This document shows, piece after piece, positions 1-64,000 of a stretch of DNA of 64,000 nt (position 1 is the first letter of the stretch; the number at the start of each line of letters is the position of its first letter). The translations under genes were made by a program, and so were the position numbers. The notes under the pieces were generated by a model that worked only from the letters and a program-made list of their open reading frames with translations, made no database searches and was not told the DNA's origin. The stretch is from Adlercreutzia caecimuris B7 (GTDB lineage: Bacteria; Actinomycetota; Coriobacteriia; Coriobacteriales; Eggerthellaceae). Location: NCBI RefSeq assembly GCF_000403355.2, contig NZ_KE159646.1:1-64000 (forward strand), read 5' to 3'.

Positions 1-3000
1 GCCGACCGCCACGTTGCCGATGTCGGCTCCCGCCGCCTCCCCGGTCACGAGCGCGTCGAACACGAGCACGGCCTCCTGCCCGCCGTAGAGGTGCCCGCAG
101 GCCACGGCCAGGACGCGCGTCTTCGGGTCGTAGGCCGCATCGTCGACGGAGACCTCCGAGCCGTCGGGCAGCGTGAGGCGGATGGTCCCGCTCACGGGCT
201 CCAGGCCGCGGGGCACCTCGTCGCGGATCACCGCGTCCATCCAGCCGGTGCCGGGCTTCGAGTTCGAGAGGGCGATGCGGTAGCGCACCGTGTCTCCCGC
301 GCGGGTGGCGCCGTCGTCCCGCGTGAGGTTCTCGGCGGTCTTGTCGATGGAGACGTCGCCCTCGCCGGGGTCGCCGGGGACGACCGGCCCGGGCACGGCG
401 GGCGGCGAGAAGGCCTCGGGGTCTCCCGCCGGGGGCTCTGCGGGCTCGCCGGGCTTAGGCCCCTCGGGGCGCGAGCCCGGGCTCTCGGAGGGCACCTCGC
501 CGTGGCCGAGCGCGATGTTGGCCGCGTTGGCGCCGAGGGCCGCTTCGCCGACCGTGCACTCGAAGGCCAGGGTGGCCGCGTGCCCGCCCCACACATCGCC
601 GCAGGTTACGGCGATGGTGCGGCTGGCCCGGTCGTAGGCCTCGTCGGGAACCGCGACGGGCTCGCCGCCGTCCAGGGCCAGCCGGATGGTGCCGGGCACC
701 GGCTCGATGCCCGCCGGCAGCGGGTCGGACACGGCGGCGTCCATGAGGCAGCTGTCAGCCGGCCCGTCGTTGCGCAGCTCCACGGTGTAGCGCAGGCGGT
801 CCCCCAGGTGCGTGACCTTGGCGCCCGGCGCGGTCAGGTTCTCCACGCTCTTGGACACCCGGACGTCGGGGTCGGCCGGCGCCACGGTCCCGCCGCCGGG
901 CGGCGTGGCCGGGTCGGTGGGGTCGGGGTTCACGGGCAGGGGCTGCCCGGGGTTGTCGGGGTAGGGCATCGGTCTCTCCGGGTCGGCCGGGTCGGGCCGC
1001 GTGCCCGTCGCCTGGGCCACGTTCCCCAGGTCGGCCGCCGACGCCCCCTCGCCGGCCGCGTCGGCGCGCACCGTGCACTCGAAGGTCACTGTGGCCGAGG
1101 CCCCGCCGGCGACGTCGCCCACGGGTACCGTCAGCACGGGCCTTCCGTCGGCCGCCGGCGCCGACAGCGAGAACCTCCCCACGTCCGCGCCGCCCACCGC
1201 CGGGGCCTTCTCGAGCGCGCGGTCGGCGACGCCGCCGCGGGGGTTGTCCAGCCGCAGGCTCTTCTCGTCCAGGTCGAGGCAGGCCGGCAGCGGGTCGGTC
1301 ACCACGCCCTGCATCCACAGCGATCCCGCCGCCGTGTTCGACGCCGTGATCGTGTAGCGGATGCGGTCGCCCGGTTGCGTCGGCCCGTTCGGATGGGTCA
1401 GGTTCTGCGCCTTCTTGGCCAGCGCGGGCGCGGGCGCGATCTCGGGCCGGGGCAGCACGATGACGTCGTAGACCCAGGTGCTGCCGGTGTAGGCGCCGTT
1501 GGGCTCCTGCCTGAAGGTGAGCTCGCCGCGCCCGACGGCCGTCGGGTCCAGCACGAGGGTGTAGGAGCCGTCCTCGCCCCGCACCGGCTGGCCGTCCTCG
1601 CCGCGCAGGAAGTCCGCCTCGAACACGTTGCCCTTCGCGTCGGTCACGCTGATCGGCCCCGACGAGGGCGTGTCCACCTTCAGCAGCACGCGGCCCGGGT
1701 GCGGGTCGGCCTCGCTCGGCTCGCCCCAGGTGGTGACGATCTCTCCGCGGAACACCTTGTCGCCGGGCTTGGCCGGGTCGGCGCCCGGGTCGGCGGGCTG
1801 CCCCGGCCCCGTCGACACCTCGGGCTCGGGCGCGTCGGGGTCGGTGCAGTCGGGGTCGGGCTCGGGCGTCACCGCGGGGTTCGGGTCGATGGGCGAGATG
1901 GCCACCTCCACTTCGGGGGCGTGGCTGGGGTCGTCGATCGGGTTCGCGCTGGCCAGGTAGTTCGCTGGCGCCGCATCATCGTCGTTCGGGGGCAGGTACT
2001 GCACCGAGATGACGTGGCGGCCGTTGGGGGTGGCCACGGGCACGAGGTGGTCCACCTCGGCCGGCGAGGCGGTGTAGGTGAAGGTGGTCGTGTCTCCGCT
2101 GGCCGTGGCGTTGGCCGGCAGCACCGTCCCGTCAGGGAGCGTCTTGTCGGCGAAGAGGATCTCGATGGGGTCGCCCACCTTCTTCCCGTCCACGAACAGC
2201 TGGATGTAGCCCGCCGGCGCGGCGCAGGTGGCCTTGGTGGGGGCGCCGGAGGGGTCGGTGTCGGCCCGCTTCACCGTGCAGGTGAGTGACAGCTTGCGAT
2301 CCGAGGGGTTCTCCTGCACGCTAGCCTGGCCGTTCTCCCAGGTGGCGCTCTTGATGGCCACCTGGGATCCGATGGGCCAGATCTCGCAGCGACCCGTGGC
2401 GCGGTGGCCCCAGTAGCTCTCCGAGAAGTTCCCCTCGGTGTCGTCGGAGTACTGGGTCGATATGGCCGTGAACGTCATGGTGCCCACGTCGGCGCCGTTG
2501 TCGGTCTCCGCGCCCACAGGGTTGCCCGACGGGTCGAGGCGTTGGTACTTGAAGGTGATCTTGTCGGCCTGGGTCAGGTCGCGCCCGTCGGGCGTGCGCA
2601 GCGGCAGGGGGAACACGGGGAAGGGCTCGCCGTCGTAGTACTTGCTGAGGCCGGCGAGGTAGTCGGGGTCCAGCTCGAAGTCCACGTAGCGACGCAGCTT
2701 GCCGTCGTTGGTGACGCCGGGCGGCAGCGAGCTGTCGGCGGGGCGGAACAGGGGCAGCGGCGTGACGGGGGTGGGGTTGCCGCTCTCGTCCAGCTTGTCG
2801 GTGTCCAGGTAGGTGAACTGCACGGTCACCTCGGAGTCCTTCACGACGCGCTCGGGCAGCCACAGGTACAGGTGCCCCTTGTCGAACTCGGCGGGCGCCC
2901 CGTAGTCGTAGGGCACGCCGTCCACCTTGAGCTCCCACTCGCTGAGGGCGAAGGCGCTCTCACCCACGTCGGAGGTGAGGTCCACCTGGATCATTTTTAT

Positions 3001-4633
3001 GGGCTCACCCTCAGCGTTGGTGGCCGTGCCGTCGAAAATGAACGAGTCGACGCCCAGGTTATTGCCGATGGAACCGCCTGTGATGGTCACCTTGGCGCCG
3101 GGGGCCCCGATATCGGCGGGTTTGTACTCGCGGCCGCCGGTGGGCAGCAGCGTGCCGCCCGTGAGTACGATCTGGAACTCGGAGCTGTTACCACCTTCGC
3201 AACCGGTGCCGAAGCCTCGGCCATGAACACCGCCATTCGAGACAACGTAGCCGCCGTTGATGCAGATGTTCCCCGTTTTTCCTGCGGGTCCTCCTCCGAT
3301 GCCTGGTCCGTGGTAGGCGCCCTGGGCCGTGATACGGCCGCCGTTGATGGTGATCCACTCGCCGAGGCCCGTTCCGTCGCCGCCTGCGGGTCCTGCCGAG
3401 CCGATGCCGGCCGCATAGTCGATGTAGCCACTCCCCCCGCGATCTCCGCGGCCTCCGATTGCCGTAATGATGCCGCCGTCGATGGTTATGCTGCCGCCCG
3501 CTTCACCGTAGGGCGCTCCGATGGCCGCCGCCATTCCGTTGGCGTCATTTTGGGCAAGGAGCGCACCTGGATTCTCGCTGTCTAGTTTCGTGAGCGGATC
3601 GCCCGCCCTCACCTTTGCGCCGTTGGCTAAAAGATATGGCTCATCTGCCGCGGGATCGCCCGGATTGAGGTCGGGATTTCTCGGCACGACGCCATCCTCG
3701 GGGATGACGGGCGTCCCCTTGCTCGTGCGATTAGAGACTGAGTCGTCGATGGAGATGGAAGAGCCCGTTCCGCAGTGAATGGCAGAGTGGTTGTCCGTGG
3801 CAGAGGCGGTGGTGGGATAGTTTGTCTTGAAGCTGTTCTTCGTCCCGTCAGCCAGCACGAGGGAACATGAGGCGCCGGTTGCGAGATCCAGGGGTGCCGT
3901 GCTGAGGATGCCGACACCGGCCAGTGTGATGTGAGCGTCGCGGCCGGCGGGGATAACGATGGCCGCCGACGAATTCACAGCTAGGTAGCCGTCGGAGTCC
4001 TTCGTCTGATCGGCGTTCTGGATGGCGAAGTGCTTGTCGGTGTTCACCGTGAGGGTCTTGGCCGCCTCGTCGTAGGCGAAGTCGGCGGCGGTCACCGCAT
4101 CGCCGTCGATGCCCCAGATGGTGAAATCGCCAAGGGTGAAGGAGTCTGCGCTCGGGGCTGTAGTGGGCTGAGCGGTGCGGGGGCTTGCGGCCGTCGGGGC
4201 CGGCTTGGCGCATCGGAACGCCCTGCCCACGGTCCTCGCGGCGAGGTCGGCCGTCGTCTGTGCGTGATCGCTTCCCTCGGAGGCCTCCGCGTCGGGCGGC
4301 TCTGGGAAATCATCGGAAGAGTTGCCGTCGGCGCCAGAGGGGGAGTCCGCGCCGGCAGGGGAGGAAGGTTCGGGCTCCGGGGGCTTCTCGCCGTCGGGGC
4401 CCTCGGCCGCCGCGGGCCCGTCCGGGGTGCCGGCGCCGGCGGTGTCGTCCGGGTCGCCGGGCGCGGGGCCCTCGGCAGCGGGGAGGTCGTCTACGACCTC
4501 AGAAAACTCGATGGGGGGGGGTCTCTGTGATTTGGTCCTCCGGCTCGGCCGCCGCCGTGGCGGGCAGCATCCCGCAGGCGAGCACGGCCGCCAAGCCGAG
4601 GCGCAGAAGCGACCCCCGTCGCTTCTCTCTCAT
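1..4633 (-). CDS. Giant secreted surface protein with DUF11 repeats, frame-split by poly-C, C-terminus outside window
   Basis: The protein starts at ATG 4633-4631 behind AGAAGGAG and opens with a signal peptide (MREKRRGSLLRLG..., cleavage near ATAAA-EP). After about 40 residues the frame hits nine C (4521-4513) and, as written, stops at 4499. The next frame is then open without a stop from about 4521 to base 1. Its translation gives a Pro/Glu-rich linker (about 4510-4150), a Gly-rich beta-helix-like stretch rich in TIDGG/TINGG (about 3520-3060), Ig-like regions, and three DUF11-type repeats (about 1420-1000, 865-480, 355-25) with K..NLT...GDR.RYT signatures. Eight C instead of nine would fuse both parts into one protein of more than 1,530 residues. 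It is probably cell-wall displayed; a C-terminal sorting signal would lie beyond the edge. I see the frames directly. Phase variation versus a sequencing error is open. Confidence 0.8.
4513..4521 (-). repeat. Poly-C(9) homopolymer in the surface-protein gene
   Basis: Nine G on the plus strand (C on the coding strand) sit about 37 codons after the start codon, just past the signal peptide. With nine C the N-terminal frame ends 12 bases beyond the tract. With eight (or eleven) it joins the long downstream frame at ATC GAG TTT. This is the arrangement of slipped-strand phase-variable surface genes. Confidence 0.85.
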
Positions 4634-4878
4634 GGTGGTTCTCCTTCTCTCATGGGTAAGAGTCTGCCCGAATATACCCCTTCGCCCCGCTTTCCGCAAC
4701 CCCGAGCGGGACAGTCGGGGCTGGGGGTGGCGACAGGGCGGGTGGGGGATGTGCACAGCGGAAGGACTGTGCCAGGCTGCGGTAGCGGAGGGCTTCCCGC
4801 GGGTGCCGAGTGCGTCTCTCGTGATTCGCGATAAGCCTGCATTTCGTAAACGAAGTGGCTTTTCCGCCAACACCTCCG

Positions 4879-4884
4879 TATAAT
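4879..4884 (+). promoter_or_regulatory. TATAAT -10 box upstream of the LRR protein
   Basis: A perfect TATAAT lies 36 bases before the ATG at 4920. No good -35 is visible at 17 bp. A short dyad TTCGT-AA-ACGAA at 4843-4854 lies just upstream and could be an operator. The 286-base divergent gap 4634-4919 holds nothing else that I recognise. Confidence 0.5.
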
Positions 4885-4919
4885 GGCGCTATCTGTTGGG
4901 CTGCCCGAAGGAGGCCTCT

Positions 4920-5849
4920 ATGACAACTGCCCGTTCCTGTCGCGCCTTTCCCGTTGCGGCTCTTGTCGCCGTCGCCCTCGCCGTTGCGACTCTGATCGCG
5001 CTCGGTGCGGCAACGCCCGCCCAGGCCGACACCATCCACCGCTCCTATGTCTACCAGGGTGCGAAGTACAAGATCGAGGCCGACTACAACGATGACGACG
5101 ATGACGGCCCGCGCGGCTGGTACCTGGAGGCGGAGTACCGCGGCCCGGTGAACAAGAAGAAGACGAGCTACACCATTCCGAAATCTTTCAAGATCACCTA
5201 CAAGGGCAAGAAGCGCACGGTGCATGTGAAGGAGATCGGCGACAGGGCCTTCTACAAGCTGACGAAGGTGAAGAAGGTCACCTGTAAGGCCAATATCGAC
5301 TCCATCGGCGACAAGGCGTTCTACGGCTGCAAGAACCTCAAGATCTTCAACGCCTCCAAGGCTGCCATTACCTCTGTCGGCGACAGGGCTTTCTACAAAT
5401 GCAAGAAGCTGACCACGTTCCGCTCGAAGAACTACCGGATCAACGAGATCGGCCGCGAGGCCTTCTACGGGTGCTCGAAGCTGAAGAGCCTGCCGAAGCT
5501 GACGGCCATCGACTACACCGACGACGATGACGACGACTACGAATGCGAGATCGGCACCAAGGCTTTCTACGGTTGCAAGGCCCTGAAGTCGGTGACGGTG
5601 CGCCTGCGCTCCTATGAGCTCCTGGTACGTGGCGGCGCCTTCGAGAACTGCACGGCGCTGTCGAAGGTGAAGCTGGAGGGATCGGACGGCGATGTGCATC
5701 TTTCAGCCAAGGCGTTTCACAACTGCGGTAAGCTGAGGGCCATCGAGGGCCTCGGCAAGCTGGAATCACTCGGCCTGCGTGCGAACTCCCTGGAAGGCAC
5801 GCCTCTTCAGGGCAAGGTGACCGGTTTTAACCGCAACCCGTACATCTAA
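4920..5849 (+). CDS. Secreted BspA-like leucine-rich-repeat (LRR_5) protein
   Basis: I chose ATG 4920 because GAAGGAGG (4907-4914) precedes it by 5 bases; an in-frame ATG at 4896 has no such site. The 309-residue product has a signal peptide (hydrophobic VAALVAVALAVATLIALG, cleavage AQA-DT) and about six LRR_5 units of the form IGDRAFYKL/CKxLKxx typical of BspA-family surface proteins. Aspartate runs (DDDDDD) are inserted between repeats near residues 59-64 and 200-206 and might bind cations. There is no wall anchor or membrane tail, so it is probably secreted or loosely bound. BspA-like proteins often mediate adhesion; that role here is inference. It is divergent from the giant surface protein and ends in a bidirectional terminator. 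Confidence 0.8.
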   Translation: MTTARSCRAFPVAALVAVALAVATLIALGAATPAQADTIHRSYVYQGAKYKIEADYNDDDDDGPRGWYLEAEYRGPVNKKKTSYTIPKSFKITYKGKKRTVHVKEIGDRAFYKLTKVKKVTCKANIDSIGDKAFYGCKNLKIFNASKAAITSVGDRAFYKCKKLTTFRSKNYRINEIGREAFYGCSKLKSLPKLTAIDYTDDDDDDYECEIGTKAFYGCKALKSVTVRLRSYELLVRGGAFENCTALSKVKLEGSDGDVHLSAKAFHNCGKLRAIEGLGKLESLGLRANSLEGTPLQGKVTGFNRNPYI

Positions 5850-5880
5850 GCTTCGGCGCTGCCGCTGCTCTTTCGATCGT

Positions 5881-5912
5881 GCGAGGAAGCCGCCTTCGGG
5901 CGGCTTCCTCGC
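5881..5912. terminator. Bidirectional hairpin between LRR gene and iscR
   Basis: A 14-bp perfect stem GCGAGGAAGCCGCC with a TTCG loop lies between two convergent genes. It has no strong T-run, so it is called from stem strength and position. Confidence 0.7.
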
Positions 5913-5914
5913 GC

Positions 5915-6313
5915 TTAGGCCACCATGTCGGCCAGGGTCTGGCTGGCCAGGTAATCGTTGACGGCATTTTGCAGGCCGCCCCAGACGCGGCGGCTCGGGC
6001 AGCCGTCGGCGCGCTCGCAGGCGAGAAGATCGCTCGTGCACGTCATGAGCTCGAGGCCGTCTTCGGACGCGCTCACCACGTCGGCGAGGGTGATATCGCG
6101 CGGCGGCCGGGCCAGCTGGTAGCCGCCCGCGTACCCGCGTGTGACGGTGAGCAGCCCCGCCGCGGCAAGTGGTGCCACCACCTGCTCCAGGTACTTCTTG
6201 GAAAGCCCCTGGCGCTCGGCGATATCCTTCAAGGGCGCGCGCCCCTCGTCGTAGCGCGCTGCCAAATCCAGCATGACGCGCATGCCGTAGCGAGTTTTCG
6301 TCGAGATCTTCAT
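5915..6313 (-). CDS. iscR: Rrf2-family Fe-S-sensing regulator (IscR-like)
   Basis: This is a 132-residue Rrf2 protein: N-terminal winged helix (MKISTKTRYGMRVMLDLA, recognition helix around GLSKKYLEQ, wing RGYAGGYQLARP) followed by Cys92, Cys99 and Cys105, the three-cysteine set that binds an Fe-S cluster in IscR. It is divergent from iscS-iscU, which fits feedback control of Fe-S assembly. The shared 150-base gap holds a good plus-strand promoter and a CTAG-N7-CTAG dyad. Family membership is clear. Functional equivalence to E. coli IscR, as opposed to CymR or another Rrf2, is inferred from the cysteines and neighbours. Confidence 0.85.
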   Translation of the reverse strand: MKISTKTRYGMRVMLDLAARYDEGRAPLKDIAERQGLSKKYLEQVVAPLAAAGLLTVTRGYAGGYQLARPPRDITLADVVSASEDGLELMTCTSDLLACERADGCPSRRVWGGLQNAVNDYLASQTLADMVA

Positions 6314-6331
6314 ATCGTTGCCGTTCCCTTC

Positions 6332-6359
6332 TTGACAAACCCATTTTCCCGTTTATATT
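6332..6359 (+). promoter_or_regulatory. Promoter of iscS-iscU (TTGACA-16-TATATT)
   Basis: TTGACA at 6332-6337 and TATATT at 6354-6359 with a 16-bp spacer, the best sigma-70-type match in this part of the window. Confidence 0.65.
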
Positions 6360-6364
6360 AAAAC

Positions 6365-6379
6365 CTAGCAAACCACTAG
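6365..6379. promoter_or_regulatory. Candidate IscR operator CTAG-N7-CTAG
   Basis: Two CTAG half-sites 7 bp apart lie at the predicted transcription start of iscS, in the divergent gap next to an Rrf2 regulator. Position makes repression plausible; the motif itself is not a known consensus. Confidence 0.35.
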
Positions 6380-6465
6380 ACTTAGATGGCGCGATCAACG
6401 GACGCGATTTCCATAACCGCGGAGAGAGGGCGCCATCGCCGTAAGAACGAGGAACCGTGAGCCCC

Positions 6466-7692
6466 ATGAAGCAGATCTACCTTGACCACGCCTCAACCAC
6501 GCCGGTGCGTCCGGAGGTGGTGGAGGCCATGTTGCCGTACTTCACCGAGCAGTTCGGCAACCCCTCTTCCATCTACCCGCTCGGCCAGGAGGCTTCCGAT
6601 GCCGTGGCCGATGCCCGCGAGACGCTGGCCGGTCTTATTGGCGCCGCGCCCCGCGAGGTGTACTTCACGAGCGGCGGCACCGAGTCGGACAACTGGGCCA
6701 TCAAGGGGTTTGCCCGCGCCAACGCCGGCAAGGGCAAGCACCTCATCACGAGCGCCATCGAGCACCATGCGGTGCTCCACGCCTGCGAGGCCCTGGAGAA
6801 GGAGGGCTTCGAGGTGACCTACCTGCCCGTGGACGAGCACGGCCTGGTGCGCCCCGCCGATTTCGAGGCGGCCATTCGCCCCGACACCACGCTTGCCTCC
6901 ATCATGTTCGCCAACAACGAGATCGGCACCATCGAGCCCGTTGCCGAGCTGGCCGCCATCGCCCGCGAGCACGGCGTGGCCTTCCACACCGACGCGGTGC
7001 AGGCCTTCGGCCACGAGCCCATCGACGTGAAGGAGATGGGCATCGACATGCTGTCCGCCTCGTCCCACAAGATCTACGGGCCCAAGGGCACAGGCCTGCT
7101 CTACATCCGCAAGGGCGTGAAGGTGGAAAACTTCATCGACGGCGGTCAGCAGGAGCGCGGCCGGCGCGGCTCCACCGAGAACGTGCCCGGCATCGTGGGC
7201 TTTGCGAGGGCGGCCGAACTGGCCGCGGCCGACATGGCCGGCGAGCACGACCGGCAGCTGGCCCTGCGCGACCATGCCATCCGCCGCATTTTGGACGAGA
7301 TTCCCTCGGCGAAGCTGAACGGCAGCTGGGAGAGCCGCCTGGCCAACAACGTGAACTTCTCCTTCGAGTTCATCGAGGGCGAGGGCATGCTCTTGCAGCT
7401 GGCGGCCCGCGGCATCTGCGTGTCGTCGGGAAGTGCCTGCACCTCTGGCTCGCTGGATCCGAGCCACGTGCTTCTGGCCATCGGCCTGCCCCACGAGATC
7501 GCCCACGGCAGCCTGCGCATGACCATCGGCCGCGACACCACCTTGGAAGACGTGGACTTCGCCGTGGACTCCCTGAAGACCACCCTGGCGAACCTGCGCA
7601 TGATGAGCCCGCTGTACGAGGACTTCCAGCAGGGCAAGGTGGAATCGGTCATCGAGCGCTTCAAGGCCGACGGCTTCCCCTACGCGAACTAG
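6466..7692 (+). CDS. iscS: Cysteine desulfurase (IscS/NifS class)
   Basis: This is a PLP enzyme that takes sulfur from cysteine for Fe-S clusters and tRNA thiolation. The 408-residue protein begins MKQIYLDHASTTPV, the usual N-terminus. Lys202 in SSHKIYGPKG is the PLP lysine, and Cys325 in SSGSACTSG is the persulfide cysteine, in the longer-loop (group I) context. ATG 6466 is preferred over GTG 6457 because GAGGAA at 6449-6454 is 11 bases from the ATG but only 2 from the GTG. iscU follows 61 bases downstream, so the two form one transcription unit facing away from the Rrf2 regulator. Confidence 0.93.
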   Translation: MKQIYLDHASTTPVRPEVVEAMLPYFTEQFGNPSSIYPLGQEASDAVADARETLAGLIGAAPREVYFTSGGTESDNWAIKGFARANAGKGKHLITSAIEHHAVLHACEALEKEGFEVTYLPVDEHGLVRPADFEAAIRPDTTLASIMFANNEIGTIEPVAELAAIAREHGVAFHTDAVQAFGHEPIDVKEMGIDMLSASSHKIYGPKGTGLLYIRKGVKVENFIDGGQQERGRRGSTENVPGIVGFARAAELAAADMAGEHDRQLALRDHAIRRILDEIPSAKLNGSWESRLANNVNFSFEFIEGEGMLLQLAARGICVSSGSACTSGSLDPSHVLLAIGLPHEIAHGSLRMTIGRDTTLEDVDFAVDSLKTTLANLRMMSPLYEDFQQGKVESVIERFKADGFPYAN

Positions 7693-7753
7693 CCCGGGCG
7701 GCGGAACACCCCCCACTTCAACGACGACATTTTGAGCGAAATGAGGAACAACT

Positions 7754-8227
7754 ATGGCAATGAACTACTCCGATAAGGTGATGGAGCACTTCACGAACCC
7801 CCAGAACGTAGGCGAGATCGAGAACGCGAGCGGCTGCGGTACGGTGGGCAACGCCGTGTGTGGCGACATCATGCGCGTGTACCTGGACATCGACGATAAC
7901 GGCGTCATCCAGGATGCGAAGTTCAAGACCTTCGGCTGCGGCGCGGCCATTGCCACGAGCTCCATGGCCACCGTGCTCGTGAAAGGCAAGACCGTGCAGG
8001 AAGCGCTCGAGGTGACCAATAAGGCCGTGATGGACGCGCTGGACGGTCTGCCGCCGGTGAAGGTGCACTGCTCGCTTCTGGCCGAGGAGGCCATCCACGC
8101 AGCCCTGTGGGACTACGCCGAGAAGCACGGCATCGTCATCGAGGGGCTGGAGAAGCCGGTGACCGATATCGGCGAGCACGACCATCATCACGGCGTGGAG
8201 CTCGTGGAAGACGAGGACGATCTGTAG
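7754..8227 (+). CDS. iscU: Fe-S scaffold protein IscU/NifU N-terminal type
   Basis: This 157-residue scaffold receives sulfur from IscS and assembles [2Fe-2S]/[4Fe-4S] clusters. The three cluster cysteines are visible: Cys36 (GNAVCGD, with Asp38), Cys62 (TFGCGAA) and Cys106 (VKVHCS). The C-terminus carries a His/Asp/Glu-rich tail (EHDHHHGVELVEDEDD), longer than in E. coli IscU, as in clostridial NifU-like proteins. It is the last gene of the operon and is followed by a strong terminator. No hscA, hscB or fdx genes are present here. Confidence 0.92.
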   Translation: MAMNYSDKVMEHFTNPQNVGEIENASGCGTVGNAVCGDIMRVYLDIDDNGVIQDAKFKTFGCGAAIATSSMATVLVKGKTVQEALEVTNKAVMDALDGLPPVKVHCSLLAEEAIHAALWDYAEKHGIVIEGLEKPVTDIGEHDHHHGVELVEDEDDL

Positions 8228-8254
8228 ATCTGGGCGTATTCCAGCGGTTTCAGC

Positions 8255-8279
8255 GGGCGGCCTCGCGGCCGCCCTTTTT
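8255..8279 (+). terminator. Terminator of iscS-iscU
   Basis: GGGCGGCC stem, TCGC loop, GGCCGCCC, then five T. Confidence 0.85.
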
Positions 8280-8311
8280 GTTGCCGATGCCGGAGGCGGC
8301 GGAGCGACTTC

Positions 8312-9160
8312 CTAGACGGCGACGACGATGGTGTTGGTCAGGCCGTCGCCCGTGCACGTCTGCAATAGGATCGACTCGCCGAAGCCGGTTACCAGGGGCG
8401 CAACGGTTTTCCAGGTGGCTGCCGCGCTTACGGTGAGCACCGAGCGCACGTGGTAGGAGCGCTGTTTTCCCGTCCGGTCGGTCAGGGTCACTGCATCGCC
8501 GGCCTTCAGGGAGCGCACCGGGGCGAAGCTGCCCGGGTTGTGGCCGACGAAGTAGCCCCAGCTGCCATCGTCTGTGGCATCCGAACCGAGCCAGAGCCCC
8601 GCGCCCGTTGCCGGGGTGGTGCCGCCGCGCACATCGCGGTAGGGAATGACGGCGCCGCCGATTGCCAGCGTGCCGGGGGTTTTCGCCGTGGGCGCGGAGC
8701 TCGTGCCTGCGGCGGCGGTGCTGCCGGCGTCTTCTCCGAATGAGTTCGCGCCCGCGGCCCCGGTGCCTTCCGCGTTTTCGGCTCTGCCGGCCGGGACGGC
8801 GCCCGCCGCCGCGCCGTTACGTTGCCCGAACCCCCGAAGAATCGCCCGGGGCGGGGTGCGCCGCGCGTTGGCTGCCGCGTACGTGGTGACGGTTCGGGGA
8901 GGGCTGGCGGCCTTGACGTGGGTGCTGCCGCCGTTTCCCGTAGCGGGCAGCACGGCATCGGCGGCGTCTCCTTGGTCGGCGGCAGCGGGCACGGCGGCCG
9001 GAGCGCCCGGGAACCCGACCGGTCCGAGAAGGAGGACGACCAGGGCTCCTGCCATTGCAAGGGCAGCCATCCGCTTCGCGGCAGTGCCTCGAGGCGTTAG
9101 CGCCTTTCTCGGGAAAATAACCGATGCCCTCCGTGGGTCTCGATGCACGATCGGCGTCAT
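8312..9160 (-). CDS. Sortase-like (peptidase C60) membrane-anchored protein
   Basis: This 282-residue protein has a basic N-terminus, one membrane helix at about residues 31-50 (AALAMAGALVVLLLG), a long Ala/Gly/Pro/Thr linker, and a sortase beta-barrel from about residue 162. Sortase signatures are the histidine in YFVGHN (His207) and LLQTC (Cys269). The arginine normally found a few residues after the catalytic cysteine is absent: the end reads TGDGLTNTIVVAV. Sortases attach LPXTG proteins to the wall. The giant surface protein in this window would be a natural client, but no substrate lies next to the gene. The linker contains an LPATG string (residues 71-75), probably fortuitous. Confident as a C60-fold protein; activity uncertain because of the missing arginine. 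Confidence 0.75.
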   Translation of the reverse strand: MTPIVHRDPRRASVIFPRKALTPRGTAAKRMAALAMAGALVVLLLGPVGFPGAPAAVPAAADQGDAADAVLPATGNGGSTHVKAASPPRTVTTYAAANARRTPPRAILRGFGQRNGAAAGAVPAGRAENAEGTGAAGANSFGEDAGSTAAAGTSSAPTAKTPGTLAIGGAVIPYRDVRGGTTPATGAGLWLGSDATDDGSWGYFVGHNPGSFAPVRSLKAGDAVTLTDRTGKQRSYHVRSVLTVSAAATWKTVAPLVTGFGESILLQTCTGDGLTNTIVVAV

Positions 9161-9232
9161 GGCTCATCCCCTCGCTTCCCGTAAGCGCGCTCGTGTTCGC
9201 CCGCGAGCCCCGCTGCTTTTCCAATTGATTGT

Positions 9233-9260
9233 ATTATAGTGCGAGTTTGGGGAATGTAAA
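9233..9260 (-). promoter_or_regulatory. Promoter of the sortase-like gene (TTTACA-16-TATAAT)
   Basis: On the minus strand TTTACA (9260-9255) and TATAAT (9238-9233) are 16 bp apart, about 73 bases before the start codon. Confidence 0.6.
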
Positions 9261-9344
9261 GGGAAATTTGCCGAAATGTGCGATGACATTCCGGCGCTTC
9301 TGGGAAATCCCGCTCCCGGGCGCCGGCTCCATCCAGTATCATGA

Positions 9345-9374
9345 TTTGCTGAGGGAAACTTTGCTGAGGGAAAC
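9345..9374 (+). repeat. Tandem 15-bp repeat x2 before the sensor kinase
   Basis: TTTGCTGAGGGAAAC occurs twice head to tail, ending 20 bases before the kinase start codon. Confidence 0.9.
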
Positions 9375-9394
9375 GCGACCCCGAGGGGGTGCCT

Positions 9395-11944
9395 ATGGAG
9401 AACGAGGGAAGGAAGTACTGGCTGTCGGTGGCGGCCTTCCTCGTCGTCTTCATCGCCGTCGTCGTCACGTTCTCCATGTTCATGCAGCAGACGAGCAATC
9501 GCATCGTGTCCCAGACGAGCCAGTACGTCGCCGATGCCGCCAGCCAAACGGCGAAGCTCGTCGGCACGTTCATGCAGAACACCCAGAAGGACATCGAGAC
9601 CATCGCCGCGCTCGCGTCGGAGGCTCCCGACACCGCCGCCATCGCCACCAGCGAGGAATGGCTGCGCGATGTGGGGGAGACCTCTCCCTTCGACACCATC
9701 GACTTCGTCGACGCGGCGGGCATGCAGCATTCGTCGGGCCGCGAGGCGGTGAATGTGAGCGATCGTACCTACTATCAGCGCGCCATGGCCGGCGAATCCG
9801 GCATCGAGTGCATCTTCAACACGCGGCTCACCCACGAGAACCTCATCTACTTCTACGCCCCCGTGCGCGAGGGAGCCGACGGCCCGGTTATCGGGCTTTT
9901 GCTCGCGCACTACAGCGAGGAGCGCCTCACCGAGCTTTTGCAGGGCAGTTTCTTCGGCTATGAGTCCCACGTGCTTTTGTGCCTGCCCACCGGAGAAGTG
10001 GTCGCGGCCTCCGACGGGTCGCTTGCGGGGTCGAATCTTCTCACCGACATCGTCGCATCCGCACTGGCCTCTGGCGCCGCCGGGGATTTCGAGCGCGCCT
10101 TCGCCGAGGGGAAGAGCGCCACCTTCACCTATACGGGCACCAGCGGTCTCGGTTCGGCCTGCATTACCCCCGTGGCGGGCTTGGACTGGATTATTTTGGA
10201 AACATTCCCTTCGGCGGCCACCGAGCAGATGATCAATGCGGCCAACGAGGGCGGGTGGAGCGCCCTGCTCGTCATCGTGTTCGTCTTCGTGGTGGTCATC
10301 GTGGGCATCGTAGTCTTCAACAACCGCCGCCATCGCCGCCTGACGCGCTCCATGAAAGACCGCATCGACGTGCAGACGGGCGTGGGCAAGCTCACCGAGC
10401 GGCTGGCGCTCATCGATTTCGACACCGATCGTTTCCGCTACATGAGCGGCCCTCACACTCCCAACGACCCCTACGAGCTGGAAGGCGCCTACCAGCATAT
10501 GATCGATCGTCTGGAAGGTCTGGTGGTGGGCGACGCGGCTAAGCGGGAGGTCTGCGAGCGCTTCTCGCGCGAGGCCATTGTGAACGCAATGCCGCCCGGT
10601 GTGGACAATCTCGGCTTCGAGTATCTGTTCGATCGCGGCGGCGATCGGACGTGGGAGGACATCAACCTCATCTGCGTCGAGCGCGACGACGAGGGGCGTC
10701 CGAGGCGTCTGGTGTACACCACCCAGGACGTCACCGTCATGAAAACCCGCGAGAAGCAGCTTCAGCAGGCGATGGAGGACTCCTATCATGCCGCCGTGGC
10801 CGCCAACAATGCCAAAAGCGATTTCCTCTCGCGCATGAGCCACGACATTCGCACGCCGATGAACGCCATCATCGGCATGACCGAGCTCGCGCGCATGAGC
10901 GAGGGCGATCCGGCGCGGGTCGACGACTGCCTGGCGAAGATAACCCTGTCCAGCAATCACCTGCTCAACCTCATCAACGAGGTGCTCGACCTGTCCATGA
11001 TCGAGAGCGGCCGGCTGGTGCTCTCGGCGGGCGAGGTGGACCTGCGGGCGCTGGCCTGCGAGATGGAGACGATGTTCGGTTCGCGCTGCGAGGATGCCGG
11101 CATCGCGCTTTCCGTGGAGATGGACGCGGTGGCCCACCCGTTGGTGGAGGCCGACGAGCTGCGCCTGCAGCAGGTGTTCATCAACATGCTCGGCAATGCG
11201 GTGAAGTTCACCGGACCGGGCGGCGCGGTGAAGGTGCGCATGGGGGAAAGTCCCGGTCGCGTCGAGGGCACGAGCGACTACGAGTTCGTGTTCTGCGACA
11301 CAGGCTGCGGCATGGCCCCTGAGTTTCTGGAGCACGTCTTCGAGCCCTTCGCGCGCGAGCACGACTCCCGCACGGAGCGCGTGGAAGGTACGGGGCTCGG
11401 GCTTTCCATCGTCCAGAGCATCGTGTCGCTCATGGGCGGCGTCATCGAGGTTCAGAGCGTACCCGATGCGGGCACGAAGTTCACCGTGCGCTTGAATCTG
11501 CGCCACGGGGCCGGCGAGTCGGATGATGCGCTTCCCGACGCGGAGTCGGCGGCGGACGCCCTTCAGGGCGCGCGCGTGCTGCTCGTGGAGGATAACGAGC
11601 TGAACAGCGAGATCGCCGCGGCGCTTTTGGAATCGCTCGGGCTTGCCGTGGAGTGCGCCTTCAATGGGCGGGAGGCGCTCGAGGTGCTCGACGCCGCCGA
11701 GCCGGGGCACTTCGATGTGGTGCTCATGGATATTCAGATGCCGGTCATGAACGGCCTGGAGGCCACCCGGGCCATCCGTGCGAGCGAGCGGGCCGACCTG
11801 CGCGCATTGCCGGTAGTGGTGCTGTCGGCCAACGCGTTTGCCGAGGATGTGCAGGAATCCAAACACGCCGGCGCTGACGATCATCTCTCCAAGCCCATCA
11901 GCGTGAAGGACCTTGCCGCCGCGTTGGCCGCCATCCTCGGCTAA
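9395..11944 (+). CDS. Hybrid sensor histidine kinase with extracellular Cache-type sensor and receiver domain
   Basis: This is an 849-residue membrane sensor. TM1 lies at about residues 9-30. A 250-residue extracytoplasmic domain of dCache type follows (RTYYQRAM, IGLLLAHYSEERL). TM2 lies at about residues 285-307. Then come a linker, HisKA with phospho-acceptor His483 (MSHDIRTPMN), HATPase (N box, DTGCGM, GTGLGLSIV) and a C-terminal receiver with Asp779 (LMDIQMPVMNG). ATG 9395 is preferred over GTG 9389 because GAGGGGG (9383-9389) lies 5 bases upstream of it. No separate response regulator or HPt gene is adjacent, so its output partner is elsewhere. The ligand is unknown; Cache domains commonly bind amino acids or small organic acids. 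Confidence 0.9.
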   Translation: MENEGRKYWLSVAAFLVVFIAVVVTFSMFMQQTSNRIVSQTSQYVADAASQTAKLVGTFMQNTQKDIETIAALASEAPDTAAIATSEEWLRDVGETSPFDTIDFVDAAGMQHSSGREAVNVSDRTYYQRAMAGESGIECIFNTRLTHENLIYFYAPVREGADGPVIGLLLAHYSEERLTELLQGSFFGYESHVLLCLPTGEVVAASDGSLAGSNLLTDIVASALASGAAGDFERAFAEGKSATFTYTGTSGLGSACITPVAGLDWIILETFPSAATEQMINAANEGGWSALLVIVFVFVVVIVGIVVFNNRRHRRLTRSMKDRIDVQTGVGKLTERLALIDFDTDRFRYMSGPHTPNDPYELEGAYQHMIDRLEGLVVGDAAKREVCERFSREAIVNAMPPGVDNLGFEYLFDRGGDRTWEDINLICVERDDEGRPRRLVYTTQDVTVMKTREKQLQQAMEDSYHAAVAANNAKSDFLSRMSHDIRTPMNAIIGMTELARMSEGDPARVDDCLAKITLSSNHLLNLINEVLDLSMIESGRLVLSAGEVDLRALACEMETMFGSRCEDAGIALSVEMDAVAHPLVEADELRLQQVFINMLGNAVKFTGPGGAVKVRMGESPGRVEGTSDYEFVFCDTGCGMAPEFLEHVFEPFAREHDSRTERVEGTGLGLSIVQSIVSLMGGVIEVQSVPDAGTKFTVRLNLRHGAGESDDALPDAESAADALQGARVLLVEDNELNSEIAAALLESLGLAVECAFNGREALEVLDAAEPGHFDVVLMDIQMPVMNGLEATRAIRASERADLRALPVVVLSANAFAEDVQESKHAGADDHLSKPISVKDLAAALAAILG

Positions 11945-12153
11945 CGCGCCTGCGGCCCGGCGCCTTTCGATTCGCCTTCGCGCCGTGCGCGCATGCATCC
12001 GCCTCGTCTGTGGCTCGTATCCGCGCAGTGCCCTCCGCGGCGTTCTCGCCCCTGTCGAGTCTCCCCAGTGTTAAGATAGCCTGCATGCGAAAACCCCGAG
12101 GGAGCGGCGGCGTCATTGGCCGCGCGCATCCGGAGAGGAGGGTCCGACCAGCC

Positions 12154-13731
12154 ATGGCCAAGGGAACCTTCGGCGTCACCACGCCCATCTACTACATCAA
12201 CGCCGCGCCCCATCTGGGCACCGCCTACACTACGGTGGCGGCCGACACCATCACCCGCTACCAGCGCATGAACGGCTACGACGTGTCGTTCGTCACCGGC
12301 ACTGATGAGCATGGCCAGAAGATCGCCGAGACCGCCGAGAAGAACGCCATGACCCCCCAGGCCTGGTGCGATTCTTTGGCCCCGGCCTTCACCGACGCGT
12401 GGAAGACGCTGGACATCGACTACACGAACTTCGTGCGCACCACAGAGGATCGCCAGACCCGCGCGGTGCAGAAGTTCTGGAGCGCCCTGCATGATGCCGG
12501 CTGGTTGTACAAAAGCGCCTACGAGGGCTGGTACTGCGTCCACGAGGAGACCTATTACGCCGAGAGCGACCTGGAGAAGAGCGACGAGGGCGAGTTCGTC
12601 TGCCCCGACTGCAAGCGCCCCGTGCGCTACGAGGCCTCCGGCGAGGAGAACTGGTTCTTCAAGCTGTCCGAGTTCCAGGATCGTCTGCTGGCCTTCTACG
12701 ACGAGCACCCCGACTTCATCCGTCCTATCACGCGCCGAAACGAGATCGTCTCCTTCGTGAAGGGTGGCCTGAACGACCTGTCCATCTCCCGTTCCAGCTT
12801 CGACTGGGGCATTCCCGTGCCGTGGGATGAGGGCCATGTGTTCTACGTGTGGGCCGATGCGCTCATCGCCTACCTCACCGGCATCGGCTACGGCGACGGC
12901 GAGCGCGAGGCCGAGTTCGACGGCCGCTGGCCCATCCAGTACCACTTCGTGGGCAAGGACATCACCCGCTTTCACTGCGTGATCTGGCCGGCCATGCTCA
13001 TGGCCGCCGGCATGCCCATCACCCACACGGTGTTCGGCCACGGTTTCCTGCTCACCAAGGGCGAGAAGATGTCGAAGTCCAAGGGCAACGGCCTTATGCC
13101 CGCCGATCTGGTGAAGGTCTTCGGCGTGGACGCCTACCGCTACTACTTCATGAGCGACGTGCAGTTCGGCCATGACGGCTCCATCTCCATGGAGCGCATG
13201 GTGCAGGTGTACAACGCCGATCTGGCCAACACCTGGGGCAACCTGGTTTCTCGCGTGACCAACATGACCACGAAGTACTTCGAGGGCCGCGTGCCCGAGG
13301 CGCCGGCCGCCGCGGCCGAGAACCCCCTGCGCGAGATCGCCGACACACTGTACGCGGACTATGACGCCTGCATGGCCGAGGTGGACTTCACCGGGGCGGC
13401 CGCGGCCGTGCAGAAGCTCGCGAGCCGTGTGAACCTCTACGTGGAGGAAAGTGCCCCGTGGGCCCTGGCCAAGGATCCCGCGCGTGCCGATGAGCTGGCC
13501 GGCGTGCTGTACAACTGTCTGGAGGCCATCCGCATCATCGCGCTGTACCTGGCGCCGTTCATGCCCAACACGTCCGCCGAGGTGTTCCGCCGCCTGGGTC
13601 TGGGCGACATCGCGGAGGTGACCGACATTAAGGAGGCCACGGCCTGGGGCCAGCTTCCCGCCAGCGTGGCCGTGGAGGTGGGAGACCCTCTGTTCCCGCG
13701 CCTGGACGTGGACAACCTGCCGGAGCTGTAA
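12154..13731 (+). CDS. metG: Methionyl-tRNA synthetase
   Basis: This class I synthetase charges tRNA-Met. The 525-residue form lacks the C-terminal dimerisation (EMAP-like) domain. Motifs: HIGH-like PHLGT near the start, a single zinc knuckle CPDCKRP, KMSKS at residues 305-309 and the anticodon-binding helical domain at the C-terminus. ATG 12154 (MAKGTFGVTTPIYYINAAP) matches the family N-terminus. A purine-rich GGAGAGGAGGG sits 12 bases upstream. The frame stays open upstream to 12010 but those residues look non-family. A TAAGAT box at about 12072 may be the -10. tatD follows after the small toxin-like locus. Confidence 0.93.
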   Translation: MAKGTFGVTTPIYYINAAPHLGTAYTTVAADTITRYQRMNGYDVSFVTGTDEHGQKIAETAEKNAMTPQAWCDSLAPAFTDAWKTLDIDYTNFVRTTEDRQTRAVQKFWSALHDAGWLYKSAYEGWYCVHEETYYAESDLEKSDEGEFVCPDCKRPVRYEASGEENWFFKLSEFQDRLLAFYDEHPDFIRPITRRNEIVSFVKGGLNDLSISRSSFDWGIPVPWDEGHVFYVWADALIAYLTGIGYGDGEREAEFDGRWPIQYHFVGKDITRFHCVIWPAMLMAAGMPITHTVFGHGFLLTKGEKMSKSKGNGLMPADLVKVFGVDAYRYYFMSDVQFGHDGSISMERMVQVYNADLANTWGNLVSRVTNMTTKYFEGRVPEAPAAAAENPLREIADTLYADYDACMAEVDFTGAAAAVQKLASRVNLYVEESAPWALAKDPARADELAGVLYNCLEAIRIIALYLAPFMPNTSAEVFRRLGLGDIAEVTDIKEATAWGQLPASVAVEVGDPLFPRLDVDNLPEL

Positions 13732-13753
13732 GAAAGTAATACGTTAGTTTGTA

Positions 13754-13762
13754 TGCTATAAT
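13754..13762 (+). promoter_or_regulatory. Extended -10 promoter (TGCTATAAT) of the small membrane peptide
   Basis: TG-C-TATAAT is a textbook extended -10. The start codon at 13822 lies about 60 bases downstream. The same nonamer occurs on the opposite strand at 14036-14028. Confidence 0.65.
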
Positions 13763-13821
13763 GAGCGAGCACTAGCAAAGTCCGACTGCGGGCGGCGCTT
13801 CGAGAGATTGGAGTACCGCCT

Positions 13822-13953
13822 ATGTTTGAACAGGTTCTTTTTGCCGCAGCCGCGGCCGCCACCATAGCAGGCTTCCTTTTGGAAGTCTGGCGAGAAACGA
13901 AATCAATCGTGCAGGAGGATGACGAGGGGAGAAGCAGAAAAGGCCAGCGCTAA
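13822..13953 (+). CDS. 43-residue membrane peptide, candidate type I toxin
   Basis: The ORF runs from ATG 13822 to TAA 13953, with GGAG 8 bases upstream. The peptide begins MFEQVLF, continues with an Ala-rich hydrophobic helix (residues about 5-22, through ATIAGFLLEVW) and ends in a highly charged tail (QEDDEGRSRKGQR). One helix plus a charged C-terminus is the plan of Fst/TxpA-like holin-type toxins. The gene has its own extended -10 promoter and a hairpin terminator across its stop codon. It faces a second extended -10 on the other strand, predicted to make a short convergent antisense RNA. Toxicity is inference from architecture; it could also be a small regulatory membrane peptide. It sits between metG and tatD. 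Confidence 0.6.
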   Translation: MFEQVLFAAAAAATIAGFLLEVWRETKSIVQEDDEGRSRKGQR

Positions 13954-13963
13954 CTGACCTTTT
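13938..13963. terminator. Bidirectional terminator over the small peptide's stop codon
   Basis: GGCCAG (13942-13947), loop CGCTAA, CTGACC (13954-13959) form a 6-bp stem with one G-T pair. TTTT follows on the plus strand (13960-13963) and AAAA precedes (13938-13941), so the hairpin can end transcripts from both directions. Confidence 0.6.
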
Positions 13964-14022
13964 CCGAATCGATAACACCCGCGCCGCCCGCCTAGGCTCG
14001 CAACCACCGGGCTTTACTGGTG
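13938..14022 (-). ncRNA. Predicted convergent antisense RNA (candidate antitoxin)
   Basis: An extended -10 TGCTATAAT on the minus strand (14036-14028) points toward the small peptide gene. A transcript would start near 14021 and end at the shared hairpin, about 80 nt long, overlapping the 3' end of the peptide mRNA. Its 5' half shares GCAC(C/T)AG(T/C)AAAG(C/T)CCG and GCGGGCGGCGC with the 5' leader of the peptide mRNA, so the locus looks like an imperfect inverted duplication. Boundaries are predicted, not observed. Confidence 0.45.
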
Positions 14023-14065
14023 CAACCATTATAGCAGCTTGGGAAGCGGATTGCTAGGAAACTGC

Positions 14066-15061
14066 ATGGATAACGACGAGCCGATATTCTACGACGGGAA
14101 GTTCCGCCAGAAGCGCAAGCACGGGGTATGGCGCGAGGTGGAGGCGCCGGTGATCGAGGGGCCGGTGGCCGACACCCACGCGCACTTGCAGATGCTGCGC
14201 GACCCGGCGCTGGAGCTGGCCCGCTGCGCGATGCACGGCGTGGCGTTCGTGGAGACCATCGTGGATCCCGCCGATGACGGCTTTGGCGCCTTCGAGGCGT
14301 TGCCGGGCTGGCTGATGGAGGCCTCGGCCGACCTGCGGGCCATGATGGCCGCCGAAGGGACCGCCGAAGGAACGGGCGGGAAAGAGCGCCGGGCGCTGCC
14401 CCCGCTTCCTGCCGTGCGCATTGCCGCCGGCGTGCATCCGCACAACGCCAAGGACCTCACGGACGATCTGGTCGCGGCCCTGGGTGAGCGTCTGCGGGAT
14501 CGCCGGGTGAGCGCCGTGGGCGAGATCGGGCTCGACTACCACTACGACTTGTCGCCCCGCCCGGTGCAGTGCGAGGCGTTCCGGGCCCAGATTCGCCTGG
14601 CGAAGGCGGCGGGGCTGCCCGTTGTCCTCCACATGCGCGAGGCCCACGACGACGGCTTCGCCATTCTGGCCGAAGAGGGCTTTCCCGAGGCCGGCACCTT
14701 GCTGCACTGCTTTAACTTGGACGGGGCCGAGGCGTCTCGCTGGGTGGAAGCGGGCTGCTACATCGCCTTCGGTGGCCCGCTCACGTTCAAGCGCGCCGAG
14801 GAAGTGCGCGAGGCGGCCCGGATAGTGCCGGTGGACCGCCTGCTCACCGAGACCGATGCTCCCTACATGACCCCCGAGCCCCTGCGCGGCACCTTGTGCG
14901 GTCCGGCCCACGTGGTGTGGACCGCCGCCGTGCTCTGCGAGGTGCTCGGCGCCGATACGCCCGAGGCCCGCGCGACCCTGCTCGCCCAACTGTACGCCAA
15001 TGCCGAGGCGCTGCTTGACCGCGCCCCCACCCCCTGGCAGAAGGAGCCCTCCCATGCATAG
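14066..15061 (+). CDS. tatD: TatD-family metal-dependent DNase/hydrolase
   Basis: This is a 331-residue TIM-barrel hydrolase of the TatD family, metal-dependent DNases active on 3' ends. Metal-binding and catalytic motifs are in order: DTHAHL (N-terminal HxH), GEIGLDYHYD, PVVLHMREAHDD, LLHCFNL and LTETDAPY near the C-terminus. It carries an insertion with EGTAEGTGGKERR around residues 92-106 and a short N-terminal extension (MDNDEPIFYDGKFRQKRK). ATG 14066 is preceded by AGGAA at 5 bases. The stop overlaps the next gene's start by 8 bases, so the two are translationally coupled. Confidence 0.9.
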   Translation: MDNDEPIFYDGKFRQKRKHGVWREVEAPVIEGPVADTHAHLQMLRDPALELARCAMHGVAFVETIVDPADDGFGAFEALPGWLMEASADLRAMMAAEGTAEGTGGKERRALPPLPAVRIAAGVHPHNAKDLTDDLVAALGERLRDRRVSAVGEIGLDYHYDLSPRPVQCEAFRAQIRLAKAAGLPVVLHMREAHDDGFAILAEEGFPEAGTLLHCFNLDGAEASRWVEAGCYIAFGGPLTFKRAEEVREAARIVPVDRLLTETDAPYMTPEPLRGTLCGPAHVVWTAAVLCEVLGADTPEARATLLAQLYANAEALLDRAPTPWQKEPSHA

Positions 15062-16133
15062 AGTCATCCTGCACGGATCGTGCCGTGCCGACGGCCGCAG
15101 CGCGGCCCTCGCCGACGAGCTGTTCAACGCGTGCATCGAGGAGTGCCCCGACGACGGCGTGTCCATCGTGTCGGTGTCCTCCACGGTCGTGGGGCCCTGC
15201 ATCGGTTGCGACGAGTGCCGCGCCCTCTCGGAGGAGCCTATCCACGTGTTCCAGGAGGGCGACCCGCTCTTGCCCCAGGAGACGGTCGTGGAATCCGAGG
15301 CGCTGTTTCATCATTGCGTCATCGACGACGACATGGACGAGGTGCGCAAGCACCTGGATGCGGCCGATGAGCTCATCGTGGTGTGCCCGGTGTACTTCGC
15401 CGGCGCCCCGGCCCAGATGAAGGCCCTGCTCGACCGCTTGCAACCCTACTACTTCACCGATCTGCGCACGCGGCCCAAGCGGCCGGCGGTGCTGCACGTA
15501 GTGGGAGCCGGAGGCGATCCCCATGGCTTCGAGCCGCTCATCGGCAGCCTGCGCTCGGCCCTGTCCGTGACGGGCTTCACTCTGGAGCTGGTGCTCGACT
15601 GGGTGGGCAAGATTCGCGCCGACGGCGAGATCACCGCCGAGGCCGAGGAGTACCCGCTGCCCCCGATAGGCGGCTTCGGCGCGCTCGGCTGGGAGGACGG
15701 CGGGTTTGCGGACGAAGAAGCTGATGCGGACAGCGGTGTCGGCACGGACGATGGCGCGGCCTCCTTCGATGAGGTTGCAGACGAATGGGAGCCGGAGGGC
15801 GACCCCGTTGCCTTCGTGGGCTTTGCGGAAGAGGACTTCGCCGCTTTCGGGGAGGATGGTGGCTCGGACGGCCTCGACGAGCCGGGTGGGCCCGATGGGC
15901 TCGGTGCGCCTGTCGAGTCCGGCCCCCGCAAGCGTCCCCGGCTGTCGGTTGCCGCCTCGGCCCCGAAGCCGAAGGAGGCCTCGCCCCGCAGCGGCGGCCG
16001 CACCGCCAAGGGCGGTCCGGCCGGGAAGGGCGCAGGCGCCTCCCACGGCCGCAAGGGCGCGGGCAAGGGCGGTCCGGTCTATGGCAAGAAGAACACCAAG
16101 AAGAAGGGCAACGGTCGTGGCGGGCGCCGCTAG
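15054..16133 (+). CDS. Flavodoxin-fold NAD(P)H/FMN reductase-like protein with long basic tail
   Basis: Residues 1 to about 200 form a flavodoxin-like fold of the NADPH-dependent FMN reductase superfamily (MHRVILHGSCRADGRSAALA; GPCIGCDECR; VCPVYFAGAPAQMKALLDRL). The CIGCDECR segment occurs in related iron-sulfur flavoproteins, but too few cysteines are clustered here to claim a cluster. The rest is unusual: an acidic Asp/Glu/Gly linker (about 220-290), then a strongly basic Lys/Arg/Gly tail (GKGAGASHGRKGAGKG, KKNTKKKGNGRGGRR) like a nucleic-acid-binding tail. The protein has 359 residues. Its start overlaps tatD and its tail overlaps the likely rsmA start by 17 bases. Substrate unknown. Confidence 0.7.
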   Translation: MHRVILHGSCRADGRSAALADELFNACIEECPDDGVSIVSVSSTVVGPCIGCDECRALSEEPIHVFQEGDPLLPQETVVESEALFHHCVIDDDMDEVRKHLDAADELIVVCPVYFAGAPAQMKALLDRLQPYYFTDLRTRPKRPAVLHVVGAGGDPHGFEPLIGSLRSALSVTGFTLELVLDWVGKIRADGEITAEAEEYPLPPIGGFGALGWEDGGFADEEADADSGVGTDDGAASFDEVADEWEPEGDPVAFVGFAEEDFAAFGEDGGSDGLDEPGGPDGLGAPVESGPRKRPRLSVAASAPKPKEASPRSGGRTAKGGPAGKGAGASHGRKGAGKGGPVYGKKNTKKKGNGRGGRR

Positions 16134-17085
16134 CTACGCCGACGACGGGCGCCTGTCGCCCCTGTCCACTCCCAGCGCCACCCGGGCGGTGCTCGAGGCC
16201 CATGGCATCGGCACCAAGTACACGCTCGGCCAGAACTTCCTCGTGAACGACGACGTGCTGAAGAGGATCATCGCCCTAGCCGAGGTAGGGGAGCGCGACC
16301 GCATCCTGGAGGTGGGCCCGGGCATCGGCACCCTCACCATCGCGCTTCTGAAGCACGCTGCAAGCGTGGTGGCCGTCGAGCGCGACCCCGACCTGCCCGC
16401 CGTGCTGGCCGACACCCTGTACCCCTGGCGCGAGCGGTTCGCCCTCATCGAGAAGGATGCCCTGAACTTGACCGCGGCGGACATCGGTGAGCCTCCCCCG
16501 AGCAAGTTCGTGTCCAACCTGCCCTACGCCGTGGCGGCCACGGTGGTGCTCGACTACTTCCAGCAGTTCCCCTTCCTGGAGAGCGCCACAATCATGGTGC
16601 AGAAGGAAGTGGCCGATCGCATGGCCGCCGAGCGGGGGACCAAGAACTACGGGGCCTACACGGTGAAACTCGGCCTGTACGCCGAGGTGGCGGGTCGCTT
16701 CGCGGTGGGTCCGGGCAATTTCTTCCCCCCGCCGCGCGTCGATTCCGCCGTTATCCGCCTGAACCGCCGGGTGCCCCGCATGGCCGACGGCGCTCCGGCT
16801 GCCCCCGAGGTCATAGCGGCCGCCTGCCTCATGGCCGATGCCGCCTTCGCCAATCGGCGCAAAACCCTAGCGAACTCCTGCAAGACCTACTTCGCGGGGC
16901 GCGGCACATTCGCCCTGCCCGACGGCCGCCTGCTCGAGGGCGCCCCGGTGGTCGGCTTGCTGCCGACGTTGTTCGCTGCGGCCTCCGTTGACCCGCGCCG
17001 CCGTGGCGAGACCCTCGATCAGCAGGAGTTCCTCGCCCTCGGCCAGGCGCTTCTCGCGAACGCGGCGGAGCAAGCGCGTCCGTAG
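16117..17085 (+). CDS. rsmA: 16S rRNA dimethyladenosine transferase RsmA/KsgA
   Basis: This enzyme dimethylates the two adjacent adenines in the 3'-terminal hairpin of 16S rRNA. Motifs: LGQNFLVND at the N-terminus, SAM-binding ILEVGPGIGTLT, and catalytic NLPY in KFVSNLPYAVA. The Pro-rich NFFPPPRVDSAV is typical. GTG 16117 gives 322 residues and overlaps the previous gene by 17 bases. An in-frame ATG at 16081 would add a 12-residue Arg-rich N-terminus. Neighbour order metG-tatD-rsmA resembles the Bacillus metS-yabD-rnmV-ksgA region, though rnmV is missing. Confidence 0.9.
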   Translation: MAGAASYADDGRLSPLSTPSATRAVLEAHGIGTKYTLGQNFLVNDDVLKRIIALAEVGERDRILEVGPGIGTLTIALLKHAASVVAVERDPDLPAVLADTLYPWRERFALIEKDALNLTAADIGEPPPSKFVSNLPYAVAATVVLDYFQQFPFLESATIMVQKEVADRMAAERGTKNYGAYTVKLGLYAEVAGRFAVGPGNFFPPPRVDSAVIRLNRRVPRMADGAPAAPEVIAAACLMADAAFANRRKTLANSCKTYFAGRGTFALPDGRLLEGAPVVGLLPTLFAAASVDPRRRGETLDQQEFLALGQALLANAAEQARP

Positions 17086-17168
17086 GCGTTTCGGGGAGGC
17101 GTGGCGCCTTGTGACCCGTGCGGTGTACAATACCGTGTTCTGTGTAGAGCGAGAAAGGGACGGGGACT

Positions 17169-18734
17169 ATGGCTGCAGCCAATCACCAGAAGAAGGGCCG
17201 TGCGAAGCGCATTGTCGTGGCGGCGCTCGCGCTCGCGGCGCTTGTGGCCGTCGGGGTGGGGCTTGCCGTTGCGGCCGGCAACGATCCGGGCGAGCCGGAC
17301 TATTCTGGCCTCGCCGTGGAAACGGCGCCCACGATGCCCCAGCCGCCCAAGGTGCAAGGCGATGACGACGGAGCCGACGATGCCGCGGCCGAGTCTCCAG
17401 TCCCTGCGGACGCCGATCCGGCGGCCGAATCGGCACGACCTCTCGCCTCGCCTTCTACTTCCGGCGCTTTGCATGTGGAGGGTTCTCGGCTCGTGGACGC
17501 CGCGGGCGAGCCGGTGCAGCTGCGGGGCGTTTCCACCCACGGCCTGGCCTGGTATCCCGAGTACGTGAACCAAGAGTTCTTCGATGAGCTGAAGCGGGAT
17601 TGGGGCGCCAATGTGGTGCGTCTGGCGCTCTACTCGGCTGAGGAGGGCGGCTATGCCACCGATGCGTTGCGCTCGAAGCTGAACGAGCTGGTGCTGAGGG
17701 GGGTGGAGTATGCCACCGCAGCCGATATGTACGTGGTCGTCGACTGGCATACCCTCACCGACGCCAACCCGTTGACCAATCAATGGGCCGCTGCCGAGTT
17801 CTTCCGTGTCGTATCTCACGATCTGGCCGATCACAATAACGTTATCTACGAGATCTGCAACGAGCCCAATGGCGAGACCACCTGGGCCGATGTGAAGGCC
17901 TACGCTGCCGATGTCATCCCGATCATTCGCGCCAACGACCCCGATGCCGTTATCGTGGTGGGCACGCCCACCTGGTCCCAGGATATTCAGGATGCCGCCG
18001 CCGACCCTCTTGCCGAGAGCAACATCATGTACACGCTGCACTTTTACGCAGCTACCCATCAGGCCGATCTGCGCGAGCGCTTGCGCACGGCGGTGGAGGG
18101 CGGTCTGCCGGTGTTCGTGACCGAGTTCGGCATCTGCGAGGCCTCGGGTGACGGGAAGATCGACTACGACTCGGCCGATGCCTGGGTGGAGCTGATGGAC
18201 GAGCTCAACGTCAGCTACATCTGCTGGAACCTTTCCAACAAGAAGGAGACAGCGGCGCTGTTCAAGCCATCGTGCAAGAAGACAGCGGGCTTCACGCTGG
18301 ATGATCTGTCCGATGCGGGGCTATGGCTCGTGGACACACTGGGAGGCGCCGGCTTCGATGCCAAAGAGGTGATGCTCGCCCGCGCGGACAAGAAGTCGAA
18401 CAAGACGGGGTCGGCCATGATGGCGTTCTCCAGCGACACGATCCAGTGGCAGCTGAATGTGGCCGACAAATGGAAGGAAGACGACCGCGTCTTCTTCCGC
18501 TACGAGATGGCTGGCAGCAATTACAGCGCCGCCACCGAGAAGTGGTCGGTGACCATTCCCTTCAACGAGAACATCCAGGTGGAGGACAGCTGGAACTGCG
18601 AGGTGGCAGTCAGTGGCAACGAGCTGACGGTGAGCAATGCGGCCTCCAACGGCAAAGTGGGCGCCGGAGACACAGTAAGCGATGTGGGCTTTATCGTGAG
18701 TGGCACGAAAAAGCTCGCTGTCGTCGATCTGTAG
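17169..18734 (+). CDS. Secreted GH5 endoglucanase (cellulase) with C-terminal accessory domain
   Basis: The 521-residue protein has a signal/anchor helix (residues about 16-38, VVAALALAALVAVGVGLAV), an acidic Ala/Pro linker, and a GH5 subfamily 2-like barrel from about residue 98 (LVDAAGEPVQLRGVSTHGL) to about 390. The acid/base Glu232 lies in ICNEPNG and the nucleophile Glu319 in FVTEFGI. YVVVDWHTL, GTPTWSQD and LHFYAATH follow the Bacillus EglS/Cel5 pattern closely. The last 120 residues look like a beta-rich module, perhaps carbohydrate-binding. A cellulase is unexpected beside respiratory genes in a lineage regarded as largely non-saccharolytic. The upstream gap (17086-17168) has TACAAT at 17126 as a possible -10. 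Confidence 0.87.
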   Translation: MAAANHQKKGRAKRIVVAALALAALVAVGVGLAVAAGNDPGEPDYSGLAVETAPTMPQPPKVQGDDDGADDAAAESPVPADADPAAESARPLASPSTSGALHVEGSRLVDAAGEPVQLRGVSTHGLAWYPEYVNQEFFDELKRDWGANVVRLALYSAEEGGYATDALRSKLNELVLRGVEYATAADMYVVVDWHTLTDANPLTNQWAAAEFFRVVSHDLADHNNVIYEICNEPNGETTWADVKAYAADVIPIIRANDPDAVIVVGTPTWSQDIQDAAADPLAESNIMYTLHFYAATHQADLRERLRTAVEGGLPVFVTEFGICEASGDGKIDYDSADAWVELMDELNVSYICWNLSNKKETAALFKPSCKKTAGFTLDDLSDAGLWLVDTLGGAGFDAKEVMLARADKKSNKTGSAMMAFSSDTIQWQLNVADKWKEDDRVFFRYEMAGSNYSAATEKWSVTIPFNENIQVEDSWNCEVAVSGNELTVSNAASNGKVGAGDTVSDVGFIVSGTKKLAVVDL

Positions 18735-18743
18735 GGGCATCCG

Positions 18744-19364
18744 ATGGTGCGCGTGCGCTTGGCTACGGTTGCCGATGCCGCGGGGGTGCTCGGCGTGTAT
18801 GCCCCCTATGTCGAGGAGACCCCCATCACTTTTGAGACTTCGGTGCCGAGCGAGGAGACCTTCGCCGCGCGCATGAGGGCTGTCATCGGCGACTACCCGT
18901 ATCTGGTCGTGGAAGACGCCGGCCGCATCGTGGGATTTGCCTATGCGCGCCGTCTGGGAGAACGCGACGCCTATGAGTGGAACGTGGAGCTCTCGGTATA
19001 CTTTGCGCCGACGCACACCGGACGCGGATGGGGGAGCGTTCTGTTCTGGGCGCTGATCGATTTGCTGGCCCAGCAGGGGGTGCGAAACGCCTACAGCTTG
19101 GTGACCGTTCCCAATGAGGCGAGCCGCAACCTGCATCGCAAGCTCGGATTCGAGCTGATGGGCATTCAGCGCTGCGCCGGCTACAAGCTCGGCGCCTGGC
19201 ACGATGTGGCGTGGCTGCGCAAGGTGGTTGGATCGTTCGAGGGCGCGCCCGGTGCGCGGGTTCCCCTGGGCAGTCTCGACGCGGTGGCGGTGCGCGAGGT
19301 GCTCGACGCGGCCGAGGCGGCTATGAACGTAGAGGACGCGGGCGCGGGGAGGGGAGTTGTATGA
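18744..19364 (+). CDS. GNAT acetyltransferase, phosphinothricin acetyltransferase-like
   Basis: This 206-residue GNAT protein matches the PAT/Bar-MddA-like branch: VRLATVADAAGVLGVYAPYVEETPITF at the start (residues 2-28), AYARRLGERDAYEWNVELSVY, acetyl-CoA loop HTGRGWGS and the C-terminal NEASRNLHRKLGFELMG. Such enzymes N-acetylate methionine derivatives or glufosinate-like compounds; the substrate here is unknown. The C-terminal 40 residues (after VAWLRKVV) are poorly conserved. The stop overlaps the recQ start (ATGA), suggesting coupling. Confidence 0.83.
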   Translation: MVRVRLATVADAAGVLGVYAPYVEETPITFETSVPSEETFAARMRAVIGDYPYLVVEDAGRIVGFAYARRLGERDAYEWNVELSVYFAPTHTGRGWGSVLFWALIDLLAQQGVRNAYSLVTVPNEASRNLHRKLGFELMGIQRCAGYKLGAWHDVAWLRKVVGSFEGAPGARVPLGSLDAVAVREVLDAAEAAMNVEDAGAGRGVV

Positions 19365-21358
19365 TGGGGGCGCGGGAAGATGCCATGGCGCAGGCGCGCA
19401 GCGTGCTGGCGGAGCACTTCGGCTACCGGGACTTCCGCCCCGGTCAGGAGGCCGTGGTGGCTGCGGTGCTTTCCGGCCGCGATGCGCTGGCCGTTATGCC
19501 CACGGGTGCGGGCAAGTCGGTGTGCTATCAGGTGCCGGCCGTGGTGCTGCCGGGCATGACCGTGGTGGTGAGCCCGCTCGTGTCGCTCATGGCCGATCAG
19601 GTGCGGTCCTTGAAAGAGGCCGGCATCCGCGGGGCGTTTCTGAACTCGTCGCTTACGGCGGCTCAGCAGGCCGAGGTGCTTGCTCGGGCGCAGGCTGGTG
19701 CCTACGACCTCATGTATGTGGCTCCCGAGCGCCTGGCCGACCCGCGCTTTACCGCCTTTGCCGCGAGCGCTTCCATTCCCTTCGTGGCCGTGGACGAGGC
19801 TCACTGCGTGTCCCAGTGGGGCCAGGATTTCCGGCCGTCGTATCTGGCCATCGGCGAGTTCATCGCGGCCCTGCCCGTCCGTCCCGTGGTGGCGGCGCTC
19901 ACGGCCACGGCCACCGAGCGCGTGCGGGCCGACATCGTGCGGCTGCTCGATCTGCGCGATCCGGCGCTCACGGTGACCGGATTCGACCGCCCTAACCTGC
20001 GCTTTGCCGTGGAGCGCTGCGAGCCGAAGCGCAAGGACGCTCGGCTCGACGCCTTCATCGACGAGCGCCGGGCGGAAAGCGGCATCGTGTACTGCTCCAA
20101 GCGCGCCTGCGTGGAAGAGGTGTGCGCTCATTTGCGGGAGCGGGGCATTGCCGCCACCCGCTACCATGCGGGCCTCTCGCCCGAGGAGCGCGAGCGCAAC
20201 CAGCGGGCCTTCGTGGCCGACGACGCGCCGGTCATGGTGGCCACCAACGCCTTCGGCATGGGCATCGACAAGTCCAACGTCAGCTACGTGGTGCATTACA
20301 ACATGCCCGGATCGGTGGAGGCCTACTACCAGGAGGCCGGCCGCGCCGGTCGCGACGGGGCACCGGCCGAGTGCCTGCTGCTCTGGTGCGACGGCGATAT
20401 TGCCACGGGCCGTTTCTTCATCGAGCAGGAGTCGGCCAACGAGGCTCTTACGCCCGAGGAGTCCGAGGTAGTGCGCGCCGGGCGCCGCCGTATGCTGGAG
20501 GCCATGGTGGGCTACTGCTACACCACCGACTGCCTGCGCCGCTACCTGCTCCGCTACTTCGGTGAAGACGGGGAAGGCGGAGAAGGCGGAGAAGGGCTCG
20601 CGCTCGGCGGCCCTGCCGGCGGCGGGGCTGGTGCGGCTGCTGCGGGCGATGCGGCTGCGGCTGCTGGGGGCGGTTCTGTGGCTGGGGATAGCCCTGCGCT
20701 CGCAGCGCCCGACCCCCGTTGCTGCTCCAACTGCGCCGGCGAGATGGAGGCCGTGGACGTGACGGCCGAGGCCCGGGCGGTCATGCGCTGCGTCCACGAG
20801 TTGCGCGGTCGCTTCGGCAAGACCATGGTGGTGGACGTGCTGCGCGGGGCCGACACCCAGGCCATCCGCTCCCGGGGCCTGAACCGGGCGGCCTCCTACG
20901 GCAGCTGCGACGCCAAGCGCCCCCTGCTCATGGAAGTGGTGGAGCTGCTGGCGGCCGGGGGCTACCTCACCATCACCGAGGGCACCTACCCGGTGGTGTG
21001 CGCTGGCGGTCGCTACCGCGAGGCGGCGCGGGACGATTTCTCCCTGAGCATGAAGCGCACGGCTTCCAAGGCGAAGCGGGGTGCGGCAGCGCGCGCGGCC
21101 GGTGGCGCCGGCGCGGTGCTGGCCGCGTCCGACGAGGCCCTGTTCGAGCGCCTGCGCGCCCTGCGCAAGCGCCTAGCCGACGCGGCCGAGGTGCCGCCCT
21201 ATGTGGTGTTTCCCAACACCACGCTCGCCGCCATGGCCTCCGCCCGTCCCGCCACGGCCGCCGAGCTCCTGGCCGTTCCCGGCGTGGGCGAGAAGAAGCT
21301 CGCGACCTACGGCGAGCCCTTCCTCGCCGAGATCGCCGCCTTCCAGGAGAAGGGATAG
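19361..21358 (+). CDS. recQ: ATP-dependent DNA helicase RecQ
   Basis: The protein has 665 residues. The DEAD-like helicase core carries Walker A PTGAGKS, DEAH box VDEAHC and motif VI QEAGRAGRDG. The zinc-binding region follows with CYC and CCSNC cysteines. Between its cysteines a roughly 55-residue Gly/Glu/Ala low-complexity insert occurs (20565-20710). Then RQC (winged helix) and a C-terminal HRDC domain (VVFPNTTLAAMA, LAVPGVGEKKL). ATG 19361 overlaps the GNAT stop and has a GGGGAGGGGAG site. RecQ unwinds 3'-tailed DNA in recombination and fork repair. Confidence 0.93.
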   Translation: MMGAREDAMAQARSVLAEHFGYRDFRPGQEAVVAAVLSGRDALAVMPTGAGKSVCYQVPAVVLPGMTVVVSPLVSLMADQVRSLKEAGIRGAFLNSSLTAAQQAEVLARAQAGAYDLMYVAPERLADPRFTAFAASASIPFVAVDEAHCVSQWGQDFRPSYLAIGEFIAALPVRPVVAALTATATERVRADIVRLLDLRDPALTVTGFDRPNLRFAVERCEPKRKDARLDAFIDERRAESGIVYCSKRACVEEVCAHLRERGIAATRYHAGLSPEERERNQRAFVADDAPVMVATNAFGMGIDKSNVSYVVHYNMPGSVEAYYQEAGRAGRDGAPAECLLLWCDGDIATGRFFIEQESANEALTPEESEVVRAGRRRMLEAMVGYCYTTDCLRRYLLRYFGEDGEGGEGGEGLALGGPAGGGAGAAAAGDAAAAAGGGSVAGDSPALAAPDPRCCSNCAGEMEAVDVTAEARAVMRCVHELRGRFGKTMVVDVLRGADTQAIRSRGLNRAASYGSCDAKRPLLMEVVELLAAGGYLTITEGTYPVVCAGGRYREAARDDFSLSMKRTASKAKRGAAARAAGGAGAVLAASDEALFERLRALRKRLADAAEVPPYVVFPNTTLAAMASARPATAAELLAVPGVGEKKLATYGEPFLAEIAAFQEKG

Positions 21359-21499
21359 GGGGCAGCGCCCCTGCGTTTCGTCGCTCTTCGGCGCGTCCCT
21401 TCTGCGTTACATCCTTGTTTCTGGGCGAATTGCGGGGCGCGGTGGTCATGTTTCGCGGTAGCATAGGCACCGAGCAATTCCGATACCCGAGGAGGCCCT

Positions 21500-22702
21500 G
21501 TGACGAAAATCGCAATGACCACGCCGCTGGTGGAGATGGACGGCGACGAGATGACCCGCATCATCTGGCAGATGATCAAAGACGAGCTGATCTGCCCCTT
21601 CGTGGATCTCAAGACCGAGTACTACGACCTGGGCCTGGAGCACCGCAACGCCACCGACGATATGGTCACCATCGAGTCGGCCGAGGCCACCCAGCGGCTC
21701 GGCGTGGCCGTGAAGTGCGCCACTATCACGCCGAACGCCGCCCGCATGGACGAGTACGACCTGAAGCAGATGTGGAAGAGCCCCAACGGCACCATCCGCG
21801 CCATGCTGGACGGCACGGTGTTCCGCACTCCCATCAACGCGGCGGGCATCGAACCCTGCGTGCGTAACTGGGTCAAGCCCATCACCATTGCCCGTCACGC
21901 CTACGGCGACGTGTACAAGAACGTCGAGATCCGCGTGCCCGGCCCCGGCAAGGTGGAGCTGGTGTACACCGGCGAGGACGGCACCGAGATTCGCGAGCTC
22001 GTGCACGAGTACGACGGGGCCGGTGTGGCCCAGGGCATGCACAACCTGGACGCCTCCATCGCCAGCTTCGCCACGAGCTGCTTCGAGTTCGCCCTGGACA
22101 CCAAGCAGGACCTGTGGTTCGCCACGAAGGACACCATCTCCAAGAAGTACGACCACCGCTTCAAGGACATCTTCCAGGAGATCTACGACGACCAGTACGC
22201 CGAGCGCTTCGAGGCGGCCGGCATCGAGTACTTCTACACCCTCATCGACGACGCCGTGGCCCGCGTCATGAAGGCCGACGGCGGCTTCATCTGGGCCTGC
22301 AAGAACTACGACGGCGACGTGATGAGCGACATGGTGTCCTCGGCCTTCGGGTCGCTGGCCATGATGACCTCGGTGCTCGTGAGCCCAGCCGGCGTCTACG
22401 AGTACGAGGCGGCTCACGGCACCGTGCAGCGCCACTACTACAAGCACCTGGAGGGCAAGGAGACGTCCACGAACTCCGTGGCCACCATCTTCGCCTGGTC
22501 CGGCGCCCTGCGCAAGCGCGGCGAGCTGGACGGGTTGGACGAGCTGGTTGCGTTCGCCGACCGTCTGGAAGCGGCTACCCTGGATACCATCGAGGCCGGC
22601 GAGATGACCGGCGACTTGGCCCGCATCACCACGCTTGAGAATCCGACCACCCTTTCCACGGGCGATTTCATCAAGGCCATCGCCAAGCGCCTGGCCGCTT
22701 AG
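21500..22702 (+). CDS. icd: NADP-dependent isocitrate dehydrogenase, eukaryote-like homodimeric type
   Basis: This enzyme converts isocitrate to 2-oxoglutarate with NADPH. The 400-residue protein is of the type II homodimeric family ([60 protein letters not shown]) rather than the E. coli-like type. GTG 21500 is used because GAGGAGG lies 4 bases upstream; ATG 21515 is a weaker alternative. A stand-alone gene with its own terminator. It probably supplies 2-oxoglutarate and NADPH for amino-acid synthesis in an incomplete TCA cycle (inference). Confidence 0.93.
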
Positions 22703-22706
22703 CGCA

Positions 22707-22732
22707 CAAGGGCCCATGCTGCTGGGCCCTTG
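22707..22732 (+). terminator. Terminator-like hairpin after icd
   Basis: CAAGGGCCC (22707-22715) pairs with GGGCCCTTG (22724-22732). It is followed only by a mixed CTCCTCTTG tract. Confidence 0.6.
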
Positions 22733-22772
22733 CTCCTCTTGTTTGGAAATCCTGCTTTTTTGGGACAAATCA

Positions 22773-22876
22773 GTTGGAAAATATGCTTTTCTGGGTTTGA
22801 GAAACCACCACTCTGAACTGCGGAAACTCATAAATCAGCAGGTCAGGGTAGTGTACAGAAAAGCATATTTTCCAAC
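22773..22876. repeat. 104-bp element with perfect 21-bp terminal inverted repeats
   Basis: Bases 22773-22793 (GTTGGAAAATATGCTTTTCT plus G) are exactly complementary to 22856-22876. Inside, CACCACTCTGAACTGC and its partner GCAGGTCAGGGTAGTG continue the symmetry imperfectly, so the whole unit can fold into a long hairpin. It is markedly AT-richer than its surroundings. A degenerate copy of the left arm (TTTGGAAATCCTGCTTTTTT) lies directly upstream at 22742-22761. It is either a MITE-like insertion or a structured RNA. No ORF is present. Confidence 0.85.
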
Positions 22877-22920
22877 GCCCGACTACGCGAAACGCCCCTG
22901 GTCGTGCCCCGCCGCACCCG

Positions 22921-23910
22921 CTACTTCGCGAGCGCCCGGGGAAGCACCGCGGGGTTCACGCAGGCCTCGGGGGTGCGGCCGAGCACCACGTCGATGGCGT
23001 TCTGCGTGCAGCGCTGCCGCAGCTCCACGGCCGATTCCTCCGACCAGTAGGCCGCGTGCGCGGTGAGCACCGTGTGCGGCGCGCGCATGATGGCCGCGTC
23101 GGCGGGCACGGGCTCGGTCTCGAACACGTCGATGCCCGCGCCCCAGAGCCTTCCCGCCTCAAGGGCCGCCGCCACGGCGTCGGTGTCGATGACGGCGCCG
23201 CGGGAGGTGTTCACCACGATGGCGCCTGGGCCCAGCAGGGCGACGTTGTCGGCGTTCAGCAGGTGGCGGGTCTCGGGGGTGAGCGCCGTGTGGAAACTGA
23301 CCACGTCGGCAGTGCGTAGGGCCTCGTCGAAGGCGAGGTGAGGAAAGCCCTCGGCCGTGAGGGTGCCCGGCTGGCCGTGACGGTCCCATACGACGACGGA
23401 GAAGCCGAGGGCGGCCGCCTTGACGGCTGTGGCCCGGCCGATGTTGCCGTAGCCCACCACGGCGAAGGTGCGGCCGCGCACCTGGCCCAAGGGCCGGCGG
23501 CGCGCGAAGTCCCACACGCCGGCGCGCATGTCGGCGTCGATCTCGTTGATGCGTCGCAGGCATGCCAGCGCGAGCGCGATGGCATGGTCGCTCACCACTT
23601 CGGTGCCGTAGGCCGGTACGTTGCACACGGCGATGCCGCCGGCTGTGGCCGCCTCCACGTCGATGTTGTCCACGCCGGTGCCGGTCTTGCTGATGACCCG
23701 GGCGGCCGGCAGGGCGGCGATCACCTCGGCCGTGAAGCGGCCGTAGGAGGTGATGATCCCGTCGGCACCGGCCGCATGGGCGATGATCTCGTCGGCGGTG
23801 CAGTGGCGGCCGTGGCTGAAGCTCGTGAACTCAATGCCCGCCGCCTCCACCATGGCCCGCTCAAAGTCGCAGTCGTCGAAATCGAAGTCCACCATCGCAA
23901 TGGTTGCCAT
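22921..23910 (-). CDS. D-2-hydroxyacid dehydrogenase (CtBP/phosphoglycerate dehydrogenase family)
   Basis: This is a 329-residue NAD-dependent 2-hydroxyacid dehydrogenase. The Rossmann motif is VVGYGNIGRA. The catalytic set is Arg in VVNTSRGAVIDTDAV, Glu in DVFETEPVP and His in LTAHAAYWSEES, the CtBP-like arrangement. ATG 23910 (MATIAMVDFDFDDCDF) has GGGAGGGG upstream; the frame extends upstream without family resemblance. Divergent from the SDR gene 195 bases away. Substrate not identifiable; glyoxylate/hydroxypyruvate or 2-keto acids from amino acids are possible. Confidence 0.85.
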   Translation of the reverse strand: MATIAMVDFDFDDCDFERAMVEAAGIEFTSFSHGRHCTADEIIAHAAGADGIITSYGRFTAEVIAALPAARVISKTGTGVDNIDVEAATAGGIAVCNVPAYGTEVVSDHAIALALACLRRINEIDADMRAGVWDFARRRPLGQVRGRTFAVVGYGNIGRATAVKAAALGFSVVVWDRHGQPGTLTAEGFPHLAFDEALRTADVVSFHTALTPETRHLLNADNVALLGPGAIVVNTSRGAVIDTDAVAAALEAGRLWGAGIDVFETEPVPADAAIMRAPHTVLTAHAAYWSEESAVELRQRCTQNAIDVVLGRTPEACVNPAVLPRALAK

Positions 23911-24105
23911 GGCCCCTCCCTTCCGCAGGTTCGCTGATCCGTTGAGAACGCCATTGTAGCCTCCGCGGGCCGTTCTGCCGACGCACTGGGCGCGGCAACC
24001 CTTATACTGACAAGCCCTGTCGCCCAACGGCTCGGCGGCTTTTCCCGTCCGAGCGTGCGGGCCGGGGTGCACCTATCGGTAGATCGATCAGATGGGAGTT
24101 CCATA

Positions 24106-24858
24106 ATGAAGAAGCTTGAGGGGCGCGTGGCCATTGTAACTGGGGCCAGCTCGGGGGTGGGCCGGGGCCTGGCCAAGGTGCTCGCCGAGAACGGCGCGAG
24201 GATCTGCGCCTGCGCCCGCCGTGTGGAGAAGCTCGAGGAGCTGAAGGCGGAAGTGGAGGCCTTCGGCGGGGAGGTGCTGCCCGTGGCCTGCGACGTGACC
24301 GACGTCGACCAGATCAACAACGTGGTGGCCCAGTGCGTCGAGCGCTTCGGCGGCATAGACATCCTCATCAACTGCGCCCAGGGCGCCATGGAGTACCGCG
24401 AGATCAACGATGTTGACGAGGCCTATGCGCTCGAGGCCTTCGAGAGCGGCCCGCTCGCTTCCATGATGTTCATGAAGGCCTGTTTCCCCTACCTGAAGGA
24501 GAGCGGCCACGGTCGCGTCATCAACACCGCCTCGGCGGCCGGCTACGACGGCAACGCTGGCTTCGGCGCCTACGGCATGGCCAAGGAGGCCATTCGCGCC
24601 ATCACCCGCACGGCGGCCAACGAGTGGGGCAAATACGGCATCACGGTGAACGTGTTTCTGCCCATCATCGCCACCGACTTCTTCCGCGAGACCCAGCCGG
24701 CGGCCCTGAAGAGCCTGGAGGCGAAGACACCGCTCGGCTACATCGGCACCACTGAGGCGGACTGCGCCCCGCTCATCGTGCTGCTCGTCAGCGACGAGGG
24801 CGGCTACTTCACCGGCCAGTCCTACATGGTGGACGGCGGCATCCACAAGCATTCCTAA
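24106..24858 (+). CDS. Short-chain dehydrogenase/reductase (classical SDR)
   Basis: This 250-residue SDR has a cofactor-binding TGASSGVGRG motif, a DVTDVDQ acidic site, an NCAQGA segment in place of the usual NNAG, and the catalytic Ser-Tyr-Lys (TASAAGYDGNAGFGAYGMAK). The C-terminus FTGQSYMVDGG is standard. ATG 24106 follows GGGAG at 7 bases. In gut Coriobacteriia many SDRs act on steroids or bile acids, but nothing in the sequence fixes the substrate. A stand-alone gene, divergent from the D-2-hydroxyacid dehydrogenase. Confidence 0.85.
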   Translation: MKKLEGRVAIVTGASSGVGRGLAKVLAENGARICACARRVEKLEELKAEVEAFGGEVLPVACDVTDVDQINNVVAQCVERFGGIDILINCAQGAMEYREINDVDEAYALEAFESGPLASMMFMKACFPYLKESGHGRVINTASAAGYDGNAGFGAYGMAKEAIRAITRTAANEWGKYGITVNVFLPIIATDFFRETQPAALKSLEAKTPLGYIGTTEADCAPLIVLLVSDEGGYFTGQSYMVDGGIHKHS

Positions 24859-25008
24859 GACTTGCGCACCTCTTGGAGCCGCCTTCAAAAATGGGCCCCG
24901 CTAGGGGTTGCGGATATTCCCGCGGCCGAAAAAAGTTGCGGGGCTTGACAATCGTGGTATGATATGGGGCTGTACTTGTACCGTCAGCACACGTGAGGAA
25001 GTTAGTCA

Positions 25009-25335
25009 ATGGATTTGGCCAAGCAGGCAAAGATCGTCGACGGCATTCATGATACCCTGAATGATTTCGTCGGTCAACGACTGAAGGTGCGCGCCAACAT
25101 GGGCCGCTCGAAGATCGTCGAGAGCGAGGGCGTGCTCACCCAGGTTCACCCGCAGCTGTTCATCATGGAGGTCGATCGCAAGCGCGGCCGCACCGCCCGT
25201 CAGTCCTACCAGTACGTGGACGTGCTCACCGGCATGGTGGAGCTGTCCCAGAACGGCGAGCCCTTGTTCGCGCCCTTTGTGGACGAGTCCATGGAGCTGA
25301 TCGACTACGTTATGGAGGAGCGCGTCGTCTCCTAA
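25009..25335 (+). CDS. veg: Veg-family protein
   Basis: This 108-residue protein is similar to Bacillus Veg (DUF1021): LNDFVGQRLKVRANMGRSK matches the conserved GxRxxLKANxGRxK core, followed by YVDVLTGMVEL. Veg affects biofilm matrix expression in Bacillus; its molecular role is poorly known. This version has a C-terminal extension (about 20 residues) beyond the Bacillus length of 86. A likely promoter lies just upstream (TATGAT at 24958, with TTGCGG 16 bp before it); TTGACA at 24945 is too close to serve it. Synteny with rsmA upstream echoes Bacillus ksgA-yabG-veg. Confidence 0.88.
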   Translation: MDLAKQAKIVDGIHDTLNDFVGQRLKVRANMGRSKIVESEGVLTQVHPQLFIMEVDRKRGRTARQSYQYVDVLTGMVELSQNGEPLFAPFVDESMELIDYVMEERVVS

Positions 25336-25401
25336 AGGAGAGTTGACAATCTCCTTCAAATGGGGCAAACTACTGCCCTGCGCGAAAGCGCTTACCTTCG
25401 T

Positions 25402-25477
25402 GGGGATGTAGCTCAGCTGGGAGAGCATCACGTTCGCAACGTGGGGGCCGAGGGTTCGAATCCCTTCATCTCCACCA
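25402..25477 (+). tRNA. tRNA-Ala (anticodon CGC), CCA encoded
   Basis: A 76-base cloverleaf: acceptor GGGGATG pairs CATCTCC (one G-U); D arm GCTC/GAGC; anticodon stem TCACG/CGTGG with loop TTCGCAA (CGC); T arm GAGGG-TTCGAAT-CCCTT; 3' ACCA. TTGACA at 25343-25348 lies about 50 bases upstream and may be its -35. Confidence 0.95.
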
Positions 25478-25485
25478 CGAAACTC

Positions 25486-25513
25486 AAAGACCTCCGATAT
25501 CGGGGGTCTTTTT
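25486..25513 (+). terminator. Terminator after tRNA-Ala
   Basis: AAAGACCTCCGAT / ATCGGGGGTCTTT hairpin followed by T residues. Confidence 0.85.
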
Positions 25514-25583
25514 CGTGTTCGGGAAACTTCCGGGGGGGGATGCGAGCTCGCGAAGGGGAGTGGCCTGTGGGCTGTTCGGGCTC

Positions 25584-25645
25584 GGGGCTCCGATCCCGCC
25601 CGCGCGCTGCTCGGGCGCAGGGGGCTCCGATCCCGCCCGCGCGCT
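25584..25645. repeat. Direct repeat of 25 bp, 37-bp period, 3' of the MocR gene
   Basis: GGGGCTCCGATCCCGCCCGC plus GCGCT occurs at 25584-25608 and 25621-25645, separated by 12 bp. The second copy ends 2 bases before the MocR stop codon. Confidence 0.9.
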
Positions 25646-25647
25646 CG

Positions 25648-27045
25648 CTACCCGAACCACGCTGCGGCCAAGGCGCGGATGCCGGGTTCGATGTCGTCCT
25701 CGGCGATGGAGGAGAATCCTACGAGCACCGTGGAGCTCACGTGCTTCGCCGGATCCGTCCAGTACTTCTTGGTGGGGTACACTGCCACGTCGGCCTCGGC
25801 GGCCCGGCGCACCAGCTCGTCTTGGGGCCGGCCGTCGCGTACGCGCACGAGCAGGTGCAGCCCCGTGCCGTTCTCCAGCATCTCCACGTCGTTGCCCATG
25901 GTGGCGCTCAGCACTCGGGTGAGCGTCTCGTACTTGCGACGGTTCTTCGCCTGCACGCGACGTAGGTGCCGGTCCCACGACCCGTCGGTCATGAAGCGGG
26001 CGAGCACCTGCTGGTTGAGCCACGGCACCGGCGAGTAGGAGCTCGCGAAGGCCTCACGCCACCGGTCGCGCAGCGGCTCGGGCAGCACGAGGTAGTTGAT
26101 GCGCAGGGCCGGGGAGAGCGATTTCGAGAAGGTACCCATGTAGATGACGCGCCCGCGCCGGTCCATGGAGGCGAGCGGTGGCAGCGAGCGCTCGCGGTAG
26201 CGGAAGTCGCGGCAGTAGTCGTCCTCCAGCAGGTAGGCGTCGTGGCGTTCGGCCCACTTTAGCACCGCCTCGCGGGTGTCAGTGGGCATGACGCGGCAGG
26301 TGGGGAACTGGCTGGAAGGCGTGAGGTAGGCGAGGCGCGCGCCCGAGGTCTCCAGGTCGTCCAGAAAGGCGGCGGTGCCGAGTCCCACCCGGCATGGAGC
26401 CAGCGGGAAGCGCGATCGCTCGATGACCGTGCGCACGCCGTCGTAGCCGGGGTCCTCCATGGCCACTGCGTCGCGGACGGGGTCGAAGAGTGCGAGCAGG
26501 TTCTGCACGCTCGTCTGGGTGCCCCCCTGGATGACGATCTGCGCCGGGGTGCAGTCGATGCCCCGCTGGGTGGAAAGCCGCCAGGCGATGGCCGCGCGCA
26601 GGCTCTCCTCGCCGAACGGGTCGTTGTAGGCGTCGCAGCCGGCGCTCTCCACCGACAGCAGGATGTCGTCGGTGATGGCGCGCCAGGTCATGGCCGGGAA
26701 GGTGCCGGGCTCCAAATCGCCGTAGGTGAAGTCGTAGCGGGCCCGGCTCGCCTTGGCGCCGATGAGCGGCTCGGCCAGCAGGGCGCCGCGGTCGGCATCG
26801 GCCTGCACGAAGGCGACGTTCTGCACGATGTAGCCCGAGCCTGGCCGGCTCTTCACGTAGCCCTCCTGGGCGAGCAGCGCGTAGGCGTTCTCCACGGTAT
26901 TGCGGGCGCAGCCCAGATCGGCGGCCATGCTGCGAATCGGCGGCAGGCGCGAGCCCTCGGGCTGGCCGCCCTCTTCGATGCGGTGGCGCAGCTGGTCGAA
27001 GAGCTGTTGGTAAAGCGGCGTGTCCAGGCGGTCGTCCAGGTGCAT
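25648..27045 (-). CDS. MocR/PdxR-type transcriptional regulator (GntR-aminotransferase fusion)
   Basis: The 465-residue protein joins a GntR winged helix (residues 1-75; LYQQLFDQLRHRIEEG, LPPIRSMAADLGCARNTV) to a fold-type I aminotransferase-like domain. The PLP lysine is in GTFSKSLSPALRI, with the usual SQFPTCRVMP and EDDYCRDF segments. MocR proteins use PLP or amino-acid ligands to control genes for vitamin B6, GABA or taurine use; no obvious target is adjacent. ATG 27045 starts MHLDDRLDTPLYQQL. A single gene facing away from the nap cluster. Confidence 0.9.
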   Translation of the reverse strand: MHLDDRLDTPLYQQLFDQLRHRIEEGGQPEGSRLPPIRSMAADLGCARNTVENAYALLAQEGYVKSRPGSGYIVQNVAFVQADADRGALLAEPLIGAKASRARYDFTYGDLEPGTFPAMTWRAITDDILLSVESAGCDAYNDPFGEESLRAAIAWRLSTQRGIDCTPAQIVIQGGTQTSVQNLLALFDPVRDAVAMEDPGYDGVRTVIERSRFPLAPCRVGLGTAAFLDDLETSGARLAYLTPSSQFPTCRVMPTDTREAVLKWAERHDAYLLEDDYCRDFRYRERSLPPLASMDRRGRVIYMGTFSKSLSPALRINYLVLPEPLRDRWREAFASSYSPVPWLNQQVLARFMTDGSWDRHLRRVQAKNRRKYETLTRVLSATMGNDVEMLENGTGLHLLVRVRDGRPQDELVRRAAEADVAVYPTKKYWTDPAKHVSSTVLVGFSSIAEDDIEPGIRALAAAWFG

Positions 27046-27104
27046 GGCTCATCTCCTCGCAGGTTCGGCGGCAGCTCCATGATAGCAAAATGAGGACATT
27101 TCAT

Positions 27105-27270
27105 GAATGCGTCCCCATTGTTCAAAGAACCGTCCCCATCACTTTCGAGAAAACCGTCCCTAAATTCGTGTATCATCCCCAAATATTCGGGGCAGAGCGT
27201 CCCTTTCTCGAAAGATTGTCCCCCTTGTATGCTGGCAGCAGCAAGGGACGGAGAGGAACCGTCCCCAACA
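27105..27270. repeat. Cluster of degenerate (A)ACCGTCCC(C/T) motifs
   Basis: Within 165 bases upstream of napG, near copies occur at 27109, 27128, 27152, 27197, 27217 and 27257, plus one reverse copy (GGGACGG) at 27245. Others sit before nrfA (32235, 32259) and at 40276. The motif resembles the short REP-like sequences that accompany Y1/RAYT transposases in many genomes; no transposase is present here. It could also be a regulator site. Confidence 0.55.
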
Positions 27271-27288
27271 CATCGGAGGGGGTGCGTT

Positions 27289-27936
27289 ATGAGGATCGTC
27301 GCTGCTGCGGGAGCCGCCGCGGTGTTCGCCGCCGGCGTCGCCCTAGCTGCCGCCCCGCCGCCTCTGCCCCTGCTGCGGCCGCCGGGAGCGGCGTCTCCGG
27401 TCGATTTCGCCGCCCGCTGCATCCGCTGCGGCCGCTGCCTGGAGGCCTGCCCCTACCAGGCTATTCACGCGGCGCCCCTGAACGCGGGTCGCGAGGCTTC
27501 CACGCCTTTCGTGAACGCACGGGCCCAAGCCTGCCGCCTGTGCGTCGATTTCCCCTGCGCCGCCGCATGCCCCACCGGGGCGCTCTCCGTGCCCGCCGAG
27601 CGCGCCGACGCCGCCATGGGCACGGCCGTCGTGAACGAGGAGACCTGCCTGTCGTTTCAGGGCATGCGCTGCGAGGTGTGCTACCGGGCCTGCCCGCTCA
27701 TCGACGAGGCCATACGTATCGACTACCGTCCGCGCGAGGGCGACGACATCCACGCGGTGTTCGCGCCGCAGGTGAATGCCGAGGTGTGCCCCGGCTGCGG
27801 CCTGTGCGAGCAGCGCTGCCCGGTGAGCGATCCGGCGCCCGCCATCGTGGTGGTGCCCGCCGGCGCCGATGCGGACGATTACGGGGCCCGGCGCAACGGG
27901 CATGCCATTGGGGGACCCGGGGCTGTGCGCCCCTGA
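27289..27936 (+). CDS. napG: NapG/MauM-like ferredoxin, four [4Fe-4S] clusters
   Basis: This is a 215-residue ferredoxin-type protein with an N-terminal hydrophobic signal/anchor (residues 2-22, no twin arginine visible) and four cysteine clusters: CIRCGRCLEACP (from Cys44), CRLCVDFPCAAACP, CEVCYRACP and CPGCGLCEQRCP. NapG with NapH forms a quinol dehydrogenase that feeds electrons to NapA/B in systems without NapC. ATG 27289 is chosen for GGAGGGGG 6 bases upstream; the frame runs further upstream through the motif cluster but without family resemblance. First gene of the nap operon; napA starts 19 bases later. Confidence 0.85.
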   Translation: MRIVAAAGAAAVFAAGVALAAAPPPLPLLRPPGAASPVDFAARCIRCGRCLEACPYQAIHAAPLNAGREASTPFVNARAQACRLCVDFPCAAACPTGALSVPAERADAAMGTAVVNEETCLSFQGMRCEVCYRACPLIDEAIRIDYRPREGDDIHAVFAPQVNAEVCPGCGLCEQRCPVSDPAPAIVVVPAGADADDYGARRNGHAIGGPGAVRP

Positions 27937-27955
27937 CCGATAAGGGAGGAATACC

Positions 27956-30502
27956 ATGGAACTCACTCGACGCGCTTTCGTGAAATCCACGGCGGTGGCG
28001 CTCGCCTCGGCGGCGGCTGCCGGCACTATGGCCGGCTACTCGTCGCTCGCGGGCACGGGCGCCGATTCGGCCGCCCTCGCCGGCGACACGGTGAAGACCG
28101 TGGGCGTGTGCCGCTTCTGCGGCTGCGGCTGCGGCGTTATCGTGGAGGCCAAGGACGGCAAGGTGATCTCGGTCACCGGCGACCCGGAGAATGGCTCGAG
28201 CCGCGGCCTCAACTGCGTGAAGGGCTACTACCTGGCCCGCGCCCTCTACGGCGAGGATCGTCTGACCAAGCCGCTCATCCGCGACGATGCGTCCACCAAG
28301 GGCACCCCCGACGGCCTGCGCGAGGCCACCTGGGAGGAAGCCCTCGACCTGGTGGCGGGAAAGCTGCGCGACACGTGGAAGGCTGACAAGAGCCGGCTGG
28401 CGTTCTGGGGCAGCGGTCAGCAGCCCATCGTGGAGGGCTACTGCACCGCCAAGTTCTGGAAGGCGGGGCTGCTCTCCAACAACATCGACCCCAACGCGCG
28501 CCTGTGCATGGCCAGCGCCGTGGTGGGCTTCATGAACGTGTTCCAGACCGACGAGCCGGCCGGCTGCTACGCTGACATCGACGAGACCGACGTGTTTGTC
28601 ACCTGGGGCGCCAACATGGCCGAGGCGCATCCCATGCTGTACTCGCGCCTGACGGCTCGTAAGCTCGCCGACGGGAACGTGCGCCACTACGACGTGACCA
28701 CCATGACCACGCGCACCTCGGCCTCGGCCGACAAGGTGATCACCTTCCGCCCGGGAAGCGACATCGCCATCGCCAACGCCATCGCCAACTACCTCATCGT
28801 GAACGACAAGTACGATCACGACTTCGTAGCCGACCACGTGCAGTTCAAGCAGGGCACCGAGAATCTCGGCAACGCCACCGACGACGGCTACGACAAGTCC
28901 GACATCGGCCAGGCCGTGGACAACGTGGAGCCCATCGACTTCGACGCCTTCGCGGCGCGCCTGGCCCCCTACACCCTGGAGTACGCCGCCGAGATCTCCG
29001 GCGTGCCGGCCGAGGACATCCAGGAACTCGCCGAGGTGTTCGCCGACAAGGGCCGCAAGGTGCTGAGCCTGTGGACCATGGGCGTGAACCAGCACAACCG
29101 CGGCACGTGGATGAACCACTGCATCTACAACATCCACCTCCTCACCGGCCGCTACGCCCGCCCCGGCGACGGCGCCTTCTCGCTCACCGGCCAGCCCACG
29201 GCCTGCGGCACTGCCCGCGAGGTGGGCACCTTCTCGCACCGCCTGCCCGCCGACCTGGTGGTGAAGAACCCCGACCATCGCCGCTACACCGAGGCCATCT
29301 GGGACTTGCCCAACGGCTATCTGGATGCCATCGAGACCCCCGGCTTCCACACGGTGAAGATGTTCCGCGAGCTTTCCAAGGGGAACATCGACTTCCTTTG
29401 GAGCGCCCACAACAACTGGGCCGTCTCCATGCCCAACCTCACGCGCTTCCTCGGCAAGGGCGATCTTGCGGGCATCAACGACGCCTTCATCTGCGTGGCC
29501 GAGGTGTACCCGACACTGTCCTGCCAGTACGCCGACGTGGTGCTGCCCGCGACCATGTGGGTGGAGCGCGAGGGTGCCTTCGGCAACGGCGAGCGCCGCA
29601 CGGCCGTGTTCGAGAAGGCGGTGGACGCGCCCGGCGAGGCGAAATGGGACCTCTGGATGCTCATGGAGATCGCCAAGCGGGTGCTCGCCGGCGAGCAGAT
29701 CGGCGGCGAGGACGCCTTCGACCACTTGTTCGGCGCCTGGTACGATGCCGATGCGGCCGCCTTCAAGGGAACCGACCGCGAGGTGTGCGCGAGCATCTGG
29801 GAGGAGTACCGCACCTTCAGCAACCCGAGCCTGAACCCCGACGCGGAGGCCATCAACGCCGAGGCCAAGCTGAAGATGGAGGCCAAGCAGCTGGCGCCCT
29901 ACGAGGAGTACATCCACAACCACGGGCTCACCTGGCCGGTGCGCGAGGTAGACGGGAAGTGGCTGCCCACCCTGTGGCGCTTCTGTGACGGCAAGCAGGA
30001 GGACGGCTTCGACGAGCACGGCGTGGAAACCTACGGCGCGCACGACAAGGCCGGCGGCGTGAGCTTCTACAAGTCGGCCGACCAACGCCCCTCGGTGGTG
30101 TTCCGCCCCTATGAGCCGCCGGCTGAGGAGCCGAGCGAGGAGTACCCGTTCTGGTTCTCCACGGGGCGCTTGCTGGAGCACTGGCACACCGGGTCGATGA
30201 CCCGCCGCGTGCCCGAGCTCGCCCGGGCGCTTCCCGAGGCGCTGCTGGATGTGAACCCGGCCGACTGCGAGCGTTTAGGGGTGACCGACGGCGATCGCGT
30301 GCGGCTCACCTCGCGCTTCGGCACCTGCGACATCACGGTGTCCACCGCGGGGCGCACCCGGCCGCCCGAGGGTATGGTGTTCGCGCCGTTCTTCGCCGAG
30401 GAGACGCTCATCAACCTGGTGGTCCAGGACACCTACTGCCCGCTTTCCAAGGAGCCCGATTTCAAGAAGACCTGCGTTTCCATCGAGAAGATTGAGGGGT
30501 AG
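27956..30502 (+). CDS. napA: Periplasmic nitrate reductase catalytic subunit NapA
   Basis: This 848-residue molybdenum bis-MGD enzyme reduces nitrate to nitrite outside the membrane. It has a twin-arginine signal (LTRRAFVKS), a [4Fe-4S] site Cys52-x2-Cys55-x3-Cys59...Cys87, and the NapA-type Mo ligand Cys184 in NARLCMASAVVGFM followed by DEPAGCYADI, which separates it from formate dehydrogenases and NarG. The C-terminal cofactor domain (STGRLLEHWHTGSMTRR) is intact. RBS AAGGGAGG precedes ATG 27956. It sits between its ferredoxin, diheme cytochrome and NapD chaperone. Confidence 0.93.
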   Translation: MELTRRAFVKSTAVALASAAAAGTMAGYSSLAGTGADSAALAGDTVKTVGVCRFCGCGCGVIVEAKDGKVISVTGDPENGSSRGLNCVKGYYLARALYGEDRLTKPLIRDDASTKGTPDGLREATWEEALDLVAGKLRDTWKADKSRLAFWGSGQQPIVEGYCTAKFWKAGLLSNNIDPNARLCMASAVVGFMNVFQTDEPAGCYADIDETDVFVTWGANMAEAHPMLYSRLTARKLADGNVRHYDVTTMTTRTSASADKVITFRPGSDIAIANAIANYLIVNDKYDHDFVADHVQFKQGTENLGNATDDGYDKSDIGQAVDNVEPIDFDAFAARLAPYTLEYAAEISGVPAEDIQELAEVFADKGRKVLSLWTMGVNQHNRGTWMNHCIYNIHLLTGRYARPGDGAFSLTGQPTACGTAREVGTFSHRLPADLVVKNPDHRRYTEAIWDLPNGYLDAIETPGFHTVKMFRELSKGNIDFLWSAHNNWAVSMPNLTRFLGKGDLAGINDAFICVAEVYPTLSCQYADVVLPATMWVEREGAFGNGERRTAVFEKAVDAPGEAKWDLWMLMEIAKRVLAGEQIGGEDAFDHLFGAWYDADAAAFKGTDREVCASIWEEYRTFSNPSLNPDAEAINAEAKLKMEAKQLAPYEEYIHNHGLTWPVREVDGKWLPTLWRFCDGKQEDGFDEHGVETYGAHDKAGGVSFYKSADQRPSVVFRPYEPPAEEPSEEYPFWFSTGRLLEHWHTGSMTRRVPELARALPEALLDVNPADCERLGVTDGDRVRLTSRFGTCDITVSTAGRTRPPEGMVFAPFFAEETLINLVVQDTYCPLSKEPDFKKTCVSIEKIEG

Positions 30503-30506
30503 CGCC

Positions 30507-30839
30507 ATGAAGAGGAAAAAGACGATCGCGGCCGCCGTGCTGGCCGGCGCGCTGGGCCTGGCGGCGCTGGGCGGATGTTCCGAGCCTATGGCCGACACGG
30601 GCGCGACCTACAACCCGGGCGAGCCGCCGCTCATGCCGGCGAGCCACGAGGGGCGCTACGAGCGCCTCGGCGCGAATGGCTGCTACGGCTGCCATGGGTC
30701 GAGCGATACGGCCGAGGTGCTCTTGAGCATGGCCACGCCGCTGCCCGCCGACCACTATGTGGGAGGCGACGCCGCCACGCGCGCCATCGACGGCCCCCGT
30801 GCCGAGTGCATCACCTGCCATCCGGTGAGCCAGGAGTAG
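30507..30839 (+). CDS. napB: Diheme c-type cytochrome lipoprotein, NapB-like
   Basis: This is a 110-residue lipoprotein (lipobox LGGC, Cys24) with two heme sites, CYGCH (59-63) and CITCH (101-105). Small size, two hemes and position directly after napA make it the electron-transfer subunit NapB, although it is lipid-anchored and shorter than proteobacterial NapB. It conveys electrons to NapA. Start ATG 30507 lies 4 bases after the napA stop with GAGGGG upstream. Confidence 0.82.
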   Translation: MKRKKTIAAAVLAGALGLAALGGCSEPMADTGATYNPGEPPLMPASHEGRYERLGANGCYGCHGSSDTAEVLLSMATPLPADHYVGGDAATRAIDGPRAECITCHPVSQE

Positions 30840-30898
30840 TTGCCGTGGTGGGGAGGGCGGCCCCGCTGCCTTTCCCGCTGCTGCAGGAAGGAGCGAGC

Positions 30899-31153
30899 AT
30901 GGAAGACGAGAAGCTGGTCATCTCCTCGCTGATTGTAGAGGCGCACCCTGAGGCCGTGCCCGCGGTGACCGAGGCGCTGGCGGCCCTGGAGGGGGTGGAG
31001 GTGCACGAGGTGAACGGCTACAAGATCGTCGTCACCATCGAGGCGCCTTCGACGGGAGCATCCCACGAGGTATCGAGCCGCATGGTGGCGATCCCCGGCG
31101 TGCTGAACGTGAACCTGGTGTACGTGAACTTCGAGGACGAAACGCTCGGGTAG
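30899..31153 (+). CDS. napD: NapD maturation chaperone
   Basis: An 84-residue NapD: VISSLIVEAHPEAVPAVTEA, then VEVHEVNGYKIVVTIE and PGVLNVNLVYVNFED, the ferredoxin-like fold that binds the NapA Tat signal and delays export until cofactor insertion. A good AGGAAGGAG site precedes ATG 30899. Cytoplasmic. Confidence 0.92.
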   Translation: MEDEKLVISSLIVEAHPEAVPAVTEALAALEGVEVHEVNGYKIVVTIEAPSTGASHEVSSRMVAIPGVLNVNLVYVNFEDETLG

Positions 31154-31174
31154 CGGCTCTTCGCCGGTCGGGAC

Positions 31175-31274
31175 CATGGGGTATTCTGATTCGCTCAGAC
31201 AGTCCTCGCTTTGTGGAGCAGTCCTCTGGACTGCTCCAGTCGCTGCGGAACTCGCTCGGTCAGAACACCCCATG
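31175..31274. repeat. 100-bp palindromic element, copy A
   Basis: Outer arms CATGGGGTATTCTGA (31175-31189) and TCAGAACACCCCATG (31260-31274); inner stem GGAGCAGTCC (31215-31224) / GGACTGCTCC (31228-31237). It aligns over its full length with copy B in ccmB. The two differ at paired positions so that both stems stay intact. Copy A lies between napD and napH and is open in the napH frame, but the napH start chosen lies downstream of it. Confidence 0.9.
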
Positions 31275-31310
31275 TTCCCTCTACGCATTGCCATTGTTGA
31301 GGAGAAAATT

Positions 31311-32213
31311 GTGACTCGGTCTATGGGAAAGATAACGCTGGCTCGGCGGATCGTTCAGGTGGTGATGCTCGGGCTGTTCTGCTTGCCGCCGCTGTTGGCC
31401 GGATGGGGTTTGGCGGGGCTGTACGCGGGCGGCGATGGGGAGGTTGCCACGCCGGCCGAAGGTGTGTTCTTCGGGAGTCTCTCGTCGTCGGCGGCGGCTG
31501 GCATCCCGCTGCTCGACCCGCTCGCGGCCCTCGAGGTGCTCGCTTCCGGCTACGGGCTGGCGGCAGTGGGCCTTGCGGGGGCGGCCCTCGTGGTGGTGGC
31601 CTACGGCCTGGTGCGCGGGCGGGCCTTCTGCGGGTGGGTATGTCCGGTGAACCTCATCGGCGAGGGTGTTGACGCCTTGCGTCGTCGCCTCGGCATCGCG
31701 GTGCCCGAGCGGGTGCTCGACCGCCACGTGAAGATCGCCGTGGCCGCGGCCGTGGTGGCGGTATCGGCGCTTGTGGGCTTTCCCGTCTTCGAGACCGTCT
31801 CTCCCATCGGCGCGGTGAACAAGGGGCTCGCCTTCAGCGGGTTTGCCGGGGCGGGTACGCTTGCGGCCATCGTGATCGCCGAGCTCTTCGTGAGCCGGCG
31901 CGTGTGGTGCCGCTCACTGTGCCCGCTGGGCGGCCTCTTCCAGGTCCTCGGCCGCGCGGGCCAGATGAACGTGCACATTAACCACGACGCCTGCGTGCAC
32001 TGTGGTCGATGCGAGGAGGCGTGTTTGGCCGATCCCGTCATTTTGGCGCCCGCGCTCTCGGGCGATGACGTCATCGTGCGCGCCGGCGACTGCATGGCCT
32101 GTGGCGCCTGCGTGGACACGTGCCCCGCTCGGGCGCTGAGTTTCTCCCTCGGCCGCCTTCCCGCGCGGGCGCAGACCCGGCGGGAGGAGCGCGATCCCGT
32201 GGCAGAATCCTAG
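31311..32213 (+). CDS. napH: NapH-type membrane ferredoxin/quinol dehydrogenase
   Basis: The 300-residue integral membrane protein has about four helices, paired CxxxCP motifs on the cytoplasmic side (AFCGWVCPVNL and WCRSLCPLGG), and two C-terminal [4Fe-4S] clusters (CVHCGRCEEACL; CMACGACVDTCP). With NapG it oxidises (mena)quinol. GTG 31311 follows GAGGAG by 6 bases. The same frame is open back through palindromic copy A to ATG 31176, but that start lacks a ribosome site. Follows napD; nrfA comes next. Confidence 0.9.
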   Translation: MTRSMGKITLARRIVQVVMLGLFCLPPLLAGWGLAGLYAGGDGEVATPAEGVFFGSLSSSAAAGIPLLDPLAALEVLASGYGLAAVGLAGAALVVVAYGLVRGRAFCGWVCPVNLIGEGVDALRRRLGIAVPERVLDRHVKIAVAAAVVAVSALVGFPVFETVSPIGAVNKGLAFSGFAGAGTLAAIVIAELFVSRRVWCRSLCPLGGLFQVLGRAGQMNVHINHDACVHCGRCEEACLADPVILAPALSGDDVIVRAGDCMACGACVDTCPARALSFSLGRLPARAQTRREERDPVAES

Positions 32214-32347
32214 GAAGCGTCGGGTTGGCCCTCGCTCCGTCCCCACCAATGAGCGGAGAACCGTCCCTTTTCGCGGGAGGCCCCTCGCGGTAGTCTCGTG
32301 TCAACGGAAGCTGCGCCGATGAGCGCGGCCGATCAAAGGAGGGAACC

Positions 32348-33616
32348 ATGAGAAAGTCGACGATGCGCATCGCTGTCACGGCCGTAGGCACGGTGGCGTT
32401 GGTGGCGGCCCTGGCCGCTTGCGCGCCCGCGGGATCCGGCAACCCGCAGGAGCCCGCGACAGGTGCCGGTACGTCCGAGCCTGTGGCCGCTCCGGTCGAG
32501 ACCCCCGAGGCCGACGAGTTCGGCGTCGTGCTGGCCGACAGCTGGAAGGACATCTACCCGGGCCAGTACGCCACCTACAAGGCCAACGAGGCCAACAGCC
32601 CCGAGGGTAAGATGAACTACCTGGAAGAGTACCCGGAGCTGGCCACCATGTACGCCGGCTATGGCTTCGCCAAGGGCTACGACGAGGCCGCGTCCCACAG
32701 CTACACGCTGCGTTCCATCTCGGAGACGCCGCGCGTGAACGACAAGACCCTGGCCAACTGCATCACCTGCAAGACGCCGCAGTTCACGGCCATGGTGAAC
32801 AGCGAGGGCGACGAGGCCTACGCCCGCCCCTTCGCCGAGGTGCTCGCGCAGATGAGCGAGCCCATCAGCTGCTACAACTGCCATGAGAACGACCCCACCC
32901 AGGTGGTCGTCACCCAGCGGCACTTCGCCCATGCCATGGGCTCCGATGCCGAGCAGGTGCCCGTGGAGGCCCAGACCTGCGGCCAGTGCCACAACGAGTA
33001 CTACTTCGATCCGGACACCAAGGCCACGAGCAATCCCTACGAGGGGTTGGCGGCCATGGACGCCGAGGCCATCTTGGCCTACTATGACGAGATGGGCTTC
33101 AAGGATTGGGAGCACCCCGAGACCGGCGCGCCCATGCTCAAGGCCCAGCATCCCGAGTTCGAGACCATCTACGGCGCCGAGCAGTCTTCCATGGCTAAGC
33201 AGGGCTACAGCTGCGCCGATTGCCACATGGCCCCCGTCTCCGACGAGAACGGCGAGTACAGCTCCCATGAGCTGGTGAGCCCCTTGGAGAATCCCGCGAT
33301 CACGGAGCAGTGCGGCAGCTGCCACAAGGACATCGCGGGCGAGGTGCGCGGCTGGCAGAAGGAGGTTACCGACCGCGAGCACGCCATCGCCGCCGACATC
33401 AAGCGCTACACCGACGAGCTGGCCGCCCAGAAGGACAGCCTGGATGCCGACAAACTGGCCCAAGCCCAGCAGATTCAGCGCCATGCGCAGTTCTACTGGG
33501 ACTACGTGATGGTGGAGAATTCCGAGGGTGCCCACAACTATAAGGCCGCCCACGCCAACCTCGACAAGGCCGAGGCCCAGTTGGAAGAGGGTTTCGCCCT
33601 GCTCGGCATCGCCTAG
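32348..33616 (+). CDS. nrfA: Ammonia-forming cytochrome c nitrite reductase NrfA
   Basis: This pentaheme enzyme reduces nitrite to ammonium with six electrons. The 422-residue product is a lipoprotein (LAAC, Cys25). The catalytic heme has the diagnostic lysine motif CITCK (138-142). Four standard sites follow: CYNCH, CGQCH, CADCH and CGSCH. GGAGGG is 5 bases before ATG 32348. The usual quinol-oxidising partner NrfH is absent nearby, and the lipid anchor suggests electrons may arrive from the NapG/H or NapB side (inference). Heme attachment by the ccm genes immediately downstream is expected. Confidence 0.93.
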   Translation: MRKSTMRIAVTAVGTVALVAALAACAPAGSGNPQEPATGAGTSEPVAAPVETPEADEFGVVLADSWKDIYPGQYATYKANEANSPEGKMNYLEEYPELATMYAGYGFAKGYDEAASHSYTLRSISETPRVNDKTLANCITCKTPQFTAMVNSEGDEAYARPFAEVLAQMSEPISCYNCHENDPTQVVVTQRHFAHAMGSDAEQVPVEAQTCGQCHNEYYFDPDTKATSNPYEGLAAMDAEAILAYYDEMGFKDWEHPETGAPMLKAQHPEFETIYGAEQSSMAKQGYSCADCHMAPVSDENGEYSSHELVSPLENPAITEQCGSCHKDIAGEVRGWQKEVTDREHAIAADIKRYTDELAAQKDSLDADKLAQAQQIQRHAQFYWDYVMVENSEGAHNYKAAHANLDKAEAQLEEGFALLGIA

Positions 33617-33667
33617 GTTCGGCTCATTCGTCCACTCGCGCGGGAACCCTTCCTCCCGCGCTTCGGC

Positions 33668-33706
33668 CCGGCGCGCATCCCCCAGCGGTGCGCGCCGGTG
33701 CTTTTT
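33668..33706 (+). terminator. Terminator after nrfA
   Basis: CCGGCGCGCA (33668-33677) pairs with TGCGCGCCGG (33689-33698), then TGCTTTTT. It separates nrfA from the ccm operon. Confidence 0.8.
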
Positions 33707-33890
33707 GCGGGACGGCGGCCGGGCGGCTCCGCCGCGCCCAGCCCATTGCGAAAATGTTGCGTTTGCGCTGATCTGCTGGTTTCGGCGGAGTTCCCGCCCG
33801 CGCCCGCGCGTGTTTCGGCGATACTGGCCGATGGTATTTTTCAGACCGTCGGGGAGGCCGGTCTGGCTCATCGACGGAAACAGGAGGATT

Positions 33891-34559
33891 ATGAACGCGA
33901 AGATGAAGAAGAGGATGATCGCCGTCTCCGGCGTCATCGTCATCGTGCTCATCCTGGTGCTCGCCTTTGTGGGCGGCAACACCGCCGCCACCACGCTTTC
34001 GGTGGCCGAGGCGGCGGAGAACCCCCAGGCGGGCCAGAAGGTGCAGGTATCGGGCAACGTGGTGCAGGATTCCTTCGCCACCACCGACAACGTGCTCACC
34101 TTCAAGATCTACGATCCGGAGGGCGATCCCGCCACCCATCTGGAGGTGCGCTACGACGGCGCCGCCTCCTCCACCTTCGGCAACGATGTGACCGCCATCT
34201 GCACCGGCAAGATCAACGAGGCCGGCGTTCTGGAGTGCAGCAACTTGGTCACCAAGTGCCCCTCGAAGTACGAGAACGCCGACAACGCCCTTCAAGTGTC
34301 GCAGCTGCTCGGTTACGGCAACGAGGTGATCGGCAAAGTGGTGAAGGTGACCGGCACCGTGGCCGAGGGCACCCTGACCGCTGCGGGCCAGGGCGACCGT
34401 TTCGTGCTGGCCGAGTCCGGCGACAAGAGCGTCGTGCTGCCCGTCACCTTCGATGGGGCCCTGTCGGATGAGGTGACCGATGGCGCCACCGTGGTGCTGA
34501 CCGGCGCCATGACCGACGACGGCAAGTTCGCCGCCACCGACGTTGCATTGGAGGGTTAG
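33891..34559 (+). CDS. ccmE: CcmE heme chaperone, Cys-type (CxxxY), with extra OB-like domain
   Basis: CcmE carries heme covalently from CcmC to CcmF in system I cytochrome c maturation. The 222-residue protein has one N-terminal helix (residues about 9-28) and an OB-fold. The heme-binding motif is Cys123-Pro-Ser-Lys-Tyr127, i.e. CxxxY instead of the E. coli HxxxY. This variant is known from archaea and some deltaproteobacteria. Residues about 135-222 add a second beta-rich OB-like segment absent from the usual 150-160-residue CcmE. AGGAGG precedes ATG 33891 closely (3 bases). First gene of the ccmEFABCD operon. Confidence 0.85.
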   Translation: MNAKMKKRMIAVSGVIVIVLILVLAFVGGNTAATTLSVAEAAENPQAGQKVQVSGNVVQDSFATTDNVLTFKIYDPEGDPATHLEVRYDGAASSTFGNDVTAICTGKINEAGVLECSNLVTKCPSKYENADNALQVSQLLGYGNEVIGKVVKVTGTVAEGTLTAAGQGDRFVLAESGDKSVVLPVTFDGALSDEVTDGATVVLTGAMTDDGKFAATDVALEG

Positions 34560-34562
34560 GCC

Positions 34563-36922
34563 ATGGGTGTCTCGATGATCGGCCTGCTCGGCCTTTTAGT
34601 AGCCTTCGCGGGCTGCGTGATTTCGGTGCTGTGCCTGGGTGTGGCCCACATCCTGTACAAGAAGCGCTCCTTCGAGCGCTCTGAGACCTTCGCCTGGGGC
34701 GGCCGTTTGGCTGCTGTGCTCGTGGCGGCGGCCCTCACGGTGTGCTGCGCCGTGCTCGTGTGGTGCTTCTTCACCGGTGACAACTCCATCCAGTACGTGC
34801 TGGACAACCGCTCCAACTCCGTGTCCGACATCGCCTGGCTCTACAAGCTGGCGGGCCTGTGGGCCGGCCGTCAGGGGTCGCTTCTGTTCTGGGCGTGGCT
34901 CATCGCCGTGTTCAACTCCGTGCTCGTGTTCGCCACGCGCAGGGATGCGCGCCCCCTCGATAACGGGGCGCTGTGCATCGCCCAGCTCGTGCTGACGGCG
35001 TTCGTCTCGGTGCTGCTGTTCTCCGAGGCCAACATGCCCTTCCTGACCACCGATTCCCGCTACTTCGCCGAGAACGGCGTCCTGAACGCCGCCGCTTCCA
35101 TGCGCTCCATGAACGCGCTGTTGGAGCACTGGGCCATGGCCATCCACCCGCCCACGCTGTTCATCGGCTACGCGGGGCTCACGCTGCCCTTCGCCTACGC
35201 CGTGGCGGCGCTTATCGTGGACGACGATTCGGCCCTGTGGGTGAACCGCTCGACCGGCTACCTCATGTTCTCCTGGCTTTTGCTCGGCATCGGCATCGGC
35301 CTGGGCGCCGTGTGGGCCTACGTGGTGCTCGGCTGGGGCGGTTACTGGGGCTGGGATCCGGTGGAGAACGCGAGCCTGCTGCCGTGGCTTGTGGGCGTGG
35401 CCCTCATCCACTCCTTCACTGTGTATCGCCAGCGCGGCGCCTTCAAGCGCTGGAGCGTGTTCTGCGCCTGCCTCACCTTCTGCTTCGTGGTGCTGGGCAC
35501 CTTCATTACCCGCTCGGGCCTCGTGCAGTCGGTGCACGCCTTCGAGGGCGACCCAGTGTCGCTCGTGATGTTCGGGGCGCTCATCGTGCTGTCGCTTTTG
35601 GCCGGCATCGTGGGCCTTGTCGTGCGCCGCAAGAGCTTCGGCGCGGTCAATGCGGCCGATGACGACATCGAGTCCATGGCGTCGAAGGAGGCGGCCTACT
35701 ACGTGAACAACCTCATCATGGTGGTGTTCGCGGTGCTTCTGGCCTACATGACCGTGTCCTCGGCCCTGCCGAGCTGGCTGCCCTTCGGCGGCCAGTCCCT
35801 GTCGGCGGGCACCTACAACGCCATTGCCCGCCCGCTTGGCATCGCGTACCTGGCCGTGCTGGCCATCTGCCCGCTTCTGGGCTGGCGCCGCACCGACAAG
35901 GAGGCCTTCTGGCGCGCCGCCCGGGTGCCGGGGCTGTGCGCGCTCGTGCTGTTCGTCGTGCTGATGGTGTACTTCGCCACGTACCTGCTGCCCAGCTACA
36001 ATGCCATGATCGCCATGGGCGGCACCACGGCCGAGGGGCTGCTGGAGCAGGGGGCGCCGGCCTACTACAACGGCCTGACCGTAGTGGGCTTCGCCGTGGC
36101 GAGCCTGCTCGTCTTCAACGCACTGTTCATGGCCGTGCGCGCTCTCAAGCGCGTGACGGCGGCTACGGTGCGCCGGCGGCTGTCCCTGTTCGGCGGCTCA
36201 GTGGCCCACGCGGCCATGGGCATCATCCTCGTGGGCCTCATCGGGTCGTCCATGTACGTGACCGAGGTGACCGACTATGTGCCCTACAGCGAGGACGAGG
36301 ACGCCACTGTGGAGCCCTTCGTCATTCAGGACTTCGAGCTGCAGTATACGGGCAACAACATCGAGGAGCTGGGCAACGGCAACGTGAAGTACACGGTGTA
36401 CTTCGACGCCTACCGCGACGGCGCCTTCGTGGGTTCTGTGGCCCCGGCCGTGCAGGTGGTGGGCGCCACCCAGCAGCAGAAACTGGAGGCGAGCGTCATC
36501 AGCTTCCCGCTGGAGGATCTGTTCGTGGTGTACCGCGGCGTGAACGAGAACGGCGACTTCTCCATGGACGTGCGGGTGAACCCGCTCATCTCGCTGGTGT
36601 GGGTGGGCTTCGGCCTGCTCATGGTGGGCTGCCTCATCCCGCTGTTTGCCAAGCGGGCCTCCAAGCGCGAGGGCGACGAGGGCGACGACGAGCCGGCCCG
36701 CGTCCTGGCGGCCGAGGCTGCCACTGCCGACGAGGCTGGCGCGGCTGGTGCGGCCGAACGCCCTGGTATCGTGGAGGCGACCGCGGCCGAGGAGGTGGCC
36801 CTCGTGGAAGACGCCGAGGGCGATGGGGCCGCCGGAGCCGATGCTGCCGCTACTGCGGCCGATGCGGCTGGCGCTGCCGATGGCGCTGACGAGGCTGGCG
36901 CGGCTGGTGCGGGGGAGGGCAA

Positions 36923-36926
<4 letters not shown>
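34563..36926 (+). CDS. ccmF: CcmF heme lyase / cytochrome c assembly protein
   Basis: A 787-residue multi-pass membrane protein with the tryptophan-rich WWD heme-handling motif WGGYWGWDPVENASLLPWL and conserved histidines near HWAMAIHPPTLFIGY. It ligates heme to CxxCH/CxxCK sites. The C-terminal 65 residues after the last helix (residue about 695) are an unusual Ala/Glu/Asp low-complexity tail. Starts 3 bases after ccmE and its stop overlaps the ccmA GTG start. No separate NrfE-like lyase for the CITCK heme is present, so this CcmF may serve both motif types (inference). Confidence 0.92.
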
Positions 36927-37636
<710 letters not shown>

Positions 37637-38515
37637 ATGGAGGATCGCCACGGAGCGGAAGCCTCCGGGAATTCCGATTCGCTCAAACGGTCCTCGCTTG
37701 GTGAAACAGCCCACCGGGCTGTTTCAGTCGCTGCGGAACTCGCTCGGTCGGAACACCCGGAGTCTTCCGATGCGTCTTCTGCGGCTGAGCGCGAAGGGAC
37801 GCGCAGCGCCCTCTGCCAGGCGCCCTCGACCTGGACGCAGTACAAGACCCTGCTCGCCAAGGACCTGAAGGCGGAGTTCCGCACCAAGGACATGGTGGTG
37901 TCCATGGGCATCTACGCCTTCTTGGTCATCGTGGTGTTCGGCGTGGCCCTGTCCTTCGCCCGTCCCGGGGCGGAGTTTCTGGAAGTGTCCGGCGGCCTTC
38001 TGTGGGCGCTCGTGGTGTTCACGTCGCTTCTGGGCCTGAACCGCTCGTTTGCCAAGGAGACGGAGAACGGCTGTTTGGAGGGCCTGCTTTTGGCGCCGCT
38101 CGACCGCGGTGTGATCTTTCTGGCCAAGGCGACGTCGAATTTGGTGTTCCTCGTGTTGGTGGAAGTGATCGCCGTGCCGCTGTACTGGGTGTTCTTCTCC
38201 AGCTTCGCAGCCCCGGCCGAGACGGGCTGGCTGCTCGTAGCGCCGCTCGTGCTCGGCAGCATCGGCATCGCCGGCATCGGCACCATGCTGTCCACCATCA
38301 CCGCCGCCACCCGCGGCAAGGACGTGATGCTGGCGCTGCTGTTCGTGCCCGTGATCTTCCCCTTGCTGTACGCCTGCGTGTCGGCCACCACCTGCGCGCT
38401 CGTGGGCGGCGATGTGTTCGCCGACGGGTTTCTCACCTCGCTGGCGCTCGGCGCTGGCTACGATGTGGTTATGATTCTTGCCAGCTGGGTGCTCTACGAT
38501 TTCGTGGTCAACTGA
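37637..38515 (+). CDS. ccmB: CcmB heme-exporter permease with palindrome-encoded N-terminal extension
   Basis: A 292-residue protein; residues from about 62 (TWTQYKTLLAKDLKAEFRTK) to the end are a standard six-helix CcmB (FTSLLGLNRSFAKE, ENGCLEGLLLAPLDR). The first 60 residues are foreign: they are the in-frame translation of 100-bp palindromic copy B plus a short spacer. No ATG, GTG or TTG occurs in frame between the element and the CcmB core, so translation must start at ATG 37637, directly after the ccmA stop and 5 bases after GGGGGTGAG. The extension is hydrophilic and would be cytoplasmic. Confidence 0.9.
   Translation: MEDRHGAEASGNSDSLKRSSLGETAHRAVSVAAELARSEHPESSDASSAAEREGTRSALCQAPSTWTQYKTLLAKDLKAEFRTKDMVVSMGIYAFLVIVVFGVALSFARPGAEFLEVSGGLLWALVVFTSLLGLNRSFAKETENGCLEGLLLAPLDRGVIFLAKATSNLVFLVLVEVIAVPLYWVFFSSFAAPAETGWLLVAPLVLGSIGIAGIGTMLSTITAATRGKDVMLALLFVPVIFPLLYACVSATTCALVGGDVFADGFLTSLALGAGYDVVMILASWVLYDFVVN
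37663..37762. repeat. 100-bp palindromic element, copy B, inside ccmB
   Basis: Outer arms 37663-37677 (CTCCGGGAATTCCGA) and 37748-37762 (TCGGAACACCCGGAG); inner stem GAAACAGCCC (37703-37712) / GGGCTGTTTC (37716-37725), loop ACC. Same length and layout as copy A. The conserved unpaired part CAGTCGCTGCGGAACTCGCT is shared apart from its stem bases. Three inner-stem pairs and one outer-stem pair differ from copy A in a compensatory way. Confidence 0.9.
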
Positions 38516-38536
38516 AGGAGACGACCTGATGCTGCG

Positions 38537-38634
38537 GTTCCGACAGGCACCCGCCCTTCGCGCTCAGAGCTTACCTTCGCGGCACGAAGGCCGCTCAGCC
38601 GCTCTTCAAGCGAATTGCAGGCACCTGTCGCAAC
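38537..38634. repeat. Third palindromic element (copy C, divergent) between ccmB and ccmC
   Basis: GTTCCGACAGG (38537-38547) pairs with CCTGTCGCAAC (38624-38634) with one mismatch. An inner hairpin CCTTCG-CGGCA-CGAAGG sits at 38574-38590. Length (98 bp) and layout match copies A and B, but the sequence is only weakly related. Confidence 0.6.
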
Positions 38635-38690
38635 CTCGCTGACTTATGCTCAACCGGTACTATGGGAAATAATTTTGGAGAGGAGAACGA

Positions 38691-39458
38691 GTGACTGATA
38701 AAACGTTGAAGCTGCCCGAGGCGGGGCAGTGGCCCGACAAGCTGGTGGCGCCGGCGCTCATTGCGGGTGCGGTGCTGACCACCATCGGGTTCCTCATGGC
38801 GTTCTTCTGCGTGGCCCCCGTGGGCGGTGCCACAGTGAACGGCGCCGAGCTCATCGGGGACGTGATGGTGTCCCAGAAGATGCTCCTGTCCCAGAAGATC
38901 TTCTACTTCCATATGCCCGTGGCCATCACGTCGTTTCTCGCCCTGGGCTTCGGATGCTACTACGCTGTGCGCTTCCTTATGACGAAGAACCGGCGCTTCG
39001 ACACCTGCTCGCGCATCTGCCTGGAAATCGCCCTGCTGTTCGTGGTGCTCACCATGATCACCGGCGAGATGTGGACGCGCTTCGAGTGGGGCGTGTGGTG
39101 GAGCTGGGAGCCGCGCCTGACCACCTACCTCATCCTCATGCTCATCGTGATCGCCTACTTCGTGCTGAGAAGCTCGGTGGACGAGCCGGAGCGCCGCGCC
39201 ACCTTCGCCGCCGTGGTGGCCATCATCGCCACTATCGACGTGCCCATCTGCTTCATGATCACGCGGCTCATTCCCTCGTCCATCCATCCGGTGGTGCTGC
39301 GCGAGGGCGGCATGAGCCCCGAGATGGGCTTGTGCGTGGGCCTGTGCGCGCTCGGCATGCTGCTTGTGGGCTTCGCCCTGTACCGCGCCCGCTTCAATCA
39401 GGTGCGCCTCACCCAGCGCGTTGACGCGATCAAGGAAACCCTCGACGACGAACGCTAG
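38691..39458 (+). CDS. ccmC: CcmC heme exporter/handling protein
   Basis: A 255-residue six-helix membrane protein with the WWD motif WGVWWSWEPRLTTYLIL and flanking histidines (KIFYFHMPVAIT, SIHPVVLREGG). It loads heme onto CcmE. GTG 38691 is preceded by GGAGAGGAG. It is separated from ccmB by palindromic element C but surely belongs to the same operon. Confidence 0.92.
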   Translation: MTDKTLKLPEAGQWPDKLVAPALIAGAVLTTIGFLMAFFCVAPVGGATVNGAELIGDVMVSQKMLLSQKIFYFHMPVAITSFLALGFGCYYAVRFLMTKNRRFDTCSRICLEIALLFVVLTMITGEMWTRFEWGVWWSWEPRLTTYLILMLIVIAYFVLRSSVDEPERRATFAAVVAIIATIDVPICFMITRLIPSSIHPVVLREGGMSPEMGLCVGLCALGMLLVGFALYRARFNQVRLTQRVDAIKETLDDER

Positions 39459-39467
39459 GAGATAGCC

Positions 39468-39659
39468 ATGAATCCCATTCTTGCCGATATCTATTCCACC
39501 ATCCTGCCCTCGGCCCCCTACATCATCGCGGCCTATGCGCTTTTGTGGGTGGCCCTGCTCGCCTACGTGCTCATCATCTTCCGCGGCACGAAGAAGGCCG
39601 AAGCTCAGCTCATGCTGCTGGAGGAGGCCGTGGCCGACCGTGCCGCCAAGGGCGAGTAG
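39468..39659 (+). CDS. ccmD: CcmD-like small membrane protein
   Basis: A 63-residue single-helix protein (residues about 18-38, IIAAYALLWVALLAYVLIIF) with a charged C-terminus rich in Lys/Glu/Ala, the plan of CcmD, which stabilises the CcmC-CcmE-heme complex. Starts 9 bases after ccmC with AGGAGA upstream. Assigned from size, topology and position; CcmD sequences are poorly conserved. Confidence 0.8.
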   Translation: MNPILADIYSTILPSAPYIIAAYALLWVALLAYVLIIFRGTKKAEAQLMLLEEAVADRAAKGE

Positions 39660-39678
39660 CAGCTCGAACGCCTCAAAA

Positions 39679-39831
39679 GTGGCGCAAAAGTTCGTTTCTG
39701 GTGCGGCGCTGATCGCCGGAGCGTCGCTCTCCTTGTCTTTTTCGCGGTTTCAAGGGATATTTCGAGCGATTTTGGTCGAAAAAGCGCTCTGTATGACCTC
39801 GATGTGCACCAAAAGCGAAATATTGCGCCAC
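39679..39831. repeat. 153-bp MITE-like element with 26-bp terminal inverted repeats (copy 1)
   Basis: 39679-39704 and the reverse complement of 39806-39831 agree at 22 of 26 positions (outer GTGGCGCAA, inner TGGTGC). An inner CTTTTTCG / CGAAAAAG pair adds to the fold. No ORF. A related copy lies at 50779-50942; their right ends agree over about 40 bases. Confidence 0.7.
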
Positions 39832-39859
39832 GTTTGCCGTCTATGGGAGACATGAGCCT

Positions 39860-40276
39860 ATGAAGACTGTTGCCAGGATACTCGTTCTCGCCTTCGCGTG
39901 GCTCTGTGTGGGTGCGGCTTTCGTGGGCATCTTCGTGCCGGTGCTGCCTACCACGCCGCTGTTGCTTCTGGCCACCTTCCTGTTCGGGAAGTTCTCGCCG
40001 CGCTGCCATCGGCTGATCATCTCAAGTAAGGTGTATCGTTCCTACGTGGTGCCTTTCAAAGAGGCCGGCGGTATGCCGGTGAAGGCGAAGATGCGCATGC
40101 TGATCATCTCGCTTTCGGTGCTGGCCGTGTCGGCCGCCCTTGTGCAGAAGCCCTTCGTGTGGGTCATCTTGGCCGCGGTGGCGCTGTTTCTCGTGTACCT
40201 CATGGTGGTGCGCATCCCCACGGTGGGGGAGAGCGCTGTTGCCTACGAGGCCGCCGAAATCGAACCGGAGGCCTGA
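39860..40276 (+). CDS. YbaN-family (DUF454) inner membrane protein
   Basis: A 138-residue protein with the DUF454 core GIFVPVLPTTPLLLLATFLF, then FSPRCHRLI and two C-terminal helices. Function unknown; in several lineages it sits near heme or respiratory genes, which fits its position after the ccm operon. It lies beyond the MITE-like element and may be transcribed separately. Confidence 0.85.
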   Translation: MKTVARILVLAFAWLCVGAAFVGIFVPVLPTTPLLLLATFLFGKFSPRCHRLIISSKVYRSYVVPFKEAGGMPVKAKMRMLIISLSVLAVSAALVQKPFVWVILAAVALFLVYLMVVRIPTVGESAVAYEAAEIEPEA

Positions 40277-40311
40277 GGGACGGTCCTCACCCAAATGGCC
40301 CTCGTTCCCGG

Positions 40312-40335
40312 GCGGCGCGACTTCGGTCGCGCCGC
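40312..40335 (+). terminator. Hairpin after DUF454 gene
   Basis: GCGGCGCGAC-TTCG-GTCGCGCCGC, 10-bp stem with a UUCG-type loop, followed only by TTGTG; probable terminator. Confidence 0.6.
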
Positions 40336-40405
40336 TTGTGCTTTCGGCCCCCTTGCGTTCAGGGCTTTGCCGTTGTCGGGGGGCACCCGCGGCCAGGCCC
40401 GTCGC

Positions 40406-40470
40406 CCCAACACTGGGATCTCCTTGCGCCCAATATTGGGCAGAAGCTGCCACGTCCCCCTTCCTATACT
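40406..40470 (+). promoter_or_regulatory. Two tandem dyads and -10 upstream of the molybdoenzyme operon
   Basis: CCCAACACTGGG (40406-40417) and the perfect 14-bp palindrome GCCCAATATTGGGC (40428-40441) are 23 bp apart centre to centre. TATACT at 40465-40470 is the likely -10. This places the dyads near -42 and -65 relative to a start near 40477, typical activator positions. The Crp/Fnr-type regulator at 43874 is a candidate ligand-binding partner. Confidence 0.5.
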
Positions 40471-40521
40471 TTCCCTATCCGGCGCCTTGCCGCCGTATCG
40501 AGGAGAGAAAAGAGGAGGACT

Positions 40522-42981
40522 ATGGAAGAGAAGGACCAACTGGCCCCCACCGAGTTCGTGCATGACGGGAAGCTCACCCGCCGCACCTTCGTGAAGGGCG
40601 CGGGCTGGCTGACCATCACGTCGGCCGTGGGCGCTACGGCTGTGGGCTGTGCGCCGAGCGCTCCCGCCGAGAAGGACGAGCTGGCCGAGACCGGCCCGGT
40701 GGCCGACCCCGAGGAGGGCTTCACCTATAAGAGCGCCTGCTGCTCGGTGAACTGCACCTCCCGCTGCCACTTGCGTGCTCGCGTGAAGGACGACAAGATC
40801 TACACCGTCACCCCGGGCCAGATGCCCGGCCGCGACGACTACGCCAACTGCTGCTTGCGTTCCATCGGCCTGGGCACCCGCACCCACGACGAGAACGTCC
40901 GCGTGATGCACCCCATGAAGCGCACCGGCGAGCGCGGCAGCGGCGAGTTCGAGCAGATCTCCTGGGAGCAGGCCATCGAGGAGATCGCCGAGCGCATGGA
41001 GGCCTCCAAGGCGCAGTACGGTGCCAAGGCCTGCGGCTTCTACTCGTTCACGGGCAATCTGTCCAAGCTCTCGTGGGAGGCGCCCACGCGCTTCGCCGGC
41101 ACCTACGGCGGCACCGCCTTCGACATCGAGGGCATCATGGGCGACCACGGCGCCACCATGGGCATGACGCTCTGCTTCGGCCAGGGCCGTGGCGCTCACG
41201 ACACGCGCGACTATATGAACTCGAAGATGGTGGTGCTCTGGGGCCGCAACGTGGCCGACACCCACACCTCCGAGTTCCGCTATCTCGTAAAGGCCCGCGA
41301 GAACGGCGCCAAGATCGTCGTGGTAGACCCGCGTCTGTGCTCTACGGCCGCCATCGCCGACCAGTGGATTCCCATCAAGGCCCAGACCGACCCGGCGCTG
41401 GCCCTCGGCATGATGAACGTCATCATCTCGAACGATTTGCACGCCAAGGACTGGCTCGTCGCGAACTCCGTGGCGCCCTTCCTCGTGCGCGAGTCCGACG
41501 GCATGCTGCTGCGCGACGGCGAGGGCGAGGACGCCGCCTGGATGGTGTGGGACGAAGCGGCCGGCAAGGCGGTGCCCAACACCACCGAGGGCGTGACCGC
41601 CGCGCTTTCCGGCACCTTCGAGGTGAACGGTGAGACCTGCCGTACCTCCTTCGACCACTTGGTGGACGAGGTGTCGAAGTACACGCTGGAGTACACCTCC
41701 GAGATCACCGGGCTCGCCCCCGACGTCATCGAGACCTTCGCTATGGAGTACATCAACGCCCAACCTGCCGGCATCCGCATGGGCCAGGGCATGCAGCGCG
41801 TGTACAACTCGCACTCGCCCTTCCGCACGGTGGCCACGCTGGCCGCGGTGGCCGGGTATATCGGCGTGGAGGGCGGCGGCGCGTCCCACGCGGGCGGCAC
41901 GGCCTCCATCCGCTCCACCCCCGGCATCACCATCCCGGCGTTCAACTACGACGAGTGGGCCGACACCGGCGCCAACGAGGTGAATATGGTGAAGAGCTCC
42001 ACGCTCTACGACCAGATCATCACCGGCGACCCCAACCCCATCGACTTCATGTGGTTCGCCAACTCGAACTTCATCAACATGAGCCCCGATTCCAACAAGA
42101 TCATCAATGAGGTGCTGCCGAAGATCTCCACCATCGTGACGGTGGACCCGTACTGGACCTGGACGGCGCGCTACTCCGATTACGTGCTGCCGGCGTGCAA
42201 CTACTGGGAGAAGTGGGACTTCCTCGACCGCTCGCCCTGGGTGTTCTTCCAGAGCCCCGCGGTGACGCCAGCCGGCGAGAGCAAGTCCGACGTGGAGATC
42301 ATGTCGCTTCTGGCCGCGAAGGTGGGTCTGGGGGACTTGTGGGCGAAGACCGACGAGGAGTGGGTGCGCAGCTTCGTGAACGAGGAGCACCCGGCCTGGG
42401 AGGGCTTTGACTTCGATCAGGCCGTGGCCGACGGCATCTGGGGCCGCCCCGATGGCATCTACGACTCTCAGATCGTCTTCGCCGACGGCGTGTTTCCCAC
42501 CCCCTCCACGAAGTTCACGTTCTACAACGACGACCTGGTGGAATTCGACGAGCAGGTTCCCTGCTACAAGCCCATGCTGGAGGATCCGAAGGGCCCGCTC
42601 GGCGAGAAGTACCCGCTCGTGTTCTTGCAGTACCACGACCGCATGAACGTGCACACCCAGCACATCGGCATCCCGGCGCTCGCGGGCATTCAGGACGAGC
42701 CTCTGCTGGAGATGAACCCGGTGGACGCCGAGGCGCGTAGTATCGCCGACGGCGACGTGGTGAGCATTACAAACGACCGTGGCGCCTGCAAGATGAAGGT
42801 CTTCCTCACCGAGGGCATCGTGCCCGGCACGGTGGCCACCCAGAGCGGCTGGACCCCCGACTACACCATCGAGGGCAACTACCAGACGCTCACCCATTTG
42901 ACGTTGAACCCCACGGAAGAGCACATTTCCCAGACCTGCACGGCTTTCTACGACGTGCTGGTGGAAGTAGAGAAGGCGTAG
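40522..42981 (+). CDS. DMSO-reductase-family molybdopterin oxidoreductase, catalytic subunit
   Basis: This 819-residue Tat-exported enzyme (LTRRTFVKG, residues 18-26; a cysteine in VGCAPSA follows) has an N-terminal [4Fe-4S] motif Cys74-x3-Cys78-x3-Cys82 and Cys110/111, and bis-MGD domains (YGGTAFDIEGIMGDHGATMG around residue 205; QYHDRMNVHTQHIG near the C-terminus). It belongs to the broad family that includes DMSO, polysulfide and catechol-dehydroxylating enzymes of Eggerthellaceae. The natural acceptor cannot be read from sequence. AGAGGAGG precedes ATG 40522. The ferredoxin subunit follows, and a DUF5692 membrane protein is convergent downstream. Confidence 0.88.
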   Translation: MEEKDQLAPTEFVHDGKLTRRTFVKGAGWLTITSAVGATAVGCAPSAPAEKDELAETGPVADPEEGFTYKSACCSVNCTSRCHLRARVKDDKIYTVTPGQMPGRDDYANCCLRSIGLGTRTHDENVRVMHPMKRTGERGSGEFEQISWEQAIEEIAERMEASKAQYGAKACGFYSFTGNLSKLSWEAPTRFAGTYGGTAFDIEGIMGDHGATMGMTLCFGQGRGAHDTRDYMNSKMVVLWGRNVADTHTSEFRYLVKARENGAKIVVVDPRLCSTAAIADQWIPIKAQTDPALALGMMNVIISNDLHAKDWLVANSVAPFLVRESDGMLLRDGEGEDAAWMVWDEAAGKAVPNTTEGVTAALSGTFEVNGETCRTSFDHLVDEVSKYTLEYTSEITGLAPDVIETFAMEYINAQPAGIRMGQGMQRVYNSHSPFRTVATLAAVAGYIGVEGGGASHAGGTASIRSTPGITIPAFNYDEWADTGANEVNMVKSSTLYDQIITGDPNPIDFMWFANSNFINMSPDSNKIINEVLPKISTIVTVDPYWTWTARYSDYVLPACNYWEKWDFLDRSPWVFFQSPAVTPAGESKSDVEIMSLLAAKVGLGDLWAKTDEEWVRSFVNEEHPAWEGFDFDQAVADGIWGRPDGIYDSQIVFADGVFPTPSTKFTFYNDDLVEFDEQVPCYKPMLEDPKGPLGEKYPLVFLQYHDRMNVHTQHIGIPALAGIQDEPLLEMNPVDAEARSIADGDVVSITNDRGACKMKVFLTEGIVPGTVATQSGWTPDYTIEGNYQTLTHLTLNPTEEHISQTCTAFYDVLVEVEKA

Positions 42982-42988
42982 GTGCGAC

Positions 42989-43549
42989 ATGGCTAAGCAA
43001 TACGGAATGGTGATCGATACGACCCGCTGCATGGGCTGCCAGACCTGTGCCGTGGCCTGCAAGGTGTCCAACGAGGTGCCCGGAGACATCTACTGGGCCC
43101 ACGTGGAGGGCCTTGACGGCGACGTATACCGCCCCACGGGCACGTTCCCGCAGGTGAAGATGAACTTCCGTCCGACGTTGTGCAACCACTGCGCCGAGCC
43201 GGCCTGCGCGGCCAACTGCCCCACGGGCGCTATGGCCAAGCGCGAGGACAACGGCGCGGTCGTGGTGGATCAGGAAGTCTGCATCGGCTGCGGCACCTGC
43301 GCCCAGTCCTGCCCCTACGGCGTGCCGCAGATCGACGAGGAGGCCGCGGTGTCCTCGAAGTGCACGATGTGCTTCGACCGCCAGGACAACGACCATCGTC
43401 CCTGGTGCGTGCAGGCCTGCCCGGCTGAGGCGCGCATCGTGGGAGACTTGAACGATCCTGAAAGCGATGTGGCGAAATACATCGCCGAGAAGGGCGCCGT
43501 GCCCTATCTCGAGGAGCACGGCACCCAGCCTTCGGTGTACTACGTATAG
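42989..43549 (+). CDS. Four-cluster ferredoxin subunit (DmsB-like) of the molybdoenzyme
   Basis: A 186-residue protein with 16-cysteine DmsB/NrfC-type arrangement: CMGCQTCAVACK, CNHCAEPACAANCP, CIGCGTCAQSCP and CTMCFDRQDN...CVQACP. It passes electrons between a membrane quinol-oxidising partner and the catalytic subunit and would be exported with it. Starts 7 bases after the catalytic gene. No DmsC or NrfD anchor follows. Confidence 0.92.
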   Translation: MAKQYGMVIDTTRCMGCQTCAVACKVSNEVPGDIYWAHVEGLDGDVYRPTGTFPQVKMNFRPTLCNHCAEPACAANCPTGAMAKREDNGAVVVDQEVCIGCGTCAQSCPYGVPQIDEEAAVSSKCTMCFDRQDNDHRPWCVQACPAEARIVGDLNDPESDVAKYIAEKGAVPYLEEHGTQPSVYYV

Positions 43550-43873
43550 GCGCGATCCACGCCGGCGGTTCTGCCTGCGCCCCGGCGCCCGAGCGTTCGG
43601 GGGCGCAGCCTGCAAGCGCTGCCCCCTCCCGCATCCGAGTGCCGGGAGGGGCGGGTGCTTGATCGGCAACCCTCCCTCCCTGAGGCGAAACGGCCGTCTG
43701 CGCCGTTTCGCCTCGTCGGCATTGGGAGGGGCCGTGGTAAGATGACGGGGCGGGAGCGCATCCGCTCCGGGAAGGCGGCTGTTCGCGCCGCAAGGAGGCG
43801 GTGCCGTTTGAGGTGCCGTGCACAAGAGGCGCACCCTAGGGGAGCGTGCCGTTCGAGGGGGAGAGGGGACTTC
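43550..43873. other. 324-base non-coding gap with two strong hairpins
   Basis: CCCCTCCCG (43623-43631) pairs with CGGGAGGGG (43643-43651). GAGGCGAAACGGC (43682-43694) pairs perfectly with GCCGTTTCGCCTC (43702-43714). Neither is followed by a T-run. The first may end the molybdoenzyme operon; the second lies about 160 bases before the Crp/Fnr gene and may be in its leader. Confidence 0.6.
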
Positions 43874-44668
43874 ATGACCTGGACGGGAAAGAACGAGATT
43901 CTCGACGAGACGGTGGCCTTCGACGAGTTGGTCGCCATGCTGGAAGAGGCGGGTGCGGCCTACGCGGTGAAGCGCGTGCCCAAAGACGCCATGGTGTTCT
44001 GGCACGGCGAAGCCGACGGCAACCACTACTATGTGGAAAGCGGCGCGGTGGAGCTGTTCAGCGTGGATGCGGCCGGTCGCAGGAAGGTCATCGACCGCTA
44101 CGGGCCAGGCACGTTCTTCGGCTTCCACATCCTGCGCGACACCGATCTGCCCATGTCCACGGCCCAGTGCATCGAGGCGAGCCGGGTGGTGGCCATTCCC
44201 AAGGAGTCGTTCTTCAAGCTGCTCCACAGCTATTCGCACTTCGCCGACCGCACGGTGCGCTACCTGTTCGGGCTTCTGTCCATGCAGACCCGCGAGGTGC
44301 TGAGCCTGTCGTTCTACGGCGCCGGCCAGCGCGTGCCCATGCTCTTGGCCGAGCTGGTGCGCGAGCGGCGCGAGGTGGCCCGCGAGGCAGCCGCCGCCTC
44401 GGTGCGGCCGTCCTCGCTGCGGGCACGCGGGCCGGAGCGGGCTATCTCGGAGCTTTTGGAAGCCGCGCCGCCCGCAGATGGGGGCGACCCGCTTGTACTG
44501 CCCTACGGCAACAACGAGCTGGCCGATATGCTGGGGCTCTCGCGCAACTCGGTCACCACGGCCCTCTCGCGCCTGCAGGCCCAGGGCGTCATTGAGAAGC
44601 AGCGCAACGCCATCCGCATTCTCGACGAGGGCAAGCTCGCCGACATTGCCCGTCTCGAGGGCGAGTAG
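43874..44668 (+). CDS. Crp/Fnr-family transcriptional regulator
   Basis: This 264-residue regulator has a cyclic-nucleotide-binding-like beta roll (residues about 20-125; YYVESGAVELFSVDAAGRRK, GPGTFFGFHIL), a dimer helix, an Ala/Arg/Glu-rich insert at about 165-200 and a C-terminal HTH (NNELADMLGLSRNSVTTALSRLQAQGVIE). No FNR-type cysteine cluster is visible, so it is not an obvious oxygen sensor. ATG 43874 follows GAGAGGGG. It lies between the molybdoenzyme genes and the DUF5692 gene and is the likely local regulator. Confidence 0.88.
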   Translation: MTWTGKNEILDETVAFDELVAMLEEAGAAYAVKRVPKDAMVFWHGEADGNHYYVESGAVELFSVDAAGRRKVIDRYGPGTFFGFHILRDTDLPMSTAQCIEASRVVAIPKESFFKLLHSYSHFADRTVRYLFGLLSMQTREVLSLSFYGAGQRVPMLLAELVRERREVAREAAAASVRPSSLRARGPERAISELLEAAPPADGGDPLVLPYGNNELADMLGLSRNSVTTALSRLQAQGVIEKQRNAIRILDEGKLADIARLEGE

Positions 44669-44829
44669 GGGGCAGCTGAGGCGCCGCTTTTCGGCGAGCG
44701 CGATGGGGATCGTGGCCGCCTCCGCTTCCATCCGCCCTTCCTCGCGGCCCTGCGACCCCTCCGCACGGAAAATAGGAGCGGACCTGCACGAGTCCGCTCT
44801 TCGGGGATTTCGAGCCCCCGTTGCAAAAA

Positions 44830-44854
44830 AGCGGGCCCCGTCAGGGAGCCCGCT
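44830..44854 (-). terminator. Terminator of the DUF5692 gene
   Basis: On the minus strand AGCGGGC (44854-44848) pairs with GCCCGCT (44836-44830), followed by T residues (44830-44825). A separate plus-strand hairpin GAGCGGAC / GTCCGCTC at 44776-44799 follows the Crp/Fnr gene. Confidence 0.75.
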
Positions 44855-44884
44855 CTCAAGCGAGACTTGTGCGTCGCCTCGGCG

Positions 44885-46009
44885 CTACTTGCGCTGCGGG
44901 GTCTCGACGTCGGTCTCTACGGCCACGTACACGAAGCCCGGGGTGCCCTCGGCGGGCAGGTCGTTGTAGGCCACCATCTCGGCGATATCGGCCGCCGTGG
45001 CGCTGGAGGGCTCGGTCTCAAGCAGGTAGGGGGTATCGGCGCGGCGCTCCATGGCCTTCTGGAAGTCCTTGGTGCCCACGAACACTTCCTGCTTGTAGGG
45101 GTTCACGCCGAGCTTCTTGGCACGGTACATGATGTAGGCCAGGGCGGCGACGTTCGCGAGGAGCGCGATGAGGGACACCGCGAGGTTCACGTTGGGGTTG
45201 TTCACGGAGTTCGCCGCGAAGATGGAGTCGTTGGCGAACATCGGCACCATCTGGCAGAACATGCACCACATGGACAAGGTGAAGGCGCGGTTCTGGATCC
45301 AGCCGCCCTTGTTCCACAGAAGCCCGGCGATGGTCGGCGCCAGCAGCAGGGCCACGCCGCAGTACCAGGAATGGGTGGGCAGGCAGTTGTAGGTGTAGCA
45401 GAAGTTCCACAGATCGTAGGCGATGATGAACACCCAGGTCATATCGGGCCACAGCATGTCCTGGCGCTTCTTGGAGATGTAGATGCCGAACCAGCCGGTC
45501 ATGCAGGCGATATTAAGCAGGCCGGCGATGCCGTTGAACACGTTGTGCCAGCCGCCGTAGAGCGTGACGCCTTCGGTGGACACCCAGGTGGTGCCCCAAG
45601 CGCGAAACGCGCTCTCGAAGTCGCTCACCACGGCGATGAGGATGTTGATGGCCACGATGACGAAGGGGAAGGCCTTGAACCAGTGGGAGCGGCCGATCTT
45701 GCCCCAGGAGTACTTGAGCATCATGAAGCCGATGCAGCCGGCGGTAGCGGCATACACCTTGGCATAGTGGAACCAGCTGTTCATGTCGGTGTGGGTGGGG
45801 TTGGCAAGCGCCCATTCGGCGCCGGCCGCCGCGCCGATCTCCACGGCGAGGCAGTAGACGGTCATGGCGCCGCACACGCCGAAGAACATGAAGCATCCGC
45901 CGAACTTGGTGCGGCGGGCGAACTCGTTCAGCAGGATGAGCAGGACGAGCACCATGGCCAGGCCGAGCCATTGGTAGAGCGCGTTGGGACCGTACACATC
46001 GAATAGCAT
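44885..46009 (-). CDS. DUF5692-family multi-pass membrane protein
   Basis: A 374-residue protein with about nine or ten membrane helices (LGLAMVLVLLILLNEFARR; FGGCFMFFGVCGAMTVYCLAV; LAVSLIALLANVAALAYIMY) and a soluble C-terminal tail of about 70 residues. It matches what I recall of the DUF5692 family from anaerobic Actinobacteria; no biochemical function is known. No heme or quinone motif is certain. Its position beside a molybdoenzyme lacking a DmsC/NrfD anchor makes it a candidate membrane partner. AAGGAGGG precedes ATG 46009. Confidence 0.75.
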   Translation of the reverse strand: MLFDVYGPNALYQWLGLAMVLVLLILLNEFARRTKFGGCFMFFGVCGAMTVYCLAVEIGAAAGAEWALANPTHTDMNSWFHYAKVYAATAGCIGFMMLKYSWGKIGRSHWFKAFPFVIVAINILIAVVSDFESAFRAWGTTWVSTEGVTLYGGWHNVFNGIAGLLNIACMTGWFGIYISKKRQDMLWPDMTWVFIIAYDLWNFCYTYNCLPTHSWYCGVALLLAPTIAGLLWNKGGWIQNRAFTLSMWCMFCQMVPMFANDSIFAANSVNNPNVNLAVSLIALLANVAALAYIMYRAKKLGVNPYKQEVFVGTKDFQKAMERRADTPYLLETEPSSATAADIAEMVAYNDLPAEGTPGFVYVAVETDVETPQRK

Positions 46010-46126
46010 GGGTATCCCTCCTTAATAGATACCGATCGGGCAAGCTCGCCGCGCCTGGACCGGAGACCCGCAGTGTCCAGTCCAGCCGCGGTGGCTTTGC
46101 AAGTGACCTTGCAATCGTTGGTGACC

Positions 46127-46155
46127 ACCATACTCGGCTTCCCATCTTCAGTCAA
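46127..46155 (-). promoter_or_regulatory. Promoter of DUF5692 gene (TTGACT-17-TATGGT)
   Basis: Minus strand TTGACT (46155-46150) and TATGGT (46132-46127), 17-bp spacer, giving a leader of about 110 bases. Confidence 0.55.
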
Positions 46156-46182
46156 TATCCATAAATTATCAGTTTGGTAGTA

Positions 46183-46244
46183 ATTGACGGAATGAAAAAC
46201 TGCGTCAATATAGCCTTGATATACGGGGAAAATGCTGATATGCT
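46183..46244 (+). promoter_or_regulatory. Dyad and promoter of the flavin reductase operon
   Basis: ATTGACG (46183-46189) and CGTCAAT (46203-46209) form a perfect 7-bp inverted repeat. TTGATA (46216-46221) and TATGCT (46239-46244) with a 17-bp spacer form the best promoter. The dyad centre is then near -55. The 321-base divergent gap 46010-46330 is AT-rich and otherwise shows only a repeated TTCATGA (46258, 46284). Confidence 0.5.
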
Positions 46245-46330
46245 CCGCCTAAATAAGTTCATGAGAGAAAATAAAAGAAAACTTTCATGAAGAAATATTA
46301 GGAAAACAAGTCGGAATGATCGGAGGGACT

Positions 46331-46924
46331 ATGAACGGAGTGAAGACCACGGCGGCCCTCGGATGCGCCACCGTGCTCGCTTTCGGGCTGGCCGGCTGCG
46401 GCGCCTCGTTCGAGGGCTCGGGGTCGAAGGACGCGGCCTCGGCCGAGCAGCTGGCCCTGCGCGCCGACGACCCGTGGGCGGCCGAGGTGGCCGAAGACCC
46501 GTCGGCCCGGGTGGCCGGGGATGTGCGCGACGGGGTGTATACCGGGCGCGGCCGGGGCATGGAGGGGTGGATCACCGTGACGCTGCTTATCGACGACGGG
46601 CGCCTGACGTGCCTGGAGACCGCCCAGGACGGCGAGAGCCAGAGCCGCGGCGGCTACGAGGCCATCCGCGACGGCGTGTACGCCCAGATGATCGAAGCGG
46701 CCCAAGGGCCTGACATCGACGCGGTGGCCGGCGCCACCATCACCACGGCCGGCGTAAAGCAGGCGGTCGAGGATGCGCTGGCCCAGGCCGGCGCCGAGAA
46801 CATGACGGACGCCGCCGGCGATGCTGCCGGCGCGGACGGAGCGGCGGGAGCCGATGCCGCGACCGCCGATACCGCCGCGACCGACGGTGCGACTGCCGAG
46901 AAGGAGGCTGAGAGCCATGAGTAA
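46331..46924 (+). CDS. FMN-binding-domain lipoprotein
   Basis: The 197-residue product is a lipoprotein (LAGC, Cys23) with one FMN_bind domain (residues about 60-150). The flavinylation site is Thr136 in DAVAGATITT, matching the xGAT motif that ApbE modifies. The C-terminal 40 residues are Ala/Asp/Thr-rich. It overlaps the next gene, a Tat flavoprotein, by 8 bases, so the pair likely forms one complex: covalent FMN carries electrons to the FAD reductase outside the membrane. GGAGGG precedes ATG 46331. Confidence 0.87.
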   Translation: MNGVKTTAALGCATVLAFGLAGCGASFEGSGSKDAASAEQLALRADDPWAAEVAEDPSARVAGDVRDGVYTGRGRGMEGWITVTLLIDDGRLTCLETAQDGESQSRGGYEAIRDGVYAQMIEAAQGPDIDAVAGATITTAGVKQAVEDALAQAGAENMTDAAGDAAGADGAAGADAATADTAATDGATAEKEAESHE

Positions 46925-48761
46925 GCTCAATCAGGGCGCGCACCTTTCGCGCCGCGACTTTCTGACCGGATCGGCCCTCGCCGCGGCCGGGGCCGCTGCA
47001 GCGGGGCTGCTCGCCCCCGAGGCGGCCCTGGCCGCCAGCGCCGAGCGCCGGGGCGACTGGACGCGCGAGGGCGACCCCGTGGCCGCCTCCGATCCGAGTA
47101 ACACCACCAACGCGAGCGCCGCCGACGGCACCTACCGCGAGCACGACGCCGCGAGCTTTCCCGCCAACGACGCCACGCCCATTCCGCCCCGGGACGTGCC
47201 TGCGGCGTGGGACTACGAGTGCGACATCTGCGTGGTGGGCGCCGGGGGCGGCGGCCTGAACGCCGCGGCCCGCGCCTGCGAGCTGGGGGCCGAGGTCATC
47301 TGCGTGGAGGCCATGGGGCTTCCCGGCGGCAACGCCCAGGAGGCGGGCATGTGCGGCATCCTCGGCGGCTACTCCGGCCAGGAGGAGAAGAAGTTCGCCT
47401 TCCCGAGCTACCCCTTCTCGCCCCAGGCCCTCACCGACTGGGCCATGGACGAGTACCACTACGCGGCCGATCCGAAGCTCATCTACAAGATCGCCTCGGA
47501 AGGCGGCAGGAGCCTCGACTGGATGGCCGAGTGCGGCGTGCACTGGCGTCTCGGCGAGGTGCCGGTGTACGTGGCGCCGAAGCGCTCGACGCTCGACCAC
47601 CACGTGCTGAAGATGAAGGATGCCACCGACGCCATGTACAACTACGCCAACCGGCACGGGGTGGATTTCCACTTCCAGAGCCCGGCGGCCGCACTTGTGC
47701 AGGACGACGACGGGCGCATCGTGGGCGTTGTCGTGAACGAGGACTACGGGAACGAGAAGTACATCCACGCCAAGCGCGCCGTCATCCTCACGGCCGGCGG
47801 CTTCTGCAACAACAAGGCGCTGCTGGACAAGTACATCCCCACGGCGGCCATGGGCTGCGCCTCCAGCTACCTCACCGCCGGCGAGACCGGCGAGTGCTTC
47901 CGCATGGGCCTCGGCGTGGGCGCTGACGTGTCCGGCTTCAACAGCTCGGCTTCCTTCGACGGCGGTGTGGACTGGCAGGCCGAGGGCGGCACCTGGGCGC
48001 GCTTCCTCTACGACGGCATGACCCAGCTCTCGCGCCAGCCGTGGCTGACCATCGACCGCTGCGGCAACCGCCTGCGCTACATGGACTCCCGCGTGGGAGA
48101 GGACGGCGCGAACGCCATCTATGCCCTGGGGGATTTGGCCACCATCCAGATGACCCCGCCGGGCCACCGCTCCTACATCATCTTCGATGCCAACTACGAG
48201 GATCATCTGGCGGGATTCGCCCAAGAGCACTGCCGCAAGCTCATCACCCCCGATCTGGAGCAGATCGAGAAGGTGCCCGAGCACTACCGCGACTGGCACC
48301 ACGGCGTGCAGGATGCCATCGACGCCGACGTGCTGAAGCGCCGCGACACCTTAGAGGAGCTGGAGGCCGACCTGGGCCTGGCCGAGGGGGTGCTCACCGA
48401 GGCGGTGGCGAAGTGGAACGAGGCGTGCGAGCGCGGCGAGGACGATTTCATGTACCCCATGCCGCCCGAGTGGCTGCACGCCATCACCACACCGCCCTTC
48501 TACGGCTGCCGCATCGGCGGCAACCTCTACGGCACCAAGGCCGGCCTGCTCATCAACGACCAGATGCAGGTGGTGGGCACGAGCGGCCGCGTCATCCCGG
48601 GGCTCTACGCCGGCTGGCACACCGCCGGCGGCGCCTGTGGCGAGAACAGCTACATCGGCGACCCTATCTTAGGCTCGCTCATGGGGGACGTGGGGCTCGC
48701 CTTCTGCGGCGGGTACCTCTGCGGCACCTCGGCGGTGGAAAACGAGATGGGCGAGGCCTAA
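46917..48761 (+). CDS. Tat-exported FAD-dependent fumarate reductase-like oxidoreductase
   Basis: The 614-residue protein has a twin-arginine signal (LSRRDFLTG, then an Ala-rich stretch) and a FAD domain starting CDICVVGAGGGGLNAAARA, the fumarate/urocanate/succinate reductase flavoprotein fold. It ends with IPGLYAGWHTAGGACGENS. Its substrate is unknown; this family is hugely expanded in Eggerthellaceae and includes reductases of cinnamates, urocanate and other enoates. The separate FMN-binding lipoprotein upstream substitutes for a fused FMN domain. Confidence 0.87.
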   Translation: MSKLNQGAHLSRRDFLTGSALAAAGAAAAGLLAPEAALAASAERRGDWTREGDPVAASDPSNTTNASAADGTYREHDAASFPANDATPIPPRDVPAAWDYECDICVVGAGGGGLNAAARACELGAEVICVEAMGLPGGNAQEAGMCGILGGYSGQEEKKFAFPSYPFSPQALTDWAMDEYHYAADPKLIYKIASEGGRSLDWMAECGVHWRLGEVPVYVAPKRSTLDHHVLKMKDATDAMYNYANRHGVDFHFQSPAAALVQDDDGRIVGVVVNEDYGNEKYIHAKRAVILTAGGFCNNKALLDKYIPTAAMGCASSYLTAGETGECFRMGLGVGADVSGFNSSASFDGGVDWQAEGGTWARFLYDGMTQLSRQPWLTIDRCGNRLRYMDSRVGEDGANAIYALGDLATIQMTPPGHRSYIIFDANYEDHLAGFAQEHCRKLITPDLEQIEKVPEHYRDWHHGVQDAIDADVLKRRDTLEELEADLGLAEGVLTEAVAKWNEACERGEDDFMYPMPPEWLHAITTPPFYGCRIGGNLYGTKAGLLINDQMQVVGTSGRVIPGLYAGWHTAGGACGENSYIGDPILGSLMGDVGLAFCGGYLCGTSAVENEMGEA

Positions 48762-48825
48762 GGGCGCGCTCTCGACGGCGCGGGGCGCAGGACGTTCCGC
48801 GGGATTGCTTCGGAAGGAGCTGACT

Positions 48826-49596
48826 ATGAACGATACGAAAGCAATGGCGCGGCCGTTCCTCACGCTGTACGCCATGGGGCTCGTGATAGCGATTCTGGCC
48901 CGCATCGGGCTTACCGTGGCCGGGGGCACCGGCGTGCTCGCCTTCGACTACATCTCGGCCTCGGGCGTGCCCATTCTGGATGTGATCTGCTCCATCCTCA
49001 CGGGCTCGGCCTTCGTGGCCTTCCTGTTCGCGGCGGGATTGGCGCTCGTGGTGTCCACGGCCGGCGCGGTGCTCTACGGGGCCCTTGCGGCCCGTGGCGA
49101 CGCCCGCCCGCGCCCGGCAACGGCGTTTCTGTGGGGCTGGGCCACGGCGCTTACGGCCATCGTGTGCCTGGTCGTGGTGGTGCTCGGCATCCTGTCGGCG
49201 GTGCAGGTGGGCTCCATGAGCTCGAAGCTGCCGGGGCTGCCCGTCATCGTGCTGGGCGTTATCGCCTTCGCGGCCTTCCTGGGCACGTTGCTCGGTGCGG
49301 CGTCGATGGTGGTGTGCGCCTGTGTGGCCCGCGCCCGCGCCGGGCATTCCCTGGCGGTGGGCCTCATCGTGGCCTGCGCGGCCTGCGGCGCGGTGGTCAT
49401 GGTGCTCACGGTGGGCACCTTCTCGGCCCTGAATGTGGCGGCGGTGAGCCTGCCGGCCCTCGGCGGCTGGGCGGCGGCCGACCTGGTCGTGAACGTGATC
49501 CTGCTCTTTGGCTCTGCGGCCCTTATCCGCAGGCAGGAGGGCGCCCCGGTGCCGAAGGCGAGCGCGAAACCAGCGGCGGCCGGCGCTGCAGGGTAG
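48826..49596 (+). CDS. Six-helix membrane protein of unknown function
   Basis: A 256-residue protein with about six or seven hydrophobic helices (FLTLYAMGLVIAILARIGLTV; TALTAIVCLVVVVLGILSAV; VIVLGVIAFAAFLGTLLGAA) and an Ala-rich tail. I do not recognise a family. AAGGAG precedes ATG 48826. It lies 64 bases after the flavoprotein in the same direction, so it may be a membrane component of that reductase system or an unrelated gene. Confidence 0.75.
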   Translation: MNDTKAMARPFLTLYAMGLVIAILARIGLTVAGGTGVLAFDYISASGVPILDVICSILTGSAFVAFLFAAGLALVVSTAGAVLYGALAARGDARPRPATAFLWGWATALTAIVCLVVVVLGILSAVQVGSMSSKLPGLPVIVLGVIAFAAFLGTLLGAASMVVCACVARARAGHSLAVGLIVACAACGAVVMVLTVGTFSALNVAAVSLPALGGWAAADLVVNVILLFGSAALIRRQEGAPVPKASAKPAAAGAAG

Positions 49597-49723
49597 GGCG
49601 CGGCCGACCGTTTCCTGTGCGGGATGGCGGTCTCGGCCGAGATAGGAGAAGGCCCCGACTGCCGGCATCGTCGCTGGCATCGGGGCCTTTTGCATCGGCT
49701 GAAAACGAGTGGGTGGCTAGCTT

Positions 49724-50662
49724 CTAGATTTCCTGGAGCAGGTCGTAGGCGGCCTGCTCCTTTGCTTGGCGCTGGGCGTCCAGGTCGGCCACCACCACGT
49801 GCCCCACCTGCTCGATGGCCTCGCGCTGCCCGGCCGTGAGGTTGGCCCACAGCTTCGTAGCGGCCAGCTCGTTTACCGTGGCGCCGATGAGGAAGCCCTC
49901 GTAGACGCCCTCGTCGGTGAGGGCCACGTAGACGGCCTTCTTGTCCGCGGGCGATTTTAGCCGCCGGGCCCAGCCGCGCTGCACGAGTCGCTCGATGGCC
50001 CGGGCAGCGTTCACCGGCGACATGCGGAGTGCCTCGGCCAGAGCGCCCACGCGCTCGGGGCGGTCGGTTTCGCCGAGGCGCTGCACGATGCGGCACTCGT
50101 TGAATGACGCGCCCGTGGCCTCGCGCAGGGTGCGCTCGGTTTCCGCACGGATGAGCTCCACCGACACGAGCGAGCGCGAGGCGGGGAAGCGATCGGCCAC
50201 CTCGGCGTTGAGCGGCGGCTCGATGGCGGCGCCGGCGGCCACGGCGGCCTCCAGGATAGTGCGGTAGGTGGGGTTGCCCGTGGGGAAGTTCGCGTACAGG
50301 CTCGCGACGAGGGACTCGTTCACCGTGGCGATGTGGGCTCGCCCCGCCTCGGTGATGGCCAGAAAGCGCGTGCGGCCGTCGGACTCGCCGGCGGCGCGGG
50401 TGGCGTATCCGCGCGATTCCAGCGCGTCCACTGCCTGGGTGACCACGTTGGGCTTCATGCCCAAAAGCCGTCCCAGCTCGCCTTGGCTGATGGCCCCGTT
50501 GGCCTGCAAGAGCTTCGTGAGCACGCGGTATTGGGTGATGTTCAACTCGCTGGCGGCCGCCAGCCCCTGGCGCAGCGTCTCGTGGGCCATCTCGAAGGCC
50601 ACGAAGTACGTGGAGTCCAGATTGAACTTGTCTTTGGCGGGGGTGGGGCGCGTCTCGGTCAT
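49724..50662 (-). CDS. Tandem double MarR-family regulator
   Basis: This 312-residue protein contains two winged-helix MarR-like domains in one chain. The first lies at about residues 20-120 (LNITQYRVLTKLLQANGAIS, LGMKPNVVTQAVDALESRGY). The second lies at about residues 155-270 (ASFNECRIVQRLGETDRPE, LRMSPVNAARAIERLVQRGW, SPADKKAVYVALTDEG). Ordinary MarR proteins have about 150 residues and dimerise; this one may be a pseudo-dimer. ATG 50662 is chosen over GTG 50674 because TGAGGA lies 7 bases upstream of the ATG. It faces the flavin-reductase operon and may control it. Confidence 0.82.
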   Translation of the reverse strand: MTETRPTPAKDKFNLDSTYFVAFEMAHETLRQGLAAASELNITQYRVLTKLLQANGAISQGELGRLLGMKPNVVTQAVDALESRGYATRAAGESDGRTRFLAITEAGRAHIATVNESLVASLYANFPTGNPTYRTILEAAVAAGAAIEPPLNAEVADRFPASRSLVSVELIRAETERTLREATGASFNECRIVQRLGETDRPERVGALAEALRMSPVNAARAIERLVQRGWARRLKSPADKKAVYVALTDEGVYEGFLIGATVNELAATKLWANLTAGQREAIEQVGHVVVADLDAQRQAKEQAAYDLLQEI

Positions 50663-50778
50663 GGAAATCCTCACTTGTCGCGGTCGCCGAGTTGGCGAGC
50701 GCTAGATAGTTCACTGCTGTAATAATTGTACTGCGCAGAGCGCGTGCGGCAGAGGTCTGCAAGGTAAACAGTCATAAT

Positions 50779-50942
50779 TTGGCCAGAAAAGCTGTTTTTG
50801 GTGCAACAGCGGCATTGCCGAGATGCTGCACAGGTCGGAAATGCACGAGTACCAACAATCGGCATCGTGAATGAGCGGAAAAGCGGGTCGCTCGAAGACG
50901 AGGATGACCCCGCTGTGCACCAAAACCGTCAATATGCGCCAC
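50779..50942. repeat. 164-bp MITE-like element (copy 2) in a 370-base non-coding gap
   Basis: The right end (50904-50942) matches copy 1 (39793-39831) closely, including TGTGCACCAAAA and ATGCGCCAC. The left end is more decayed (16 of 26 match the inverted right end, mainly TTTTTGGTGC). The rest of the gap 50663-51032 shows no ORF that I can support. Confidence 0.6.
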
Positions 50943-51032
50943 ATTACAGAGATGGTAGATGCAACATGGCAGCGGCGAACGTTGCAGCGGCGAGCGCGGC
51001 GGCCGTTTCCGATGTCGAGCGGGAGCCCGAGT

Positions 51033-52064
51033 CTAGCCGCGTGCCGGGGTGATAGTGCCCTGGGCGTCGATGAAGAAGGCCTGCTCGATCTCGGGCCGGC
51101 GGCGGGCGAGGGCGAGCCCCCGTTCGAGTCCCAGGGCCAGAAGGGTGGTGGAGAAGCCCTCGGCGTCGATGGACTTCTCGCAGATGACGGTGACGCCGGC
51201 CACGTCGGTTTCGGCGGGCATGCCGGTGCGCGGGTCCAAGATATGATGGCAGAAGGTGCCGTCGGGCGCCGTGAAGCAGCGCTCGTAGATGCCGCTTGTC
51301 ACGGCCGAGCCGCGCGCGAGGGGCACGGCCCCGATGAGCTTCTCCGGCTCGGCGGGATTGCGCACGCCGACGTTCCAGGGCCGGCCGTTCGGCTTGGCGC
51401 CGCTCACGGCCACGTTGCCCCCGAGGTTCACGATGACGCCCGAAAGCCCGTAGCCCTCCATGGCTTCCACCAGTGCATCGGCGATCCACCCCTTGGCGAT
51501 GCCGCCCGCATCCACTGCCGCAGCCGGATCGCCGAGCTGCGCGAGGTAACGGCCGTCTTCCCGCCATAGCCTCAGCTGGCGCCAATCGACGTGCCGCACC
51601 GCCTCGGCCAAGGCGGTTGCGTCGGGCGCGGTGCCCTCGTGGAAGTCCCACAGGCGCACGGCCGGCCCCACGGTGATGTCGAAGGCGCCCTCGCTGGCCT
51701 CGCAGTAGGCCAGTGCGCGCGTGAGCAGATCGAAGGTGAGCGGGTCGATGGCCACGGGCGCCCCGCCGGCGCCGTTCACGCGAGCGATGTCGGAGTGGGG
51801 CAGCGTGCGGCTGAACAGCCGCTCGTAGGTGCGGCAGAGCGAGCGGACCTCCTCGAAGGCCGCCCGGCAGGCCGCGGCCTCGCCGTAAGCCTCGATGTCG
51901 ATGACGGTGTTGAAGGCGAGAAAGCGCACGCCGGCAGGCTTGCCGTCCGCCGCGTCGTGCCACTGCACGAAGGCCTCGTCGGGAATGGGGTCGCAGGCGC
52001 CTTCGCCCTCGGCGGCGCGTCCTTGCGGCGCGCCCTCCGTTATTTGTCCGCTGCTGGTTTCCAT
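51033..52064 (-). CDS. apbE: ApbE-family FAD:protein FMN transferase
   Basis: This enzyme attaches FMN to Thr of [S/T]GAT-type sites. Visible features: AFNTVIDIEAYG near the start, FDITVGPAVRLWDFHEG, VDAGGIAKGWIADALVEAM and FCHHILDPRTGMPAETDVAGVT. ATG 52064 gives 343 residues. A TATACT box ends 6 bases before this ATG, which would make the mRNA leaderless; an ATG at 52097 is the alternative. No signal peptide or lipobox is visible, unlike many ApbE proteins. Likely clients are the FMN-binding proteins at 46331 and 53436. Confidence 0.9.
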   Translation of the reverse strand: METSSGQITEGAPQGRAAEGEGACDPIPDEAFVQWHDAADGKPAGVRFLAFNTVIDIEAYGEAAACRAAFEEVRSLCRTYERLFSRTLPHSDIARVNGAGGAPVAIDPLTFDLLTRALAYCEASEGAFDITVGPAVRLWDFHEGTAPDATALAEAVRHVDWRQLRLWREDGRYLAQLGDPAAAVDAGGIAKGWIADALVEAMEGYGLSGVIVNLGGNVAVSGAKPNGRPWNVGVRNPAEPEKLIGAVPLARGSAVTSGIYERCFTAPDGTFCHHILDPRTGMPAETDVAGVTVICEKSIDAEGFSTTLLALGLERGLALARRRPEIEQAFFIDAQGTITPARG

Positions 52065-52132
52065 GGATCCAGTATAGCGCACATCCTGTAGTATCATGGG
52101 CGAACGCGAACAACGAAGAGAAAGGCGCTCAC

Positions 52133-52945
52133 GTGAAGGCTCTCATTCCCGCGGCGGGGCTTGGCACCCGCTTTCTGCCGGCCACCAAGGCCCAGCCTAA
52201 GGAGATGTTGCTGGTGGTGGATCGGCCGGCCATTCAGTATGTCGTGGAGGAGGGCCTGGCGTCGGCGGCCGACGAGGTGGTCATTGTCAACAGCCGCGAG
52301 AAGAAGGCCATCGAGGATCATTTCGCGCCGAACCCCGAGCTGGTGGCGCTTCTGCGCGAGCGCGGCAAGGACGCCTACGCCGACGCTGTGGAGGCGGTGG
52401 GCAGCTACCCGGTGAGCTACGTGTACCAGGAAGAGGCCCTGGGGCTGGGGCATGCGGTGCGCTGCGCGGCCGAGAAGACGGCTGGCGAGCCCTTCTACGT
52501 GCTGCTCGGCGACGTGCTCGTGCCCGACAACGGGATGCTGCCGGCCATGCAGGCGGTCTCCGACGCCCACGGCGGTGCGAGTGTCATCGCGGTCATGCCC
52601 GTGCCCGACGATGAGGTGAGCCGCTTCGGCGTCATCGCCGGCGCTCCCATCTCCGACGATGTGTGGAAGGTGGACGCGCTGGTGGAGAAGCCGGCGCTTG
52701 AGGACGCTCCCAGCAACCTGGCGGTGTTCGGGCGCTACCTGCTCTCGCCGCGCGTCATGGAGCTGCTGGCCGACGTCCAGCCCGGCGTGGGCGGCGAGAT
52801 CCAGCTGACCGATGCGCTCGACGCGGTGCTCGCCGAGGAGGAGATGTACGCGCTCATCGTGGACCCGGCCGACGGCTTCGACACTGGCACCGTGGAAAGC
52901 TGGCTCGAGACGAACAACATCTTATTCCAGCGCAAGAACGGTTAG
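52133..52945 (+). CDS. galU: UTP-glucose-1-phosphate uridylyltransferase
   Basis: Makes UDP-glucose for envelope sugars. The 270-residue protein carries the nucleotidyltransferase motif KALIPAAGLGTRFLPATKAQPKEM (residues 2-25), a VLLGDVLV metal-binding segment, a VEKP motif and a GGEIQLTDA C-terminal motif. GTG 52133 is preceded by GAAGAGAAAGG. A single gene with a strong terminator. Confidence 0.93.
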   Translation: MKALIPAAGLGTRFLPATKAQPKEMLLVVDRPAIQYVVEEGLASAADEVVIVNSREKKAIEDHFAPNPELVALLRERGKDAYADAVEAVGSYPVSYVYQEEALGLGHAVRCAAEKTAGEPFYVLLGDVLVPDNGMLPAMQAVSDAHGGASVIAVMPVPDDEVSRFGVIAGAPISDDVWKVDALVEKPALEDAPSNLAVFGRYLLSPRVMELLADVQPGVGGEIQLTDALDAVLAEEEMYALIVDPADGFDTGTVESWLETNNILFQRKNG

Positions 52946-52960
52946 GCGATCCGCTCGCTT

Positions 52961-53011
52961 CGGCCCCGCCCCCTCCGGCCGCACCGCGGTCGCGGGACGG
53001 GGCCGCTTTTT
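52961..53011 (+). terminator. Terminator of galU
   Basis: CGGCCCCG (52961-52968) pairs with CGGGGCCG (52998-53005), then CTTTTT. Confidence 0.8.
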
Positions 53012-53188
53012 CTGTTACGGCGGGCCTGGATGTAGGCTCGACAACATGTCAGCAACGATGCTGTTATAAGGAATTGTTGCTGCATTCCCGCTGATGGAAA
53101 TGCTTCTTATTTCTGAAGAATAGCTTAAAGATGACCCTTTGAATCCATAAGTTCCCCACCTTCACGTCATAGGGAATTCAAGGGTGGT

Positions 53189-53197
53189 TGGTATACT
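53189..53197 (+). promoter_or_regulatory. Extended -10 promoter (TGGTATACT) of the C-rich sRNA
   Basis: TG-G-TATACT at 53189-53197 predicts a start near 53204. Bases 53012-53188 upstream hold nothing that I recognise. Confidence 0.6.
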
Positions 53198-53203
53198 GAG
53201 TCC

Positions 53204-53332
53204 AGCAAGTGAGACAACCCCCTCCGATCACTTGCCTGCTTTGTCTCTGAAAAGCAGAACGCGGCTCTTGCGAGAGTCGCATCCCCCCTCCTTCTGGCCC
53301 GGCGGCCCCCTCCGCCGGGCCGCTTCTTTTTT
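53204..53332 (+). ncRNA. C-rich small RNA with CU-rich loops, 6C RNA-like
   Basis: The predicted transcript is about 129 nt. Hairpin 1: CAAGTGA (53206-53212) / TCACTTG (53228-53234) with ACCCCCTCC in the loop. Hairpin 2: CTGCTTT (53236-53242) / AAAGCAG (53251-53257). Hairpin 3: GCGGCTCT (53261-53268) / AGAGTCGC (53273-53280). A single-stranded CCCCCCTCCTT follows. The terminator is GGCCCGGCGG (53296-53305) / CCGCCGGGCC (53312-53321) with loop CCCCCT and a T-rich tail. C-runs in hairpin loops are the hallmark of actinobacterial 6C RNA. CCCTCC can pair with Shine-Dalgarno sequences, suggesting translational control. No ORF competes. Confidence 0.65.
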
Positions 53333-53435
53333 GGCTGACCCCTGGCTTTTCCCGTTTGGTTTCCCGCTCGCAATGCGATGGGCGCCGCAACCGAAGTCGC
53401 GACGCCCGCAGGGGAGGGTTATCTGGGGGAGCTGG

Positions 53436-55385
53436 CTAAGCGCTGAACACTCCGGCGCCGCAGGCGTAGCCGAGGGCCATGGAGCTGACGCCCGACATGC
53501 CCACGGTCACCTCTCCGGCGGCGAACAAGCCCTCGATGGCCGTGCCGTCCTCGCGCAGGACCTGCGAGATCTCGTCGGTCACGACACCGCCTTCGGTGAT
53601 GTGCGCCGCCCAGGTACGCGGGCTCGCATAGAAGGGCGGGTTCTCGATAGGGCTGCGTTCCGTGAAAATCATGCGGCCGAAATCGGGATCCTCGCCGGCT
53701 CGCGCGATTTCGTTGTAGCGCTCCACGGTGGCCTTGAACGTGGCCGGATCGCAGCCCATCTGCTCGGCCAGTTCCTCCAGCGTGTCGGCGCGGTGCAGCT
53801 GCCCTTGGTCGAGCAGGCGCTGGATGGAGCGGCCGTAGTAGCTGTACTCGCCTTCCACGCGGCTGGTGTCCTTGTCGCTGATGAGGAACAGCACTTCGTC
53901 GGGCTGCTTCATCAGCGCCTCGGTCATGGTGTAGCGATCCAGCGTCTCGTCGACGAAGCGCTCTCCGTTCTTGTTCACGAGCAGGCAGTCGGTATCCTCG
54001 CCCACGGTGGTCTCGTCGCAACCGTTCTTCACGTCGGCGAAGGGGAACATCATCAGCGAATCCATGAGGGCCACTTCGGCGCCTTCCTCCAGGGCCAGCT
54101 TGATGCCGTCGCCATGGTGGCCGTAGACGTTGGTGGTGGGAAGCGGCGTGTTCTCGTCCCACGGCCAGATCGTGTTGTACTCGCGCAGCATGTCGGGATT
54201 GCCGGAAAAGCCGCCGGTGGCCAGCAGGGCGCCCCGCGAGGCGCGCACGTGGTAGGTGGTGCCGTCCTCGGCGACCGCCGTGAATCCGACCACGCGGTCG
54301 CCATCCTTCAGAAGGGCGGTGACGGGTGTGTTCAGCATGATCTCCACCGGATAGTCATTCTCGGCGATCTGCTTGTCGAAGAAGTTGAAGTAGCCCTGGC
54401 CGCAGAAGCCGTCGTCGGGGGCAGACCAATGGGGCCACGGATACCCCACGATGCCGATGCAGGGCTTCCAGGCGAAGCCGTTCTCGTCGAGGAAGGCGTC
54501 GAAGGCGGAGACGCATTGGGCGAAATCGAGGCTTCCGTAGTAGCCGTCAGCGCCGTAGAGCAGACACTCCTGCAGGGCCATGAGCTCCTCGCAATCGAAA
54601 AGCGTGGTGTCGCCGGAGGCCTGCCATGCCGCATAGCGCTCCTTGATCTTGGCCAGTTCCTCTGGCGGGATCTCGGCGGCGATGGGGTTGGCCAGATCGG
54701 CTTCTAGCTGGCGGGTGAGCTCGGGGGTCATGGGAACGCGCAGATCGGCGGGGGCGTTCACGTATTCCAGATAGCCGCCAGACACCAGGGCGTTGCCGCC
54801 GACGTTGCTGCCCTTCTCCAGCACGATGACCTTGCCCGCACCCGCTTGGGCCGCTCCTACGGCGGCGCCCATTCCCGCTGCGCCTGCGCCGGCGATGACG
54901 AAATCGCATTCCAGTTCCACCACGTCGGCGGAAAGCTCGGGCGCGCGGTAGTTCTTCTCCATGGCGCACACGTCGCCGCCGGCCTGCTTCACGCAATCGG
55001 TCACCGCGGCGAGGATGGCCGCGCTCGTGAGCGTGCAGCCGGTGATGGTGTCGATGCCCAGGGCCTGCTGGTCGATGATGGTGGCGGGAATCTCATCGAA
55101 GGCGCGATCGGACACGCGCTCCGTTTCCTCGTGCTCGCCGATGGCGATGTCGGTGATGGCGCTGTCGGTGAAGGTGGCCTGCAGGGTCAGCGGGCCGAAT
55201 TTGCCCTCGCCGGTGCCCGTGTAGGTGCCCGGCGTGAATGCGAGCGTGTCTGTGCCCGTTGCCGCGGCGGGGGTCTTAGGCGCGCAACCGGACAGGCCGA
55301 AGACGGCCAGGTTCACGCCGGCAAGCGTGGCGCCCGCCAGAAAGGTGCGGCGGCTCATACGGTGGTTCAGGTAGGCGTAGGTCAT
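53436..55385 (-). CDS. Tat-exported flavoprotein reductase with FMN-binding and FAD domains
   Basis: This 649-residue protein combines, in order, a twin-arginine lipoprotein-like signal (MSRRTFLAG, then LSGCAP), an FMN_bind domain at about residues 48-130 with flavinylation Thr118 in TITGCTLTS, and a fumarate-reductase-type FAD domain (FVIAGAGAAGMGAA, VSGGYLEYVNA, ATGGFSGN). It resembles urocanate and other enoate reductases that are electron acceptors for anaerobic respiration. It is divergent from a LuxR-type membrane regulator, the standard arrangement for these reductases in this bacterial group. Substrate unknown. Confidence 0.9.
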   Translation of the reverse strand: MTYAYLNHRMSRRTFLAGATLAGVNLAVFGLSGCAPKTPAAATGTDTLAFTPGTYTGTGEGKFGPLTLQATFTDSAITDIAIGEHEETERVSDRAFDEIPATIIDQQALGIDTITGCTLTSAAILAAVTDCVKQAGGDVCAMEKNYRAPELSADVVELECDFVIAGAGAAGMGAAVGAAQAGAGKVIVLEKGSNVGGNALVSGGYLEYVNAPADLRVPMTPELTRQLEADLANPIAAEIPPEELAKIKERYAAWQASGDTTLFDCEELMALQECLLYGADGYYGSLDFAQCVSAFDAFLDENGFAWKPCIGIVGYPWPHWSAPDDGFCGQGYFNFFDKQIAENDYPVEIMLNTPVTALLKDGDRVVGFTAVAEDGTTYHVRASRGALLATGGFSGNPDMLREYNTIWPWDENTPLPTTNVYGHHGDGIKLALEEGAEVALMDSLMMFPFADVKNGCDETTVGEDTDCLLVNKNGERFVDETLDRYTMTEALMKQPDEVLFLISDKDTSRVEGEYSYYGRSIQRLLDQGQLHRADTLEELAEQMGCDPATFKATVERYNEIARAGEDPDFGRMIFTERSPIENPPFYASPRTWAAHITEGGVVTDEISQVLREDGTAIEGLFAAGEVTVGMSGVSSMALGYACGAGVFSA

Positions 55386-55642
55386 GGATGTCCCTTCCCT
55401 CGGTCGGTTGGCGGGCCTTGTGCCCCGCTGGCTGGTTGCAGTGTGCCGCGAGGCTGCGCCCGGCGCATCTTCCGTTTGGGAAAAAGACGGTCAACTTTGT
55501 AACCCTGCTTGTAACCTCCTGACGTTTTCGCTGATCATCGCCTTGCTTGTGGAGTTTCGTGAAAAGCGGCGCGTTTTGCGAAGTGGCCATCGACAGCGTT
55601 CGCGGGTCTTGCGGCCGTGAGCGGATTGCGCCGATGATGGGC

Positions 55643-55648
55643 TATACT
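55643..55648 (+). promoter_or_regulatory. TATACT box directly before the LuxR-type gene
   Basis: TATACT ends 6 bases before ATG 55655, predicting transcription to start at or next to the A of the start codon. No -35 match is clear. Confidence 0.45.
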
Positions 55649-55654
55649 ATCCCC

Positions 55655-57112
55655 ATGGGAACGGGTGGACATAGGACGCAAGGCGGGGGAGCGCCACAGG
55701 GGACGAGCGCCCTCGGACGGGTTTTTCGCCCGCTGGGGATTTCCGCGCCTTCGTTCGTGCTTCCCTTCTTCGGCTTCGCCTTCATGCGCGCTTACAACGA
55801 TGGAGTCGCCCGGTGCTTCTCCGAGGCTCCTTTCGGCTCGCAATGGGCGGGGGAGGATCTTTACAGCCTCGTTCTTTTGGCTGTGTTCCTCGGGTGCGCC
55901 CTGGGGGCCCGGCGCATCGCGCCGCTCTATCGGCGTCCTGCGGTCGTGGCCCTCGCGACGGGCCTCGCCGTGCTGGGTGCGGCGCTGGCAGGTATTGCGG
56001 CCGACGGCCGCTGGGGCGTCGTTCCGCTCGTCGGCGCCATGGGCGCCTCGGGTGTGGCGGGCGCGTTGTTCATTCTCCTGTGGGCCGAGCTGCACAGCTG
56101 CCTGACGCCGCTCGGCATTGTCACCTATGTGTCGGGCGCATTCTTGTTCGGTTCGACGGGTGCCTGGATTCTGCAAGGGCTGGATCCAGTACGCCAGACG
56201 CTGGTGCTTGCAGTGCTGCCCCTGGTGTCGGTGGCCTGCCTGCGGAAAAGCTTCGCCCGCATCGAGCCGGTGGATCTGCCCCGGGCGAGCTGGGGGCGCT
56301 ACGACTTCCCCTGGCGGCTCATGGTGGTGCTCGGCGTGTACGAGCTGGCGTACGGCGTGAGGGAGGCGGCCCCGGATTTCCAATGGGATGCCTATACGCT
56401 CGGGGTCATCGCGGTGGCTGCCGTCGTGTTCTCGGCAGCGTGCCTCTTCTCGCGGCGCATCGATTTCGCGCTCATTTACCGCACCCCCTTCGCTCTTATG
56501 CTGTGCGGTTTGGCCATGGTGCCCCTCACGGCCACATTCGGCGCGTTCGCCTCCGACCTGCTGGTGTCGTCGGGCTACGCGCTCATGTTCCTCGTGCTGA
56601 CGTTTCTGCTGTGCGACCTGTCCCACCGCTACGGGGTGTCGGTGCTGGTGCTGTGCGGCGTGGAGGAGCTGACGGCCATCTTCCGCCTGATCGGTCATCA
56701 GGTGCCCGAGGCCCTGGCCTCCGGTGCGCTGCCGGCTGTCGACGGGGCGGCCGTGTCGGTGGGCCTTACGGTGCTCGTGGTGCTGGCGAGCATGCTCTTG
56801 CTTTTCGGCCGCTCGGCGAGCGAGCCATGGGGCGCGGCGTTTTTCGGGGTTGGTGCCATGGCGGCGGAAAGCGACGAGCGCGGGCAAATCGTGGAGCGTT
56901 GCGCCGAGCTTGCCCGCGCCCACGGTCTTTCCGCTCGTGAGCGCGAAGTGCTGGAGCTTGTGGCCCTTGGGCGCAGCTCGACTCAGATTGAGCGCGAGCT
57001 GGTCATCGCCAATGGCACGCTGAAGTCGCACCGGCAGCGGATATACCAGAAGCTGGGGGTTCATAGCAAGAAAGAGCTGCGGGACCTCGTGGATGTGGGG
57101 GACGGGGCCTGA
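55655..57112 (+). CDS. LuxR-type regulator with multi-pass membrane N-terminal half
   Basis: This is a 485-residue protein with about twelve hydrophobic segments (residues about 28-400) followed by a LuxR/GerE HTH (LSAREREVLELVALGRSSTQIERELVIANGTLKSHRQRIYQKLGV, residues about 427-470). Such membrane LuxR proteins are abundant in Eggerthella and relatives and usually neighbour the reductase whose substrate they sense. ATG 55655 is chosen because no ribosome site precedes it but TATACT lies 6 bases upstream (leaderless model). In-frame ATG 55634 would add seven residues. Divergent from the flavoprotein reductase 249 bases away. Confidence 0.9.
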   Translation: MGTGGHRTQGGGAPQGTSALGRVFRPLGISAPSFVLPFFGFAFMRAYNDGVARCFSEAPFGSQWAGEDLYSLVLLAVFLGCALGARRIAPLYRRPAVVALATGLAVLGAALAGIAADGRWGVVPLVGAMGASGVAGALFILLWAELHSCLTPLGIVTYVSGAFLFGSTGAWILQGLDPVRQTLVLAVLPLVSVACLRKSFARIEPVDLPRASWGRYDFPWRLMVVLGVYELAYGVREAAPDFQWDAYTLGVIAVAAVVFSAACLFSRRIDFALIYRTPFALMLCGLAMVPLTATFGAFASDLLVSSGYALMFLVLTFLLCDLSHRYGVSVLVLCGVEELTAIFRLIGHQVPEALASGALPAVDGAAVSVGLTVLVVLASMLLLFGRSASEPWGAAFFGVGAMAAESDERGQIVERCAELARAHGLSAREREVLELVALGRSSTQIERELVIANGTLKSHRQRIYQKLGVHSKKELRDLVDVGDGA

Positions 57113-57199
57113 CAGTTGCCGGGCCCGCGCTGGGCGGTTGAGCAAAAATATAAACATTTGTTCTGGTTTTAGGAGACGCGCCGTGGTACCATAGGCGCC

Positions 57200-58510
57200 A
57201 TGGATACCTTATTTACTGCAATGGAGAACGATCGTCGGGCCGATGTGGCGCCGCTTGCGGTGCGCATGCGGCCGCGTACGCTCGATGAGGTGGTGGGCCA
57301 GGCCGAGGCCGTGGGCGAGGGCAGCTGGCTTAGGGCCGCCATCGAGAATGACACTTTAAGCTCGGTCATCTTGTTCGGGCCCGCGGGCACGGGGAAGACC
57401 TCGCTTGCCCATGTCATCGCCGAGTCCACCAAGGCCACCTTTGTGGAGGTGTCGGCCATCGGGGGCACCGTGTCCGACTTGCGTCGCGAGATCGCCGAGG
57501 CCGAGCGGCGCCTCGTCTCGGGCGGCCTGCGGACCATCCTGTTCGTCGACGAGATCCACCGGTTCAATCGCAGCCAGCAAGACGCACTGCTGCATGCGGT
57601 GGAAGATCGGCTCGTGGTGCTCGTGGGCGCCACGACCGAGAACCCGTTCTTCGAGGTGAACTCTGCCCTCATCTCCCGCTCGCGGGTGGTGGAGCTGCAT
57701 TCCCTGGCCGACGAGGAGATTGCCCGTCTCGTGCGGCGCGCCGTAGCCGATGAGCGGGGATTGGCGAGCTGCTACGCGCTCGAAGAAGCTGCTTGCGACG
57801 CCATCGTCACTCTGGCCGGGGGTGACGGGCGCGGAGCGCTCACCACGCTCGAGCTGGCCGCCGGCATGGCGGCGCCGGGCACTCCCGAGGAGCCGGTGGC
57901 CATCACCGAGGCCATGGTGCGGGCCGCCACGCCCCATCGGGTGCTGCCCTACGACAAGAACAAGGACATGCACTACGACATCATCTCCGCGTTCATCAAG
58001 TCCATGCGCGGCAGCGACCCCGATGCCGCGGTGTACTGGCTCGCCCGCATGATCGATGGGGGAGAGGACCCCAAGTTCATCGCCCGGCGCATGTACATTG
58101 CCGCCTCCGAGGACATCGGCAACGCCGACCCGCAGGCACTGCTCGTGGCCGAGGCGGCCTTCCGCGCCGCCGAGGTCATCGGCTACCCGGAGTGCCGCAT
58201 CAACCTGGCCCAGGCCGCCATCTATTTGGCGCTTGCTCCGAAGTCGAACGCCGCTGAGGCCGCCATCGATGCGGCCCTGCGCGAGGTGCGTCAGGGGCCG
58301 GTGCGCAAGGTGCCCGACTACCTGCGCGACCGCCATCGCCCCGGCTCGGAGAACTACGGGCAGTACAAGTATCCTCACAGCTATCCGGGCGGGTGGGTGG
58401 ATCAGCGCTATCTGCCCGAGGGGCTCGAGCGGGGTTGTTTCTATCAGCCGAGCGAGCGGGGTTGGGAGGCCTACCGCACCGAGGCGGCTGCCCGCGATCG
58501 CAAGGGGTAG
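57200..58510 (+). CDS. rarA: Replication-associated recombination protein A (RarA/MgsA)
   Basis: A 436-residue AAA+ clamp-loader-like ATPase that acts at stalled forks: MRPRTLDEVVGQ at the N-terminus, Walker A FGPAGTGKTS, Walker B LFVDEIHRFN, sensor GATTENPFFEVN and the C-terminal DYLRDRHRPGSENYGQYKYPH region. ATG 57200 lacks a ribosome site; TACCAT ends 7 bases before it, so this gene too could be leaderless. Confidence 0.93.
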   Translation: MDTLFTAMENDRRADVAPLAVRMRPRTLDEVVGQAEAVGEGSWLRAAIENDTLSSVILFGPAGTGKTSLAHVIAESTKATFVEVSAIGGTVSDLRREIAEAERRLVSGGLRTILFVDEIHRFNRSQQDALLHAVEDRLVVLVGATTENPFFEVNSALISRSRVVELHSLADEEIARLVRRAVADERGLASCYALEEAACDAIVTLAGGDGRGALTTLELAAGMAAPGTPEEPVAITEAMVRAATPHRVLPYDKNKDMHYDIISAFIKSMRGSDPDAAVYWLARMIDGGEDPKFIARRMYIAASEDIGNADPQALLVAEAAFRAAEVIGYPECRINLAQAAIYLALAPKSNAAEAAIDAALREVRQGPVRKVPDYLRDRHRPGSENYGQYKYPHSYPGGWVDQRYLPEGLERGCFYQPSERGWEAYRTEAAARDRKG

Positions 58511-58708
58511 GGCGCCGGTGCGCTCGCGCTTGCGCAATAGCCGGCACGCCCGGCGTCTCCCGCGGTGCCTGTGCAGTTGACGCAATGCCAACTTCCGTTT
58601 ACGGAATGGCTACTGTGTGGGTGCCTTCTGTGGAATGGAGCTGGGGACTTATTAGAATGGCCGAGGTAATAGTATAGTCTGGTCTTCGGAATTATAAGGA
58701 GGCTCATC

Positions 58709-59584
58709 ATGGATTTCGCCCAGATCGTGGATATCGCGCTGCCGGTCGTGTATGTGCTGGTGGGTGCGGTACTCGTTTGGTTTGTCGTGGAGCTCGCGCT
58801 GACTATCCGCTCCACCCGCTCTACTATCGATGATGCTCATGCGGAGCTGACCCCCACGCTCAAGAACGTGGAGAAGATCACCGCCGAGGTGACCCCGCTT
58901 GTGGGCAATGTGAATACCCTGATCACCGAGCAGGTGACGCCTCTTATGGAGAAGGCCAATGCCATGGCCGAGGAAGCCAAGCCGGCGGTGGGCCGGGTCG
59001 ATCCTCTGGTGGAGCGCCTGTCGCTCACGGTGGATGCTGCCAACTTGGAGCTTATGCGGGTCGATCAGATCCTTGAGGATGTGACCCAGATCACCGACTC
59101 GGTCTCGAAGGCCGCCGGCGCGGTGGATACCGTGACGAGCGCTCCCATCGATCTGGTGAACTCGCTGACCGGCAAGCTGCGCAACCGCTTCAAGCCGCGC
59201 TATGCCTCCGACGAGTCGGTACGCCTCGGTGCATCCGAGGCCTCGGAGCCCGCTCGTTCCGCCACGGTGGCTGACGCCGTGAGCGCTGTGGGCGATGCAG
59301 CTAGCGCCGTTGTGTCCGAGCAGAAGGCCCGCATGGCGGCCCGCAAGGCGGCCAATGCCTCGGCCCGTGCCCGGGGCGAGGCCTTCGAGGAGCAGCTCGG
59401 CCACACCGCCTCCGCCATCACCAATGCGGCGGTGTCCGCTACCGACGCAGACACTGCCGCGCCAGATTCAGCCGCGACGGCTTCACCGGCTGCCGAGGGT
59501 GCCTCTGCTTCCGTCTCGCCCAATGCCGCAGCGGCTCAGGCGGCCTCGGCGCCGGCAGGCGGCAGCCCCTACAGCGTTCAGTAG
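58709..59584 (+). CDS. DUF948-like membrane protein with long helical and low-complexity tail
   Basis: A 291-residue protein. One N-terminal helix (ALPVVYVLVGAVLVWFVVEL) is followed by a long amphipathic/coiled-coil region (residues about 30-160: LKNVEKITAEVTPLVGNVNT) typical of DUF948 proteins, then an Ala/Ser/Thr-rich tail. DUF948 proteins are Gram-positive membrane proteins of unknown function, sometimes stress-related. It is probably co-transcribed with the AI-2E-type transporter 39 bases downstream. ATAAGGAGG precedes ATG 58709. Confidence 0.78.
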   Translation: MDFAQIVDIALPVVYVLVGAVLVWFVVELALTIRSTRSTIDDAHAELTPTLKNVEKITAEVTPLVGNVNTLITEQVTPLMEKANAMAEEAKPAVGRVDPLVERLSLTVDAANLELMRVDQILEDVTQITDSVSKAAGAVDTVTSAPIDLVNSLTGKLRNRFKPRYASDESVRLGASEASEPARSATVADAVSAVGDAASAVVSEQKARMAARKAANASARARGEAFEEQLGHTASAITNAAVSATDADTAAPDSAATASPAAEGASASVSPNAAAAQAASAPAGGSPYSVQ

Positions 59585-59623
59585 TTCGCGCCATCCTATC
59601 CACCTGCACTGCGAGGAACATCT

Positions 59624-61000
59624 ATGAGAACCGAGGCACCGTCTTCCAACAACCCCCGTCTGACCGCCGATCGCACCCTGACGGCACGGCAGCTGAAGGC
59701 GCGCATCCGCTTTCTCGATCTGTGGTCGATCATCGCCGCCATCATTCTCCTCGGCGGCGTGGTGTGGCTTATGGGCGTGCTCTCGGTGCCGGTGGCCATT
59801 CTCATCTGGACGCTTATCATCGTGTTCTGCCTGCGCGGCATCGTGAACGGCCTGGAGCGCGTTCACGTGAACCGGGCTATCGGCACCACGGTGGCCTATA
59901 TCGTGATGGCGCTCGTGCTGGCAGCGGTGGGCTTCCTGCTATTCTCGCCTATGTTCGGCTTGAATTCCCAGTTCAACGACTTGCTCACGAGCATGCCTCA
60001 TTATGTGGAGGCCATTACGGCCTGGGGCAACGACCTGTACGCCCGCTATGCCCAGTTCTTCGAGGATGACACCGTGAAGAACCTCATCGCCGAGGCGCAG
60101 AAGTCGGCAGCCTCCTGGGCGGCTGGCGTGGCCTCGGGGGCGGGCAGCGGCGTTATGGCTTTCGGCACCACGTTGGCCAACGGACTCATGGCTCTGGGCT
60201 TCGGGCTTGTCATCGCGTTTTGGGTGCTCATGGAGCTGCCGGCCATCGGGCGCGAGACGCGTCGCCTCATCGGCCCGAGGCATGCCGAGGATGCCGAGTT
60301 CTTCCACGCCACCTTCACCCGCGTTATGGGCGGCTACATTAAGGGCACGCTTTTGCAGTGCGCTATCATCGGCGTGGGCTGCGGCATTCTGTTCGCGGCG
60401 GCCGGGGTTCCCAATGCGGCGGTGCTCGGGCTTATCACTGGCGTCATGAACATCATCCCCATCATCGGTCCGTGGATTGGCGGTGCGCTGGCGGCCATCG
60501 TGGCCATCTTCGCCGGCCCGGTGACTGCGGCCATTGCGCTTATCGGCACCATCGTCATCCAGCAGCTTGTCTACACCTTCGTCTCGCCGAAGATCATGGC
60601 GAACTCCGTGGACATTCATCCGGCCCTCACCCTGTTCGCCTTGATGGTGGGCTCGGCTTTGGGCGGCGCTATGAGCGGGCTTCTGGGGTCGCTTGTGGGC
60701 ATGCTCGCCTCCATTCCGCTTGTGGCCGTGGCCAAGTCGGTGTTCGTGTACTACTTCGAGAAGAGAACCAGCCGTCACCTCGTTGCCGAGGACGGTGTGT
60801 TCTTCAAGGGCACCCCCGAGGACACCGAGATGGTGAATCCCATCGCCGACGCCACCGCGCCCGGCACTACGGGTACCTTGAAGCCCATTCGCCTGGAAAA
60901 CATGGCCGGAATCTCGGGGCGTCTTCCGAAACTGCACATGCAGCGCCATGGCCGCATCACCCCGCGCCACTCCCACGATGAGGGCGACGGTCGCAAGTAA
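59624..61000 (+). CDS. AI-2E family transporter (PF01594)
   Basis: A 458-residue membrane protein with eight or so helices: N-terminal pair (LWSIIAAIILLGGVVWLMGV), a soluble middle (residues about 110-165) and the conserved C-terminal block ITGVMNIIPIIGPWIGGALA and TFVSPKIMANSVDIHP. Family members export autoinducer-2 (TqsA) or act as Na+/H+ antiporters; the substrate here is unknown. The cytoplasmic C-terminus is basic and His-rich. alaS follows but has its own -10. Confidence 0.9.
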   Translation: MRTEAPSSNNPRLTADRTLTARQLKARIRFLDLWSIIAAIILLGGVVWLMGVLSVPVAILIWTLIIVFCLRGIVNGLERVHVNRAIGTTVAYIVMALVLAAVGFLLFSPMFGLNSQFNDLLTSMPHYVEAITAWGNDLYARYAQFFEDDTVKNLIAEAQKSAASWAAGVASGAGSGVMAFGTTLANGLMALGFGLVIAFWVLMELPAIGRETRRLIGPRHAEDAEFFHATFTRVMGGYIKGTLLQCAIIGVGCGILFAAAGVPNAAVLGLITGVMNIIPIIGPWIGGALAAIVAIFAGPVTAAIALIGTIVIQQLVYTFVSPKIMANSVDIHPALTLFALMVGSALGGAMSGLLGSLVGMLASIPLVAVAKSVFVYYFEKRTSRHLVAEDGVFFKGTPEDTEMVNPIADATAPGTTGTLKPIRLENMAGISGRLPKLHMQRHGRITPRHSHDEGDGRK

Positions 61001-61007
61001 CTTGTAC

Positions 61008-61013
61008 TATAAT
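61008..61013 (+). promoter_or_regulatory. TATAAT -10 box of alaS
   Basis: Perfect TATAAT 48 bases before the alaS ATG; no consensus -35 at 17 bp. Confidence 0.5.
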
Positions 61014-61061
61014 GCTCGGTTGGATATTTTCGACATGCCGTAAAGGACGGACAGGATACCT

Positions 61062-63698
61062 ATGCAGTACATGACCACCGCGGAAATCCGCGAGAAGTAC
61101 CTCGCCTACTTCCAGGAGAAGGGCTGCAAGCTCGTGCCCTCTTCTTCCCTCATCCCCGACGATCCGTCGCTTCTGCTGACGAGTGCGGGCATGGTGCAGT
61201 TCAAGCCCTACTTCCTGCAGCAGAAGCAGCTGGAGGCGCCCTATATCGGCACCACCAGCGTGCAGAAGTGCGTGCGCACCAACGATATCGACATCATCGG
61301 CACCACGGGGCGCCACCTGAGCTTCTTCGAGATGCTCGGCAACTTCTCCTTCGGCGAGTACTTCAAAGAGGAGATGTGCGCCTGGGCCTACGACTTCTCC
61401 GTGAACGTGCTGGGACTGCCTCCCGAGCGTCTGTACTTCACCGTGTTCGAGGACGACGACGAGACCATCGAGATCTGGAAGAACCTGGGCGTGCCCGATG
61501 ACCATATCTCCCGCCTCGGCGAGGACGACAACTTCTGGCGTGCCGGCCCCACGGGCCCCTGCGGTCCCTGCTCGGAGATCTACTTCGACCAGGGTCCCGA
61601 CTTCGGCTGCGGCAGCCCTGATTGCGCCCCGGGCTGCGACTGCGACCGCTTCCTGGAGTTCTGGAACTGCGTGTTCACCCAGTACGACGGCCAGGAGGAC
61701 GGCACGCTTGCCCCCTTGCCCAAGAAGAACATCGATACGGGCATGGGCCTGGAGCGCATGGCCGCCATCATGCAGGGGGTGCAGTCCAACTACGAGACCG
61801 ATGTGCTGCGCAGCCTCGTGGCCGTGGGCGAGCGTTTGTCCGGCCGCACCTACGGCGAGGACGCCGAGGTGGATCTGGCCCTGCGCATCATCGCCGACCA
61901 TTCCCGCTCGGTCACCTTCATGATCGCCGACGGCATCCTGCCGGGCAACGAGGGCCGCGGCTACGTGCTGCGCCGCCTGCTGCGCCGCGCCATCATGAAG
62001 GCCCAGCTCATCGGCATTGAGGGCCACTTCCTCAACGAGTACGTGGACGAGATCGTGCGCCTCATGGGAGATGTGTACCCCGAGATCGTAGAGAACCGCG
62101 AGCTGGAGCGCGGCCTCATCATGGCCGAGGAGGATCGCTTCGGCGCCACCCTGCGCCAGGGCCAGGCCTACCTGGAAGAGGCCCTGGGCAAGCTTGCGGG
62201 CGACACGCTTTCCGGCGAGGAGGCCTTCACCCTGCACGACACCTACGGCTTCCCCGTGGAAGTGACTCAGGAGATTGCCGAGGGCCGCGGCGTGAAGGTG
62301 GACATGGAGGGTTTCGAGCGCTCCATGGCTGCCCAGCGCGAGCGCGCCCGTGCGGCCGGTGCCAAGGACGCCGAGGCCGCCTGGTCCACTTACGGCGGCG
62401 TGTACGCCGACCTGCTGCGCGAGCTGGGCCCCACGGCCTTCATCGGCTACGACGCCACGGCCGCCGAGACGCGCGTGGTCGCCCTCGTGCGCGACGGCGA
62501 GCGGGTGGACGGGCTGGCCGCCGGCGAGACCGGCGAGGCGCTTCTGGCCGCCACCCCCTTCTATGCCGAGATGGGCGGCGAGGTGGGCGACACCGGCCTC
62601 ATGGAGAACGGTGCCGGCCGCGTAGCCGTGCTGGACACCCGCGCTCCCGAGGCGGGGCTGTTCGTGCACGCGGTGCGCGTGGACGAGGGCGCCCTGGCCG
62701 TGGGCGATACGGTGGTGGCCCGCGTGGACGCCAATCGCCGCGCCGCCATCGAGCGCAACCACACCGCCACGCACATCCTGCACGCCGCCCTGCGCCGCGT
62801 GCTGGGCGATCACGTGAAGCAGGCCGGCTCCTATGTGGGTCCCGACCGCCTGCGCTTCGACTTCACCCACTTCGAGGCCTGCACGGCCGAGCAGCTGGCC
62901 GAGGTGGAGCGCGAGGCCAACGACCACATCATGGCCGCCGTGCCCACCACGATTTACGAGACCTCCCTGGAAGAGGCCCGCGCCGCCGGTATCACGGGGC
63001 TGTTCGGCGAGAAGTACGGCGAGGTCGTGCGCGTCGTGGAGGCCGGCGAGGCGTCCCGCGAGCTGTGCGGCGGCTGCCATGTAGGCAATACTGCCGAGAT
63101 CGGCTTCTTGAAGATCACGAGCGAGTCCTCCGTGGGCGCCAATGTGCGCCGCATCGAGGCCGTGACGAGCTTCGGGGCGCTCGCCTACGTGAACAAGGTG
63201 GAGGCCGAGCTGAAGGAGACCGCGGCCATCTTGCGCGTGCCCCCCTTCGACGTGTCCGAGCGCGTGGCCGCTGACCAGAAGGTCCTGAAGGACTTCCGCA
63301 CCAAGGCCAAGCGCGCTAAGGAGATGGTGGGCGGCGATGTGTTCAACGAGCTGCTCGCCCAGGTGCAGATGGCCCCGGCCGGCTACCCCGTCATCATCGC
63401 GCGGACCGAGGTGCGCGACGGCGGTCAGCTGCGTAATCTGTGGGATGTGCTCAAGAGCCGCATGGGGGCGCCCGGAGCGATCGTGGTGGCGGGCGTGAAG
63501 GACGGCAAGCCCCTGCTGTTGGCGGCCGGCACCGACGAGGCCGTGGCCGCGGGCTTCGACGCCGGCGCGCTCATCAAGGCCATGGGCCCGGCAGTCCAGG
63601 GCGGTGGCGGCGGCAAGCCTACCATGGCCCAGGCCGGCGGCAAGAACGCCGAGGGTATCGATGACGCCCTGGAGATCGCCCGCAACATGGTGCTGTAG
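61062..63698 (+). CDS. alaS: Alanyl-tRNA synthetase
   Basis: An 878-residue class II synthetase: aminoacylation core (YMTTAEIREKYLAYFQEKGC; SAGMVQFKPYF; RHLSFFEMLGNFSFGEYFKEE), an editing domain with HTATHILH and CGGCH zinc ligands, and a C-terminal DHHA1 domain (GGGGGKPTMAQAGGKN). Full length for the family. Start ATG 61062 with AGGA 7 bases upstream. A tRNA-Ala(CGC) gene is also in the window at 25402. Confidence 0.96.
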   Translation: MQYMTTAEIREKYLAYFQEKGCKLVPSSSLIPDDPSLLLTSAGMVQFKPYFLQQKQLEAPYIGTTSVQKCVRTNDIDIIGTTGRHLSFFEMLGNFSFGEYFKEEMCAWAYDFSVNVLGLPPERLYFTVFEDDDETIEIWKNLGVPDDHISRLGEDDNFWRAGPTGPCGPCSEIYFDQGPDFGCGSPDCAPGCDCDRFLEFWNCVFTQYDGQEDGTLAPLPKKNIDTGMGLERMAAIMQGVQSNYETDVLRSLVAVGERLSGRTYGEDAEVDLALRIIADHSRSVTFMIADGILPGNEGRGYVLRRLLRRAIMKAQLIGIEGHFLNEYVDEIVRLMGDVYPEIVENRELERGLIMAEEDRFGATLRQGQAYLEEALGKLAGDTLSGEEAFTLHDTYGFPVEVTQEIAEGRGVKVDMEGFERSMAAQRERARAAGAKDAEAAWSTYGGVYADLLRELGPTAFIGYDATAAETRVVALVRDGERVDGLAAGETGEALLAATPFYAEMGGEVGDTGLMENGAGRVAVLDTRAPEAGLFVHAVRVDEGALAVGDTVVARVDANRRAAIERNHTATHILHAALRRVLGDHVKQAGSYVGPDRLRFDFTHFEACTAEQLAEVEREANDHIMAAVPTTIYETSLEEARAAGITGLFGEKYGEVVRVVEAGEASRELCGGCHVGNTAEIGFLKITSESSVGANVRRIEAVTSFGALAYVNKVEAELKETAAILRVPPFDVSERVAADQKVLKDFRTKAKRAKEMVGGDVFNELLAQVQMAPAGYPVIIARTEVRDGGQLRNLWDVLKSRMGAPGAIVVAGVKDGKPLLLAAGTDEAVAAGFDAGALIKAMGPAVQGGGGGKPTMAQAGGKNAEGIDDALEIARNMVL

Positions 63699-63728
63699 GG
63701 CTCTTCGCGCCCGAAACGGCTTCATGTC

Positions 63729-63769
63729 ACGAGGCCTTGACCCCCTTGCGGTCGGGGCCTCGTTCTTTT
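63729..63769 (+). terminator. Terminator of alaS
   Basis: ACGAGGCC (63729-63736) pairs with GGCCTCGT (63756-63763), inner GACC/GGTC, then TCTTTT. Confidence 0.8.
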
Positions 63770-63903
63770 CGGGCAACCCGCGTGAGGCGTTTTCGCGCCA
63801 TTTCCTCCCTTATGCGCAAACTCTGCTATTGGTATGACGGTATTTCAAATTTCGGCAAAGAACGATATATTACGGCATCTAATATGTGGTCAGGGGGTCT
63901 ACT

Positions 63904-64000
63904 ATGATGCCAAGGGAAAAGCTAGCCAAGTACGGGACAGCCACTTTGACAGATCTGGAACTACTTCTGCTTGTGATAGGGAGCGGGAACAAGCAAGTGT
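63904..64000 (+). CDS. radC: RadC-family (JAB/UPF0758) protein, N-terminal fragment
   Basis: Only 32 codons are inside the window: MMPREKLAKYGTATLTDLEL then LLLVIGSGNK. PREKL...G...LTDLELL..(I/L)GSG is the conserved RadC N-terminus. A GGGGG site precedes ATG 63904 (a second ATG follows directly). Base and codon use are clearly less GC-rich than the rest of the window, as is the region upstream from 63830, suggesting acquired DNA. RadC homologues are common on mobile islands. Confidence 0.7.
   Translation, partial: MMPREKLAKYGTATLTDLELLLLVIGSGNKQV

Follow-up and report, generated by a model that had tools for sequence, protein, structure and literature searches.

A predicted C-rich small RNA gene with four hairpins, next to galU in Adlercreutzia caecimuris, represents an apparently uncatalogued RNA family of Eggerthellaceae

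We analysed a stretch of 64,000 nucleotides from Adlercreutzia caecimuris B7 (positions 1 to 64,000 of contig NZ_KE159646.1, the window), in which a small RNA gene is predicted between galU and a convergent reductase gene. The features of the locus, in window coordinates, are given below with the basis of each assignment.

52133 to 52945, plus strand: galU, upstream neighbour of the RNA gene (TIGR01099, 273.7 bits, below the cut-off of 326.8)
53144 to 53187, plus strand: putative operator of four half-sites (CA at 53146, 53157, 53168 and 53179) repeated every 11 bp, just ahead of the -10 and in place of a -35 (comparison of 63 copies)
53189 to 53190, plus strand: TG of an extended -10 (sequence)
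53192 to 53197, plus strand: -10 hexamer TATACT (sequence)
53204 to 53332, plus strand: small RNA gene with a predicted transcript of ~129 nt (model match 53203 to 53330; fold z -4.5; start and end putative)
53205 to 53235, plus strand: hairpin 1, with CCCCCUCC (53218 to 53225) in the loop (predicted fold; two-sided changes at 5/5 pairs of helix 1)
53236 to 53257, plus strand: hairpin 2, CUGCUUU/AAAGCAG (predicted fold; two-sided changes at 7/7 pairs of helix 2)
53261 to 53280, plus strand: hairpin 3, the stem most variable in sequence (predicted fold; two-sided changes at 7/7 pairs of helix 3)
53281 to 53295, plus strand: single-stranded linker AUCCCCCCUCCUUCU, whose core is anti-Shine-Dalgarno-like (unpaired in most of the folds shown)
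53296 to 53332, plus strand: intrinsic terminator hairpin with the C-rich loop CCCCCU (53306 to 53311) and a U tract (two-sided changes at 11/11 pairs of helices 4 and 5)
53436 to 55385, minus strand: flavocytochrome c / FAD-binding reductase with an FMN-binding domain, convergent downstream neighbour (profile matches)

The prediction of a stand-alone RNA gene at 53204 to 53332 is well supported. The predicted gene has four hairpins, with the terminator as the final one, and its probable +1, read from the sequence, is A53204. The original prediction had described an extended -10, hairpins, a linker and a terminator here, and each of these elements is present where it was placed. The fold energy of 53189 to 53332 is -57.9 kcal/mol; 200 dinucleotide shuffles gave -39.9 +/- 4.0 kcal/mol (z -4.5), and none of them (0/200) folded as well. 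Three CU-rich segments (53218 to 53225, 53283 to 53293, and 53306 to 53313) had been called exposed. The predicted fold leaves them unpaired, apart from the two C at the end of the third segment, which pair within the terminator stem. The sole run of six C in the window copy lies in the linker, the loop runs being CCCCC interrupted by U. The region had also been said to hold no open reading frame. In a mechanical listing, frames cross it on both strands (e.g., a 507-codon GTG frame from 53184), so the claim stands only in that these frames do not represent a conserved gene, since related copies differ by insertions and deletions that are not multiples of three.

Sequence comparison gives good support for the RNA being one copy of a large, apparently uncatalogued family that is widely conserved in Eggerthellaceae. 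By BLAST, the RNA was found in 17/60 genomes (host counted), all of them Eggerthellaceae and including all 9 Adlercreutzia genomes. R1, a covariance model based on four copies in three genera other than the host's, matched 98/138 Eggerthellaceae genomes, representing 35/48 genera; 53 of the 98 carried at least two copies, with a maximum of four (manual count). A second model, built from 64 rows (R2), matched 95/297 genomes of the order, 74 of them Eggerthellaceae and 21 from other families (manual count), the latter comprising 17 in family f5 and one each in families f2, f7, f8 and f9. Out-of-family R2 matches whose E value is about 1e-4 or weaker should be taken as uncertain. We inspected 14 weak or out-of-family matches, including 12 from these 21 genomes; CCCUCCUU was present in 13 of the 14 and CCCCUCCUU in 9. 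In a sample of the phylum, 8/296 genomes matched the RNA model, every one of them Eggerthellaceae. The host itself has a second copy (C1:2173312-2173440; L129:3013-3141), which lies beside a homocysteine S-methyltransferase-like gene. Clustered or tandem copies, up to four per genome, were seen in several genera (L014, at 1164-1296, 1426-1558 and 1884-2017; L018; L130-L132; L134).

The copies that we compared are a subset of all matches, picked for diversity from the BLAST and covariance-model results. The alignment (A5) has 64 rows, 63 of them distinct, and the covariation analysis used all 64. Copy counts of 63 leave out one incomplete row (L141:533-601) and hold one place twice (L013 and L137), giving 62 distinct copies. 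Because the first MAFFT alignments misplaced hairpin 2, we used a four-sequence seed followed by model-based realignment. Whether the stems are kept by compensatory change had been proposed as a check on the gene, and the outcome was favorable: two-sided changes occurred in 30/30 modelled pairs, 97.2% of the cells pair, and the covariation score was 0.485, against 0.134 for shuffled and 0.035 to 0.068 for slid partners, in an alignment whose fitting to the structure favors that structure. In an unfitted alignment, 7/16 predicted pairs had two-sided changes, and among the single-sequence folds shown, most copies formed the same hairpins. The slid controls, the unfitted alignment and most of these folds agree with the structure from the fitted alignment, which makes it a well-supported prediction. 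In the fitted alignment, G-U cells (42) outnumber A-C cells (20); both this excess and the U tract are as they should be for an RNA with the plus-strand sequence and thus support that strand.

The promoter region is conserved in a different way than expected. The TG of the extended -10, which the original prediction took as a mark of the gene, is not conserved among the copies; the conserved promoter trait is the four-half-site operator at about 53144 to 53187. When copies were anchored on their best -10 match, each position had the letters of TATAMT in at least 61/63 copies, and CA recurred every 11 bp exactly, at -46, -35, -24 and -13. All four half-sites were present in 44/63 copies and at least three in 56/63 (shuffled mean, 0.155), and at other phases from -5 to +5 they were found in 0/63 copies. 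A consensus scan found no sigma-70 -35/-10 pair at the RNA promoter. Tandem direct repeats with a period of 10 to 11 bp are the layout of OmpR/PhoP-type operators, and the assignment of the putative operator to this type is well supported by the comparison of copies. An 11-nt direct-repeat layout is general for OmpR-family sites. Seven of the 63 copies have two half-sites at most, the second copy of the host among them; its lack of the 11-bp operator suggests that the paralogues are controlled differently. A scan of ~16% of the host genome (464 kb) gave the window copy as the sole strong match (37.6; the next scored 14.1), which makes a large operator regulon unlikely.

In actinobacterial PhoP (PHO) boxes, 11-nt direct repeat units are described, sometimes four in a row (PMC7866108). 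A phosphate regulon under PhoP was considered as the source of the operator and is not supported, as no comparable box was present at the pst loci tested (27 loci in 17/26 genomes; 19/27 matches were below the pstS cut-off, many being two pieces of one gene). The best operator-box scores at these loci were 13.2, 10.7, 9.6 and 8.4, compared with a training median of 38.7. One pst locus (L188) had a three-half-site match, and the background is 3 such matches in 464 kb of the host.

In the family alignment, the stems vary while the unpaired linker UCCCCUCCUU, which contains CCUCCUU, the 16S anti-Shine-Dalgarno (anti-SD) core, and the CCCCU loops barely change. The linker is unpaired in most of the predicted copy folds shown, with L148:309-436 as the exception (0.41). 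Over the predicted folds of the 63 copies, accessible CCCCU motifs numbered 2.89 per copy, compared with 0.43 in dinucleotide shuffles, and at least three were accessible in 46/63 copies versus 0/315 shuffles. By a looser C4 measure, 49/63 copies had three or four accessible clusters and 14/63 had one or two. Several unpaired C-rich motifs beyond chance, as in trans-acting C-rich (UCCC-type) RNAs, are therefore present in the predicted folds. In many relatives, CCCC(U) is present in the loop of hairpin 2; the window copy has no such motif there. Taken together, comparison of the copies supports the gene family, its predicted structure, the exposed motif and the putative operator.

Repeated CCCCU loops could also titrate or carry a C-rich-binding protein with no mRNA pairing. 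Several equivalent loop motifs on rigid stems would suit such a sponge, and the CUGCUU/AAGCAG of the hairpin 2 stem is retained in most alignment rows. The best conserved motif, however, is the single-stranded linker with its exact 16S core and not a loop, and we know of no C-rich-binding sponge of the CCCCU-loop kind in Actinomycetota. We therefore regard a protein-binding RNA as unlikely.

The original prediction had likened the RNA to the actinobacterial 6C RNA, while allowing for a separate class, and had proposed a search with the Rfam 6C model. The 6C model (RF01066; gathering score of 47 bits) gave no match in the window, nothing around the gene at E values up to 10, nothing in the loci of 15 relatives at E values up to 1 and nothing in the host genome, in a search in which the Corynebacterium glutamicum control was detected but below the cut-off. 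At the Rfam 15 cut-offs, no family matched the RNA region of the window (whose one match is a tRNA) or the loci of the 15 relatives; the Rfam matches that did occur (suhB, Hrs10, atoC and anti-hemB, among others) all lay far under the cut-off and were rejected. Within the phylum sample, 6C was found in 21/296 genomes (12 over the cut-off), none of which was among the 8 genomes with the RNA family. 6C RNAs are defined by two hairpins whose loops have runs of about six C. Here, we found four hairpins and, in the window copy, loop runs broken by U.

A 6C member too divergent for the Rfam model would share the plan of a 5' hairpin plus a terminator with C-rich loops in the same phylum (as compared with one 6C locus), and the non-overlapping distribution would fit one RNA replacing the other. 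Given the lack of a match at any of the loci searched, the four hairpins instead of two, and the U-broken C runs, we find this quite unlikely. Membership in 6C thus fell away, and the alternative of a separate class held up. The titles and abstract openings listed in the literature searches contained no report of a trans-acting regulatory RNA in Coriobacteriia or of this RNA family. The main text of a study on structured RNAs in human microbiomes has the strings "Eggerthella" and "Coriobact" 0 times; one Collinsella candidate is described there as likely cis-acting, upstream of L7/L12, which is a different place from that of the RNA family (PMC8040213). With no Rfam family at threshold and no description among the papers listed, the RNA most likely represents a new family of the C-rich, ribosome-binding-site (RBS)-binding kind and not a member of 6C.

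To what the linker may bind is suggested by its likeness to 16S rRNA, the 3'-end pattern of which occurs at three places in the host genome. The 3' part of 53/63 copies has CCCCUCCUU, and the 16S form, CACCUCCUU, occurs in 0/63; the linker thus has C at a position where 16S has A, which should favor GGAGGGG-type RBSs over the canonical GGAGGUG. In the host, predicted pairing with the linker was at -13 kcal/mol or lower for 58/335 RBSs, compared with 16/330 coding windows, and the corresponding counts in two further genomes were 65/311 versus 15/305 and 103/304 versus 22/300. AGGGG was found in 27/335 host RBSs and 11/990 coding windows. Gene calls for these counts were crude, and calling that used the SD to choose starts was set aside. 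When the host was compared with four other Adlercreutzia genomes, linker pairing was no better conserved than 16S pairing (correlation of 0.87 for both; 34 genes). Target conservation across Adlercreutzia was therefore dropped as an RNA-specific sign, as it is not separable from ordinary SD conservation, and the RBS pairing is largely as any anti-SD-like sequence would show.

The CCUCCUU shared with 16S would also fit a decoy anti-SD, that is, a general stress brake competing with 16S rRNA for all SDs. Such a brake is very unlikely, as the C that the family keeps in place of A should favor G-rich RBSs over GGAGGUG and the -13 kcal/mol level is attained by just 58 of the 335 RBSs in the host.

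Among RBSs at -13 kcal/mol or lower, genes whose products have a hydrophobic stretch at the N terminus were enriched, with odds ratios of 2.43 in the host (p 0.004), 2.07 in one further genome (p 0.033) and 1.22 in another (p 0.49); three or four thresholds were looked at, and the p values are uncorrected. At -15 kcal/mol, the host odds ratio was 1.48 (p 0.31), and equally strong 16S pairing gave no such enrichment. The mRNAs of exported and membrane proteins are a tentative candidate target class. Candidate RBSs within the window are those of the genes at 22924 (minus strand), 36923, 30507 and 44888 (minus strand). Hfq was matched in 0/13 genomes (the host, 8 Adlercreutzia, and 4 from other families of the order) and in 5/14 controls, so any pairing between RNA and mRNA would have to be Hfq-free.

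The position of the RNA relative to its neighbors varies. In loci from other genera (L011, L012, and L017), the RNA is on the strand opposite to galU, and both copies with no galU within 1.5-kb flanks and three copies in a row occur. Judged from sequence features, the -10, operator and terminator are conserved in the copies while the orientation to galU varies. Because this orientation differs between genera and three copies can stand in a row, the RNA is probably its own transcription unit. In several genera (L017, L119, L122, L123, L171, L176, and L177), the RNA lies between galU and a homocysteine S-methyltransferase-type gene (PF02574 in both proteins tested, from L123 and the host). In the host and G004, both Adlercreutzia, one copy adjoins galU and the other the homocysteine S-methyltransferase-type gene (L174, L175, L181, and L182). 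The order galU, RNA, homocysteine S-methyltransferase-type gene is perhaps that of the ancestral locus.

An ApbE-type FMN transferase is found at 51033 to 52097 of the window and, with the reductase, flanks galU and the RNA. ApbE matches were present in the Adlercreutzia loci L003-L010, and the reductase had no match in L003-L018 (flanks of about 1.5 kb). After galU, at 52955 to 53012, there is a GC-rich sequence that looks like a terminator by eye, contains CCCCCTCC and was not listed by the consensus terminator scan. The CCCCCUCC stretch in this sequence is absent after galU in the 11 relatives inspected and was taken as a coincidence. In one Adlercreutzia species (L007), the RNA starts ~125 nt after the galU stop, with no terminator obvious by eye in between; the terminator of the RNA may therefore end galU too. 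Despite this gap, it is hardly credible that the RNA lacks a trans function and merely belongs to galU, as an attenuation or 3'-end element made up of a terminator plus additional hairpins, considering its own -10 and operator, the opposite strand in other genera, the copies away from galU and in tandem arrays, and loops that are conserved and not free to drift.

We think it probable that the RNA is a trans-acting, Hfq-free regulator whose gene is activated by a response regulator and which represses translation by pairing with G-rich RBSs. An OmpR/PhoP-type response regulator would bind the four half-sites spaced by 11 bp and bring RNA polymerase to a promoter that lacks a -35, leading to an RNA of ~129 nt that would end at its own terminator. 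The stable hairpins, to judge from the predicted folds and covariation, would keep several CCCCU(CC) stretches unpaired. These stretches could pair, without Hfq, with G-rich RBSs (e.g., AGGAGGGG, AGGGG, and GGAGG) and block 30S binding. With three or four equivalent sites per RNA and several copies per genome, the family could broadly repress a subset of mRNAs. The steps that we infer are that the gene is transcribed, that a response regulator activates it, that the RNA pairs with RBSs and that translation is repressed; RBS blocking is proposed by analogy with B11 (6C) and Staphylococcus aureus RsaA. A wider reading is possible but doubtful: a Coriobacteriales-wide, Hfq-free, multivalent RBS-blocking RNA hub with a dedicated two-component system, repeatedly duplicated and evolved apart from 6C, that would control the synthesis of envelope and respiratory proteins in species of the gut (such as those of Eggerthella and Adlercreutzia).

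Trans-acting regulatory RNAs seem little described in Coriobacteriia, a class that includes drug- and isoflavone-metabolising gut bacteria. The RNA family brings a ready covariance model for annotation, and the operator shared by its copies is a lead to the regulator. If the proposed mechanism is true, the RNA would be a further case of Hfq-free RBS control by C motifs.

Among known systems, 6C RNA is likewise a stand-alone RNA of Actinomycetota with C-rich loops in a 5' hairpin and a terminator hairpin. The RNA described here differs from it in having four hairpins, U-broken C runs and its main motif in a single-stranded linker, as well as in the lack of a model match, its occurrence in other lineages of the phylum sample and its OmpR/PhoP-type operator. 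6C is said, in the title of a 2019 paper by Mai et al., to be "independent of RNA chaperones." For B11 of Mycobacterium abscessus, a 6C member, repression by pairing of the C-rich loops with G-rich RBSs is described, with either loop being sufficient (PMC10470900), and additional 6C copies are described in some species (PMC9569102). In S. aureus, a C-rich motif of RsaA is described as masking the mgrA SD, and unpaired C-rich/UCCC motifs in several loops of RNAIII as serving as seeds against RBSs (PMC3961350). The present RNA is like RNAIII, RsaA and their relatives in its unpaired C-rich motifs, whereas it belongs to another phylum and matches no Rfam family at the cut-off. Its operator is like the PHO boxes of PhoP in its 11-nt direct repeats, the half-site sequence being likened by layout only, but is without a counterpart at the tested pst loci. 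The OmrA/OmrB-type envelope small RNAs are Hfq-dependent and use a different pairing region; with their duplicated genes and OmpR-family regulator, they resemble the present family in having duplicated small RNA genes under a regulator of that family, which for the RNA at 53204 to 53332 is putative.
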